The position numbers were made by a program, and so were the translations under genes. From a bacterium (lineage in GTDB: Bacteria; CG2-30-53-67): DNA of 36,364 bases. The notes below the pieces were generated by a model. The model had not been told where the DNA came from and did no database searches. It was given only the letters and a program-made list of their open reading frames with translations. The stretch lies in assembly GCA_919901565.1 (NCBI GenBank), contig CAKKPE010000081.1, forward strand, positions 1-36,364, given 5' to 3'. Below, in pieces: positions 1 through 36,364 of this stretch; positions within the stretch are counted from its first letter, which is position 1, and the number at the start of each line of letters is the position of its first letter.

Positions 1-2
1 AG

Positions 3-473
3 TACCGGTATGATTTCAATGCCGTGAAAGACATCGTTCCTCTGGTCAAGCAGATGCTCAAGGAGGAGAAGGACCTCTCCGTCTGCGAACAGGTCAAGAA
101 GGAATTCAACATCCTGAAGGAGGTCTACAGGGATGCGCCCGAACTGCTGCGCACCATGCGCCGCGAGGAACTGCGTGTCCGTATCCATCCTGTGACTATT
201 ACCCAGACCGAGCAGTATGTGTCCAGGGTTTTCCGCAGGGCCATGATCGGGATCTTTGCCGTGGGCATTGCCTTGACCACGTCCATCCTCTATATTGTTC
301 ATCACAGCCTTACTCTCCTGATTTGCGGTCTGGCACTCTCTTCGCTGATCATGATGGGGCTGATCTTCATTCCCATACACACCACCTACGGGTTCCATTT
401 GTGGATGGATATCGGGAGGAAGAAGAAGCGCAACGGGACGCCGGTGAAGGACAAAGGGGAACATGGCAAATAG
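3..473 (+). CDS. UbiB/AarF (ABC1) family protein kinase-like protein, C-terminal part
   Basis: The reading frame is open to the left edge (first full codon at base 3), so the gene starts outside the window and only its last ~156 residues are seen. The visible part has a charged helical stretch, a segment rich in 'aPELLRTMRREEL' type residues, and then two adjacent hydrophobic segments (about residues 75-95 and 98-118 counted from the GTG at 24) ending in a short basic tail. This matches the C-terminal membrane end of ABC1/UbiB/AarF proteins, atypical kinases or ATPases that support quinone biosynthesis. The kinase core is not in the window, so the call rests on the tail alone. It is followed after 33 bp by the PASTA gene in the same direction. 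A quinone-related role would suit the quinone-dependent complex further on, but that link is inference. Confidence 0.6.
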   Translation, partial: YRYDFNAVKDIVPLVKQMLKEEKDLSVCEQVKKEFNILKEVYRDAPELLRTMRREELRVRIHPVTITQTEQYVSRVFRRAMIGIFAVGIALTTSILYIVHHSLTLLICGLALSSLIMMGLIFIPIHTTYGFHLWMDIGRKKKRNGTPVKDKGEHGK

Positions 474-506
474 TCTGCACGGGAGTGTCGTGAGAAAAGG
501 ATCATC

Positions 507-1454
507 ATGCGGCGATATCTGAGATTCCTGGGAAAATTTATCGGACTCCTGGTCGTCTTCTATGTTGCTGCGAGAATCACCATCTGGTGGGTTACCTCCG
601 GGAATACCGTCCCGGTGCCCGATCTTCAAGGCAAGAATGTAGTGGACGCCCTGAAGGAAGTGGGGAAGATCGGCCTGGACCTCCGGGTGGTCCGGGAGGA
701 GTATGACCCTTCGGTTCCCATGAACGGCATCCTGGGCCAGGACCCCAAACCAGGGACCGAATTGAAGGTGGACCGGAACATCGAAGTGGTCGTGAGCCTC
801 GGCGCCAGGGATATTGCCATCCCTGATGTGAGGGGGGGAGCCCTGCGTAAGGCTGAACTCATCCTGAAACAGAATGGTCTTTCCGCCGGATTGACCACAC
901 GTATCCATTCTCAGGATGAAGACGGGGCCGTCCTGTCGCAGAACCCCATGCCCCTGACAGTGGATGTCAGGGAAAACGCTGTGGACCTGCTGGTGAGCAC
1001 CGGTCCACGTCTCCCCGAATACAGCATGCCGGACCTCATCGGCATGGATTTCAACCAGGCCGTGGCCCTGCTCGAGTCCGCAGGGCTCCCCATAGGGAAT
1101 GTCCGGTATGAGGTATATACTGAAGGCGTGGTGGAGAACAGGGTCCTCAACCAGTCTCCCGCCTTCGGCTACCCCGTGAGCCGGGAGACCCCTGTCAGTC
1201 TTGTGGTCCATCGGGAATCGTCCGCCCAGACCGGCGCCACCGTTACCCATATCCCCTTTTCCTACCGTATTCCTTTCGGGCTCATGCCCGTGGATGCAGA
1301 CCTGTTTGTGGAAGACCGGCAGGGGAGGCGTCGTGTATTTTCGGAACGCAAGGCCCCCGGGGCCCTTATTGAGCTCACACTCGATATCTCGGGAAAGGCC
1401 GTGGTCGAGGTCTATCTTAACGGGAAGATGGTCCAGTCCCTGGAGTACCGGTAG
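507..1454 (+). CDS. Membrane-anchored PASTA-domain protein
   Basis: A 315-residue protein with one N-terminal hydrophobic segment (about residues 8-30) and then three consecutive PASTA domains, roughly residues 35-100, 101-167 and 172-238. Each shows the typical 'vPDl.G....A...L...GL' start and the 'V..Q.P..G' end. The last ~75 residues are not PASTA and form a beta-rich tail of unknown role. PASTA domains bind uncrosslinked peptidoglycan or muropeptides. Here there is no attached Ser/Thr kinase or transpeptidase domain, so it is an orphan PASTA protein with its binding face in the periplasm. ATG at 507 is the natural start because the membrane anchor begins at once. It is probably co-transcribed with the kinase-like gene upstream; the next gene has its own promoter. 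Confidence 0.85.
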   Translation: MRRYLRFLGKFIGLLVVFYVAARITIWWVTSGNTVPVPDLQGKNVVDALKEVGKIGLDLRVVREEYDPSVPMNGILGQDPKPGTELKVDRNIEVVVSLGARDIAIPDVRGGALRKAELILKQNGLSAGLTTRIHSQDEDGAVLSQNPMPLTVDVRENAVDLLVSTGPRLPEYSMPDLIGMDFNQAVALLESAGLPIGNVRYEVYTEGVVENRVLNQSPAFGYPVSRETPVSLVVHRESSAQTGATVTHIPFSYRIPFGLMPVDADLFVEDRQGRRRVFSERKAPGALIELTLDISGKAVVEVYLNGKMVQSLEYR

Positions 1455-1480
1455 GTATTGCTGCGCTACTTTAAAAATTA

Positions 1481-1509
1481 TTGACACCGGAACGATTTAT
1501 TCATACTAT
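1481..1509 (+). promoter_or_regulatory. Sigma-70 type promoter for the glycosyltransferase gene
   Basis: TTGACA at 1481-1486, a 17-nt spacer, and TACTAT at 1504-1509. This is one of the best sigma-70-like matches in the window and lies 60 bp before the ATG at 1569. A GGAG ribosome site at 1560-1563 follows. Confidence 0.7.
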
Positions 1510-1568
1510 CCATGCCGTTTGCTTTCCTCGGTGTGTGAGCAATTGACTAATTAGTACTCGGAGCCTCA

Positions 1569-3260
1569 ATGTCTGCAATGAGCGTGAGACAGGATGTATC
1601 TTCTCATGCATGGGGACGTGATCTCTGCCTGCTGATCCTTCTGGCCGGCGTATTGTTCGGGTTCATGCTCGGAAGCCGCCCGCTGGCTGTTCCGGATGAA
1701 GGGCGCTATTCAGAAATCCCCCGGGAGATGGTGGTTACAGGGGATTACATCACCCCGCGCATCAACGGGGTTAAATATTTTGAGAAGCCGGTCCTCTTTT
1801 ACTGGCTGGAGAGCGTCTCCATCAGGTTTTTTGGAATCCATGAATGGTCGCTCCGACTTTGGCCGGCCCTGTTTGCCCTGCTCGGCGTCCTAACTGTCTA
1901 CGGCGGCGGCCGGCGGCTGTACGGGCATCGTTCCGGACTGATCGCGGGAGCCGTGCTCTCGACCAGTCTTCTGTATTACGCCCTGAGCCGGGTTGTCATC
2001 CTGGACATGGCCATGACGGTCCTGCTGGCCGCTGCCCTTCTCGCCTTTCTGCTGGGGACGCACGAGCCCCCGGGCGCCGGCCGGCGGCTCTTTTTCTGGG
2101 GTTTCTATCTCTTTGCGGCCCTCGCGACCATGACCAAAGGCCTGATCGGCATCCTTATCCCCATGATGGTGATCGGCGTTTGGATACTGATTCTGAATGA
2201 ATGGCGCATGCTCAAAATGATCTATCTCCCATCGGGCCTTGCCCTGTTCCTGATCGTGGCCGCACCCTGGCATATCCTGGTCAGCCAGGCCAACCCGGAA
2301 TTCCCAAAATTTTATTTCATCCACGAACACTTTTTGCGCTACCTGACGAAAATACACAAGCGATATGAACCGGCCTGGTATTTTATTCCCATATTGCTTC
2401 TGGGCCTCTTCCCCTGGACCGCATTCCTGGTCCAGTCCATCAGGCACAGCCTTCCCGCTTCATGGCGGGAGCGCCATGAACACAGAGACGCCCTGTTTCT
2501 CATGCTGTGGGCCGGCCTGGTTTTCATTTTCTTTTCCGCCTCCAACTCCAAGTTGATTCCCTATATCCTGCCGATCTTTCCGCCGCTCGCGATCCTGATT
2601 GGCCGCTACCTTGCCGAGGCCTGGGACAGGGCAAACATGCCGGGCATCCGGTCAGGATATGTCATTCTTCTGGTCACGGCCCTGGCCCTTGCCGCTGCCA
2701 TCATGACGGAGATCCACCATCTCATCCCTCCGGAGACACAGCGGCTCCTGATCTACATCAAAGTAATGGCGCTTATCCTGATTCTTGGCGCTCTCTTTAC
2801 AGGGGTTCACGTCCGGCGGGGATCGGGGGTCCCGATGGTCTTTGCCTCTGTGATCATCATTAGCGTGCTTTTCCTGGCGGTACTGAATGCCGGCTCGGTG
2901 TTTTATGACCGGAACTCGGTCAAGGAACTGGCCCTGGTGCTCAAGCCCAGCCTCCAGACTGGTGACGAGGTGGTTTGTTATCATGGATATTACCAGGACC
3001 TTCCCGTCTACCTGGAACGCTGCGTCACAGTGACCGGCTGGACCGGGGAGCTTAAGTTCGGCAATGGAATCGAGGATGTCAGCCGGTGGATGATCAACGA
3101 AGAGACTTTCTGGCAGCGCTGGCAAAGTCCGGCAACTGTCTATATGCTGACCAGACGGGAGATCTATGACGGCCTGCGTCATGATGGGCGATGGAGATTT
3201 TACCTGATTGCGCAGACCGATGAGAACGTCCTGCTGTGCAACAGGGAGAGCAGGCCGTGA
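1569..3260 (+). CDS. ArnT-like family 39/83 membrane glycosyltransferase
   Basis: A 563-residue polytopic membrane protein with about 12 hydrophobic segments. After the first helix comes the conserved motif 'DEGRYSEIPREM' (about residues 43-54) and then 'NGVKYFEKPVLFYW', the signature of ArnT/PMT-type GT-C glycosyltransferases. These take a lipid-linked sugar (undecaprenyl-phosphate sugar, for example aminoarabinose) and transfer it on the periplasmic side to lipid A or another acceptor. A second conserved block is 'PWH.L.....PEF..FYF.HEH..RY' near residues 233-258. The hydrophilic C-terminal ~130 residues correspond to the usual periplasmic domain. GGAG lies 5 nt before the ATG; an in-frame ATG nine bases later is a weaker alternative. 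The sugar and acceptor cannot be told from sequence, so no symbol is given. It is transcribed alone from its own promoter. Confidence 0.85.
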   Translation: MSAMSVRQDVSSHAWGRDLCLLILLAGVLFGFMLGSRPLAVPDEGRYSEIPREMVVTGDYITPRINGVKYFEKPVLFYWLESVSIRFFGIHEWSLRLWPALFALLGVLTVYGGGRRLYGHRSGLIAGAVLSTSLLYYALSRVVILDMAMTVLLAAALLAFLLGTHEPPGAGRRLFFWGFYLFAALATMTKGLIGILIPMMVIGVWILILNEWRMLKMIYLPSGLALFLIVAAPWHILVSQANPEFPKFYFIHEHFLRYLTKIHKRYEPAWYFIPILLLGLFPWTAFLVQSIRHSLPASWRERHEHRDALFLMLWAGLVFIFFSASNSKLIPYILPIFPPLAILIGRYLAEAWDRANMPGIRSGYVILLVTALALAAAIMTEIHHLIPPETQRLLIYIKVMALILILGALFTGVHVRRGSGVPMVFASVIIISVLFLAVLNAGSVFYDRNSVKELALVLKPSLQTGDEVVCYHGYYQDLPVYLERCVTVTGWTGELKFGNGIEDVSRWMINEETFWQRWQSPATVYMLTRREIYDGLRHDGRWRFYLIAQTDENVLLCNRESRP

Positions 3261-3261
3261 C

Positions 3262-3288
3262 CGGTTGATTCTGAACCGTTGCTTTTCT
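3262..3288 (+). terminator. Weak intrinsic terminator after the glycosyltransferase
   Basis: A short CGGTT/AACCG stem (3262-3266 with 3274-3278) with a 7-nt loop is followed by a T-rich tract. It starts right after the stop codon. The stem is only 5 bp, so the call is tentative. Confidence 0.3.
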
Positions 3289-3289
3289 C

Positions 3290-3318
3290 TTGAAATATTT
3301 TCCGTACTGATATAGGAT
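3290..3318 (+). promoter_or_regulatory. Candidate promoter for the MNT nucleotidyltransferase
   Basis: TTGAAA at 3290-3295, a 17-nt spacer and TAGGAT at 3313-3318 face the MNT gene 140 bp downstream. Both boxes have mismatches, so support is modest. Nothing else is seen in the rest of the 200-bp gap. Confidence 0.3.
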
Positions 3319-3459
3319 TGCTCATCTTTTCGTGGGCGGAGGCGCAGGATCGCCGTTTGTACTAAGTGCTCCTGTTCCTGAACTCGACCGCCCGCATGGA
3401 AGTGAGGAGAAAGGCAGAGGCCGGGCGGTGGCGGAACGATTCATAAGGGACTGACAGCC

Positions 3460-3858
3460 ATGAAAGTAAGTAAAGCGCATAAGACCAAGCACAGGGATCT
3501 GGCATTGCTTCAGACTGTCCTTCATAAACTGCGCAGGGATGGCACGGTTCTCGTGGCTCTCTTGTACGGATCGTACGCCAGCGGGAAAACGCACAGGCGT
3601 TCGGATATCGACCTCGCGTTATATGTTAGGACAAAAGACAGAAATGAAGAAATGGAGGTCATCGACAGGATACTGATGGCCGGTGAAAGAGATATCTCGA
3701 TCCTCCGTCTTGATGACGAGGAAGAATCGCCCTTTGTCGTCCAGGAGGCTTTGAAGGGGATTCACCTGGTCGAACCGGACGAGGAAATCCTGTTCCGCGT
3801 TGCCGACCGGGTGCTCCATGAGGCTGAAACGATCCGGTTCAGGAGGCAGCAGGAATGA
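3460..3858 (+). CDS. MNT-type minimal nucleotidyltransferase (antitoxin-like)
   Basis: A 132-residue protein with the nucleotidyltransferase signature: GS at residues 37-38, then ten residues, then D49-x-D51 ('RRSDIDLAL'). MNT-domain proteins of this size are usually paired with a HEPN-domain RNase toxin. In the well-studied pairs the MNT partner neutralises the toxin by transferring AMP to a conserved tyrosine. Here the frame directly downstream encodes only a 36-residue stub that resembles the end of a HEPN protein, so the pair looks broken and this may be a surviving antitoxin. AAGGGA lies ~9 nt before the ATG. An N-terminal basic stretch (residues 1-28) precedes the fold. The function in this genome is inferred from family and context only. 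Confidence 0.75.
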   Translation: MKVSKAHKTKHRDLALLQTVLHKLRRDGTVLVALLYGSYASGKTHRRSDIDLALYVRTKDRNEEMEVIDRILMAGERDISILRLDDEEESPFVVQEALKGIHLVEPDEEILFRVADRVLHEAETIRFRRQQE

Positions 3859-3859
3859 G

Positions 3860-3970
3860 ATGATTCATCAGTATCTGAAAGTGAACTGGCAGAACATCAT
3901 CGTCGTGCGAGACCGAGTCAAAGAGATCAATGAGTTTGCCAAGAGGATGAAGGATGCTTTGGGGGAGTAG
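3860..3970 (+). pseudogene. Remnant of a HEPN-domain partner (36 codons)
   Basis: A short frame starts at ATG 3860, right after the MNT stop, and ends at TAG 3968-3970. Its peptide begins 'IHQYLKVNWQNI' and continues as one charged helix. This resembles the C-terminal 'H.YF.vd.e.vw' end of HEPN/DUF86 toxins, but the upstream part carrying the RX4-6H catalytic motif is missing. The tight spacing is what an MNT-HEPN operon would show after an internal deletion. The similarity is short and read by eye, so it could also be an unrelated small protein. Confidence 0.4.
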
Positions 3971-4039
3971 CAGAACGCTCCTTGCTACTGTCAGATGATC
4001 AGCCGCTGGCCTCATCTTCTCCCGGATACTGACCCTTTA

Positions 4040-4290
4040 CCCCGTTAGAGAAAGCCACCGGCTCCTGACCCGTTAGAAATGTCAGGCTGATAGCATTAAT
4101 TACGAATTACGGTTTCAAATCATAACTTGCTGTCTAAGAATTTCTAACGGGCCCTGCCGGTGGTATGGGATGTTCCTTTAGGACAGCGGTATAATGTCGC
4201 CGTCTGTGATCGTTAGATAGAGGTTGTCCTCTAACGGGGTTTACATTACACCGGTGGTTTACCTCTACATGGACGCCTTTCAGGCGTAGA
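4040..4290. repeat. Nested inverted repeats built on CTAACGGG
   Basis: Non-coding DNA with two nested inverted pairs. CCCCGTTAGAG (4040-4050) is matched by CTCTAACGGGG (4229-4239), and CCCGTTAGAAAT (4069-4080) is matched by ATTTCTAACGGG (4140-4151). A further small hairpin (ACGCCT ttc AGGCGT) lies near 4271-4285. No convincing protein is seen from 3971 to 4631. The symmetry suggests a small non-autonomous element or a structured transcript. Confidence 0.45.
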
Positions 4291-4388
4291 TGAGGCGCCG
4301 GTTCAGAATTGCCCGCCAAGAGTTTTAGTGATCCCGATTCAGAAAAATCAAGTAAATTAACATAAAAACTGTGTCAAAATAATTGTTA

Positions 4389-4417
4389 TTGACATTATGT
4401 TTTATGCGAGGTATTTT
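4389..4417 (+). promoter_or_regulatory. Candidate sigma-70 promoter for the protease leader
   Basis: TTGACA at 4389-4394, a 17-nt spacer and TATTTT at 4412-4417, inside an AT-rich stretch. The transcript would have a leader of about 300 nt before the protease ATG at 4730, including the hairpin at 4639-4692. Confidence 0.5.
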
Positions 4418-4631
4418 GTTGCAAAATATCCTAAAAAACAAAGATAAAAGCATTAAATAATTCTGCTGACGGGTGATCGCAGGATAAAAGCAATTAAAGC
4501 GTATATTTGAATCCAGATCTGGAATATCGGTATGGGCATCGGATCTGAAAGGGAATTGAAGCATTGGAGTCATGAAGTAGCTGATAAATAAAATATTGTT
4601 TGCACGCACGCCGCTCAAGGAGGAGAGGACA

Positions 4632-4697
4632 ATGCATCAAACCGCCGGTTTGTTTCAACAGATGGAGATGTTGAACGGGACGGCGGTTTTTTATTAA
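4632..4697 (+). other. 21-codon leader ORF overlapping a hairpin
   Basis: ATG at 4632 is preceded by a strong ribosome site (AAGGAGGAGAG, 4617-4627) and reads 21 codons to TAA at 4695-4697. The coding bases are the same bases that form the hairpin and T-run at 4639-4692, so translation could alter folding. This resembles an attenuation leader, but the peptide has no run of one amino acid that would name a signal. Confidence 0.35.
4639..4692 (+). terminator. Two-storey hairpin with T-run upstream of the protease
   Basis: The outer stem is AAACCGCC (4639-4646) with GGCGGTTT (4682-4689). The inner stem is TTCAACA/TGTTGAA around 4654-4675. A six-T run (4687-4692) follows the G+C-rich outer stem. 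The shape is that of an intrinsic terminator, yet it lies 38 bp before the protease start and in the same direction, so it may act as an attenuator. Confidence 0.6.
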
Positions 4698-4729
4698 TAG
4701 ACTGACAGTTTAGAACGGAGGAACATTCG

Positions 4730-7700
4730 ATGGTTAAGAAGGTCTTTATTTCAGTGTGGTTATTGGCGTTTTGTGTTTCGACCGTCTCCTACGGGGCGTC
4801 AGGCAGCCGATTCAAGAATGGATTGGTGAAAAGGGCAGTCCCCATGAAGCCGGCTCACACTCGGATTACCGATCATGTCTACAGGGACAAGATTGTTCTC
4901 AAATTCGTGGAGGGGTCGAAGGTGCGGCTGCGGGGGAAAGAGCTTGTGAGTTTAGGGGATGACAATCTTGAAGATGTGTATCGGGTCTTGCGCCGAGAAC
5001 CGACATTGAAAGTTAAGCGTCTCTTTTCGAGGCCAGAGGAAGAGTTAGCGCGGGACAAGAAAGAAGGACAGAGACGTTCGCGGAAGGAATTGGCTGACCT
5101 GAACCTCTATTATCTTATAGAAGTGACCTCGACGCTGGAAGACCAGGCCCTTGAAGCACTGATCGACTCTCTGAATGGTCTGGATATTGTTGAAACAGCT
5201 TATCCGGAACCTATTCCCGAGCTACCTCGTGCTGACATTCCTCCAGAAACACCCGACCTTGTGGCTTTTCAGGGTCACCTCAATCCTGCACCTCAGGGAG
5301 TTGACGCCCGATATGCCTGGAACTTCCAAGGGGGGAAGGGAGAAAATACAAAGTTTATCGACATCGAATCGGGATGGAGGATCACACATGAGGATCTGAA
5401 GGATCCTTTTTATGAGTGCAACGAGACCTATCCGCTCTATGGACATGGTACGGCCGTGCTCGGTGAAGTTGTTGCTGAATCAAATAGTTTTGGAATGACA
5501 GGCATCGCTCCTGATGCGGCATATGGGGTGTGTGACAAATTAACGGCGGATGCAGTCAATCTCGCGACAAAAGTTATAGGAGAAGGTGATGTTGTACTTA
5601 TCGAAAGACATTCCCTATTTCCTAATGGAGCAGGGATCTGTGATTCGTGTAATAATCTTAATGATCAGTGTGGCTACATTCTAGAGGAATTTTGGCAATC
5701 CAACTTTGACGCAATTCAGACAGCCACGGCCATGGGCATCATCGTTGTTGAGGCGGCCGGTAATGGCGGGGTGGACCTGGATAATGCAGTGTTTAACTTG
5801 GACCCGCAGGACCCGAATTCCGGGGCCTTTAACCGGGATTATCGCGATTCGGGGGCCATTATTGTCGGTGCAGGAAAATCCTGTGCAGATCCTTCTACTG
5901 AAACAGCTGATCCGCCGATACCCTGTGGACGTGAGCCGTGGTGCTACACATGTTATGGCAGTCGTGTGGATGTTCAGGGTTGGGGGGACAGTGTCGGAAC
6001 TTTGTGCACTGCAACAAGTGGAGCTCTTTATACGAACGGCGATCCAGACCAATGTTATGGAGACACTTTTGGCGGCACGTCAAGCGCATCACCCATTGTG
6101 GTTGGAAGCGTTCTGGCGATCCAAGGATATGTCAAACATGTTACGAGTGGCCACGTATTGACACCGCTTCAGATGCGACAACTTCTTGTTGCCACGGGCA
6201 CTCCTCAGGCAGTTTATCCAAGGCATATTGGACCGCTTCCTGACCTGAAGAGAGCGTTTGAGTTTAATACTGCGGATATGGACAATGACGGCCTCTTTGA
6301 TATGTATGAAACTGGTACGGGCACATTCGTTGAGCCAACGAATACAGGAACGGATCCTCAAGAATGGGATACAGACGGTGATGGCCTCTCCGATGGTGAG
6401 GAAGTGAACCTTTACGGTACCGATCCTTTCAGCAATGTTGACAGCGATGGAGATGCCATGTCAGATGACTGGGAGACCGTTTATGGACTCGACCCACTTT
6501 CCAATGATTCAGACCAGGATCAAGATGCGGATGGCCTTACAAATCTTCAAGAATATCTGATTCATACAAACCCGGTGAGACTCGACACAGACGGTGATGG
6601 ATTGTGGGATGGTGAAGAAATCAACCTTTATCATACCGATCCACTGAGGCATGTGGACGCGGATGTTGACGGTATGTCCGATGATTGGGAGAATGCCTAT
6701 GGGTTAGATCCGTTTTCTGATGATACGGCACAAGACTTGGATTCCGATGGGCTAACAAATATCAAAGAATACGAGATCGGGACCAAGCCCGATAGCGGGG
6801 ACAGTGATGGTGATGGGCTGTCAGATGGGGATGAGGTCAATGTTCATGGTACCGATCCTCTTGATAACACCGATACCGACGGAGACGGAATGGTCGATGA
6901 CTGGGAAGCGGTTTATGGCCTTGATCCGGATTCTGATGATTCAACAGGTGATCTGGATTCAGATGGCCTGACCAATATAGGGGAATACCAGCAGGGCACG
7001 TATCCAGACTCTCGTGACACTGACTTGGACGGTCTCCCTGATGGCGACGAGGTTTACGTCCATGGTACAAATCCGAGAGATAATACGGATACCGATGGAG
7101 ACGAAATGGTCGATGACTGGGAAACCGTATACGGTCTTGATCCGAACACGAAGAGTGAAATTGAGGACGCAGACAGAGACGGGGTCATCAATTATATTGA
7201 GTATTTGCGGGGTACCAATCCAATACTCAGAGGGTCCAAACCAATTTTGAATACACTGAATGTGGACCAAGCCAATTGCCCTGGGACAGGCAGTGATGGA
7301 ACCGCAAATAAACCATTTTGCACCATTCAACAAGGTATTGATGCGGCATTGGCAGGGGATACTGTCTTGGTGGCCTCTGGCACGTATTCTGAGTTTTATT
7401 ATAATAAGCCGATTGTTCTAGAGGGACCTGCAGATCAGAGTGTCAATTTCTCGGGGGTTTTTACATATATTTACGGTGTAAGCTGGGGAAGAATTTCTGG
7501 ATTTGATTTTAATTCATTTCTCTATTTGCCAATTACATCATGTAACAACCTGGAACTGAAAGGCAATACGTTTAGAAATAAATCTTTTCAAGGCATCTCT
7601 ATTGGTAGTTCTTCAAACATAATCCTCATGAACAATTTGATCATTAACAATGCTCAGGCCGGTCTTGACGTGAGTGGTGATTCTTCGGTGAGCATGATCA

Positions 7701-8455
7701 ATAACACCATCACAGGAAATGCTGTTGGAATAAACGTATCAGCTGGCAGCCAGGTAAGTATCAAGAATTCGATTGTTTGGGGAAATACCTCCGACCTCAT
7801 AGGGATCACTGATTCCAATTGGGTGAGCTATTCAGACATTGGAGATGGAGAGTTTTTTGGTCTTAACGGCAATATCAGTACCGACCCTCTGTTCGTTGAT
7901 TCGGGAAGCAATGACTATAATTTGCAGCCCGGGTCACCCTGCATCGGTACAGGCAAGAACGGTGTCGACATGGGGGCTTTTGGGATGCCTTGCACGGATA
8001 ATGATGGCGATAGTTATAGCATGGAAAGTGAAGATTGCGGACCTGTGGATTGCGATGACGACAATGCCTCCGTTAACCCTGTGTCGGACGAAGTCTGCGA
8101 CAACATCGACAATAATTGTGACGGACAGGTGGATGAAGGGGTTGCACACCTTTATTATCTTAACAATGATCTGGATGGGTATGGAGATCTTTCTAAACCC
8201 TGGTTTTTGCCACTGTGTCAACCATGGAATAACTACTGGGTGCTTGACCATACTGACTGCAATGACAGTAATGCATATGTCCACCCAGGCGCCACAGAAG
8301 TCTGCAACGGCATAGATGATAACTGCAACGGGTCGGCGGATGAGGGGTATGTGGCGATCCCCACCTCCTGCGGCATCGGCGCCTGCGCCTCGGCCGGACA
8401 GATGATCTGCCAGGGCGGGGCCCTCGTCAACACCTGCGTGCCCGGCTCCCTCTGA
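4730..8455 (+). CDS. Secreted subtilisin-like protease with TSP3, beta-helix and MopE-like repeats (5' part of a frameshifted gene)
   Basis: A 1241-residue protein with a Sec signal peptide (residues 1-23). A propeptide-like region runs to about 175. An S8 subtilase domain follows (about 185-510) with the triad D211 ('FIDIE'), H239 ('GHGTA') and S451 ('GGTSSASP') and the oxyanion asparagine N345 ('AAGNGG'). Residues ~515-835 hold repeats of the D.DGDGLSDG.E type, as in thrombospondin type 3 calcium-binding repeats. Residues ~845-1075 look like a right-handed beta-helix. After that come MopE-like motifs 'CDNIDNNCDGQVDEG' and 'CNGIDDNCNG'. The frame stops in a repeat where the sister copies read on, and the lost frame continues at once in frame 3, so the original protein was about 1603 residues. 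GC content looks lower than in the flanking respiratory genes, suggesting an acquired gene. Role: extracellular or surface protease; the target is unknown. Confidence 0.85.
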   Translation: MVKKVFISVWLLAFCVSTVSYGASGSRFKNGLVKRAVPMKPAHTRITDHVYRDKIVLKFVEGSKVRLRGKELVSLGDDNLEDVYRVLRREPTLKVKRLFSRPEEELARDKKEGQRRSRKELADLNLYYLIEVTSTLEDQALEALIDSLNGLDIVETAYPEPIPELPRADIPPETPDLVAFQGHLNPAPQGVDARYAWNFQGGKGENTKFIDIESGWRITHEDLKDPFYECNETYPLYGHGTAVLGEVVAESNSFGMTGIAPDAAYGVCDKLTADAVNLATKVIGEGDVVLIERHSLFPNGAGICDSCNNLNDQCGYILEEFWQSNFDAIQTATAMGIIVVEAAGNGGVDLDNAVFNLDPQDPNSGAFNRDYRDSGAIIVGAGKSCADPSTETADPPIPCGREPWCYTCYGSRVDVQGWGDSVGTLCTATSGALYTNGDPDQCYGDTFGGTSSASPIVVGSVLAIQGYVKHVTSGHVLTPLQMRQLLVATGTPQAVYPRHIGPLPDLKRAFEFNTADMDNDGLFDMYETGTGTFVEPTNTGTDPQEWDTDGDGLSDGEEVNLYGTDPFSNVDSDGDAMSDDWETVYGLDPLSNDSDQDQDADGLTNLQEYLIHTNPVRLDTDGDGLWDGEEINLYHTDPLRHVDADVDGMSDDWENAYGLDPFSDDTAQDLDSDGLTNIKEYEIGTKPDSGDSDGDGLSDGDEVNVHGTDPLDNTDTDGDGMVDDWEAVYGLDPDSDDSTGDLDSDGLTNIGEYQQGTYPDSRDTDLDGLPDGDEVYVHGTNPRDNTDTDGDEMVDDWETVYGLDPNTKSEIEDADRDGVINYIEYLRGTNPILRGSKPILNTLNVDQANCPGTGSDGTANKPFCTIQQGIDAALAGDTVLVASGTYSEFYYNKPIVLEGPADQSVNFSGVFTYIYGVSWGRISGFDFNSFLYLPITSCNNLELKGNTFRNKSFQGISIGSSSNIILMNNLIINNAQAGLDVSGDSSVSMINNTITGNAVGINVSAGSQVSIKNSIVWGNTSDLIGITDSNWVSYSDIGDGEFFGLNGNISTDPLFVDSGSNDYNLQPGSPCIGTGKNGVDMGAFGMPCTDNDGDSYSMESEDCGPVDCDDDNASVNPVSDEVCDNIDNNCDGQVDEGVAHLYYLNNDLDGYGDLSKPWFLPLCQPWNNYWVLDHTDCNDSNAYVHPGATEVCNGIDDNCNGSADEGYVAIPTSCGIGACASAGQMICQGGALVNTCVPGSL

Positions 8456-8510
8456 TACGACCTGCAATGGCATAGACGATAACTGCAACGGGTCGGCGGA
8501 TGAGGGGCAT

Positions 8511-9533
8511 GTGGCAACCCCCACCACCTGCGGTATCGGTGCCTGTGCCTCAACCGGACAGATGGTGTGCCAGAGCGGAGCCATCGTCAACACCTGCGTG
8601 GCCGGAACTCCTGCTTCCTCGGACACAACCTGCAACGGCATAGATGACAACTGCAACGGCCAGGTGGATGATGGGTATGTCGCTACCCCCACCTCCTGCG
8701 GAGTGGGGGCCTGTGCCTCGAGCGGGCAGATGGCGTGCCAGAACGGGACCATCGTCAACACCTGCGTGCCCGGCACTCCGGCTCCTTCGGATACGACCTG
8801 CAACGGCATAGACGATAACTGTAACGGCCAGGTGGATGAAGGCTGCACCGACCTTAGCCTGAGCATCACCGACAGCCCCGACCCGGTCAAGACAGGCAGT
8901 GCATTGACCTACACCGTGACGGTCACCAACATCGGACCGTCGAGTGGAACGGGTGTTGTCGCAACTAATACCTTGCCGAACGGGGTGACTGGAAACGGAA
9001 TGCCCAGCCAGGGAAGTTGCACGGGATCGGGCACGATCACTTGCGCATTGGGAAATCTTAACAACGGTCAGAACGCCGTCATCACGATTAACGCCACGCC
9101 TTCCGCCGAGGCGATATTTGATCCCACGACAAACACGACCTTAAGTGTGAATGTAAGCGCAGCTGCAACGGTCTCCGGGAATCAAACCGACCCTGTCCCT
9201 GCCAACAATTCCGCCACGGTCAGTACCACAGTACAGCTTGCCTGCCTCGGAAAAGCTGTCACCAAGCGTGGAACGAGCGGAAATGACGGGACGAGTAAGA
9301 GCCCGTTTGCGGGAGGGAGTGGAGTGGATGTGATACACACCTTAAGCGGTGCGGACTGGATCGATGGAAAGGCGGGCAATGACACAATCTGCGGTGGGGC
9401 GGGTAATGACAATATTCTCGGTAACAACGGCAACGATGCCCTTTCCGGGAGCAGTGGTACCGATGTCTGTAATGGCGGCAGCGGCACCGACACCACGGAT
9501 GGAACATGTGAGACGGTATCGAATGTTCCCTGA
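8511..9533 (+). CDS. 3' part of the frameshifted protease: MopE-like repeats, DUF11 and RTX-like repeats
   Basis: This frame continues the preceding protein. It is open upstream to about 8451, and the residues before the nominal GTG at 8511 read 'SDTTCNGIDDNCNG', matching the internal repeats. It carries further copies of a ~50-residue unit ('TSCG.GACAS.GQM.CQ.G..V.TC..GTPA.SDTTCNGIDDNCNGQVDEG'). A DUF11-type beta-sandwich follows (about residues 112-245), then glycine/aspartate-rich RTX-like calcium-binding nonapeptides ('GNDTICGGAGNDNI') near the end. There is no signal peptide of its own, so as a separate gene it would not be secreted. It is most simply the C-terminus of the protease, separated by an 8-nt deletion or a sequencing error. 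No sorting signal is visible at the C-terminus. Confidence 0.75.
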   Translation: MATPTTCGIGACASTGQMVCQSGAIVNTCVAGTPASSDTTCNGIDDNCNGQVDDGYVATPTSCGVGACASSGQMACQNGTIVNTCVPGTPAPSDTTCNGIDDNCNGQVDEGCTDLSLSITDSPDPVKTGSALTYTVTVTNIGPSSGTGVVATNTLPNGVTGNGMPSQGSCTGSGTITCALGNLNNGQNAVITINATPSAEAIFDPTTNTTLSVNVSAAATVSGNQTDPVPANNSATVSTTVQLACLGKAVTKRGTSGNDGTSKSPFAGGSGVDVIHTLSGADWIDGKAGNDTICGGAGNDNILGNNGNDALSGSSGTDVCNGGSGTDTTDGTCETVSNVP

Positions 9534-9977
9534 AGGCTTATTTATAGGCCATGAGTGAAGGATTGGAATCAGGCACCCATTTTGGCGAAGAGCGGCTGCA
9601 GCGGTCTTGTTCCCGCAAGCCGGATGGTGACGATCTCGAGTGGAAGCATGAACGGACCGGCTTGGTCTCTTTTGTCTCTGTGTCAGTTCGATCATATCGG
9701 GATGGACAACGGCTCTCGGGCCGTTGTCCTCATCCCTCTGGCGGTCGTTTCAGCCTTCCTGAACCAAACACTGAGTACGCCGGTACACACAGGCCAGGTT
9801 CCTAAAAACAATCGGTTACTTCACGTCCTCCTCATCGTGTGTATCATCGAGTATTCACTCCCCCCGGTATTTACCGGCATTTCTTACTCCCTGTTTCAGA
9901 ACCGGTGTTTTGATAACCATCGGTATTCATTTGTGATTTATCTTTTCAGCCTAAGAAAATGCATTTAGTTCTGATTA
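9534..9977. other. Non-coding spacer with one strong hairpin
   Basis: Between the protease tail and the respiratory operon no convincing gene is seen. Overlapping frames exist (for example from 9555) but lack family resemblance and have poor codon character. The one clear structure is a perfect 10-bp inverted repeat, GGACAACGGC (9704-9713) and GCCGTTGTCC (9720-9729), with a 6-nt loop. It may end transcription of the protease, though no T-run follows. Confidence 0.4.
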
Positions 9978-9994
9978 TGGCACGAACCTTGCAA
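9978..9994 (+). promoter_or_regulatory. Sigma-54 (RpoN) promoter of the respiratory operon
   Basis: TGGCACG-N4-TTGCAA: the invariant GG is at 9979-9980 and GC at 9991-9992 with exactly 10 nt between them. This fits the sigma-54 consensus completely. Transcription would start near 10004 and run into the oxidoreductase gene at 10128. It implies control by an enhancer-binding protein that is not encoded in the window. Confidence 0.75.
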
Positions 9995-10014
9995 TAAAAA
10001 GATTATAGTAAAAG

Positions 10015-10046
10015 AATCATGGAATAGTACAATCATGGAATAGTAC
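10015..10046 (+). repeat. Perfect 16-bp tandem repeat upstream of the respiratory operon
   Basis: AATCATGGAATAGTAC occurs twice back to back (10015-10030 and 10031-10046). It lies between the sigma-54 site and a second possible promoter whose -35 box begins at the next base. It could be a pair of regulator sites, or part of the leader RNA. Confidence 0.6.
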
Positions 10047-10075
10047 TTGCCTGATTCTGATATAAATGGTATATA
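10047..10075 (+). promoter_or_regulatory. Second candidate promoter (sigma-70 type) of the respiratory operon
   Basis: TTGCCT at 10047-10052, a 17-nt spacer and TATATA at 10070-10075, ending 52 bp before the ATG at 10128. It is weaker than the sigma-54 site. The tandem repeat abuts the -35 box, where an activator would sit. Confidence 0.35.
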
Positions 10076-10127
10076 GAAAGTTGTCTGATGTCTTAAATCC
10101 CGCTAATTGACTGAATCGGGAATCTCC

Positions 10128-11942
10128 ATGTCCAAAACGAAATTTCAAGTGGTCATCCCGGATTACAAGTACTGGCGGCAGAACATCAAGTGCCAGACCG
10201 GATGTCCCGTGAACACGGACTCGCGCGGTTATGTGCGGGCCATCGCATCCGGTGATTATGAAAAGGCCTACTGGATCGCACGGACCCCGAACCCCCTGGC
10301 CTCGATCTGCGGACGGGTCTGCGGCGCTCCGTGCGAGATTGCCTGCAGGCGGGGGTGGATTGATGCCGCGGTCTCCATCCGTGCGCTCAAGCGTTTCGTC
10401 ACGGAAAAGTACGGGGTGGAGGCGGTCCTGCCGCCGGGCGATTATGCCGAAAAGTTCAGGTCCATCTATAAGGAAAAGGGGGACGGCATCCATGGGATCG
10501 CCAAAAACAAAGCAGTCATCTCCATCGTGGGGTCAGGCCCCGCGGGCCTTGCCTGCGCGCATGATCTCGCCCTGATGGGATACAGGCCGGTGATCTATGA
10601 GATGGAGAGGGTCGCCGGCGGCATGTGCGCTGTGGGCATCCCCATCTACAGGCTCCCCAGGGAACTCCTCCAGGCCGAGATCGATGCGATCCAGGCGCTG
10701 GGCGCTGAGATCCGGCTCGGTGTGCAGGTGGGCAAGGATGTGGCACTCAAGAAACTCTATGACGAATCCGCGGCCGTGCTCCTGGCCGTGGGCGCCAGGC
10801 GGTCGAGGATCCTTCCGGTCGAGGGATCGGAATCCAGGGGCGTGCTCGGCGGGGTCGAATTCCTCAGGGACGTGAGTATCGGGAGTTATATCAACATCGG
10901 CCCCAGGGTTGTGGTGGTCGGAGGCGGGAACGTGGCCTACGACGTGGCCAGGACCGCGGTCCGGCAGCGGGGCGTGGATTCGGTCTCGCTCGTCTGCGTG
11001 GAGGCAAGGGAGCAGATGCTGGCGGACAAGGTGGAGATAGAGGAGGGCGAAGAGGAAGGGGTTGTGCGGCTCAACAGCTTCGGACCCCAGCGGATCAATG
11101 CCGGAGCCGGCGGGATCGTCGAATCCATGACCTTCAAGAAAGTGATCTCGGTCTTCGACAGTGAGGGGAAATTCAACCCCCGGTATGACGAGTCCGAGAC
11201 CATGACCCTTCAGACGGATACGGTCATCTTTTCGGTGGGGCAGGCCTACGACCTTTCGTTCCTCGATAAGAGCGGCCTTGAGGTGGAGAGGTCGCCGAGG
11301 GGGATGATCCAGGCGGGCGCTGACGGCATCTCCACGTCTCTTGCAAAGTTATTCGTGGCAGGAGATCTGGCCTACGGGCCGAAACTCATTATCGATGCGG
11401 TGGCTTCGGGCAAGAAGGCGGCGAGAAAAATCCATGAGATGATTGCCTCGGTCCGGCTCAAGACCGTCATGGCGGAAGATCATCTTGAGCTTGCCGGAAA
11501 TAATGTCCCTCAATATCAAAGATACGAAAAGATCCCGAGGGTTGGGGTCCCGGCTTTTGATCCGGCCGAACGGATCAGGGTCCCGGTCTCCCAGGTGGAG
11601 AAGGGGTTCGACAGGGAGCCGGCGGAAAAACAGGGAGGGCGCTGTCTGAACTGCGCGGTCAACACGATCTTCAATGGGGACCGGTGCATCCTCTGCGGAG
11701 GTTGTGCCGATGTCTGTCCGGAGTATTGCCTGAGGCTGGTGAGCCTGGAGAACATCCGGGGAGACAGCAGCCTGGAAAAACTCTACGAGATGCGGTACGG
11801 GACTGCCGTTCCACGGGGCGGGTCCGCGATCATCAAGGATGAAGAGCGGTGCATCCGGTGCGCCCTCTGTGCCAAACGGTGCCCTGTCCAGGCGATTACC
11901 ATGGAAAGGTTCGTATTCAAAGAGGAGGTGAAGTGTGAGTAA
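10128..11942 (+). CDS. GltD-like FAD/NAD(P) oxidoreductase with C-terminal 2[4Fe-4S] ferredoxin domain
   Basis: A 604-residue protein of the glutamate synthase small-subunit family. The N-terminal Fe-S region has CQTGC (C22, C26) and C61-x3-C65-x3-C69-x3-C73. An FAD Rossmann motif GSGPAG (135-140), an NAD(P) motif GGGNVA (265-270) and a second FAD contact 'AGDLAYGP' (~411-418) follow. The C-terminus adds two ferredoxin motifs, '[12 protein letters not shown]' and '[12 protein letters not shown]'. Such modules pass electrons between NAD(P)H, flavin and Fe-S centres. No GltB-like glutamate synthase lies nearby. Instead it overlaps the Rieske gene by 8 nt, so it probably works with the Rieske/cytochrome b complex as an NAD(P)-linked subunit. 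No signal peptide is seen, which places it on the cytoplasmic face. ATG 10128 is preferred over the upstream TTG at 10107. The coupling to the quinone cycle is inference. Confidence 0.85.
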
Positions 11943-12408
11943 CGGTTTCACAGGTGAAACAGAAGGAAAGACCCGGAGAGATTTCCTTGGGCTTGCATCC
12001 ATGGGTGCTTTCTTTGCCGCTATGCTCACGGCACTTGGCGGGTCGCTCCGGATGCTCAAACCCACGGTCCGTTTCGAGGAGCCGTCCGCGTTCAAGATCG
12101 GCAAGGCCGAGAACTTCCCGGCAGGGTTGGTCAAGACGCTCGATGAAAAGAACGTGGTGATTTTTTCGGATGTAGACGGGCTGCACGCCGTATCCCTGAT
12201 CTGCACCCACCTCGGGTGTGTGGTCCAGGTCAAGGAAAAAGGGTTTGCCTGCCCCTGCCACGGGTCCAAGTACGATGCCATGGGCAAGGTCATCGGCGGG
12301 CCCGCTCCCAGGCCGCTTCCGTGGTACAAGATCAGCCTCTCCATAGACGGGAGCCTTGTTGTGGACACGTCCAGCGAAATCCCGGCGGGGACCAAGTTCA
12401 GGGTGTAG
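11935..12408 (+). CDS. Rieske iron-sulfur protein of a bc/b6f-type complex
   Basis: A 157-residue protein with a twin-arginine motif ('KTRRDFLG', R14-R15) followed by a hydrophobic segment (~18-38) that acts as an uncleaved Tat anchor. The Rieske fold binds its [2Fe-2S] cluster through C90-T-H92-L-G-C95 and C106-P-C108-H109-G-S111; the two extra cysteines (C95, C108) form the usual disulfide. It moves electrons from quinol at the Qo site of cytochrome b to a periplasmic cytochrome c. It starts at GTG 11935 inside the end of the oxidoreductase gene, with GGAGG about 6 nt upstream, which suggests translational coupling. The cytochrome b gene follows within 41 bp. The length is that of short b6f-like or Gram-positive-like Rieske proteins. 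Confidence 0.93.
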
Positions 12409-12449
12409 ATATTAGTGCTTGGAATTTAACTGTGATAATGAGGGGAGAG

Positions 12450-14012
12450 ATGGAGCAGACAACGCAATCCGGCATGGGTGCTTTCGGCGCCAACCTCAGG
12501 GGCCTCTGGAGGAATCTCAAATCGTCGATGATCCGGACCGGTATCCCGGTTTCTGACCGGGACAGGGCCGAGACCATGGTCGGGAATTTTTTCCTGCACA
12601 TCCAGGGCGTCAAGGTCCACAAGAACACCCTGCGGCCGACCTACACATGGGGCCTCGGCCTGATCTCCCTATCCCTTCTGCTGATCCTGACCTTGACCGG
12701 GATCATCCTCATGGTCTATTACAATCCGGGCATCCAGAATGCCTACAACACCATCAAGGACCTCTCCTTTGTCGTGGTCCCTGGCAAGTTCATGCGGAAC
12801 ATCCACCGGTGGGCCGCTCACGGCATGGTTGCCATGGTCATGCTTCACATGGCCAGGGTTTTTTATACCGGCTCCTACAAACAGGGGAGGGAATTCAACT
12901 GGCTGGTGGGGATCACCCTTCTGGTGGTGACCTTCGCGCTCAGCCTGTCAGGGTACATGCTCCCCTGGGACCAGCTGGCCTACTGGGCGCTCGTGATCGT
13001 GGCCAATATCCTTCAGTCGCCCAAGGAGATCACCGATGCCCTCGGCATCACACCGTATTTTGATCCCGGCGGTTTCTTCAAGGAACTCTTTCTCGGCGGC
13101 CGGATCGCCGGTCAGGAGTCGCTGACCCGGGTCTACCTCCTCCATGTGATCTTCTTCCCGGTCATGGTTTTCATCCTGGCGGGGATCCATTTCTGGAGGA
13201 TACGCAAGGACGGCGGGCTCTCCAGGCCTGAGCCCGAGCCGCGGCAGCCTTCGGACCAGGGACTCGATCCCATCCCAAGCCCACCGAAAAAGGGCGGGCT
13301 CTTCCCGACCTACAAGACCTACGGCCTCATGGAACTGGTCCGGGGGAAGACGCCGTCAGTGGACAAGGACGTGGAGAACACCGTGATGAGCTGGCCGAAT
13401 CTCCTGAAAGCGGAGCTTGCGGTCTTTATGCTCTGCATGGCTGTCATGATGGTCCTCGCATACTACTTTGACGCCCCGCTCAAGGAGCACGCCAACCCCC
13501 TGATCCCCGAGAACCCGGCCAAAGCGCCATGGTATTTTCTCGGCCTTCAGGAGCTGATCTCCTATTCGGCATTCATGGGCGGGGTGGGCCTCCCCGGCAT
13601 CACCCTGTTGGGTCTTGCGCTGATTCCCTATTTGGACCGGGAACAGGACCATATCGGGGTCTGGTTCTCGAACAGGCAGGGGGTATCGGTCACTCTTCAG
13701 ACCTTCTTCCTGAGCGCGGTGGTGACCATTGGTATCCTGGCCTTTACCGTGAATTACGGGTGGTTCAGGAACTGGTGGCCTGACATCCCGCAGCTGGTGA
13801 TCACCTTTATCAATCCCGGGACCGTGCTGGTCGGGATCTTTGTGCTCTGGTCATTCTGGGTCCTGAAAAGGACCGGATCGACCCGCATGGCCGCCATCAG
13901 CCTGTTCACGTTTTTCCTGGTCTCTTACGTGATTCTGACCTATATGGGTACGGAACTCCGGGGACCGAACTGGGGATTCTACTGGAGCAAGTCGCAATGG
14001 CCCATACATTGA
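12450..14012 (+). CDS. Cytochrome b (fused b6/subunit IV type) of a quinol:cytochrome c complex
   Basis: About 520 residues with 8-9 membrane helices. Haem b ligands are H119 and H133 in helix B (14 apart) and H232 and H247 in helix D (15 apart). The extra residue in helix D is typical of cytochrome b6 rather than mitochondrial cytochrome b. The b6-like half is followed by a long, Pro-rich hydrophilic linker (~252-315) and a subunit IV-like half carrying the Qo-site motif as A-P-W-Y (359-362) in place of PEWY. It oxidises quinol at the periplasmic Qo site and reduces quinone at Qi. A longer frame upstream (to 12216) is not cytochrome b-like. ATG 12450 or 12438 is the start, with GGGGAG between them. 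It sits between the Rieske gene and the molybdoenzyme genes. Confidence 0.92.
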   Translation: MEQTTQSGMGAFGANLRGLWRNLKSSMIRTGIPVSDRDRAETMVGNFFLHIQGVKVHKNTLRPTYTWGLGLISLSLLLILTLTGIILMVYYNPGIQNAYNTIKDLSFVVVPGKFMRNIHRWAAHGMVAMVMLHMARVFYTGSYKQGREFNWLVGITLLVVTFALSLSGYMLPWDQLAYWALVIVANILQSPKEITDALGITPYFDPGGFFKELFLGGRIAGQESLTRVYLLHVIFFPVMVFILAGIHFWRIRKDGGLSRPEPEPRQPSDQGLDPIPSPPKKGGLFPTYKTYGLMELVRGKTPSVDKDVENTVMSWPNLLKAELAVFMLCMAVMMVLAYYFDAPLKEHANPLIPENPAKAPWYFLGLQELISYSAFMGGVGLPGITLLGLALIPYLDREQDHIGVWFSNRQGVSVTLQTFFLSAVVTIGILAFTVNYGWFRNWWPDIPQLVITFINPGTVLVGIFVLWSFWVLKRTGSTRMAAISLFTFFLVSYVILTYMGTELRGPNWGFYWSKSQWPIH

Positions 14013-14082
14013 TAAATGGGGTCGGACTCTATTGGATATATTAATAGTCTCGAAATAGAATAGACATGGTTCATGAAATCTC

Positions 14083-14198
14083 CCCTTGCCCCTCTTTTCC
14101 AAAGAGGTGGAAATTCCTCCCTTTGACAAAGGGAGGTTGGGAGGAATTTTCGATATGATGTCGTTTTTATTAAGAACCTTAATAAGTAAGGTTCTTAA
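14083..14198. repeat. Cluster of hairpins between cytochrome b and the molybdoenzyme alpha gene
   Basis: Three inverted repeats occur in the 208-bp gap. CCTCTTT/AAAGAGG spans 14091-14107. CCTCCCTTT/AAAGGGAGG spans 14116-14136 and is embedded in a larger AAATTCCTCCC/GGGAGGAATTT pair (14111-14121 with 14139-14149). TTAAGAACCTT/AAGGTTCTTAA (14170-14198) has a 7-nt loop. The CCTCCC bases can pair with either of two GGGAGG copies, so alternative folds are possible. The last hairpin ends 22 bp before the alpha start, just before its ribosome site. Confidence 0.6.
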
Positions 14199-14220
14199 TT
14201 AATCCAGTCTGGAGCACACC

Positions 14221-17200
14221 ATGGAAAACAAGAGATCTGAGGTCACAAGACGGAATTTTCTGAAAGCGGCTGCCGGGACCGGGGTATTGCTGGTTGGGGC
14301 CGATGCGCATGCCCTGTTCAAGTTCCTGAAGCCCTTTGACGATGTGAACCCTCTGGCTGAATATCCGGACAAGGACTGGGAGAGGGTCTACAGGAACATC
14401 TACCAGGAAGACAGCAACTTCCATTTCCTCTGCGCGCCGAATGATACGCATAACTGCCTGCTCAAGGCGCATGTCAAGAATGGTGTGGTTACGAGGATCA
14501 GCCCTTCCTACCGGTATGGGGAAGCCACGGACCTCTATGGCAACAAGGCCTCCCATCGGTGGGATCCCCGTGTCTGCCAGAAAGGGCTGGGTCTGGTACG
14601 GAGAATTTACGGTGACCGCCGGGTCAAAGGGGTCATGGTCAGGAAGGGGTTCAAGGATTGGGTGGACGCCGGATTCCCAAGGGACAATATCACCGGAAAA
14701 CCGCCGGAAAAATATTTCAAACGAGGCGAGGACAAGTGGCTGAAAGCCGAGTGGGATGAAGCCTATGACATGGCAGCGAAGGCCCTTTATAACATCGCCT
14801 CGACCTATTCCGGCGACAGGGGCGGCAAGTACCTGCTCAAGCAGGGGTATGATCCGGCCATGGTGGAGGCCACCCACGGGGCCGGGACGCAGACCCTCAA
14901 GTTCCGGGGCGGGATGGCCTTCCTGGGCGCGATCCGGATCTTCGGATACTACCGGTTTGCAAACATGCTCGGCCTGCTCGACGCAGATATCCGCAAGGTC
15001 CCCGAGGATAAGGCCATTGGCGCCCGCGGGTGGGACAGCTATTCATGGCATACGGACCTTCCGCCCGGCCACCCCATGGTCACGGGTATGCAGACCAACG
15101 AGTTCGAACTCTTTGCCGTGGAACGGTCCAAACTGATCCTGGTCTGGGGCATGAACTGGATTACCACCAAGATGCCGGATTCGCACTGGCTGACCGAGGC
15201 CAGACTCAAGGGTTCCAAGGTCGTGTGCATCACCGTGGAGTATCCGGCCACGGCGGCCCGTTCGGATGAGGTGATCGTGATCCGGCCCGGGACCGACCCG
15301 GCCCTGGCCCTGAGCGCGGCCCAGGTCATCATTCAGGAGAAACTCTACGATGCGGAAAATGTGAAGCGGAACACGGACCTGCCGTTCCTGGTGCGGAGCG
15401 ATACCCTGCAGTTCCTCAGGCCCGAAGAGTTGATTGCCGGTTATACAAAGAAAATTCCGAAAAGGAACACGCAGATCCTGAAAAAAGATGCAAAGCCTTC
15501 TCCCACACGGGAACACGGGGACCAGCTCATCCCGGAAGAGATGCTTGAGGAATGGGGGGATTACCTGGTCTGGGACAACAAGACATCCGCTCCGGCGGCT
15601 GTGGGGCGGGATGACTACGGGGACCGTTTCAACGTCAACCCGGCGCTGGAAGGGGAGTATGAGGTGGCCACCCTGGACGGGAAGAAGGTGCAGGTGCGGC
15701 CGGTCTTCGATCTCATGAAGGAATACATCAACGGGAATTTCACTCCTGAACAGACATCCCGGGTCACCTGGGCGCCCAAGGATGCGATCATCGCCCTGGC
15801 CCGGCAGATCGCCGCCAACAAAAAGCAGACGCTCTTTGCCACGGGCATGGGTACCAACCAGTACTTCAACAGCGACCTGAAAGACCGGGCCATCTTTTTC
15901 CTCGCGGCGCTGACCGACAATATCGGACACTTCGGAGGCAACGTGGGGAGCTATGCCGGCAATTACCGCGCGGCCATCTTCGGAGGCATGGGGACCTACA
16001 TGGGAGAGAATCCCTTTGACGCGGAGCTCGATCCCGGGAAAAAGGTAAGGACCAAAAAATATTCGAAATACGAGTCCGCCCATTATTTCAATTACGGCGA
16101 CAGGCCTCTACGTGTCGGCGGGCATCTCTTTACAGGCAAGACCCATATGAACACCCCCTCCAAGTGCATGATGGTCAATAACTCCAACTCCCTGATCGGA
16201 AACGCCAAAGGGCACTACGACGTGGTCTTCAATACCCTCAAGGGATTCGAGATGATCACCGTCGCGGACTACTGGTGGACGGCCTCGTGCGAGTATGCGG
16301 ACATCGTCTGGGGCTGCGACTCTCCCGCGGAATTCAAGCAGCTCGATTTCACGGCCTCCTGCACCAACCCGTTTGTCCAGGTCTACCCGAGGACCCCGCT
16401 TCCCAGGATCTTCGATACCAGGCCCGACGTCGAGATCCTTTCCGGGGTGGCCCACTCGCTGGCCAAGGTCACAAAAGACAAACGGTTCGATGATTACTGG
16501 AAGTTCGTGCACGACGACCAGGTGAACGTCTATGCCCAGAGGATCATCGACGAGTCCGCCAATCTGGTCGGCTACACCATCGGGCAGCTGGAGGAGAACG
16601 CCAAGAAAGGGATCCCTGCGCTGATCAACTGCAGAACCTACCCGCGTATCTCGAGCTATGAGCAGGTCCAGGAAGGGAAGCCTTACTACACCAAGTCAGG
16701 GAGGCTCGAATTCTACCGGTACGAGAAGGAATGGGTCGAGCATGGCGAGAACATGATCGTCTACCGCGAACCCATTGATTCCACGATCCATGAGCCCAAT
16801 GTGATTGTTGGAAATAAACACATTGCGATCCGTCCGATGAAACCCGAGGACTGGGGATTCTCGTCGAGCGACCTATATACCGAGACCCGGCAGGTGCGTA
16901 ATGTGCAGCTGACCGTGGAGGAACTGCTCAAGACCAAGCATCCTCTGACCAAAAAGCAAGGGTTCCGGTTCATCATGCACACGCCCAAGTACCGGCACGG
17001 CGCACATACCACGCCTGCGGATACGGACATCGTTGCGGTATGGTTCGGGCCATTCGGCGATGTCTATCGAAGGGACAAGCGGACCCCCTTCGTCATGGAG
17101 ATGTACCTGGATATCAATCCCCTGGATGCCAGGGAGCTGGGCGTGGAAGACGGGGACTACATCTACATCGATGCCGACCCCGCTGATCGTCCATACAAGG

Positions 17201-17685
17201 GATGGAAGGAAGGGGAGTACACCTACAAGGTGGCCAGGCTCCTCTGCAGGGCGAGATACTATCCCGGGACGCCGAGGGGGGTCACCAGGATGTGGCACAA
17301 CAACTACTGCGCCACCCTCGGAAGCGTCAAGGGTCACGAAACCCGGGAAGACGGCCTGGCCAAGAACCCCGATACCAATTACCAGGCCATGTTCCGGTAC
17401 GGGAGCCACCAGAGCACGACCCGGGCCTGGCTGCGCCCCACGCTCATGACCGACTCCCTGGTACACAAGGACATGTTCGGGCAGACCATCGGCAAGGGGT
17501 TTGCGCCGGACATACACTGCACCAACGGTGCTCCCCGAGAGGGTTTTGTAAAAATCACCAAGGCCGAGGACGGCGGGATCGGCGGGAAAGGCCCGTGGAG
17601 GCCCGCGGCCAACCATATCCGGCCTACCCACGAGGATGAGAAGATGAAGGACTTTATGAGCGGGAAATATATCAGGATTGTTTAA
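14221..17685 (+). CDS. nxrA: Molybdopterin oxidoreductase alpha subunit, nitrite oxidoreductase/nitrate reductase-like (NXR clade)
   Basis: A 1154-residue type II DMSO reductase family catalytic subunit. A Tat signal ('VTRRNFLK', R10-R11, cleavage after ~A31) places it in the periplasm. The Fe-S site reads C71-x3-D75-x3-C79 ... C119. The Asp replaces the third-position Cys of NarG and the first ligand is Cys rather than His, a pattern I recall from Nitrospira NxrA. The Mo ligand is D279 in 'HTDLPPGHP'. Long stretches ('[21 protein letters not shown]', '[25 protein letters not shown]') resemble Nitrospira NxrA from memory. It should interconvert nitrite and nitrate; reversal as a periplasmic nitrate reductase is equally possible, and other oxyanions cannot be excluded. 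A GGAG site precedes the ATG. Partners beta, gamma and chaperone follow. Confidence 0.88.
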
Positions 17686-17820
17686 CCGCCCCAACGGGGA
17701 AGTCATTTATACATAGAGTCATAAGTCAACGCCAACTTGTCATTCCCCGACTCGAAGACTGTGTCACAATTATGGAGTTTCAGTTCTTTTGGGGACAAAG
17801 TTTAGGGTAATCAATAAATT

Positions 17821-17909
17821 TCCTCTCCCCATGAATGGGGAGAGCTTGGGTGAGGGGTTGACCGGAAAGAGCCCCCTCATCCTAACCTTCTCCCCAAAAG
17901 GGAGAAGGA
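17821..17909. repeat. REP-like pair of inverted hairpins between alpha and beta genes
   Basis: CTCTCCCC/GGGGAGAG (17823-17830 with 17837-17844) is followed by GGGTGAGGGG. In opposite orientation come CCCCTCATCC and CCTTCTCCC/GGGAGAAGG (17886-17894 with 17900-17908). The two units form a larger imperfect palindrome, as in paired REP elements. It lies in a 254-bp gap inside the operon; the rest of that gap shows nothing recognisable apart from the beta ribosome site. Confidence 0.6.
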
Positions 17910-17939
17910 ACATAAGGAAATAAAAGGAGAAAAGATAAC

Positions 17940-19070
17940 ATGCGCAAAGTCTACAACTGGCAGATCGGGAGGAACGCTTCGTACATCTATCCGGAGAACA
18001 GACCCAAGAAACAGTGGGCCATCATCTTTGATCTCAATAAGTGCATCTCCTGCCAGACCTGCTCCCTGGCCTGCAAAACGACCTGGACGTCGGGCAAAGG
18101 CCAGGAATATATGTTCTGGAACAACGTGGAGTCCAAACCCTATGGCGGCTACCCCATCGGATGGGACCTCGGCATCCTGTCCAAACTCGGGCCCCAGGAA
18201 TGGAAAGGGAACAAGTATACAGGCAAGACCCTGTTCGAGGCGGCCGATAAGGACGAGAAGATCCTGTACCACCTGCCCGAAGATGCCGACTGGGCCCATC
18301 CGAATCTCGGGGAAGACGAGGCCTCCGGCATGATCAACCAGGGGGACTGGATAGCGACCTATCCCCACAGGATCTGGATGTTTTATCTGCCGAGGACCTG
18401 CGCGCACTGCACGTATCCGGCTTGTCTCTCCGCGTGCCCGAGAAAGGCCATCTACAAGAGAGAGGAAGACGGCATTGTCCTGATCGACCAGTCGCGCTGC
18501 CGCGGCTACAGGGAGTGCGTCCGGGCCTGCCCGTACAAGAAGTCCATGTTTAATGTCGAGACCAGGGTGAGCGAGAAGTGCATCGGGTGCTATCCCAAGA
18601 TTGAAAAAGGGGAGATGACGCAGTGCGTAACCAACTGCATCGGGAAGATCCGGATCAACGGGTTTGTCAGCACACCGGACAATGCCAGGAAAGACAATCC
18701 CATGGATTACCTGATCCATTACAAGAAGATTGCTCTTCCTTACTATCCTCAGTTCGGGCTGGAGCCCAACCTTTATTACATACCTCCCATCCACGTTGCT
18801 CCATCGTTCCTGGAGCAGATGTTCGGCCCGAAGGTGGAGAAAGCCATGGGGACTTACATAAATGCAAGGAACGATCACGAACTTCAGGCGCTTCTTGTAC
18901 TCATCGGGAGCACGGAGAAGATCCTGCACACGTTCAAGGTGGATGAAGAATACGCCTACGGTTACGATGAGCAAGGGAAAGAGGTCGTAAAGGTCCCGAT
19001 CACCGAACCCAAGATTATCAGGGACTATCATGACGCGAAGCTCAATGCATACAGACAGAATACACCATAA
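17940..19070 (+). CDS. nxrB: Four-cluster iron-sulfur beta subunit of the NXR-like enzyme
   Basis: A 376-residue NarH/NxrB-type electron transfer subunit. Cysteine groups: C35/C38/C41/C45; C154/C157/C162/C166; C187-x2-Y190-x2-C193-x3-C197; and C214/C217/C229/C233. In the third group an aromatic residue (Y190) stands where a fourth Cys would be, as W does in NarH, so this cluster is expected to be [3Fe-4S]; the others are [4Fe-4S]. The protein carries electrons between the alpha Fe-S centre and the haem-bearing gamma subunit or cytochrome c. It has no signal peptide and is expected to be co-exported with the Tat-tagged alpha subunit. AAGGAG lies ~12 nt upstream of ATG 17940. The length is near that of type II beta subunits such as NxrB. 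Confidence 0.9.
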   Translation: MRKVYNWQIGRNASYIYPENRPKKQWAIIFDLNKCISCQTCSLACKTTWTSGKGQEYMFWNNVESKPYGGYPIGWDLGILSKLGPQEWKGNKYTGKTLFEAADKDEKILYHLPEDADWAHPNLGEDEASGMINQGDWIATYPHRIWMFYLPRTCAHCTYPACLSACPRKAIYKREEDGIVLIDQSRCRGYRECVRACPYKKSMFNVETRVSEKCIGCYPKIEKGEMTQCVTNCIGKIRINGFVSTPDNARKDNPMDYLIHYKKIALPYYPQFGLEPNLYYIPPIHVAPSFLEQMFGPKVEKAMGTYINARNDHELQALLVLIGSTEKILHTFKVDEEYAYGYDEQGKEVVKVPITEPKIIRDYHDAKLNAYRQNTP

Positions 19071-19115
19071 ATAATTTTATTATTTCTTAATAAAATTATA
19101 TTGGAGGGGAACGCC

Positions 19116-19985
19116 ATGAGAGCCAAAAGTTTTTTGTTTATTCTTGCATGCTTTATATTCGCCGGTACGGTTTATGCCGGGGAAACTCCCTTTTCGGAGT
19201 TCACGTCCTACCAGAAGGCGGTCGACGTGCAGCAGATCGGACTGAATGACCCGGTCTGGGATACAGTGATTCCTGTCAGGCACCCCCTCCAGCGGCAGTT
19301 TCTGGTTCTTCCCAAACCGGCGGAGGTGGGCGTCAAGGAGGTTTTCTTCCAGTCGGTCCATGACGGGAAATACATCGCCTTCCGGCTTACCTGGAAGGAC
19401 AGCACCAGGAACGACTCGATCAACGTCGTGAATTTCTCGGATGCTGCTGCGCTCGAATTTCCGGTCCGGAGGGACCCTCTCCCCAAATACTTCATGGGAG
19501 AGGAGGGGAAACCCGTGCATGTCATCTACTGGAAGGCATGGAGAAGCAAGGACCAGGATCAAGGTTTTCAGACCGTCAAGACCGCATATCCGAACATGAC
19601 CAGCGATATCTATACATTCGACTACAGTGTGAAAGGGAAAGGCACGGACAAGACGCAGCAGGAGAAGGAGATCTTCATCCCGGGAAGGGCCGCAAATAAC
19701 CCCCTCTCCTTCCCGCACAAGGAGATCGTCGAGGAGCTTTCCGCTGAAGGGCCGGGGACGCTCACGTCAAAAAATATCGAGAACACAAGGGGTGTTGCAG
19801 AATGGAAGAATGGAACATGGACAGTCCTCTTTGTCCGGCCTCTTGCCGTTAATGATGCTTCAAGTGTGCAGTTCAGGATCGGAGAAAAGATGCCTCTGGC
19901 CATTGCCGTCTGGGAAGGAGGCCATCTGGAGGTTGGAGGCCGCAAGGCGGTGAGCCCATCCTGGGCCGAAGTCAAGGTGGAGTAG
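19116..19985 (+). CDS. Haem b-binding gamma-like subunit (ethylbenzene dehydrogenase gamma/NxrC family)
   Basis: A 289-residue protein with a clear Sec signal peptide (residues 1-21, ending 'GTVYA'). The mature part is a beta-rich domain resembling the gamma subunits of periplasmic type II DMSO reductases (EbdC, DdhC, SerC, and candidates for NxrC), which bind one haem b through Met and Lys ligands. 'YFMGEEGKPVHVIYWKAW' (about residues 126-143) is the sort of region where the Met ligand lies; assigning ligands needs alignment. ATG 19116 is preferred to an in-frame TTG at 19101 because GGAGG (19103-19107) sits at the right distance and the signal peptide follows. It would take electrons from beta and pass them to a cytochrome c or the Rieske/cytochrome b complex. 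It lies 45 bp after beta and 3 bp before the chaperone gene. Confidence 0.75.
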   Translation: MRAKSFLFILACFIFAGTVYAGETPFSEFTSYQKAVDVQQIGLNDPVWDTVIPVRHPLQRQFLVLPKPAEVGVKEVFFQSVHDGKYIAFRLTWKDSTRNDSINVVNFSDAAALEFPVRRDPLPKYFMGEEGKPVHVIYWKAWRSKDQDQGFQTVKTAYPNMTSDIYTFDYSVKGKGTDKTQQEKEIFIPGRAANNPLSFPHKEIVEELSAEGPGTLTSKNIENTRGVAEWKNGTWTVLFVRPLAVNDASSVQFRIGEKMPLAIAVWEGGHLEVGGRKAVSPSWAEVKVE

Positions 19986-19988
19986 ACC

Positions 19989-20690
19989 ATGGAAAATATT
20001 ATTTATCTCTACAAGATGATGTCCCTGGGGTTTGCCTATCCCGACGAGAACGGATGGAAGTTCCTCGAAGAGTTTCTTCCGAAGTCGGACCTCATTTTCA
20101 AGGGCGCTCTTCCCAGGAAACTCGGGGAACTGAGGGAATATTTCATTACGCACAGGCCTTCCCTGGAAGAGATGCAGATGGAATATCTTTCTTTTTTCGA
20201 CATGGGGGCAAAGGTTATCCCTTACGAGACCGAATACGTTCAGGAAAAAATATCCAGGAAGCCCCGCCTTCTGGCTGACATAGCCGGTTTTTACAAGGCA
20301 TTCGGATTCGAGGCGGCCAGTGATGCGAAGAACAGGGAGTCCATCGATCATATCTCTGTGGAGCTTGAATTCATGGTTCTCCTTTACATGAAGATGCTTC
20401 AGGCCATGGAACAGGGGTTTGAAGACAGGGTGCAGGTTGTCGAGGATGCAATCAGGAAATTCCTGGAAGACCATCTTGCCGGCTGGGGCTTCCTCTATTG
20501 CAGTCTGATACAGGAATCGGATGGCCATGAGTTCTATAAAAAACTGGCCGGACTTTTAAGAGCGTTTCTGCAGGATGAGCTGACAAAATACGGAATGGAC
20601 CCCGGTCCCTTACAGCGTGGTCTCTTCAACCCATGCCAGGGAAGCACAGGGTGGGAAGACTTTACCTGCGGGCCAGTGCCGCCGTTATAA
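19989..20690 (+). CDS. TorD/NarJ-family chaperone for the molybdoenzyme
   Basis: A 233-residue, almost wholly helical, soluble protein. The pattern 'LYKMMSLGFAYPDE' near the start, 'LEEMQMEYLSFFDMG.KVIPYETEY' near residues 60-80 and 'DHISVELEFMVLLYMKMLQA' near 120-140 match TorD/DmsD/NarJ chaperones. These bind the Tat leader and apo-catalytic subunit and hold it until the molybdenum cofactor is inserted. The position, 3 bp after the gamma gene and in the same operon as a Tat-tagged alpha subunit, is typical. A conserved Cys-containing tail ('NPCQGSTGWEDFTCG') is unusual and might bind metal or form a disulfide. ATG 19989 overlaps closely with the end of the upstream gene, suggesting translational coupling. 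Confidence 0.85.
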   Translation: MENIIYLYKMMSLGFAYPDENGWKFLEEFLPKSDLIFKGALPRKLGELREYFITHRPSLEEMQMEYLSFFDMGAKVIPYETEYVQEKISRKPRLLADIAGFYKAFGFEAASDAKNRESIDHISVELEFMVLLYMKMLQAMEQGFEDRVQVVEDAIRKFLEDHLAGWGFLYCSLIQESDGHEFYKKLAGLLRAFLQDELTKYGMDPGPLQRGLFNPCQGSTGWEDFTCGPVPPL

Positions 20691-20729
20691 AGAACTCCGA
20701 ATTCTAATGTCCAATAGGTGAGGGAGAAA

Positions 20730-22169
20730 ATGTACAATCGACTCTATTCATGGTTGCTGCTGATATCCAGCGTGGTCTTTGTGGTCTATTCGGTGCAGGC
20801 GATCTATACGGACAATATCTCCCCGGAATGGATGCGTTACCAGGAAAAATACAAGAAGCTGGTCATCAAGAGGGCGTCGGATGAAAAGACGCGTGAACTG
20901 GCGAAGGAATTCAAGATAGACATTCAGCAGGTCTATCTGGCCGATTTGAACAAAGTGGACCGCTGCATGAGCTGTCATATCGGCATAGACAATGAAATGG
21001 TGTCCGATGTGGACCAGCCGATCCGGAGCCACAGCGGAGATTACCTGAAGAACCATCCGCCGGACAGGTTCGGGTGCACCATCTGTCACCACGGCCAGGG
21101 CCGCGCCATAGATATCAGGAATGCGCACGGCATCGGCCACGAGACGCACTGGGACCAGCCGATCCTTCCGACCGAATACATGCAGAGCGCCTGCCCGTCC
21201 TGCCACAACATGGGCTGGCTCTCAAAAAACGGAGGGGAGAAGATAGCGAAGGGGGAAGCCATATTCAAAAAAAGGGGCTGCCTGGGGTGTCATAAGATGC
21301 AGGGCCGCGGCGGGATCCTGGGTAAAAAGCTGGACGGTGTGGGCTCGCAGCCCATTGCCTACTTCCCCATGGCCCATGTGCGGGGAGAGAGGACCGTTTA
21401 TGCCTGGATGAAGCAGCACTTTGACGATCCGAGGAACATCGTGCCGCAGAGTGAAATGATAGCGGACCTGACCGATGAGGAGTCCATCCTCCTGACCACG
21501 TATGTGCTATCCCTGCGGAGCGAAGAAATTCCAAGAGATTATAGACATCATGACGAGTCTGGTTATGCACCGGAAGAGCCGGGAGACCCAGGCGAATCCA
21601 TGTACAATCTTTACTGCGTCGGGTGCCATGGCACCGGCAAAGACAGCGTCTATGACGAGGTCTTCAAGAGAACTATCCCTGCGATCCAGAACCCGCCTTT
21701 CCTGGCTGCGGTCAGCGACAAGTATCTCCATACCGTAATTTCCGAGGGGAGGAGCGGTACCCCGATGACGTCATGGAAGGAGGCCGCAGCCGGATTGAAA
21801 CCTGAAGAAATTGACGCCATCATCAGGTATATCACCCGGGACAGGCCTGCGGCCGGACCGAAGCCCTTTGAGTTCGCAAAATACCAGGGGAATGCGAAAC
21901 GGGGAGAGGAGATCTTCAACATCCGGTGTGTGGACTGCCACGGCAAGGGAGGGGAGGGCGGTGTCGGTCTGAACCTGAGAAATCCGGTGGTCCAGAAGTA
22001 TGCCGACCCGGAGTTTCTGGCCATTACCCTCAGGGACGGGAGGGTCGGGACGCACATGGTTTCCTTTGGTTCACAGGGCATGGGCCTGAACGATCAGGAT
22101 ATCGTGGATGTGATCACTTATGTGAAGACGTTATCCGGCAAACAAATTCCTTACCCTTTAGCCCCTTGA
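20730..22169 (+). CDS. Membrane-anchored hexahaem cytochrome c
   Basis: A 479-residue protein with an N-terminal hydrophobic anchor (about residues 7-26) and six CxxCH sites: C79-H83, C116-H120, C155-H159, C184-H188, C296-H300 and C400-H404. The last three sit in separate class I-like domains with possible Met ligands (M243, M346 and one in 'GTHMVSFG' near 442). The first three are in a distinct N-terminal domain. It lies at the end of the operon, where cytochrome c1 or f would be expected for a Rieske/cytochrome b complex, and no such gene is present here. It is therefore the likely electron link between the b-type complex and the molybdoenzyme or a terminal oxidase. ATG 20730 with GAGGGAG just upstream is chosen over GTG 20718. 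Confidence 0.88.
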   Translation: MYNRLYSWLLLISSVVFVVYSVQAIYTDNISPEWMRYQEKYKKLVIKRASDEKTRELAKEFKIDIQQVYLADLNKVDRCMSCHIGIDNEMVSDVDQPIRSHSGDYLKNHPPDRFGCTICHHGQGRAIDIRNAHGIGHETHWDQPILPTEYMQSACPSCHNMGWLSKNGGEKIAKGEAIFKKRGCLGCHKMQGRGGILGKKLDGVGSQPIAYFPMAHVRGERTVYAWMKQHFDDPRNIVPQSEMIADLTDEESILLTTYVLSLRSEEIPRDYRHHDESGYAPEEPGDPGESMYNLYCVGCHGTGKDSVYDEVFKRTIPAIQNPPFLAAVSDKYLHTVISEGRSGTPMTSWKEAAAGLKPEEIDAIIRYITRDRPAAGPKPFEFAKYQGNAKRGEEIFNIRCVDCHGKGGEGGVGLNLRNPVVQKYADPEFLAITLRDGRVGTHMVSFGSQGMGLNDQDIVDVITYVKTLSGKQIPYPLAP

Positions 22170-22208
22170 GAGGAGCAGACGACAGCGAAAGAAGAGGACG
22201 GATGACAG

Positions 22209-22226
22209 AAGGTCAGGGTTGACCTT
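22209..22226. terminator. Weak hairpin between convergent genes
   Basis: A perfect 7-bp inverted repeat AAGGTCA/TGACCTT with a 4-nt loop overlaps the RNase HI stop codon and lies 40 bp after the cytochrome c stop. There is no long T-run on either strand, so its strength is doubtful. Confidence 0.3.
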
Positions 22227-22917
22227 TATAACCATGATCCTCGGGCAATCCCTTCTGCTTTGCAGAATACAAGGCCAATTCATCACACCGCTCATTCAAC
22301 GGATTGCCGGCATGGCCCTTTACCCATTCGAAGGTGATGTCCAGATCTCCGACAAGGTCCAGCAGTTCAGCCCACAGGTCCGGATTCATGGCGGGCTTGT
22401 TGTCGGATTTGACCCAGCCCCTTTTCCGCCAGCTCTTTGCCCATCCTTTGCGGATGCCGTTCACAACATAATTGGAGTCCGTATAGAGGGTCACGGACCT
22501 GTCCCGGCGCTCCAGCCCCCGAAGGGCCACGATACAGCCCATGAGCTCCATGCGGTTGTTGGTGGTCAAACGGAAACCACCGGACCTCTCTTTTCGTTCA
22601 TCATGATCGATCTGAACGATCCCGTACCCGCCAGGGCCTGGGTTACGAATGCAACCGCCATCGGTGTAGATCGTGATCTCGCCGGTCCTGGGGCTGTTGC
22701 CCGGGGTGGACGGTGCTGACTTGGCCCTGGTTTTTGCTGCAGGTCCCGGAGTGAAGACCGGATTTCTGAGCCACTGTTCAGCTTCTTCCCGGGTCGGGAA
22801 CCCTTTGAACCGTGCCCCTGTATATCCTTCTACCTGGGTCAGGGCAGCGGGCCAGTCGTCGTAAATGCCGGGCCTGCGGCCGGCTGCGATTGCGTAATAT
22901 TTCTTTTTGCCTGCCAT
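22213..22917 (-). CDS. rnhA: Ribonuclease HI with N-terminal hybrid-binding domain
   Basis: A 234-residue enzyme that cuts the RNA strand of RNA-DNA hybrids. Residues ~4-50 form an RNase H1 hybrid-binding domain ('YYAIAAGRRPGIYDDW...ARFKGFPTREEAEQWL'), more often seen in eukaryotic RNase H1 but also present in some bacteria. A Pro/Ser/Thr-rich linker follows (~56-78). The catalytic domain has D86 ('YTDGG'), E124 ('NRMEL'), D147 ('YTDSN') and D212 ('RCDEL'), a complete DEDD set, plus the basic protrusion around 157-170. The start at 22917 is chosen because AGAAGGGA precedes it and the homology begins there; the frame could extend to a GTG at 23013 without a ribosome site. It is divergent from mtnP. 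Confidence 0.93.
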   Translation of the reverse strand: MAGKKKYYAIAAGRRPGIYDDWPAALTQVEGYTGARFKGFPTREEAEQWLRNPVFTPGPAAKTRAKSAPSTPGNSPRTGEITIYTDGGCIRNPGPGGYGIVQIDHDERKERSGGFRLTTNNRMELMGCIVALRGLERRDRSVTLYTDSNYVVNGIRKGWAKSWRKRGWVKSDNKPAMNPDLWAELLDLVGDLDITFEWVKGHAGNPLNERCDELALYSAKQKGLPEDHGYKGQP

Positions 22918-23058
22918 TTGTTTCCCTTCTGCTGAATATTTACGAGCAGGGCCCGTGATTCTCCACAAACTGTATATTTGCTGTCCCATCTGATGTGATA
23001 TAAACTTTTCCACTCTTACAAAGGAGGTCTTCTTTGGGCTTGTCTTTTGTTTTGCAGG

Positions 23059-23087
23059 ATTATAGCATACAAAACACAGATGTGCAA
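23059..23087 (-). promoter_or_regulatory. rnhA: Sigma-70 promoter of the RNase HI gene
   Basis: Read on the minus strand: TTGCAC (23087-23082), a 17-nt spacer, and a perfect TATAAT (23064-23059). It leaves a leader of about 135 nt before the ATG at 22917. Confidence 0.6.
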
Positions 23088-23092
23088 ATGAC

Positions 23093-23121
23093 TTGACTGG
23101 TTATGCTTCAGGTGATAGGAT
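23093..23121 (+). promoter_or_regulatory. mtnP: Sigma-70 promoter of mtnP
   Basis: TTGACT at 23093-23098, a 17-nt spacer and TAGGAT at 23116-23121. It lies back to back with the RNase HI promoter, the two -35 boxes being 5 bp apart. A full AGGAGGTGAT ribosome site follows just before the ATG at 23145. Confidence 0.55.
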
Positions 23122-23144
23122 AACGTTGTTTTTCAGGAGGTGAT

Positions 23145-23996
23145 ATGTCTGAAACCATAGACATAGGCGTTATCGGCGGGAGCGGGCTCTACGATATACA
23201 GGGGATCGAAGGGCTCCGTGAGGTTGCTGTCAGCACCCCGTTCGGAGACCCTTCGGATCTGTTTCTGGTGGGCAAGCTGAACGGTATCGGGATTGCATTC
23301 CTGCCACGGCACGGCAGGGGCCATCGCATCCTTCCATCGGAGATCAATTACCGGGCCAACATCTGTGCCATGAAAAAGCTGGGGGTGCGGAGGATCATAT
23401 CGGTGAGTGCGGTGGGGAGCATGAGGGAGGATATCGCCCCGGGTGACATCGTGATCCCGGACCAGTTCTACGATCATACGAAGAATCGCATCAGCACGTT
23501 TTTCGGCGACGGGATTGTGGGGCACGTGGCCATGGCCGATCCGGTATGCGGTGAGCTGAGCGGTCTGCTGTTTGATTCCGGGAAACGCTCCGGGGCAAAG
23601 GTCCACTCAGGGAAGACGTATCTGTGCATCGAGGGTCCGCAATTCTCAACCAGGGCCGAATCGAATATCTTCCGTACCTGGGGTGTGGATGTGATCGGCA
23701 TGACCAATGTGACCGAGGCCAAGCTCGCCAGGGAGTCCGGGTTGTGTTATGCTACGCTGGCCCTTTCAACGGATTATGACTGCTGGCACACGGAAGAGGA
23801 TGATGTGAGCGCGGATGCGGTGCTGACGACCCTGAGGAACAATGTGGCCAAGGCCAAGGAGATCATCAGGCTCTCTCTTTCCGAAAAGATATTGAAGACA
23901 AATTGCAGGTGCAGGGATGCCGTGAAGTCGGCTATCCTCACGGACCCGGCCCATTTCCCTCATGAGACACGGAAACGGCTTGAGTTTCTCCTGTAG
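23145..23996 (+). CDS. mtnP: S-methyl-5'-thioadenosine phosphorylase
   Basis: A 283-residue member of the PNP/MTAP phosphorylase family. It shows 'GVIGGSGLYD' (phosphate-binding start), 'LPRHGRGHRILPSEINYRAN' and 'VSAVGSMREDIAPGDIVIPDQF', then 'GPQFSTRAES' and 'GMTNVTEAKLARE' for nucleoside binding, and 'STDYDCW' with the aspartate that favours 6-amino purines. It cleaves methylthioadenosine with phosphate to adenine and methylthioribose-1-phosphate, clearing the by-product of polyamine synthesis and related S-adenosylmethionine reactions. The ribosome site is near perfect. It is the first gene of a run with the PfkB kinase 12 bp downstream, suggesting joint purine or sugar salvage. Confidence 0.93.
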   Translation: MSETIDIGVIGGSGLYDIQGIEGLREVAVSTPFGDPSDLFLVGKLNGIGIAFLPRHGRGHRILPSEINYRANICAMKKLGVRRIISVSAVGSMREDIAPGDIVIPDQFYDHTKNRISTFFGDGIVGHVAMADPVCGELSGLLFDSGKRSGAKVHSGKTYLCIEGPQFSTRAESNIFRTWGVDVIGMTNVTEAKLARESGLCYATLALSTDYDCWHTEEDDVSADAVLTTLRNNVAKAKEIIRLSLSEKILKTNCRCRDAVKSAILTDPAHFPHETRKRLEFLL

Positions 23997-24008
23997 AAAG
24001 GATGGATA

Positions 24009-24917
24009 ATGAGTCTTCTGGTTGTAGGATCCGTTGCCTTCGATTCGGTCAAAACGCCTTTCGGAAAGGTGGATGAGGCCATAGGCGGGTCCGCCACCTA
24101 TTTTTCCCTGTCCGCCGGATTTTTCAATGACATCCATCTCGTGGCTGTGGTAGGGGAGGACTTTCCCGAAAAGGAGATCGAATTCCTCAATACCAGGAAT
24201 ATCGACACCCTGGGGCTGCAAAGGGTCCCGGGCAAGACCTTTCGCTGGAAGGGGGAGTATTCCTTTGAACTCAATGAGGCCCATACGCTGGAGACGCAGC
24301 TCAATGTCTTCGAAAATTTTTCCCCGAAGATCCCGGATTCGTACCGGGACGCCAAATATGTCTTTCTGGCCAATATCGATCCCGAACTTCAATTGTCCGT
24401 GCTTCAGCAGGTGAAGAGCCCGGAATTCGTGGGCATGGACACCATGAATTTCTGGATCGGGGGAAAACGGGACGCCCTGCTGAAGGTCCTCAGGAAGGTG
24501 AACATCCTGACCATCAACGACGGAGAAGCAAGGCAGCTGACCGAAGAGGCCAATCTTGTCAAGGCCGCCCGCAGGATACTCTCATACGGACCGAAGATAT
24601 TGATCATCAAGCGGGGGGAATACGGCGCACTGATGTTCAACGGGGTCAATATCTTTTCTGCTCCGGCCTACCCGCTGGAGACGGTCTTTGATCCGACCGG
24701 GGCAGGGGACTCCTTCGCCGGAGGGTTGATGGGGTACCTGTCCAATGTACAGGAGGTCAATGATGAGTCGCTTCGCCGGGCCATGATATTCGGCAGTGTC
24801 ATGGCTTCTTTTAATGTGGAGGACTTCAGCATCAACCGGATGCGCGGTCTGACGTATGAAGAGATCAAGCAGCGTTTCAGGATGTTCAAGGACCTTACAC
24901 ATTTTGAGGATATCTGA
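24009..24917 (+). CDS. PfkB-family carbohydrate or nucleoside kinase
   Basis: A 302-residue ribokinase-fold kinase. It begins 'LLVVGSVAFDS', has a GG substrate motif at 'AIGGSATYFS' (about residues 26-35) and the C-terminal PfkB signature 'DPTGAGDSFAGG' (about 227-238), which carries the catalytic Asp and anion hole. 'NDGEARQLT' near residue 172 is the usual second motif. The family phosphorylates sugars or nucleosides such as ribose, fructose, adenosine or inosine. Placement directly after mtnP suggests a substrate from methylthioadenosine breakdown (adenosine, methylthioribose or a deoxypentose), but sequence alone does not name it. Its stop codon touches the ATG of the next gene, so the two are translationally linked. 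Confidence 0.87.
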   Translation: MSLLVVGSVAFDSVKTPFGKVDEAIGGSATYFSLSAGFFNDIHLVAVVGEDFPEKEIEFLNTRNIDTLGLQRVPGKTFRWKGEYSFELNEAHTLETQLNVFENFSPKIPDSYRDAKYVFLANIDPELQLSVLQQVKSPEFVGMDTMNFWIGGKRDALLKVLRKVNILTINDGEARQLTEEANLVKAARRILSYGPKILIIKRGEYGALMFNGVNIFSAPAYPLETVFDPTGAGDSFAGGLMGYLSNVQEVNDESLRRAMIFGSVMASFNVEDFSINRMRGLTYEEIKQRFRMFKDLTHFEDI

Positions 24918-25715
24918 ATGCACCGGAAGAAAACGGTTTCCATATTCCTGCTTTTTACCATCCTTGTTTTCATCCCATCCTGTGCAGGACTGTCACAGAA
25001 GAAAGAGGCCGAACAAAAAACTGCGGATGCCTATTATCAGCTTGGTATACAGCAACTGAACGAAGGGAACTACCAGGATGCCCTTCTTGAATTACGGAAG
25101 GCCGAGTCCTTCCATGATGATGACCCAAAGATCCACGATGCCAAAGGGCTCGTTTATTTTTATACGGAACGCTTTGATGAGGCCGAGACAGAATACAAAA
25201 AAGCGATTTCCCTGAACAATGGCTACTCCAATGCTTATGTCAATCTTGGCACACTCTATGCCCGTAAGGAGAAATATACCGAAGCCATTGAACAATACCG
25301 GAAGGCCCTGGAGGACCCCTTTTATGCAACGCCTGCCAAGGCCCTCCATAACATCGGGCTGTGCTACGAGAAGATGGGGAATGTCAAGGATGCCTTATCA
25401 TCCATGCTCGATGCCGTACGGCAGGATCCGGCTCTGCTCAGGGCCTACCTGGACCTTGGGAGATTGTACTACCAGAACAACCAGACCGAAGAAGCCATTC
25501 AGATCTTGAGCAAGGCGATACAAATGCATCCCCGGGCTGAAGGTGATAAAGTCAACGATTTGAGCCTGGCCTATTTCCATTACTGGCTGGCGCTTTCGTA
25601 CTTCAAAAACAGTGACGCTGACAATGCCCAGGTACATTTCCAGGCCGTCATGGAACTTGCTCCCGAAAGCAAGATGGCGGATGATGCGTCAAGTTATCTG
25701 GATCTCTTGCAGTAA
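24918..25715 (+). CDS. TPR-repeat lipoprotein (PilF/PilW-like)
   Basis: A 265-residue protein starting at the base after the PfkB stop. It has a lipoprotein signal (residues 1-21, lipobox 'FIPSC' with Cys22 as the lipidation site). The rest is TPR helices, about six repeats from residue ~36 to ~260, with the typical W/L-G-Y-A-F-A-P pattern ('AYVNLGTLYARKEKYTEAIEQYRKAL'). Proteins of this layout anchor in the outer membrane and scaffold complexes; PilF/PilW is the known example for type IV pilus secretin assembly. No pilus genes are in the window, so the assignment is to the fold rather than to a pilus role. Confidence 0.85.
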   Translation: MHRKKTVSIFLLFTILVFIPSCAGLSQKKEAEQKTADAYYQLGIQQLNEGNYQDALLELRKAESFHDDDPKIHDAKGLVYFYTERFDEAETEYKKAISLNNGYSNAYVNLGTLYARKEKYTEAIEQYRKALEDPFYATPAKALHNIGLCYEKMGNVKDALSSMLDAVRQDPALLRAYLDLGRLYYQNNQTEEAIQILSKAIQMHPRAEGDKVNDLSLAYFHYWLALSYFKNSDADNAQVHFQAVMELAPESKMADDASSYLDLLQ

Positions 25716-25784
25716 TTTCCTGCGGGGTGTTTCCCTCTAACGGGGAATAGGGGCCTCCGGTATCAAAAAACATAAAGGATAATG

Positions 25785-26351
25785 ATGCCTTCTTTCGGCG
25801 AGCACCTGAAAAGAGAGCGGGAACTCAGAGAGATTTCGCTCAGGGAGATATCGGATGAGACCAAGATCAGCTACCGGTATCTGGAGGCCATAGAAGAGGA
25901 CAATGAAGCAAAACTGCCCGCGGAGGTCTTTGTCAAGGGATTCGTAAAGAGTTACGCAAGCTACATAGGTCTGGACCCGGACGAAGCCATGCTGCGGTAC
26001 CAGGAATACAAAAAAACCAAAGATATCTCCAGAGAATCCCAGCCTGCGGGTATGGATCATCCGGCTTACAGTGACGACAGAAGGAAGACGGCCCCGGTTC
26101 TTTGGGGCCTCATCGCTCTTTTTATAGCGGCGGGTCTCCTTGTTCTGGGATACGGTTTATTCAGGTGGAGGGGAAATTCCTCTAAACAGGAAACCACTGG
26201 GCAGATCAGGATTGAAGAGACCGCTCCTGCCCGGGCAGAGACAGAGACCCAGGGGACGGAAGCGGTTCCAGGGGGTTTGAATGAGCCTGCAGCGGAACCT
26301 CCCCAGGCCGGGCAGGATGCCGTACCGGCGGAAGATTCAAAATCTGAATAA
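25785..26351 (+). CDS. RodZ-like membrane protein with N-terminal HTH
   Basis: 188 residues: an N-terminal Cro/CI-type helix-turn-helix ('FGEHLKRERELREISLREISDETKISYRYLEAIEE', about residues 3-38) followed by the rest of the HTH_25 domain ('LPAEVFVKGFVKSYASYIGLDP', to ~70), one membrane helix (about 104-125), and an Ala/Pro/Glu-rich tail of ~60 residues. The layout is that of RodZ, which links the cell-shape actin MreB to the wall machinery, but the C-terminal beta domain (DUF4115) is missing, so the protein is about half the usual length. Two ATGs (25782, 25785) fit; the second has better spacing to AAAGGA. It is likely the last gene of the mtnP run, before a clear terminator. Confidence 0.75.
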   Translation: MPSFGEHLKRERELREISLREISDETKISYRYLEAIEEDNEAKLPAEVFVKGFVKSYASYIGLDPDEAMLRYQEYKKTKDISRESQPAGMDHPAYSDDRRKTAPVLWGLIALFIAAGLLVLGYGLFRWRGNSSKQETTGQIRIEETAPARAETETQGTEAVPGGLNEPAAEPPQAGQDAVPAEDSKSE

Positions 26352-26381
26352 TTATGTGCTGACGAGAAAAGATCTGGAATG

Positions 26382-26405
26382 AACTGAAACCCTTCAGTTT
26401 TTCTT
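26382..26405 (+). terminator. Intrinsic terminator after the RodZ-like gene
   Basis: A perfect AACTGAA/TTCAGTT stem (26382-26388 with 26393-26399), an ACCC loop and a T-rich tail (TTTCTT after the stem). It overlaps the last codons of the convergent MerR gene. Confidence 0.7.
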
Positions 26406-26867
26406 GCGGGTCCGTGACAGATAGACAATGCAGTGCTCGCAGTCCTTGCTGTTTTCGCTGCAGCTCCCCCTGGCGATCTCCCAACACGGCTTGTTCGGTT
26501 CCTTGAACGCGGAACAGGAATTCTTGATATTGGTCGGGCATCGTCTGATTTCCCAGCATGGGGCATAATCCAGAAGCCTCTTGATCCCTTCGATGCTGAT
26601 TTTTTCCGTATGGATCAGGTCACGGATGCATCTCATCCACTTGATATCATTGTTGGAAAAGAACCGGTTCTTGCCGCGCCGGTCGGGTTTGATCAACCCG
26701 TGTTTTTCATAAAGCCGGAGTGTCTGATCTGTGGTCCCAATGAGTTCCGCTGCCACGCCGATGGTGTACAGTGCCTGTTGATCAAGGTTTTTGTCTGTCT
26801 GAGCGGGTTCTTTGTTGTTCGCCACGCGGTCATTTCCTTTTTTTCGTTTAACCAAATTGACCACCAT
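26394..26867 (-). CDS. MerR-family regulator with C-terminal CW-cysteine domain
   Basis: A 157-residue protein with a MerR helix-turn-helix at residues ~33-100 ('LYTIGVAAELIGTTDQTLRLYEKHGLIKPDRRGKNRFFSNNDI'), most like the HspR/GlnR branch. The C-terminus is a compact Cys-rich domain: C104-W105, C110, C118, C128-W129, C136, C143 and C146. Paired 'CW' motifs of this kind occur in other bacterial signalling proteins and may bind a metal or Fe-S cluster; no ligand is established here. It may therefore sense redox or metal and act on DNA. Three alternating half-sites just upstream of its start suggest autoregulation. It converges on the RodZ-like gene. Confidence 0.8.
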   Translation of the reverse strand: MVVNLVKRKKGNDRVANNKEPAQTDKNLDQQALYTIGVAAELIGTTDQTLRLYEKHGLIKPDRRGKNRFFSNNDIKWMRCIRDLIHTEKISIEGIKRLLDYAPCWEIRRCPTNIKNSCSAFKEPNKPCWEIARGSCSENSKDCEHCIVYLSRTRKKN

Positions 26868-26882
26868 GAACAGATAAGATAG

Positions 26883-26912
26883 AAACTATAGATTTAGTTT
26901 TTTTATAAACTA
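26883..26912 (-). promoter_or_regulatory. Candidate operator of the MerR gene
   Basis: Three 6-bp half-sites alternate in orientation at 12-bp steps: AAACTA (26883-26888), TAGTTT (26895-26900) and AAACTA (26907-26912), each separated by 6 nt. The array starts 16 bp upstream of the MerR start codon, a natural place for self-control. Confidence 0.45.
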
Positions 26913-27024
26913 TTAGATGATAGGTGTCAATGAAAAAGATATCTAATAATAAACTTGGGTTCGAGTGAAGTGCTCAAGCTCTACTTAAACCTTTCAACCC
27001 TTAAACCCTTGAACGCAAAGTTAT

Positions 27025-27912
27025 TCACGCTCTCGGATGAAATTTATCAAAAACCTTTTTGAGACGCTCTTTTGTGACGTGGGTATAGATCTGGGTCGTG
27101 GAGATATCCGAATGTCCGAGCATGAGTTGGACGGACCGGAGATCCGCTCCGTTTTCAAGGAGATGGCTGGCAAATGAATGCCTGAGTGTATGGGGGGATA
27201 TTTTTTTGCGGATGCCTGTCTGAATGGCATATTTTTTGATGATCTTGAAAAACCCCTGACGGCTCATACCCTTGCCGAACCGGTTGGGAAAGAGGAAGTC
27301 GCTGTGACGTGATTTCAGGATCCGGGGCCGGTCATGCAGCAGATAGTCCCTGATCCATGCCTGGGCTGAATCGCCCATGGGGACCAGGCGCTCTTTTCCC
27401 CCTTTTCCCATGGTGATCAGGTAGCCGACTTCGAGGTTGATGTCCGGGATCTTCAGGGAAACCAGTTCACTGACACGAAGCCCGGTGGCATAGAGGACCT
27501 CCAGCATGGTCCGGTCCCGTTTCCCAAGGGGTGTATCCGGGTCAGGTACATGCAGGAGGCTCTCCACTTCCCCGGGAGAAAGGGTCTGGGGAAGGTACTG
27601 GATTTTTTTTGGGGACTCGATGTTTTCGGCTGGATCGCTCTTTATCCGTCCTTCCTGGATCAGAAAACGGAAAAACATCCGGATGCTGACCAGTCTTCGC
27701 TGGACCGTGGAGACGTTAAGCCCTGACCGTTTGATATGGATGAGGTAGGAAAGGACCGCCCGGCGGTCTATGGCCCTGGATTCCCTGATCTCCTGATCCT
27801 TGAGGAAATTCATGAAATGCGTCAGGTCTCCCTGATAGGCGGCCACGGTATTGCCGGAGAGCCCTTTTTCGATCCGGATATAATGAAGAAATTCCTGGAT
27901 ATGCCGTTCCAT
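27025..27912 (-). CDS. xerD: XerD-type tyrosine recombinase
   Basis: A 295-residue site-specific recombinase. The N-terminal SAM-like DNA-binding domain spans about residues 1-85 ('FLHYIRIEKGLSGNTVAAYQGDL'). The catalytic domain has all six residues: R146 ('GLRVSEL'), K170 ('MGKGGK'), H241 and R244 ('HTLRHSF'), H267 ('LGHSD') and the nucleophile Y276 ('TQIYTHV'). Length and motifs match XerC/XerD, which resolve chromosome dimers at dif; XerD is favoured by overall resemblance. No dif-like or integron structure is seen next to it, and it sits with a housekeeping amidase, so it is more likely the cellular enzyme than a mobile integrase. Its start codon touches the stop codon of the amidase gene. 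Confidence 0.87.
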   Translation of the reverse strand: MERHIQEFLHYIRIEKGLSGNTVAAYQGDLTHFMNFLKDQEIRESRAIDRRAVLSYLIHIKRSGLNVSTVQRRLVSIRMFFRFLIQEGRIKSDPAENIESPKKIQYLPQTLSPGEVESLLHVPDPDTPLGKRDRTMLEVLYATGLRVSELVSLKIPDINLEVGYLITMGKGGKERLVPMGDSAQAWIRDYLLHDRPRILKSRHSDFLFPNRFGKGMSRQGFFKIIKKYAIQTGIRKKISPHTLRHSFASHLLENGADLRSVQLMLGHSDISTTQIYTHVTKERLKKVFDKFHPRA

Positions 27913-28704
27913 TCAGGACCTCTGTTTTTTTCTCTGCATGGGGATCTCTTTGCGGACGGTTTCAACTGTTCCTGGTCTGAGCACGGCCGAGACCACCTCG
28001 GCGTTCCTGCCTCCCCTGGCGATCACGGCACCCCTTGGGTCCACGATCAGGGAGTTCCCGCAGAACTGGTCCGTCCGGGTCCGTCCCACCCGGTTGCATC
28101 CGGCGACAAAGGCCTGGCTTTCGATGGCCCTGGCGATCAGCAGGGACTCCCATTGCGCGCACCGGGGGTCCGGCCACTGTGCGGGGACAATGAGGAGCCA
28201 TGCGCCCCGACCGCGTAAACCCGCAAAGTGTTCCGGGAACCGGAGGTCAAAACAGATGGCCAGTCCGATCCGGCCAAACGTCGTGGAAAAAATTTTTCTG
28301 GATCGGCCCGGCGTAAAGTAGCGGTCTTCATGCATGGGCGTGAAGAGATGCCCCTTCCGGTACCGTCCGATGATCCGGCCGTGGTCAACAACGGCCGCCG
28401 TGTTGTAGAGATGCCCTGAGTCTCTTTCAGGAAGGGATCCGATGATCACTGATGAGCAGGTTCTGGAAAGATCACAGATCTCCTTCAAGATATCCGGGGT
28501 CCTCCGGCTGAGTTCCAGCAGATCAGGGTATTCGAAACTCCCGGACCAGATCTCGGGAAGGACCAGTACCCCGGACTGCTGTTCTGCCGTACAGCGGACC
28601 AGGTCCAGGGTTTTTGCAATCCTTCTGTCCGGACCATGAAGCGAGGGATTGATCTGGAGCAGGCTGACATGGATCTCATTCGAAATGCGCGCCATAGGTG
28701 TCAT
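27913..28704 (-). CDS. Carbon-nitrogen hydrolase (nitrilase family, omega-amidase-like)
   Basis: A 263-residue nitrilase-superfamily enzyme with the catalytic triad E51 ('LPEIW'), K117 ('RKGHLF') and C151 ('AICFDLRFPE'). The 'CFDLRFPE' context is that of the Nit2/YafV omega-amidase branch, which hydrolyses alpha-ketoglutaramate or similar small amides. The substrate is not fixed by the motifs. Start: ATG at 28704, with another in frame at 28695; neither has a strong ribosome site. It is transcribed towards xerD, which begins at the next base, so the two form an operon. It is cytoplasmic with no signal peptide. Confidence 0.85.
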   Translation of the reverse strand: MTPMARISNEIHVSLLQINPSLHGPDRRIAKTLDLVRCTAEQQSGVLVLPEIWSGSFEYPDLLELSRRTPDILKEICDLSRTCSSVIIGSLPERDSGHLYNTAAVVDHGRIIGRYRKGHLFTPMHEDRYFTPGRSRKIFSTTFGRIGLAICFDLRFPEHFAGLRGRGAWLLIVPAQWPDPRCAQWESLLIARAIESQAFVAGCNRVGRTRTDQFCGNSLIVDPRGAVIARGGRNAEVVSAVLRPGTVETVRKEIPMQRKKQRS

Positions 28705-28792
28705 GGTAATGAATATTCATCGAGAAAGCAAGGGAAAGGTCAGGACCGAAACCATGGAAGGATCACGACAAACAAACGCCACCCGTATCCCG

Positions 28793-29203
28793 CTATTTAT
28801 AGCCACGTGGGTACTCCCAGCCGAAGCCCCACCGCCATGGCGTGGGCAGAAAAGGCGTACCGGCAAGTCGGACACTGTAGTAATAGAGTTTCGCGAGGAC
28901 ATTATGATCAGCATCGACGATGCATTGGCGGAATTCAAGATCAGCCGTCTTGCGTTCGTCGTATGTACCACCCGCCCAATACCGCACATCATGCGTATTA
29001 CAACATGCCGTGAAGTTAAAGCCCGGCGCTAAAGTGCATCCATCCACCATGCAGGCAGAGGGAGGGTTAGCGGTGATTTCCACGGTTTCCGCCACCAGCG
29101 TGGGATTACATGGCTTATATCCCGAGCATCCACTCACAAGAATCACGCCCAGAAATATCACAACTGATCTTCTAATCGCAACGGGCCCAGACCAACACAA
29201 CAT
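28793..29203 (-). CDS. Phospholipase A2-like lipoprotein
   Basis: A 136-residue protein with a lipoprotein signal peptide (lipobox 'LVSGC', Cys26). The mature part contains 'TACCNTHDVRYWAGG' (C67, C68, H71, D72), the CC-x2-HD active-site pattern of secretory phospholipase A2, where His-Asp activates water with calcium. A second Asp (D88 in 'TADLEFRQC') lies where the PLA2 helix-3 Asp would be. There are seven further cysteines or so, suited to disulfides. It may cut phospholipids in the envelope or outside the cell. Bacterial PLA2s are small and diverse, so the assignment is by motif only. The upstream intergenic region (29204-29446) shows no clear feature. Confidence 0.7.
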   Translation of the reverse strand: MLCWSGPVAIRRSVVIFLGVILVSGCSGYKPCNPTLVAETVEITANPPSACMVDGCTLAPGFNFTACCNTHDVRYWAGGTYDERKTADLEFRQCIVDADHNVLAKLYYYSVRLAGTPFLPTPWRWGFGWEYPRGYK

Positions 29204-29446
29204 TTGTTTACCGTTGACAGGCTATCAGTGGCATTGAATGATACGAATTTGCTTTCATATGCATGTCAGAAAAATACCCTACAATCGGATAGTTGTCAAG
29301 ATAGAGTATGCTTTGGCCAGGAATTGCTGTATCAAATCAGTATTATATGGTATATTTTTGTTGTGCGGCGTGCTTCCTGTAAACCGCAGCATAGGCGTCG
29401 TATCGGAATTGTGTCGTTCATCTGAAAATGCTTGTCGAGTCCAAAC

Positions 29447-30046
29447 ATGAGAATATCTATAACGAGTTGTTGCATTCTTGTCTGCAGCACGATCCTGCTT
29501 GCCGGATGCGCAATGCGCCCGGCCATACCACCCACACAGAGCCGGGCGCAGCCTTGCGACACATGCATTGCAGGCGTTGAAAATTTTGCAAAGGTATCTC
29601 CGGCACTCTGGCGCGGGGCACAACCGACAGAAGATGGATTTCGTAATTTGGAGCGCGCCGGTGTTAAGACTGTGATTGACCTTCGAGACAGCCACGACGA
29701 CTACGACGATTTCTCAATGCTGGGCGGAACGCACCTCAAATATCTACGCATACCAATGCACGCTTGGGATCCCGATCAAGCGCAACTCGTCGTGCTGATG
29801 AAAGTGATAGAGAGAGCACTAAAAGACCCGGACAGTTCGCCGGTGTTCGTTCATTGCGCAGCAGGCAAAGACCGTACTGGATACAGCATCGCGGTATATC
29901 GAATGGTGTTCGACGGATGGACCCCGGACGACGCAATCGTCGAGATGTACGACTTCCGCTTCAATGCCATATGGTTTCACAACCCGGCTTTCCTGAAGTC
30001 ACTTGACATCAAGAAAATTAAGGCGCTTATAAAACTGGCGCCGTAG
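29447..30046 (+). CDS. Dual-specificity/tyrosine phosphatase-like lipoprotein
   Basis: A 199-residue protein with a lipoprotein signal (lipobox 'LLAGC', Cys21) and a DSP/PTP fold. The phosphatase loop is 'HCAAGKDRTG' (H136, C137 nucleophile, R143), and 'LWRGAQPTEDGFRNLERAGVKTVIDLR' (about 54-80) is the usual N-terminal part of the bacterial DSP-like family. The general-acid Asp is probably D109 or D111 in 'HAWDPDQA'. Being lipid-anchored it acts outside the cytoplasm; phosphoinositides, polyphosphate or phosphoproteins are possible substrates, as in related bacterial enzymes. ATG 29447 is preferred to TTG 29432. It is divergent from the PLA2-like gene, and its stop lies 8 bp before the 87-bp repeat. 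Confidence 0.83.
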   Translation: MRISITSCCILVCSTILLAGCAMRPAIPPTQSRAQPCDTCIAGVENFAKVSPALWRGAQPTEDGFRNLERAGVKTVIDLRDSHDDYDDFSMLGGTHLKYLRIPMHAWDPDQAQLVVLMKVIERALKDPDSSPVFVHCAAGKDRTGYSIAVYRMVFDGWTPDDAIVEMYDFRFNAIWFHNPAFLKSLDIKKIKALIKLAP

Positions 30047-30053
30047 CAACAAC

Positions 30054-30140
30054 GCGCAAGGCATGTTGAGTATCCACCGAACAACAAGGACCCGGCATCT
30101 GTCTAAAAAGAGCGCTCCCAGCGCAGGCCAAGATACCCAG
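30054..30140. repeat. 87-bp direct repeat, copy A
   Basis: It matches 33201-33287 at 85 of 87 positions in the same orientation. It ends at the base before the stop codon of the AI-2E family gene. On the minus strand its last 38 bases correspond to the final codons of the PAP2 gene ('GYLGLRWERSF'), so this copy is a displaced PAP2 3' end. Confidence 0.9.
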
Positions 30141-31319
30141 CTAATCGCCGAGCAGCTCTCCGACCGGTTTCAGATCCTCCACCCGATCGCATACCGCCTT
30201 GATGATCATGATGATGGGCACGCCCAGCAATAACCCCCACACGCCCCACAACCAACCCCAGAACAGCACGCCGATGAAAACGACCAGCGGGTTCATCCGG
30301 CCTGCCCGGCCGGTAAGCCACGGCGTCAGCAAGTAACCTTCGAGACTCGTGATGAGCAACGAGATGCCGGCGACCAGAAGCGCCATACTGAATGTTCCGA
30401 ACTGGAGAAAGGCAACGAGCGAAGTGCCGCCGGTAACGATGACCGGACCGAGATAGGGGATGGTATTGAATACCCCGGCGGCGATTCCCCAGATTGCCGC
30501 ATTCTCCAGGCCGATCCAGAGAAACACGAGCCAGGTCACCACGCCTACCAGAACGCTGGTGAATATCTGGACCAGCAGATAACGTTGAATCTGCTCGGTA
30601 ATTTCATCCAGCACCCGGAGGGTGATTTTTTTCTCGCTCAGGGTGGGACCGGCAATCCTGACCATTTTGCGCCGGAACGTGTTACCCGAAACCATAATAA
30701 AATACGCCAGAAACAATACCATACTGAGCTGACCGGCAAACCCAATCGCCCCTTTGGTTCCCATCCAAAGGTAGTCTTTGATATTGAGTCGGGGCTTCTC
30801 GACCTGCACCCGCGTTACGCCGCTCGGCGCGGAAGGGGCCGGGGCACCTGCCGCGCTCGCCGCCCGCTCGATTTGGGTGGCGGCTTTTTGCACTTTCTCC
30901 ATCGTGCCTTCGGACATTCCCCGTTCTTTGAGCAGCGCCAGGCGGAACTTGTGCGCGGCTTTGGGCAGGGTTGCGAGCAGCTCACCAGCATCATCGCCGA
31001 GCGAATAAACCGCAGTGCCCGTCCCGCCCACGATAGCGAGCAGCAACACAGCGGCGCCAATGGCCCGCGGGATGTGCCATTTTTGCATAAGGTTAACGGG
31101 GGCAGAAAGCGCATAGCTGATCATCACACCCAGCATCAGCGGGATGAACACCGCCCTGGCCCAGTGCAGAGCGAAGACGACCGCGAGTACCGCCAGCACC
31201 GCGAGCGAAACACTGTACACATCCACTGGCATGCGCAGCACCGACACAGCCGGTTCCAGAGTTTCCACCCTGCTTTTGTCACGGACACCTTTTCCCCTGG
31301 GAGAGCGCTTTTTCTTCAT
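30141..31319 (-). CDS. AI-2E family (PerM-like) membrane permease
   Basis: A 392-residue polytopic protein of the UPF0118/AI-2E transporter family. It has a basic N-terminus, two helices near residues 35-75, a third near 85-105, a soluble insert (~110-185) rich in Ala/Pro, and then the conserved C-terminal block with 'YLLVQIFTSVLVGVVTWLVFLWIGLENAAIWGIAAGVFNTIPYLGPVI' and 'LEGYLLTPWLTGRAGRMNPLVVFIGVLFWGWLWGVWGLLLGVPIIMIIK'. Members export small molecules, peptides or ions; the name comes from proposed autoinducer-2 export and should not be taken literally. AGGATACAGG precedes the ATG. It is the last gene of the five-gene cassette inside the direct repeats. Confidence 0.88.
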   Translation of the reverse strand: MKKKRSPRGKGVRDKSRVETLEPAVSVLRMPVDVYSVSLAVLAVLAVVFALHWARAVFIPLMLGVMISYALSAPVNLMQKWHIPRAIGAAVLLLAIVGGTGTAVYSLGDDAGELLATLPKAAHKFRLALLKERGMSEGTMEKVQKAATQIERAASAAGAPAPSAPSGVTRVQVEKPRLNIKDYLWMGTKGAIGFAGQLSMVLFLAYFIMVSGNTFRRKMVRIAGPTLSEKKITLRVLDEITEQIQRYLLVQIFTSVLVGVVTWLVFLWIGLENAAIWGIAAGVFNTIPYLGPVIVTGGTSLVAFLQFGTFSMALLVAGISLLITSLEGYLLTPWLTGRAGRMNPLVVFIGVLFWGWLWGVWGLLLGVPIIMIIKAVCDRVEDLKPVGELLGD

Positions 31320-31398
31320 TCCTGTATCCTCTTTACACTATCTCCGCCTTGGAACTTTTCCTAATTTTTTGCTTTGCTTTTTCCCGCAACAGAAAGGT

Positions 31399-31752
31399 TT
31401 AACGGAAAAACTCCAGAGCAATGTCGGAGAGAGCGTTGACCACGGGTTGGGCAAACCGGCTGGTACGCGAGTGATGAGAGCTTGCACCCAAGAGAAACCC
31501 CAGTCCTACTCCTACCCCTAACGCGATAAGAATTGTCTTGCCCGGATTTTCGCTGCTATAACTCTTGGCCTGTTTATAAGTTTCGCTTGCCGCCTGGGCT
31601 GTTTTATCATAAACATCACTTACAGCCTGCTCCGCTTGCCCGTAAACCTCGGCGCCGCGTTCCAAGATGCTCTGAGCAGTCGTACTATCGCTGCCGGGTT
31701 CTCCTGCCATTTGCTGTTTGGGGGTCTTGTATTTGTTCTTTTCGATATCCAT
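31399..31752 (-). CDS. DUF883/YqjD-like membrane-anchored protein
   Basis: A 117-residue protein: a helical, Glu/Gln/Ala-rich first two-thirds with heptad character ('GAEVYGQAEQAVSDVYDKTAQAASETYKQAK'), then 'SENPGKTILIALGVGVGLGFLLG' (about 69-91) as a single membrane helix, and a short basic tail. This is the layout of ElaB/YqjD/YgaM (DUF883) proteins, which in E. coli anchor ribosomes to the inner membrane in stationary phase. AGGAGGATAAC precedes the ATG. A second protein of the same type lies at the other end of the cassette. Confidence 0.7.
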   Translation of the reverse strand: MDIEKNKYKTPKQQMAGEPGSDSTTAQSILERGAEVYGQAEQAVSDVYDKTAQAASETYKQAKSYSSENPGKTILIALGVGVGLGFLLGASSHHSRTSRFAQPVVNALSDIALEFFR

Positions 31753-31802
31753 GTTATCCTCCTAATAAAGATCAAGCGTTAACTGTTAATTTTAATAATA
31801 TT

Positions 31803-32279
31803 TTACGTATCCGCTCCCGGGCTAACGGTTGAACCACCTCCTGTCTGCGGTCGAGGCACGTCGCCACCGCTTGCCACAGATGTCGAGTTTGCATTCTTTA
31901 TCCAGCTGGCGGCAGCCTTCGTGGCAATACCTAGCAGGATCACCTTGATTAGGCCGGGGCCGTCAGCTCCGGCTCGCAGGCCACCGAGTGAATCGCGAGC
32001 TTCCTCGGCGATGGAACCCATGATTCGCTCCATGGGAGTGGTGCGTGTTATGAACATCCATGAGGCAAGATAGCCAAGGCCGGCGGCAGCCCCTATCGCC
32101 CAGTATGGAGAGTCCTTCACATATCCGCGCCAATCCAGTTTCTCTTTGATACGCTCGCCGATTTGCTCGACTGTCTGGGAAATGTTCTCTTCTTTATTAG
32201 CTATATCCTGACGTATATCTTCGGTACTGCGCTCGACATCCGCTTCCCTTGTGTTACTTAGATACGCTCTTTCAGACAT
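31803..32279 (-). CDS. DUF3618 family protein
   Basis: A 158-residue protein beginning with 'RSTEDIRQDIANKEENISQTVEQIGERIKEKLDWRGYV' (about residues 17-54), the DUF3618 signature. A short hydrophobic segment (~62-77) and a second, weaker one (~108-128) follow, then a Gly/Ser/Pro-rich tail. No biochemical function is known for DUF3618, but its genes recur beside YqjD/YqjE-like genes in many proteobacteria, as here. AAGGAGGAC precedes the ATG at 32279. Confidence 0.75.
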   Translation of the reverse strand: MSERAYLSNTREADVERSTEDIRQDIANKEENISQTVEQIGERIKEKLDWRGYVKDSPYWAIGAAAGLGYLASWMFITRTTPMERIMGSIAEEARDSLGGLRAGADGPGLIKVILLGIATKAAASWIKNANSTSVASGGDVPRPQTGGGSTVSPGADT

Positions 32280-32314
32280 TCCTTAGTCCTCCTTTTCAGT
32301 GTTTGTATTGTCTT

Positions 32315-32671
32315 CTATGTTTTATGGATCGATTTCTTCAATTGCTTATAGCCGATGAAGGCAATGACGACACCGATTAAAGCAAGCATCACTCCAGTGA
32401 CAAGCGCCGCAATGACGGGGGCCATATAATAAGTGAGTTCGATGATCAATGCAGCGCAAAGAGAGATGAATGCGGCAAAACTTATGACCACTCCTATCGC
32501 GACTGTTAAGACTCCGCTGCGAACAACCCTCACCTTTTCGCGAATTCCCTGGATCACGAGCTCAATTTCGTCGTGGAGCACCGCGGCTGAGTTGTTGGCA
32601 ATCTGTCCCAGCAGTTCAGTGAAAGATTCGCGTTGTTTTGTAGGGTCCTTGTTTACCACTATGTTGTTCAT
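32315..32671 (-). CDS. DUF1469/YqjE-like (holin-X superfamily) membrane protein
   Basis: A 118-residue protein: an N-terminal amphipathic helical stretch ('FTELLGQIANNSAAVLHDEIELV', about 17-39) and then two long membrane helices (about 52-77 and 82-108) separated by a short polar turn. This is the plan of the YqjE/holin-X family (DUF1469). Despite the phage-holin name, chromosomal members are envelope proteins next to YqjD. There is no phage gene in the window. Its gene lies between the DUF3618 and second DUF883-like genes, all on the minus strand. Confidence 0.72.
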   Translation of the reverse strand: MNNIVVNKDPTKQRESFTELLGQIANNSAAVLHDEIELVIQGIREKVRVVRSGVLTVAIGVVISFAAFISLCAALIIELTYYMAPVIAALVTGVMLALIGVVIAFIGYKQLKKSIHKT

Positions 32672-32688
32672 TGAGAAAAAGTTCTTTC

Positions 32689-33042
32689 TTACCTGCGTCG
32701 AAAAATAGATCCGATAATCAGGCCGACGGCTCCTGCTATCAAGAGGCTGCGTCCTGGATTCTGCCTGACGTATTCTCGGGCACTGGCATCTGCCTGCTCA
32801 TAGTCGAATTGCCGAACGTACTCGGCTGATTGGTCCAACCATTCGGATGCCTGCTTTCCGTACTGAGCTATGCCGGATGGCGCGTCCTGATTTGCCGCTT
32901 TTTCAGATAGAGCCCCGGCAACATTATGCAACTTATCAGCAATAATATTTTTGGCATTCTTAAAGCCGGTTGACTTACTCGAACCTTGGAACTCTGCCGC
33001 GGTATCTCCAGTTTCATCAACTGCCCGATTGTTTATTCCCAT
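32689..33042 (-). CDS. Second DUF883/YqjD-like membrane-anchored protein
   Basis: A 117-residue protein with a polar helical N-terminal two-thirds and a C-terminal 'REYVRQNPGRSLLIAGAVGLIIGSIFRRR' (about 89-117): the 'NPG' turn, a single membrane helix and an Arg cluster, which is the DUF883 hallmark. It is a divergent relative of the protein at the other end of the cassette. GAGGTG precedes the ATG at 33042. It is the first gene of the five-gene cassette; its promoter must lie in 33043-33200, where nothing stands out. Confidence 0.7.
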   Translation of the reverse strand: MGINNRAVDETGDTAAEFQGSSKSTGFKNAKNIIADKLHNVAGALSEKAANQDAPSGIAQYGKQASEWLDQSAEYVRQFDYEQADASAREYVRQNPGRSLLIAGAVGLIIGSIFRRR

Positions 33043-33200
33043 AGTTCACCTCATAAAAAGTTAAAGGGCGATGATTGCCGGCAATGACGAAGCCGCCCAG
33101 GCTTTCTTTTGCTTGCACCGGCAAATGGAAGTTTGATGTCATATATTTTGTAACAATAAAGTGTCTTTACCCGCATTACATGCCTGGAAACCGTAACAAT

Positions 33201-33287
33201 GCGCAAGGCATGTTGAGGATCCACCGAACAACAAGGACCCGGCATCTGTCTAAAAAGAGCGCTCCCAGCGCAGGCCAAGATAACCAG
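33201..33287. repeat. 87-bp direct repeat, copy B
   Basis: The partner of 30054-30140. Bases 33250-33287 are the last codons and stop of the PAP2 gene; the other 49 bp lie downstream of it. The DNA between the copies is exactly the five-gene cassette. Confidence 0.9.
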
Positions 33288-33789
33288 GGCCGATGACCGG
33301 TGCGATATGGGTCGCGTTCTGCGGCGTAACGAACAACTTGGATATGCCGTAAGACAGGGCAGTGCCGGCGATGATGTCGCGCCAGCGATGATGGTCGTTC
33401 TCGACTCGCACGTAACTTACGTACCCGACCAGCGCATAAGCAGGCAGGCCGTACTTCCAGCCGTAACGGTCCTGCAGGAACGCGGCACTTGAGGTCACAA
33501 ACGCCGCATGTCCGGACGGGAATGCATACTCGTTGCCGTTGGGACGTTCGCCCCAGCTGGTCCCGTTAAAGGCGACCCTGAGCGTAGTGGTTGCGATCAG
33601 ACTGACGATGTTGCTGCGAAGAAACTGATTCTTGCCCTCGTCATCGCCCTTGAAATAGGCGATGGCGTACGAAGTCAGTGGAAGAAGGCCCGTCACAATG
33701 TCAGCCGGCAAGTCACTGACCGCGGCGGCAATACCGGAATGAAGGCAAAGCAGGGCTACCATCGCGGCTGTAAGACTAAATCTTTTCAT
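33250..33789 (-). CDS. PAP2-superfamily phosphatase
   Basis: A 179-residue protein with a Sec-type N-terminal hydrophobic segment (1-23). Of the three PAP2 motifs, the second is exact ('FPSGHAAF', about residues 91-98) and the third is R-x5-H-x3-D ('RVENDHHRWRDIIAG'). The first (K-x6-RP) is degenerate: RP is there ('WGERP') but the Lys is replaced by Arg further up. It should remove phosphate from lipid phosphates such as phosphatidic acid or undecaprenyl diphosphate in the periplasm. Clear ribosome site: AAGGAG before the ATG at 33789. The 3' end is the sequence found again in repeat copy A, so this end may have been supplied by the inserted element. Confidence 0.83.
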   Translation of the reverse strand: MKRFSLTAAMVALLCLHSGIAAAVSDLPADIVTGLLPLTSYAIAYFKGDDEGKNQFLRSNIVSLIATTTLRVAFNGTSWGERPNGNEYAFPSGHAAFVTSSAAFLQDRYGWKYGLPAYALVGYVSYVRVENDHHRWRDIIAGTALSYGISKLFVTPQNATHIAPVIGPGYLGLRWERSF

Positions 33790-33866
33790 GAGGAACTCCT
33801 TAAATGAAATAAAGTTGGAGAAGAACGGTCGGCCCTGAATCGCCGGGCTGTTGTGGGCTCTCCGGG

Positions 33867-35399
33867 TTAAGGCCCGCCGCTGCTTTTGGGCCGCCAGTCG
33901 ACAGCGCCGGAGTGCGTCTGCCCCAGGTAGGCGTAGCCGATGCTGATGGCTCCGACCTTCTGATGGGTGTCAGGGAGATCGGTATATTGAGCATCGCGCT
34001 GGGATGTCACGTATTTGAGCGTGATGCCGTGGAGGTTGTAGATGCGCACCGTAAGCGATACGTCGACGCGTATGATATTCTCATTTCCCCCGTTCTCGTC
34101 GGAGGCGGTGTCGCTGACGTAGTAGTCTCGCCCCGTCATGTCGAGGGAGACGCGATCACTGAAGATGAGGTTCAGGGCGAGCAAGCCCTGCGGCGTAACA
34201 CCATTGTGATAGTCTCGCTCACCGACGCCACGAATAGTGCCGGCCGAGCCATAACCGACGCCGGCGAGTACCGAACCCTGCAGTGCCAACATGGGTGAGA
34301 GCCACCATTGAGCCGTGGTGCCGAGCGCAGCCGCAGTGGTGGAGATGCGAAAGATCTGCGGCGCGATGTAGTCGTAAGTGCCGTAAAGACCCCACACGCC
34401 GCGGTAGTTGTCGCCCAACGAGTAGTCGGTTCCGCAGAGCAGGCCGCGGGTGATGACGTTCTCTAAGGCGTTGCTGCTGGCGGCGGTGAACTGGAAGTGG
34501 AAGTAGTCGAACGGGCGTGTGTAATGATACCCGGGTTTGCCGGGAAGCCCATAGGCGATGGTGAAGTTAGCAACCGCCTCACCAACCTTGTAGCTCTGCG
34601 GAATGGACGGCTCTTCCGCATTCCGGTTCACATTCACGTCCGAGCTCACGGTCGAGTTGAAGTTCACGCCCAGATCTAAGCGCGTGTAGACCGCTGGATT
34701 GTTACTCCGGAACACTCCGTCGAAACGGTCACCGAAAGCCAGCCGGTTGAAACCGGTGGACGGCGAAATCGCGGCTGCGCCGAGTTCGCGCCAGAATCCG
34801 GGCCTTCCGCCCTCGCCGCTTTCAAGCAAGAGGCTCGCCATGCGAAACAGCGGTTCACCAAGGAAGCTGCCCCCAAATCCGGTCGTGAACTGGTCGTTGA
34901 TCGAGGGCTTGGTGGTTTCGCCCGCCACTTCCCAGGCCGCGCTGCCCAATATGGTGTAGGCCGACGATTCCCAGTAACCGAGGCCGGCTGATCGGGCGAA
35001 GCCGTGATACATCGAACCCTGATAGGGATGCGCGAACTGGTTGATGGCAAACGGGTCGCTGTCGTAGACCCAATCACCGGTGAAGTTCGTCTTGATGGAG
35101 GAGAGGGTGGAATCGTAAACAGAGGAACCGGAGAACCTGCGATCGTACTGGTTCAGCAGGAAATCGAATAGAAATATGTCGGCAGCCGGGATGAGGTAGT
35201 CCTTGCCGTCTCCAATTCCCCAGTTCATCACCGGCTTCGGCTTGTCGTCGGCGAATGCGGTCGGCGCGCGTTGCTGCTCTTTGGTATCGAGAGCGGGGTC
35301 TTCTTCGGCAAAAACGGCGCCCGGAGTCATCAAGGCAAGCGAGAAAACAGTAGCAACGAGCATACAGCGGATCGCGTGTTCTATCTGGGTTAATGTCAT
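33867..35399 (-). CDS. DUF3943 outer-membrane-like protein
   Basis: A 510-residue protein with a signal peptide (about residues 1-31, ending 'GAVFA'). Its core shows the DUF3943 pattern: 'DPFAINQFAHPYQGSMYHGFARSAGLGYWESSAYTILGSAAWEVAGETTKPSINDQ' and 'GFGGSFLGEPLFRMASLLLE' (about 115-195). Many alternating hydrophobic/polar strands follow, ending in a predicted beta strand. DUF3943 proteins have no proven function, but they look like outer-membrane or periplasmic beta proteins. It is 77 bp upstream of the PAP2 gene on the same strand, so both may be co-transcribed; a lipid- or envelope-related role is only suggested by that neighbour. Confidence 0.8.
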   Translation of the reverse strand: MTLTQIEHAIRCMLVATVFSLALMTPGAVFAEEDPALDTKEQQRAPTAFADDKPKPVMNWGIGDGKDYLIPAADIFLFDFLLNQYDRRFSGSSVYDSTLSSIKTNFTGDWVYDSDPFAINQFAHPYQGSMYHGFARSAGLGYWESSAYTILGSAAWEVAGETTKPSINDQFTTGFGGSFLGEPLFRMASLLLESGEGGRPGFWRELGAAAISPSTGFNRLAFGDRFDGVFRSNNPAVYTRLDLGVNFNSTVSSDVNVNRNAEEPSIPQSYKVGEAVANFTIAYGLPGKPGYHYTRPFDYFHFQFTAASSNALENVITRGLLCGTDYSLGDNYRGVWGLYGTYDYIAPQIFRISTTAAALGTTAQWWLSPMLALQGSVLAGVGYGSAGTIRGVGERDYHNGVTPQGLLALNLIFSDRVSLDMTGRDYYVSDTASDENGGNENIIRVDVSLTVRIYNLHGITLKYVTSQRDAQYTDLPDTHQKVGAISIGYAYLGQTHSGAVDWRPKSSGGP

Positions 35400-35527
35400 G
35401 GCAAATTGAATAGCAAGATGTGTGCCAGAACTGTTGTTGGCAGGACAGGAGTTTCTATGATGTTGGAAACATTGAAATTTCAGTGAGGACGACGATGGTG
35501 GAATGATCCTGTGAAAGGCGCCGCCTT

Positions 35528-35558
35528 CTGATATATCAGGAGTCTCCTGATATATCAG
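35528..35558. repeat. Paired 12-bp palindromes upstream of the DUF3943 gene
   Basis: CTGATATATCAG occurs at 35528-35539 and 35547-35558, separated by GAGTCTC. Each copy is itself a perfect palindrome and the whole 31 bp is one larger palindrome. It lies ~130 bp before the DUF3943 start; a T-rich stretch follows on the plus strand. It may be a repressor site pair or a terminator. The rest of the gap 35400-35773 shows no gene I can support. Confidence 0.55.
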
Positions 35559-35773
35559 GCATTTTTCTTATTTCTTTGGATGCCCAGTCTTTGCATCCTC
35601 CTGCAAAAAAGTAGAGTACGACATACAAGAAGGCCAGCACTCAATGACACTTCTGACTGGGCAGACCATCCGTCATAAAATGGCTCACCCCGATAATATA
35701 TGAAAAGCATATCACGGGGCAAGCCGACGACCTCCGGCAAGGAATTCTTATCAATTCAATAAATTACGCCTGA

Positions 35774-36364
35774 TTAGGCTTTCTTGAACCTTTTCCTAAA
35801 TGCCACCAATCCAGCCAGTCCAGAGCCAAGGAGGAGCATGGTTGAGGGTTCCGGGACCGGTGCCGCGCTGCCGCCGCTGAAGCCGTAGCTGCCGAAGTCG
35901 GAGCGTCCGCTACCGAAGTCTTCGGCGGTGTTATTGTTGGAGATAAGATTGTCTGTCAACGTCACTGCCCCAGTTAGAGCGAAGGCTCTCCCGCACAGAA
36001 TCTCTGCCCGAGGATCAAGGCCAACACTCGCAAGAGCAAGAATATTGCCTGCGAAGATAGTGTCTGTACCCAGAGTCGCAGAACTTCCGACCTGCCAATA
36101 CACACCGCTAAGTGAATTCCCATTGATGACGTTAACAGAAGAGCTGCTTGCGGTCGTGAGTGTACTCCCTATCTGGAAAATGAAGTCCGCATTGGGATTG
36201 CCCTGGAAATCGAGCGTGAGTGCTCCGGTCAACTGCGCCGTCGAGTCAAAATGATAGACACCCGGCGTGAGCGTGGTGTATCCCGCTGAACCCAGGACAA
36301 CACCAGTATAGTCGTAAACGAACGGCAAGCCTGCTATCGTATTGTACGCAGTCGTTGCATCCGC
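35774..36364 (-). CDS. DUF3494 ice-binding-like protein with PEP-CTERM signal, C-terminal part
   Basis: The frame is open to the right edge, so the N-terminus lies outside the window; 196 residues are seen. The visible part has the DUF3494 pattern: 'TLTPGVYHFDSTAQLTGALTLDFQGNPNADFIFQIGSTLTTASSS', 'GVYWQVGSSATLGTDTIFAGNILA' and 'GRAFALTGAVTLTDN'. This is a beta-solenoid found in bacterial ice-binding or adhesin proteins. The C-terminus is a PEP-CTERM sorting signal: 'VPEPSTMLLLGSGLAGLVAFRKRFKK' (Pro-Glu-Pro, a hydrophobic helix, basic tail). The host should therefore own an exosortase. Ice binding is not certain, since the fold is shared by other surface proteins. Confidence 0.88.
   Translation of the reverse strand, partial: ADATTAYNTIAGLPFVYDYTGVVLGSAGYTTLTPGVYHFDSTAQLTGALTLDFQGNPNADFIFQIGSTLTTASSSSVNVINGNSLSGVYWQVGSSATLGTDTIFAGNILALASVGLDPRAEILCGRAFALTGAVTLTDNLISNNNTAEDFGSGRSDFGSYGFSGGSAAPVPEPSTMLLLGSGLAGLVAFRKRFKKA

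Follow-up and report, generated by a model that had tools for sequence, protein, structure and literature searches.

How is transcription of the NXR-like operon in this window (the whole stretch of DNA that was analyzed, 36,364 bp, which is the entire contig C81 of a 2.96-Mb genome in 160 contigs) initiated, and would sigma-54 (RpoN) control set it apart from its enzyme family? The operon comprises eight co-directional plus-strand genes, from 10128 to 22169, encoding a GltD/PRK12771-like NAD(P)-binding Fe-S oxidoreductase (gene 1, 10128 to 11942), a Rieske [2Fe-2S] protein (gene 2, 11935 to 12408), a cytochrome b of the b6/ExtP-like type (gene 3, 12438 to 14012, start approximate), an NXR-type molybdopterin alpha subunit with a Tat signal (gene 4, 14221 to 17685), a NarH/NxrB-type 4Fe-4S beta subunit (gene 5, 17940 to 19070), an ethylbenzene-dehydrogenase-like gamma subunit of the NxrC type (EB_dh; gene 6, 19101 to 19985), a NarJ/TorD-type chaperone (delta; gene 7, 19989 to 20690), and a cytochrome c with more than one heme-binding domain (gene 8, 20718 to 22169). 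The alpha, beta, EB_dh-type gamma, and NarJ/TorD components assign the operon to the NXR family. The best match of the alpha subunit was Kuenenia NxrA 7b04, over its full length (residues 7 to 1153, E 3e-284), followed at a wide distance by the next type II Mo-enzymes and by NarG, in agreement with an earlier note that had called the operon NXR-like; the second-best match was PDB 4ydd, a perchlorate reductase.

The sigma-54 element upstream of the operon

The same note had reported a full-consensus sigma-54 element with GG and GC exactly 10 nt apart, and both the sequence and its place proved exact. Plus-strand positions 9978 to 9994 read TGGCACGAACCTTGCAA, i.e., TGGCACG-AACC-TTGCAA, an exact match to the -24/-12 consensus TGGCACG-N4-TTGCW, with GG at 9979 to 9980, GC at 9991 to 9992, and a spacing of 10 nt. 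The element points toward the operon and lies 134 bp 5′ of it, in a 594-bp intergenic region (9534 to 10127) bordered by a gene for an RTX/DUF11 protein, ending at 9533, and by the first ATG of the operon at 10128. No convincing sigma-70 promoter match was found between 9978 and 10128.

Such a match is hardly expected by chance. With base composition as the basis and only exact matches to the pattern TGGCACGN4TTGCW counted, the two strands of the window should contain 0.0098 occurrences, and the element's strand of the 594-bp intergenic region 8e-5. The position weight matrix (PWM) score of the element was equalled in none of 2,000 Markov simulations of the 300 bp 5′ of gene 1 (p 5e-4), the minus-strand and reversed-matrix controls for the window PWM test being at chance level.

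Two other features were seen in the intergenic region. A 137-aa open reading frame (9555 to 9968) terminates 5′ of the element, and a strong hairpin, GGACAACGGC-N6-GCCGTTGTCC, follows the preceding gene at 9704 to 9729, where a clear T run is absent.

RpoN, enhancer-binding proteins, and other sigma-54 sites in the genome

The cellular machinery for such a promoter, which the earlier note had proposed to look for, is encoded in the genome. There is one rpoN gene (G000 C41, E 5e-60), its product having an intact RpoN box (ARRTVAKYR), and 21 Sigma54_activat matches. About 17 of these are full NtrC-type enhancer-binding proteins (EBPs), most of them built as REC-AAA-HTH, and two more are degenerate. 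In 10/10 EBPs scanned, REC, AAA+, and lid domains were detected, and HTH_8 scored above the threshold used in five of the ten.

Exact sigma-54 sites numbered five genome-wide versus 0.8 expected from composition, and a block-swapped control pattern gave none. All five fall between genes rather than inside them, and each is oriented toward a gene; their targets are a type IV pilin, a GAF/GGDEF diguanylate cyclase-like protein (identified by eye), two small proteins, and the NXR-family operon. The sites include one at pilA, a classic sigma-54 target. With up to one mismatch allowed, 28 sites were found versus 5 for the reversed pattern, a compositionally imperfect control; ~16 of the 28 are intergenic and correctly oriented versus 2 to 3 expected from the 17% intergenic share of the genome (binomial ~7e-11). 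Since the sites of this genome cluster between genes and face the right way, an exact match in such a location is very probably functional. We are accordingly fairly confident that the sequence at 9978 to 9994 is a genuine sigma-54 promoter, and it is very likely a working one.

The sigma-54 mechanism requires an activator, and the earlier note had envisaged a dedicated EBP. No EBP gene was found on the window contig, which leaves a dedicated activator next to the operon unsupported, and any activator therefore acts in trans; across the genome, an EBP gene lies within 3.4 kb of 6/17 intergenic sigma-54 sites. In the mechanism we propose, RpoN-polymerase would sit inactive at the element until one of the NtrC-type EBPs encoded elsewhere in the genome, answering a two-component signal, opens the promoter. 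The start site, activity, transcript extent, activator, and signal of this promoter are all features that we infer.

A search for a shared activator-binding motif upstream of the element found none. A perfect inverted repeat, CCGGTA-TT-TACCGG, is located at 9864 to 9877, ~127 to 140 bp 5′ of the predicted transcript start. As an EBP site this palindrome is a candidate only: the exact repeat occurs as a single copy in the genome, and near matches show no enrichment, at 14 versus 10 for the control.

Promoters of related operons

For comparison, we analyzed 80 relatives of the alpha subunit with their flanks, plus Nitrospirota genomes, using a scan matrix built from 16 other sites in the genome, with the window site excluded; the score of each upstream region was compared with Markov simulations, and the minus strand and the reversed matrix served as controls. 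The operon was absent from the seven genomes of genus, family, or phylum neighbors searched (0/7). The four closest syntenic operons, all from Nitrospirota (L051, L169, L170, and L171), match the window operon in all eight genes and in their order, their alpha and beta subunits being 69 to 75% and 74 to 77% identical, respectively, to those of the window. The earlier note had expected a true element to be conserved in relatives, but none of these four operons has a sigma-54 element upstream at p<0.05 (0/4). Conservation in orthologues supports a sigma-54 promoter and is not required for the class. Among a wider set of operons with the same gene order, sigma-54-like elements were found in 2/20, a chance-like frequency.

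In place of the sigma-54 element, the four closest operons have in common a CRP/FNR-type palindrome (GTGA-N6-TCAC-like) 5′ of gene 1: TGTGACAAAAGTCATA, TGTGACTTAAGTCACT, AGTGATTTAAGTTACT, and AGTGATATAAGTTACT, with single-locus p values of 0.005, 0.005, 0.025, and 0.06, which are optimistic because the motif was recognized after the sequences had been seen. Directly 5′ of gene 1 in L051 lies a divergently oriented gene of the CRP family, with cNMP_binding and HTH_Crp_2 domains. The four operons appear to use a CRP/FNR-type operator. The window, in contrast, has no such palindrome (p 0.51). Because the closest relatives carry this operator, absence of the element from them points to promoter turnover rather than to a false site in the window. 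The same observation could be turned around: the consensus match would be fortuitous and the operon would be transcribed from a sigma-70 promoter governed by a CRP/FNR-type regulator, as appears to be the case in its closest relatives, and CRP/FNR-family genes are indeed present in the genome of the window. We consider this very improbable, given the minute number of exact matches expected on the intergenic strand, the confinement of the genome's exact matches to positions outside genes, the missing palindrome, and the lack of a good sigma-70 match near gene 1.

Sigma-54-like elements were found upstream of more distant members of the family, in 12/19 regions for the NXR-like operons of Myxococcota/Bdellovibrionota (Fisher 7e-13; controls, 0/19 reversed and 4/19 minus strand) and in 14/24 for Nitrospira nxrA (Fisher 4e-15; controls, 1 to 2 of 24), these combined p values being too small because the scanned rows are phylogenetically related and a few loci are represented twice, which makes the contrast with the controls the safer statement. 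In the Myxococcota/Bdellovibrionota, a conserved gene of ~255 aa with no Pfam match precedes the NXR-like alpha gene, and the elements are located just 5′ of it (L059, 9093; L062, 9046; L063, 9172; L066, 9039; L072, 7758; L079, 9144; L122, 7108; and others), the Myxococcota sites lying close to the first gene as judged by homology-based starts. Yet another regulator type accompanies the acidobacterial/poribacterial operons, in which an Rrf2-family gene is situated directly 5′ of the GltD-like first gene (L073, 3173 to 3604; L097, 3844 to 4371; L113, 3671 to 4426).

In the alpha tree, the window is nested inside the four closest copies (SH-aLRT 100), and these five members together form the sister group of the Myxococcota/Bdellovibrionota clade (SH-aLRT 100). 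The latter relationship, together with the elements in the sister group, would fit a sigma-54 promoter that was ancestral to both clades and was lost from the other Nitrospirota copies. This is unlikely, as all four copies among which the window nests are devoid of the element. Moreover, the element of the Myxococcota lies before another first gene, so that the two promoters are not positionally homologous. The simplest reading is that the window lineage switched to sigma-54, the promoter being specific to that lineage. More broadly, and tentatively, NXR-family operons may have been rewired repeatedly between transcription systems, with CRP/FNR-type control in the syntenic Nitrospirota, Rrf2 in Acidobacteria/Poribacteria, and sigma-54 in Nitrospira, Myxococcota/Bdellovibrionota, and the window, the last representing a recent swap inside a CRP/FNR-type clade. 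If true, the swap to sigma-54 would subject the NXR-like enzyme to on/off regulation by a two-component system. With one set of eight genes placed behind different promoters, the window and its syntenic relatives provide a natural comparison set for regulator change between lineages.

The earlier note's view of RpoN control as unusual for an NXR-like operon is wrong for the NXR family, because sigma-54 has been reported at Nitrospira nxr: most Nitrospira have NXR operons preceded by sigma-54, and sigma-54-dependent regulators adjoin nxrAB in N. moscoviensis (PMC6606698, PMC7522533). The Nitrospira and Myxococcota/Bdellovibrionota counts above speak against it as well. The nxrAB loci of Nitrospira (N. 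moscoviensis, N. defluvii, and strain KM1) encode the same enzyme family, but their alpha subunit is only ~41% identical to that of the window. Operon make-up also differs, the window operon starting with the GltD-like, Rieske, and cytochrome b genes, and EBP genes are found in 5/12 of the longer Nitrospira nxr loci whereas the window operon has no adjacent one. A further parallel is provided by the perchlorate reductase islands (pcrABCD with pcrPSR), which encode, like the window alpha gene, a related type II Mo-enzyme, and in which PcrR is a sigma-54-type activator. The islands have a dedicated two-component system that is required for function (PMC4623255); unlike the window operon they encode their own regulators, and enzyme and substrate differ. 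Sigma-54 control having already been suspected for the NXR family in Nitrospira, the window is a good new example and not a new phenomenon; of greater interest is that the operons closest to it lack the element and appear to carry a CRP/FNR-type switch instead. The window also contributes a clear example to the limited and mostly genome-based evidence for RpoN/NtrC-type control of NXR-family enzymes, whose place in the nitrogen cycle is the nitrite/nitrate step.

Predicted leader and reach of the transcript

Transcription from the element would start near 10004 if the usual spacing of ~12 nt between GC and start site applies, giving a predicted leader of ~124 nt. Directly after the predicted start, the leader contains a 16-bp perfect tandem duplication (AATCATGGAATAGTAC, two copies) at 10015 to 10046. 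An RNA element in the leader was considered and rejected, as there was no Rfam match and no unusual folding (z ~0).

From this start, the element would drive genes 1 to 3 (GltD-like, Rieske, and cytochrome b) and, probably, all of the NXR-family operon as far as 22169. Two internal gaps bear on how far the transcript reaches: one of 208 bp before alpha (14013 to 14220), with hairpin repeats at 14086 to 14150 (CCTCCCTTTGACAAAGGGAGG), and one of 254 bp between alpha and beta (17686 to 17939), with hairpin repeats at 17820 to 17910 (CTCTCCCCATGAATGGGGAGAG); the alpha-beta gap of L051 is only ~34 bp. Because these gaps hold repeat-like hairpins, where the transcript could end or other promoters could lie, a single transcript over the eight genes is presumed only. 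The element might then be real and drive just the GltD-like, Rieske, and cytochrome b genes, with a separate NXR promoter located in the gap at 14013 to 14220. Besides the hairpin repeats, a weak sigma-70-like match at 14033 to 14061, inside that gap, and a cytochrome b-to-alpha distance of ~3.8 kb in L171 are consistent with such an arrangement. It is nevertheless rather unlikely in view of the gene order kept in the four relatives, the cytochrome b-to-alpha distance of only ~40 bp in L169 and L170, and the absence of a strong terminator from the gap before alpha. Control of the whole operon by the element at 9978 to 9994 is the reading that we regard as probable.

Elsewhere in the window, a second, near-consensus sigma-54 site, TGGCACACATCTTGCTA, is located on the minus strand at 35411 to 35427. 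It precedes the listed start of a DUF3943 gene (33867 to 35399) by only ~12 nt, and the true start of that gene may be further in than listed.

Follow-up and report, generated by a model that had tools for sequence, protein, structure and literature searches.

Does an aspartate among the ligands of the first iron-sulfur cluster (FS0) mark a nitrite oxidoreductase (NXR) of the Nitrospira type and, if not, what does an enzyme that carries it do and where do its electrons come from? The locus discussed here, part of a 36,364-nucleotide stretch of bacterial DNA (hereafter, the window), raises both questions because the preliminary description of its alpha subunit had combined the Asp ligand, a Tat leader and the Mo ligand D279 to place the enzyme near periplasmic NXR rather than the cytoplasmic nitrate reductases (Nar), while cautioning that the direction of the reaction is unreadable from the ligand.

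The catalytic subunit and its first iron-sulfur cluster

The open reading frame that encodes the alpha subunit is an unbroken translation belonging to the type II DMSO reductase family. The residues relevant to the questions above are located as follows:

14221..17685, + strand: catalytic alpha subunit (NxrA/NarG-like, Mo-bisMGD), 1154 aa, twin-arginine (Tat) motif TRRNFL at residue 9; from homology and Foldseek
14431..14457, + strand: FS0 motif C71-A-P-N74-D75-T-H77-N-C79, D75 being codon 14443-14445; from alignment to 7b04
14575..14577, + strand: C119, the fourth FS0 ligand; from alignment to 7b04
15040..15069, + strand: Mo-ligand stretch Y274-SWHT-D279-LPPG283, Nar-like; NXR rows on the Kuenenia side read [HR]GDQAPG

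The protein aligns end to end with NXR-A of K. stuttgartiensis (7b04; phmmer E 2.6e-284) with the CxPNDTHxC motif in register, such that its FS0 columns C71/D75/C79/C119 correspond to C67/D71/C75/C115 of 7b04, i.e., the FS0 ligands reported for the K. stuttgartiensis NXR crystal (PMC8387239). N74 aligns with the substrate-coordinating Asn70 of the same structure. The pattern C71-x3-D75-x3-C79...C119 of the preliminary description is thus present, with D75 at the ligand position and not displaced from it; its Tat leader and the export-side enzyme that it implied are supported as well, and the contrast drawn to NarG holds for E. coli NarG, which has H-C-C-C at these columns, as do Thermus NarG, a Haloferax NarG and ClrA. 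A Halobaculum plasmid protein and an Alisedimentitalea protein show C-C-C-C and N-C-C-C, respectively. It is important to note that the neighboring H77 is as invariant as D75 (25/25 rows) and, therefore, the assignment of D75, not H77, as the putative FS0 ligand rests on homology to the 7b04 structure. A Cys3Asp FS0 is already published for the superclade of NXR and periplasmic Nar (pNar), with PMC8387239 describing lineage-dependent Cys3Asp and Cys3His forms in NXRs and NARs alike. An AlphaFold2 model of the alpha subunit, based on a 25-row alignment (mean pLDDT 77, pTM 0.83), had the 7b04 chains as its best Foldseek matches (TM 0.88-0.92); because the pLDDT is low at the ligand loops (~61 at residues 71-80, 59 at 111-120, and <50 at 274-293), the model is unfit to judge ligand geometry.

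Distribution of the aspartate and placement of the enzyme

A scan of genome contigs gave 559 relatives, 80 loci of which were used in a 107-row alignment together with the alpha subunit of the window, further genome loci, plasmid outgroups and 959 residues of 7b04 (L013 and L104 are one gene, entered twice). C-D-C-C is present in 102/107 rows from many phyla, and hence is not due to chance; the other rows are L020 and L022 (H-C-C-C), L018 (C-C-C-C), L021 (N-C-C-C) and L017, which has a frame problem, i.e., its N-terminus sits in another frame and that piece, read alone, shows CTPNDTHNC. Judging from this count, an Asp FS0 ligand characterizes the superclade as a whole, which also comprises nitrate reducers, Methanoperedens among them. 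The Asp presumably sets the potential of FS0 and does not fix the direction of the reaction; the initial caution in this respect was well placed. The same residue is found in the enzyme of Methanoperedens, for which nitrate reduction has been demonstrated. The Mo ligand D279 is kept in all 107 rows, outgroups too, and, being universal, was dropped as evidence of placement.

The conservation of N74 bears on the substrate. The family includes ClrA, PcrA and SerA-type enzymes, and PcrA was the next structural match after NXR, which would be consistent with another oxyanion (chlorate, perchlorate or selenate) as the substrate and nitrate as a secondary one. We consider this reading highly improbable since N74, the counterpart of the Asn proposed to coordinate the substrate, is conserved in 106/107 rows (the remaining one having a gap) as opposed to the Gly of ClrA. 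Moreover, the ClrA and L021 loci have a chlorite dismutase, whereas none was noticed in the window.

Placement was assessed with two trees, a quick one of 62 rows and a careful one of 30. Each joined the alpha subunit with L024, from a Nitrospirae bacterium MAG, and then with MAGs of Bdellovibrionota and Myxococcota, within a clade that includes Methanoperedens, Thioalkalivibrio, Thioploca and others (support 100 in the quick and 100/100 in the careful tree). The K. stuttgartiensis side, which consisted of K. stuttgartiensis and NXR-like genome rows with no row named Nitrospira among them, formed a separate, supported clade in the two trees, and constraining the window protein and L024 to group with these Kuenenia-type rows was rejected in the careful tree (p-AU 3.99e-06). 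Identity was 58.5% to the Methanoperedens nitroreducens row (L097), 40.9% to 7b04 and 29% to Haloferax. That is, the enzyme is not outside the NXR/Nar clade, but the nearness to Nitrospira-type NXR originally drawn from Asp, Tat leader and D279 could not be upheld: D279 is universal, the Asp is superclade-wide, both trees point to the Methanoperedens branch, and the constraint result speaks against the Kuenenia-type rows.

A different feature does track the split. T278 and L280, around the Mo ligand, are found in 84/84 sister-clade rows and 2/2 intermediate rows, whereas all 17 Kuenenia-side rows have G and Q at these positions (HTDLPPG in the window vs. [HR]GDQAPG); TDL vs. GDQ accordingly tells the clades apart without exception among 103 rows, the Kuenenia-side sample being narrow in that 13 of its 17 rows either stem from a single genome phylum or duplicate one another within it (L013 = L104). 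In the literature, the NXRs of Nitrospira, Nitrospina and anammox bacteria have a sister clade in which the NXR of Nitrotoga and the periplasmic NAR of Hydrogenobacter thermophilus are placed (PMC6050957). The Methanoperedens enzymes are called NxrA-like, go along with nitrate-coupled methane oxidation and are termed cytoplasmic in PMC7327174, as opposed to the pseudoperiplasmic location predicted in PMC4683180. Through Methanoperedens (PMC6050957, PMC7327174), we infer that the clade recovered here is the sister clade of these reports. Instead of a Nitrospira-type NXR, the enzyme should preferably be called a periplasmic nitrate reductase belonging to the sister clade of NXR.

Gene neighborhood and the supply of electrons

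The genes surrounding the alpha subunit bear on the second question, the source of the electrons:

10107..11942, + strand: GltD-like flavoprotein of the FAD/NAD(P) and Fe-S type; neither a leader nor a TM stretch was found, consistent with the cytoplasmic side
11935..12408, + strand: Rieske [2Fe-2S] protein with Tat-type leader, CTHLGC...CPCHGS
12399..14012, + strand: cytochrome b, b6 and subunit IV in a single chain, 8 TM-like stretches, two His pairs
17940..19070, + strand: beta subunit, 15 Cys, fitting three [4Fe-4S] and one [3Fe-4S] clusters
19101..19985, + strand: gamma subunit, ethylbenzene-dehydrogenase-type heme b protein (EB_dh, PF09459), one N-terminal signal-like hydrophobic stretch
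19989..20690, + strand: TorD/NarJ-family assembly chaperone
20718..22169, + strand: membrane-anchored six-heme cytochrome c, 6 CxxCH, one N-terminal TM-like stretch; homologue in a genome of the same family

All these genes are on one strand, in the order GltD-like, Rieske, cytochrome b, alpha, beta, gamma, TorD, six-heme cytochrome c. That is, an alpha-beta-gamma-TorD cassette is nested between the cytochrome b and the cytochrome c of a Rieske/cytochrome b module, which brings Rieske, cytochrome b, multiheme c and an NAD(P)/FAD Fe-S subunit together in one gene cluster. The 15 Cys of the beta subunit are nearly all invariant (84 rows). The true start of the gamma subunit is likely the Met codon at 19116, and its likely heme ligands, Met132 and Lys282, are kept in 70/71 and 69/71 rows, respectively; Met/Lys heme ligation is reported for the gamma subunit of 7b04 (PMC8387239).

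Compared to known systems, the enzyme resembles the sister-clade NarG/NxrA (represented in the set compared by Methanoperedens Nar; Hydrogenobacter Nar and Nitrotoga NXR belong there according to the literature) in clade, Cys3Asp FS0, HTDLPPG, Tat leader, soluble heme-b gamma and TorD. In Methanoperedens, however, the nar genes cluster with those for HCO-II and a NapH-like protein, whereas the cassette of the window is nested in a Rieske/cytochrome b/GltD/hexaheme module. It shares with K. stuttgartiensis NXR-ABC (7b04) the C-D-C-C of FS0, the Asn, the Mo-Asp, the Met/Lys gamma heme b and the fold, and differs from the K. stuttgartiensis/Nitrospira/Nitrospina/anammox NXRs in its ~41% identity, own clade and HTDLPPG as opposed to HGDQAPG. 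The Mo-Asp, the beta Fe-S chain and the overall fold are common to E. coli NarGHI, which, however, has His at FS0, is cytoplasmic and is anchored by NarI, whereas the window encodes an exported enzyme with Asp and a soluble heme-b gamma of the EB_dh type, not a NarI-type membrane gamma. Haloarchaeal pNar of the Haloferax type has the same Rieske-cytochrome b-alpha-beta-gamma-TorD order, with H-C-C-C at FS0, 29% identity and no GltD-like gene among the Haloferax features shown.

The association between enzyme and module is recurrent but not universal. Beta, gamma and TorD were found in 75, 70 and 60 of the 80 related loci, respectively, and GltD-Rieske-cytochrome b is beside alpha in 19 of them, across several phyla; the cytochrome c precedes alpha in 18 of these 19, and only L024 shares the order of the window. 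Among the 54 loci with the module or at least 8 kb of upstream sequence (the other 26 have less), 35 are without the full module, and, therefore, the enzyme does not need it everywhere. Together with a second copy of the Rieske/cytochrome b module elsewhere in the genome, this is what could be expected if Rieske, cytochrome b and GltD formed an ordinary, separate complex that is neighbor by chance, with the nitrate reductase having another donor; such a reading disputes the donor, not the direction, and overlaps with the explanation that we favor. We find it unlikely because the cassette sits between the cytochrome b and cytochrome c of the module, likewise in L024, and the pairing is kept in 19/80 loci across phyla.

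Further evidence comes from a genome of the same family (G005) that is without the alpha subunit and has a homologous GltD-Rieske-cytochrome b-cytochrome c module (70%, 57%, 67% and 53% identity to the window, respectively). There, the module precedes two further c-type cytochromes and then a gene for the N2O reductase NosZ (TIGR04244, 820 bits vs. a cut-off of 625). Since the module adjoins NosZ in one genome and a nitrate/nitrite enzyme in the other, it is most simply read as an electron supplier for periplasmic reductases. A literature search found no description of the pairing of this module with nitrate reductase genes, which is weak evidence of absence.

Regarding the origin of the locus, the alpha subunit was found in 1/8 genomes of the host phylum (this genome only) and proteins 60-70% identical to it occur in other phyla according to the genome-contig scan, which suggests transfer or wide loss. 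The composition of the cluster (0.53-0.60 GC vs. 0.47-0.58 elsewhere in the window) shows no clear island of foreign DNA.

A bolder reading, tentative and in our view unlikely, is that the cluster makes up a single electron-bifurcating nitrate respiration complex, in which menaquinol would split its electrons two ways: one would go uphill, from cytochrome b through the GltD-like flavoprotein to NAD(P)H, and the other downhill, from the Rieske protein by way of the six-heme cytochrome to the Cys3Asp nitrate reductase and so to nitrate. The recurrence of the pairing in 19/80 loci from several phyla and the pairing of the module with N2O reductase in the relative speak for this possibility. Two Rieske/cytochrome b complexes of Kuenenia (Kustd1480-1485 and Kuste4569-4574), where quinol bifurcation with formation of NAD(P)H is proposed only (PMC12954380), likewise combine Rieske, b-type cytochrome, multiheme c and a cytoplasmic flavoprotein, the GltD-like protein being likened to the Kuenenia NAD(P) oxidoreductase by domain make-up, not sequence comparison. 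They differ in having split b6 and subunit IV, as opposed to the single-chain cytochrome b of the window, and in being paired with a HAO-like octaheme cytochrome instead of a nitrate reductase (PMC12954380). If true, bifurcation could supply a sulfur oxidizer with NAD(P)H and spare it a separate reverse electron transport.

Nitrate respiration as the favored function

The gene content of the host is relevant to the direction. We found no NosZ, no NrfA (the search control being positive in E. coli) and no intact heme-copper oxidase in the genome, only a 139-aa COX1-like ORF; given that the assembly is in 160 contigs, these absences are weak. No nitrite-consuming enzyme was identified in a search that covered NrfA and NIR_SIR. 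Two NIR_SIR pairs are present on one contig, and the pair scored further was dsrA and dsrB, above cut-offs, with dsrEFH and dsrMKJOP genes near them (DsrM itself being outside the scan). dsrEFH are typical of sulfur oxidizers. DsrD was not found in the genome, but had no match in the control genomes either, so that its absence carries little weight.

Taken together, we favor, with a probability of about 0.74, the explanation that the genes at 10107-22169 are one respiratory unit, a quinol-fed periplasmic nitrate reductase, and that the host uses nitrate as acceptor, probably in the service of sulfur oxidation. Under this hypothesis, menaquinol, as the inferred quinol, would be oxidized by the Rieske/cytochrome b complex, and the electrons would pass in order to the membrane-anchored six-heme cytochrome c, the Met/Lys-ligated heme b of the periplasmic gamma subunit, the Fe-S chain of the beta subunit, the Cys3Asp FS0 and, finally, the D279-ligated Mo, the site at which nitrate would be reduced to nitrite; all these proteins may belong to one complex. 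The Asp is an inherited feature of the NXR/pNar superclade, and nitrate would be the electron acceptor of a host with an rDsr-type sulfur gene set. We favor this explanation because the alpha subunit shares its clade with M. nitroreducens L097 (58% identity), an organism that oxidizes methane at the expense of nitrate, the residues around the Mo ligand are Nar-like, the homologous module adjoins NosZ in the relative, 19/80 related loci carry GltD-Rieske-cytochrome b next to alpha, Haloferax NarGH shares the gene order, and the genome combines dsrAB, dsrEFH and dsrMKJOP with the absences of NosZ, NrfA and an intact heme-copper oxidase noted above. Published systems offer parallels: electrons are proposed to reach Nar via a Rieske/cytochrome b complex in Methanoperedens, and haloarchaeal nitrate reduction is inhibited by antimycin A (both PMC4683180), the bc complex is reported as required for periplasmic nitrate reduction in C. 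jejuni (PMC6195509), and the nap locus of Caldithrix includes Rieske and cytochrome b genes (PMC5317091). Weighing against it are the lack of an identified nitrite-consuming enzyme, the full module missing at 35 of the 54 loci, and the FNR-like sites, whose 3 matches (vs. 1.62 expected) include none by the operon.

Alternatively, nitrite oxidation might be the main activity of the enzyme, which would then send electrons taken from nitrite through the six-heme cytochrome to a terminal oxidase, as in Nitrotoga. The Cys3Asp FS0, the Tat leader and the soluble heme-b gamma are as in NXR, and the NXR of the nitrite oxidizer Nitrotoga is placed in the same sister clade (PMC6050957); therefore, membership of the clade is no proof of reduction. 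Nonetheless, nitrite oxidation appears quite improbable here: the genome has sulfur genes of the rDsr type and yielded no intact heme-copper oxidase, the neighboring electron module adjoins the reductase NosZ in the relative, and the alpha subunit lies outside the Kuenenia-type clade, with another Mo-ligand stretch.

These results matter for how such genes are annotated. nxrA calls based on overall similarity or the Asp ligand may count nitrate reducers as nitrite oxidizers; the Asp cannot tell these apart. TDL vs. GDQ around the Mo ligand does separate the two clades, with Nitrotoga as a reminder that the direction of the reaction need not follow the clade. Finally, the nesting of the cassette within the module and the occurrence of a homologous module with N2O reductase suggest that the periplasmic respiration of nitrogen oxides draws on an exchangeable unit for energy conservation.

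Alpha subunits outside the two clades and with other ligands of the first cluster

In our trees, the alpha subunits of two further loci, L117 (genome G062) and L118 (genome G061), formed branches separate from both the Kuenenia-side clade and its sister clade, and both proteins carry the C-D-C-C ligands of the first Fe-S cluster (FS0) together with the Mo-ligand stretch HTDLPPG. Other ligand sets, and one interrupted gene, were found on plasmids:

L018, 2998-6192: alpha subunit with FS0 ligands C-C-C-C, Halobaculum plasmid
L021, 2899-5445: alpha subunit with FS0 ligands N-C-C-C, Alisedimentitalea plasmid
L017, 9800-13407: alpha subunit, 48% identical and without annotation, Natronococcus occultus plasmid

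A gene of the chlorite dismutase family adjoins the Alisedimentitalea alpha subunit. In the Natronococcus occultus alpha subunit, a frameshift interrupts the gene once the initial portion of the FS0 motif has been read; annotated beta subunit and TorD genes adjoin it.

Related modules and dsr genes

Modules of the GltD-Rieske-cytochrome b type were found at two more loci, one of them in the window's host genome and the other in G005, a genome of the same family that has no alpha subunit:

L135, 13263-19614 (host genome, contig C14): the host's second module of this type, which includes a cytochrome c with nine hemes
L136, 153-11436 (G005): Rieske/cytochrome b/GltD/hexaheme module homologous to that of the window, and the genes after it

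Two histidine kinase genes lie downstream of the former module. After the latter come two further genes for c-type cytochromes, NosZ, and a NosR-like protein whose coding sequence is divided between two genes.

On contig C90 of the host genome (L137, L138), a distance of about 23 kb separates two pairs of NIR_SIR genes. One pair was confirmed as dsrAB. The pairs are accompanied by dsrEFH and dsrKJOP, and a GltD-like gene adjoins dsrB.

A probable split surface-protein gene

Upstream of the window's own module are two ORFs:

4730-8455: subtilase/TSP3/beta-helix/MopE ORF
8511-9533: MopE/DUF11/RTX ORF

These ORFs differ in frame, and the gap between them is spanned backwards by the repeat of the second ORF. 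Window positions 4730-9533 probably represent a single large surface-protein gene that is split by a frameshift, either genuine or made by the assembly.

Follow-up and report, generated by a model that had tools for sequence, protein, structure and literature searches.

Direct repeats at the 3′ end of a PAP2 gene flank a five-gene envelope cassette and may be the product of ordinary rearrangement

How did five small envelope genes come to lie between two copies of the 3′ end of a PAP2-family phosphatase gene? This question is raised by a bacterial contig (CAKKPE010000081.1) whose 36,364 nucleotides make up the window analysed here. The preliminary description reported flanking repeats of 87 bp that agree at 85 positions, which is correct as far as it goes; the similarity reaches six bases further left, giving direct repeats of 93 bp (copy A, 30048-30140; copy B, 33195-33287; both on the minus strand) that are identical at 90 of 93 positions with a spacing of 3147. 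Beyond these 93 bp the flanks are no more similar than shuffled sequence, and a further extension of the repeat is not significant. The pair is far beyond chance: within the same 10 kb, all other families of direct repeats that reach 20 nt are only 20-27 nt long, at 70-83% identity. Copies A and B are the only two in the whole genome, with the next matches being 15-19 nt and at chance level, and a dispersed element was rejected on this count.

The two copies differ in what they are attached to. The PAP2 gene (33250-33789, minus strand; Pfam PF01569, E 3.4e-8) ends within copy B, where 33250-33287 encodes its last 11 residues and stop (GYLGLRWERSF*) and is followed by 55 bp of downstream DNA. 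In copy A, the same last 11 codons and stop stand as orphans beside the stop of an AI-2E family permease, with one synonymous change (GGG for GGT) and 55 bp beyond, an arrangement that had been described before and that we confirmed on the minus strand. Copy A occupies the entire gap between two convergent stops: that of a tyrosine/dual-specificity-type phosphatase gene (29432-30046, plus strand) reaches 30046 on one side, and that of the permease begins at 30141 on the other. A C-terminus of APVIGPxFLGLRWxRSF, or a near variant of it, is common to 21 orthologous PAP2 proteins encoded in genomes of the class to which the deltaproteobacterial MAG LH_M62 belongs, and it is found in the window as well. 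Because this C-terminus is conserved, the orthologue comparison shows copy B to be the original PAP2 3′ end and copy A a derived, partial duplicate of 93 bp. Similarity to the orthologous loci ends at about the PAP2 stop codon, and the 55 noncoding bases of the repeat match none of the 21.

The cassette itself was also sought beside other PAP2 genes, without success: the repeat, the four-gene block described below and the permease were found at 0 of the 21 orthologous loci within 1.5 kb downstream of PAP2, and no other genome examined has PAP2 and the cassette together at one place. Direct scans of genome-contig and viral-contig collections returned no close PAP2 relatives, and PAP2 genes on Vibrio plasmids (37-42% identity) were set aside, as their neighbourhoods differ. 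A DUF3943 gene (33867-35399, minus strand) precedes PAP2 here and often neighbours it in relatives; none was found in the order of genome G098 by a search that had no positive control. The last PAP2 codons also overlap a terminator-like hairpin, GCGCTGGGAGCGC followed by TCTTTTT (33259-33271, minus strand; -6.6 kcal/mol), which recurs in copy A at 30112-30124. Among PAP2 orthologues (L117-L168), the conserved LRWxRSF codons that correspond to window positions 33259-33271 can often fold into a GCGCTGGCAGCGC hairpin, with a T-rich stretch after it at the stop codon, and it is possible that this hairpin is a terminator within the coding end.

Between the repeats lie five same-strand open reading frames and no recombinase or integrase gene, such as an island with its own integrase would carry; the earlier count of five small-envelope genes without an integrase, in 3060 bp between the coordinates first given, thus stands. 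Four of the genes, all on the minus strand, form a block: a DUF883/YqjD-like small membrane protein (32689-33042; weak Pfam DUF883_C), a YqjE-like protein of the Phage_holin_3_6 family (32315-32671; PF07332, E 1e-13), a DUF3618/DUF883-like protein (31803-32279; orthologues at 51-66% identity) and a final YqjD-like glycine-zipper protein (31399-31752; orthologues at 53-73% identity). Orthologues back each of these assignments, and the Pfam matches of the third and fourth genes are weak; Pfam names below cut-off for the small cassette proteins were disregarded. Five other genomes keep this order, their proteins being roughly 40-73% identical to those of the window, with DNA similarity limited to about window positions 31398-33055. 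As four of these five genomes have a distant AI-2E-family gene close by, at about 23-27% identity to the window permease, the block and an AI-2E transporter make up a recurring functional grouping. The five-gene operon probably encodes membrane-anchored, stress-related YqjD/YqjE-type proteins together with a permease.

The fifth gene, the AI-2E permease (30141-31319, minus strand; PF01594, E 4e-46), has a separate distribution. Its relatives at 69-79% protein identity occur in MAGs named Thermodesulfovibrionia, Nitrospirae, Syntrophales, Deltaproteobacteria and others and do not have the block alongside; the spread of this subfamily over several phyla, at 65-79% identity, suggests frequent horizontal transfer. 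At two loci (L041, in genome G102 of the MAG LH_M62, and L123), a few kilobases without the cassette separate this permease from DUF3943-PAP2, and a homologue of the window gene at 28793-29203 adjoins the PAP2 end. Comparison with these genomes shows the cassette to be a composite of two modules known elsewhere, the four-gene block and the permease. The permease orthologues share the last residues and the stop of the window gene, so that its C-terminus (GELLGD and stop) is native and only the native downstream sequence is missing. Four of the closest relatives (L037-L040) have related sequence after the stop (TAGCGCA... / TAGCGCAGG... and variants), whereas in the window this usual downstream DNA is replaced, straight after the TAG, by PAP2 3′ sequence. 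Set against these relatives, the join between the permease stop and copy A is abrupt and illegitimate, with at most about one shared base.

The surroundings of the repeats are themselves unusual. In a same-genus genome, helix-turn-helix, MerR-like, XerD and carbon-nitrogen hydrolase genes are found in the same order as in the window, and this synteny ends at 28704. The synteny break and the tetranucleotide composition mark 28705-36364, up to the contig end, as a lineage-specific region that was probably acquired, with a tetranucleotide distance from the backbone greater than that of all 11 backbone windows of equal length; the own-family genomes examined have no PAP2, permease or DUF3618-like gene at the thresholds used. 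As same-genus synteny ends at 28.7 kb, the repeats fall inside this larger region, and the cassette is probably nested in acquired DNA that measures at least 7.6 kb and runs off the contig at its far side. Near its start, a small lipoprotein-like gene (28793-29203, minus strand) encodes a small secreted protein with sub-threshold similarity to group XII phospholipase A2, and at least five other genomes carry a homologue next to this same PAP2 gene. A nearly perfect palindrome, TCTGATATATCAGGAGTCTCCTGATATATCAGG, with a T-rich tail behind it, occupies 35527-35559. In addition, a REP/MITE-like inverted repeat, roughly 130 bp long (GATGAGACCGCCCTACGACCCTCTCGGTACGTCACCATATTTACGAACAGG... with a partner arm), is dispersed over about a dozen places in the own and the same-genus genome (G000 contigs C128, C107, C115, C14, C117, C89, C27 and others; G001 contig C140, L149:1169-1235).

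On balance, we think that the repeats are probably the product of ordinary rearrangement in an acquired region of stress and lipid genes, and not the ends of an active island; most likely they are what remains of a tandem duplication followed by deletion, or some other scar of ordinary recombination. This upholds the duplication that the preliminary description had offered as its second possibility: one copy is the native PAP2 end and the other, a partial duplicate, meets the permease stop at an illegitimate breakpoint, as expected of a tandem-duplication remnant. The repeat is confined to this locus and the cassette has no recombinase, both of which speak for rearrangement. In a first step, the segment that begins in the last PAP2 codons and reaches the permease stop would have been duplicated in tandem, through a junction sharing at most about 1 bp, to give repeat-block-permease-repeat-block-permease. 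In a second step, most of the second unit would have been deleted, leaving repeat-block-permease-repeat beside the phosphatase gene, and copy A may have been kept because it gives the five-gene operon a terminator-like hairpin at its end. Against this sequence of events, two steps are needed and the position of the second breakpoint at the phosphatase stop is a coincidence. The permease and PAP2 each occur once in the genome at the thresholds used, with no complete duplicated unit seen, and neither the full tandem duplication nor a pre-event arrangement was found among the genomes examined.

The geometry of the repeats fits integration, by site-specific or by homologous recombination, as well as it fits this rearrangement. 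In a Campbell-type homologous integration, a circle or concatemer bearing the cassette and a PAP2 3′ end of slightly different sequence would have undergone one crossover at the resident PAP2 3′ end, leaving flanking repeats. Homologous recombination may need no more than 93 bp, differences between donor and recipient could account for the three mismatches, and both modules are present in the group with the closest PAP2 orthologues. However, such a donor would need a permease stop already abutting a PAP2 3′ end, and none was found, which leaves this route unlikely.

Somewhat less probable still is the passenger island mobilised in trans, the first possibility of the preliminary description, which the analysis did not support. 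The locus would then resemble CIMEs, elements that have lost their integration and transfer genes and retain attL and attR (PMC5704250): a 3-kb cassette with the PAP2 3′ end as attachment site and its integrase encoded elsewhere, copies B and A being attL and attR. The flanking direct repeats have this form, with a gene 3′ end restored on one side and a displaced copy on the other; they are 97% identical, and the whole region is foreign in composition. Yet the cassette lacks an integrase, and the repeat is absent from the plasmid, phage and viral-contig collections and from the rest of the genome, so it does not appear to be the core of a known integration site. The PAP2 end serves as a site in 0 of 21 relatives, and the foreign nature of the wider region means that PAP2 is no conserved target of the host. 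The nearby XerD (27025-27912) is an XerD equivalog, with 85% identity and conserved synteny in the same genus, and by these marks a housekeeping gene. No dif-like site was seen in the repeat, where the best dif/XerCD score, 14 of 28, falls below chance matches elsewhere in the window. A tRNA-linked island was rejected, as no tRNA was found, and viral contigs yielded no AI-2E genes. An empty site was not seen; the same-genus and same-family genomes examined have no PAP2 at the thresholds used, and the 21 orthologous loci are without the cassette but have unrelated flanks.

A further reading, in which a second copy of the PAP2 terminator segment was placed behind the permease and retained as the operon end, would suit the hairpin and T-run in both copies and the position of copy A exactly between convergent genes. 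It is very improbable as a full account, as the hairpin is weak and mainly a consequence of conserved codons, and reuse would explain retention, not origin. Most doubtful of all is an assembly artefact, for although this metagenome-assembled genome is in 160 contigs and is the single representative of the arrangement, 3 positions distinguish the copies, and each has unique sequence around it on one and the same contig.

If rearrangement is the correct explanation, the locus serves as a warning: direct repeats at the 3′ end of a gene hint at an island, yet ordinary rearrangement can produce an identical pattern, and the two are easier to separate when the native gene end and the distant junction are compared across relatives. 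If the cassette is a true trans-mobilised element, it would be unusually small and would carry a cargo of envelope-stress genes.

Like CIMEs, the locus is a segment without recombination or transfer genes between direct repeats, one of which is a gene 3′ end; unlike them, it has no related ICE or IME and no matching att site, is only 3 kb long, carries ordinary envelope cargo and has no empty site that we could see. Genomic islands at the 3′ ends of protein genes, namely SGI1 at trmE and the dusA islands, are among those treated in PMC8409611. The target here is likewise the 3′ end of a coding gene. Islands of the SGI1 and dusA type carry their own integrase and mobilisation functions, in contrast to the present cassette, which has neither. 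Tandem duplication with remodelling or deletion is known from bacterial gene amplification, and our literature search on remodelled tandem duplications found nothing usable on bacteria. The direct repeats and the abrupt illegitimate junction at the permease stop are as in such events, but the duplicated unit is no longer present twice, and the duplication step is therefore inferred. Finally, the block resembles stress clusters of the YqjD/YqjE/ElaB type in its small glycine-zipper and holin-III-like membrane proteins and their conserved order; E. coli YqjD is treated in the literature in connection with ribosome hibernation, and ElaB is described as C-tail anchored (PMC10746276, PMC6389858). 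Unlike in the other genomes with this block, a different AI-2E subfamily, at about 23-27% identity, is joined to it here.
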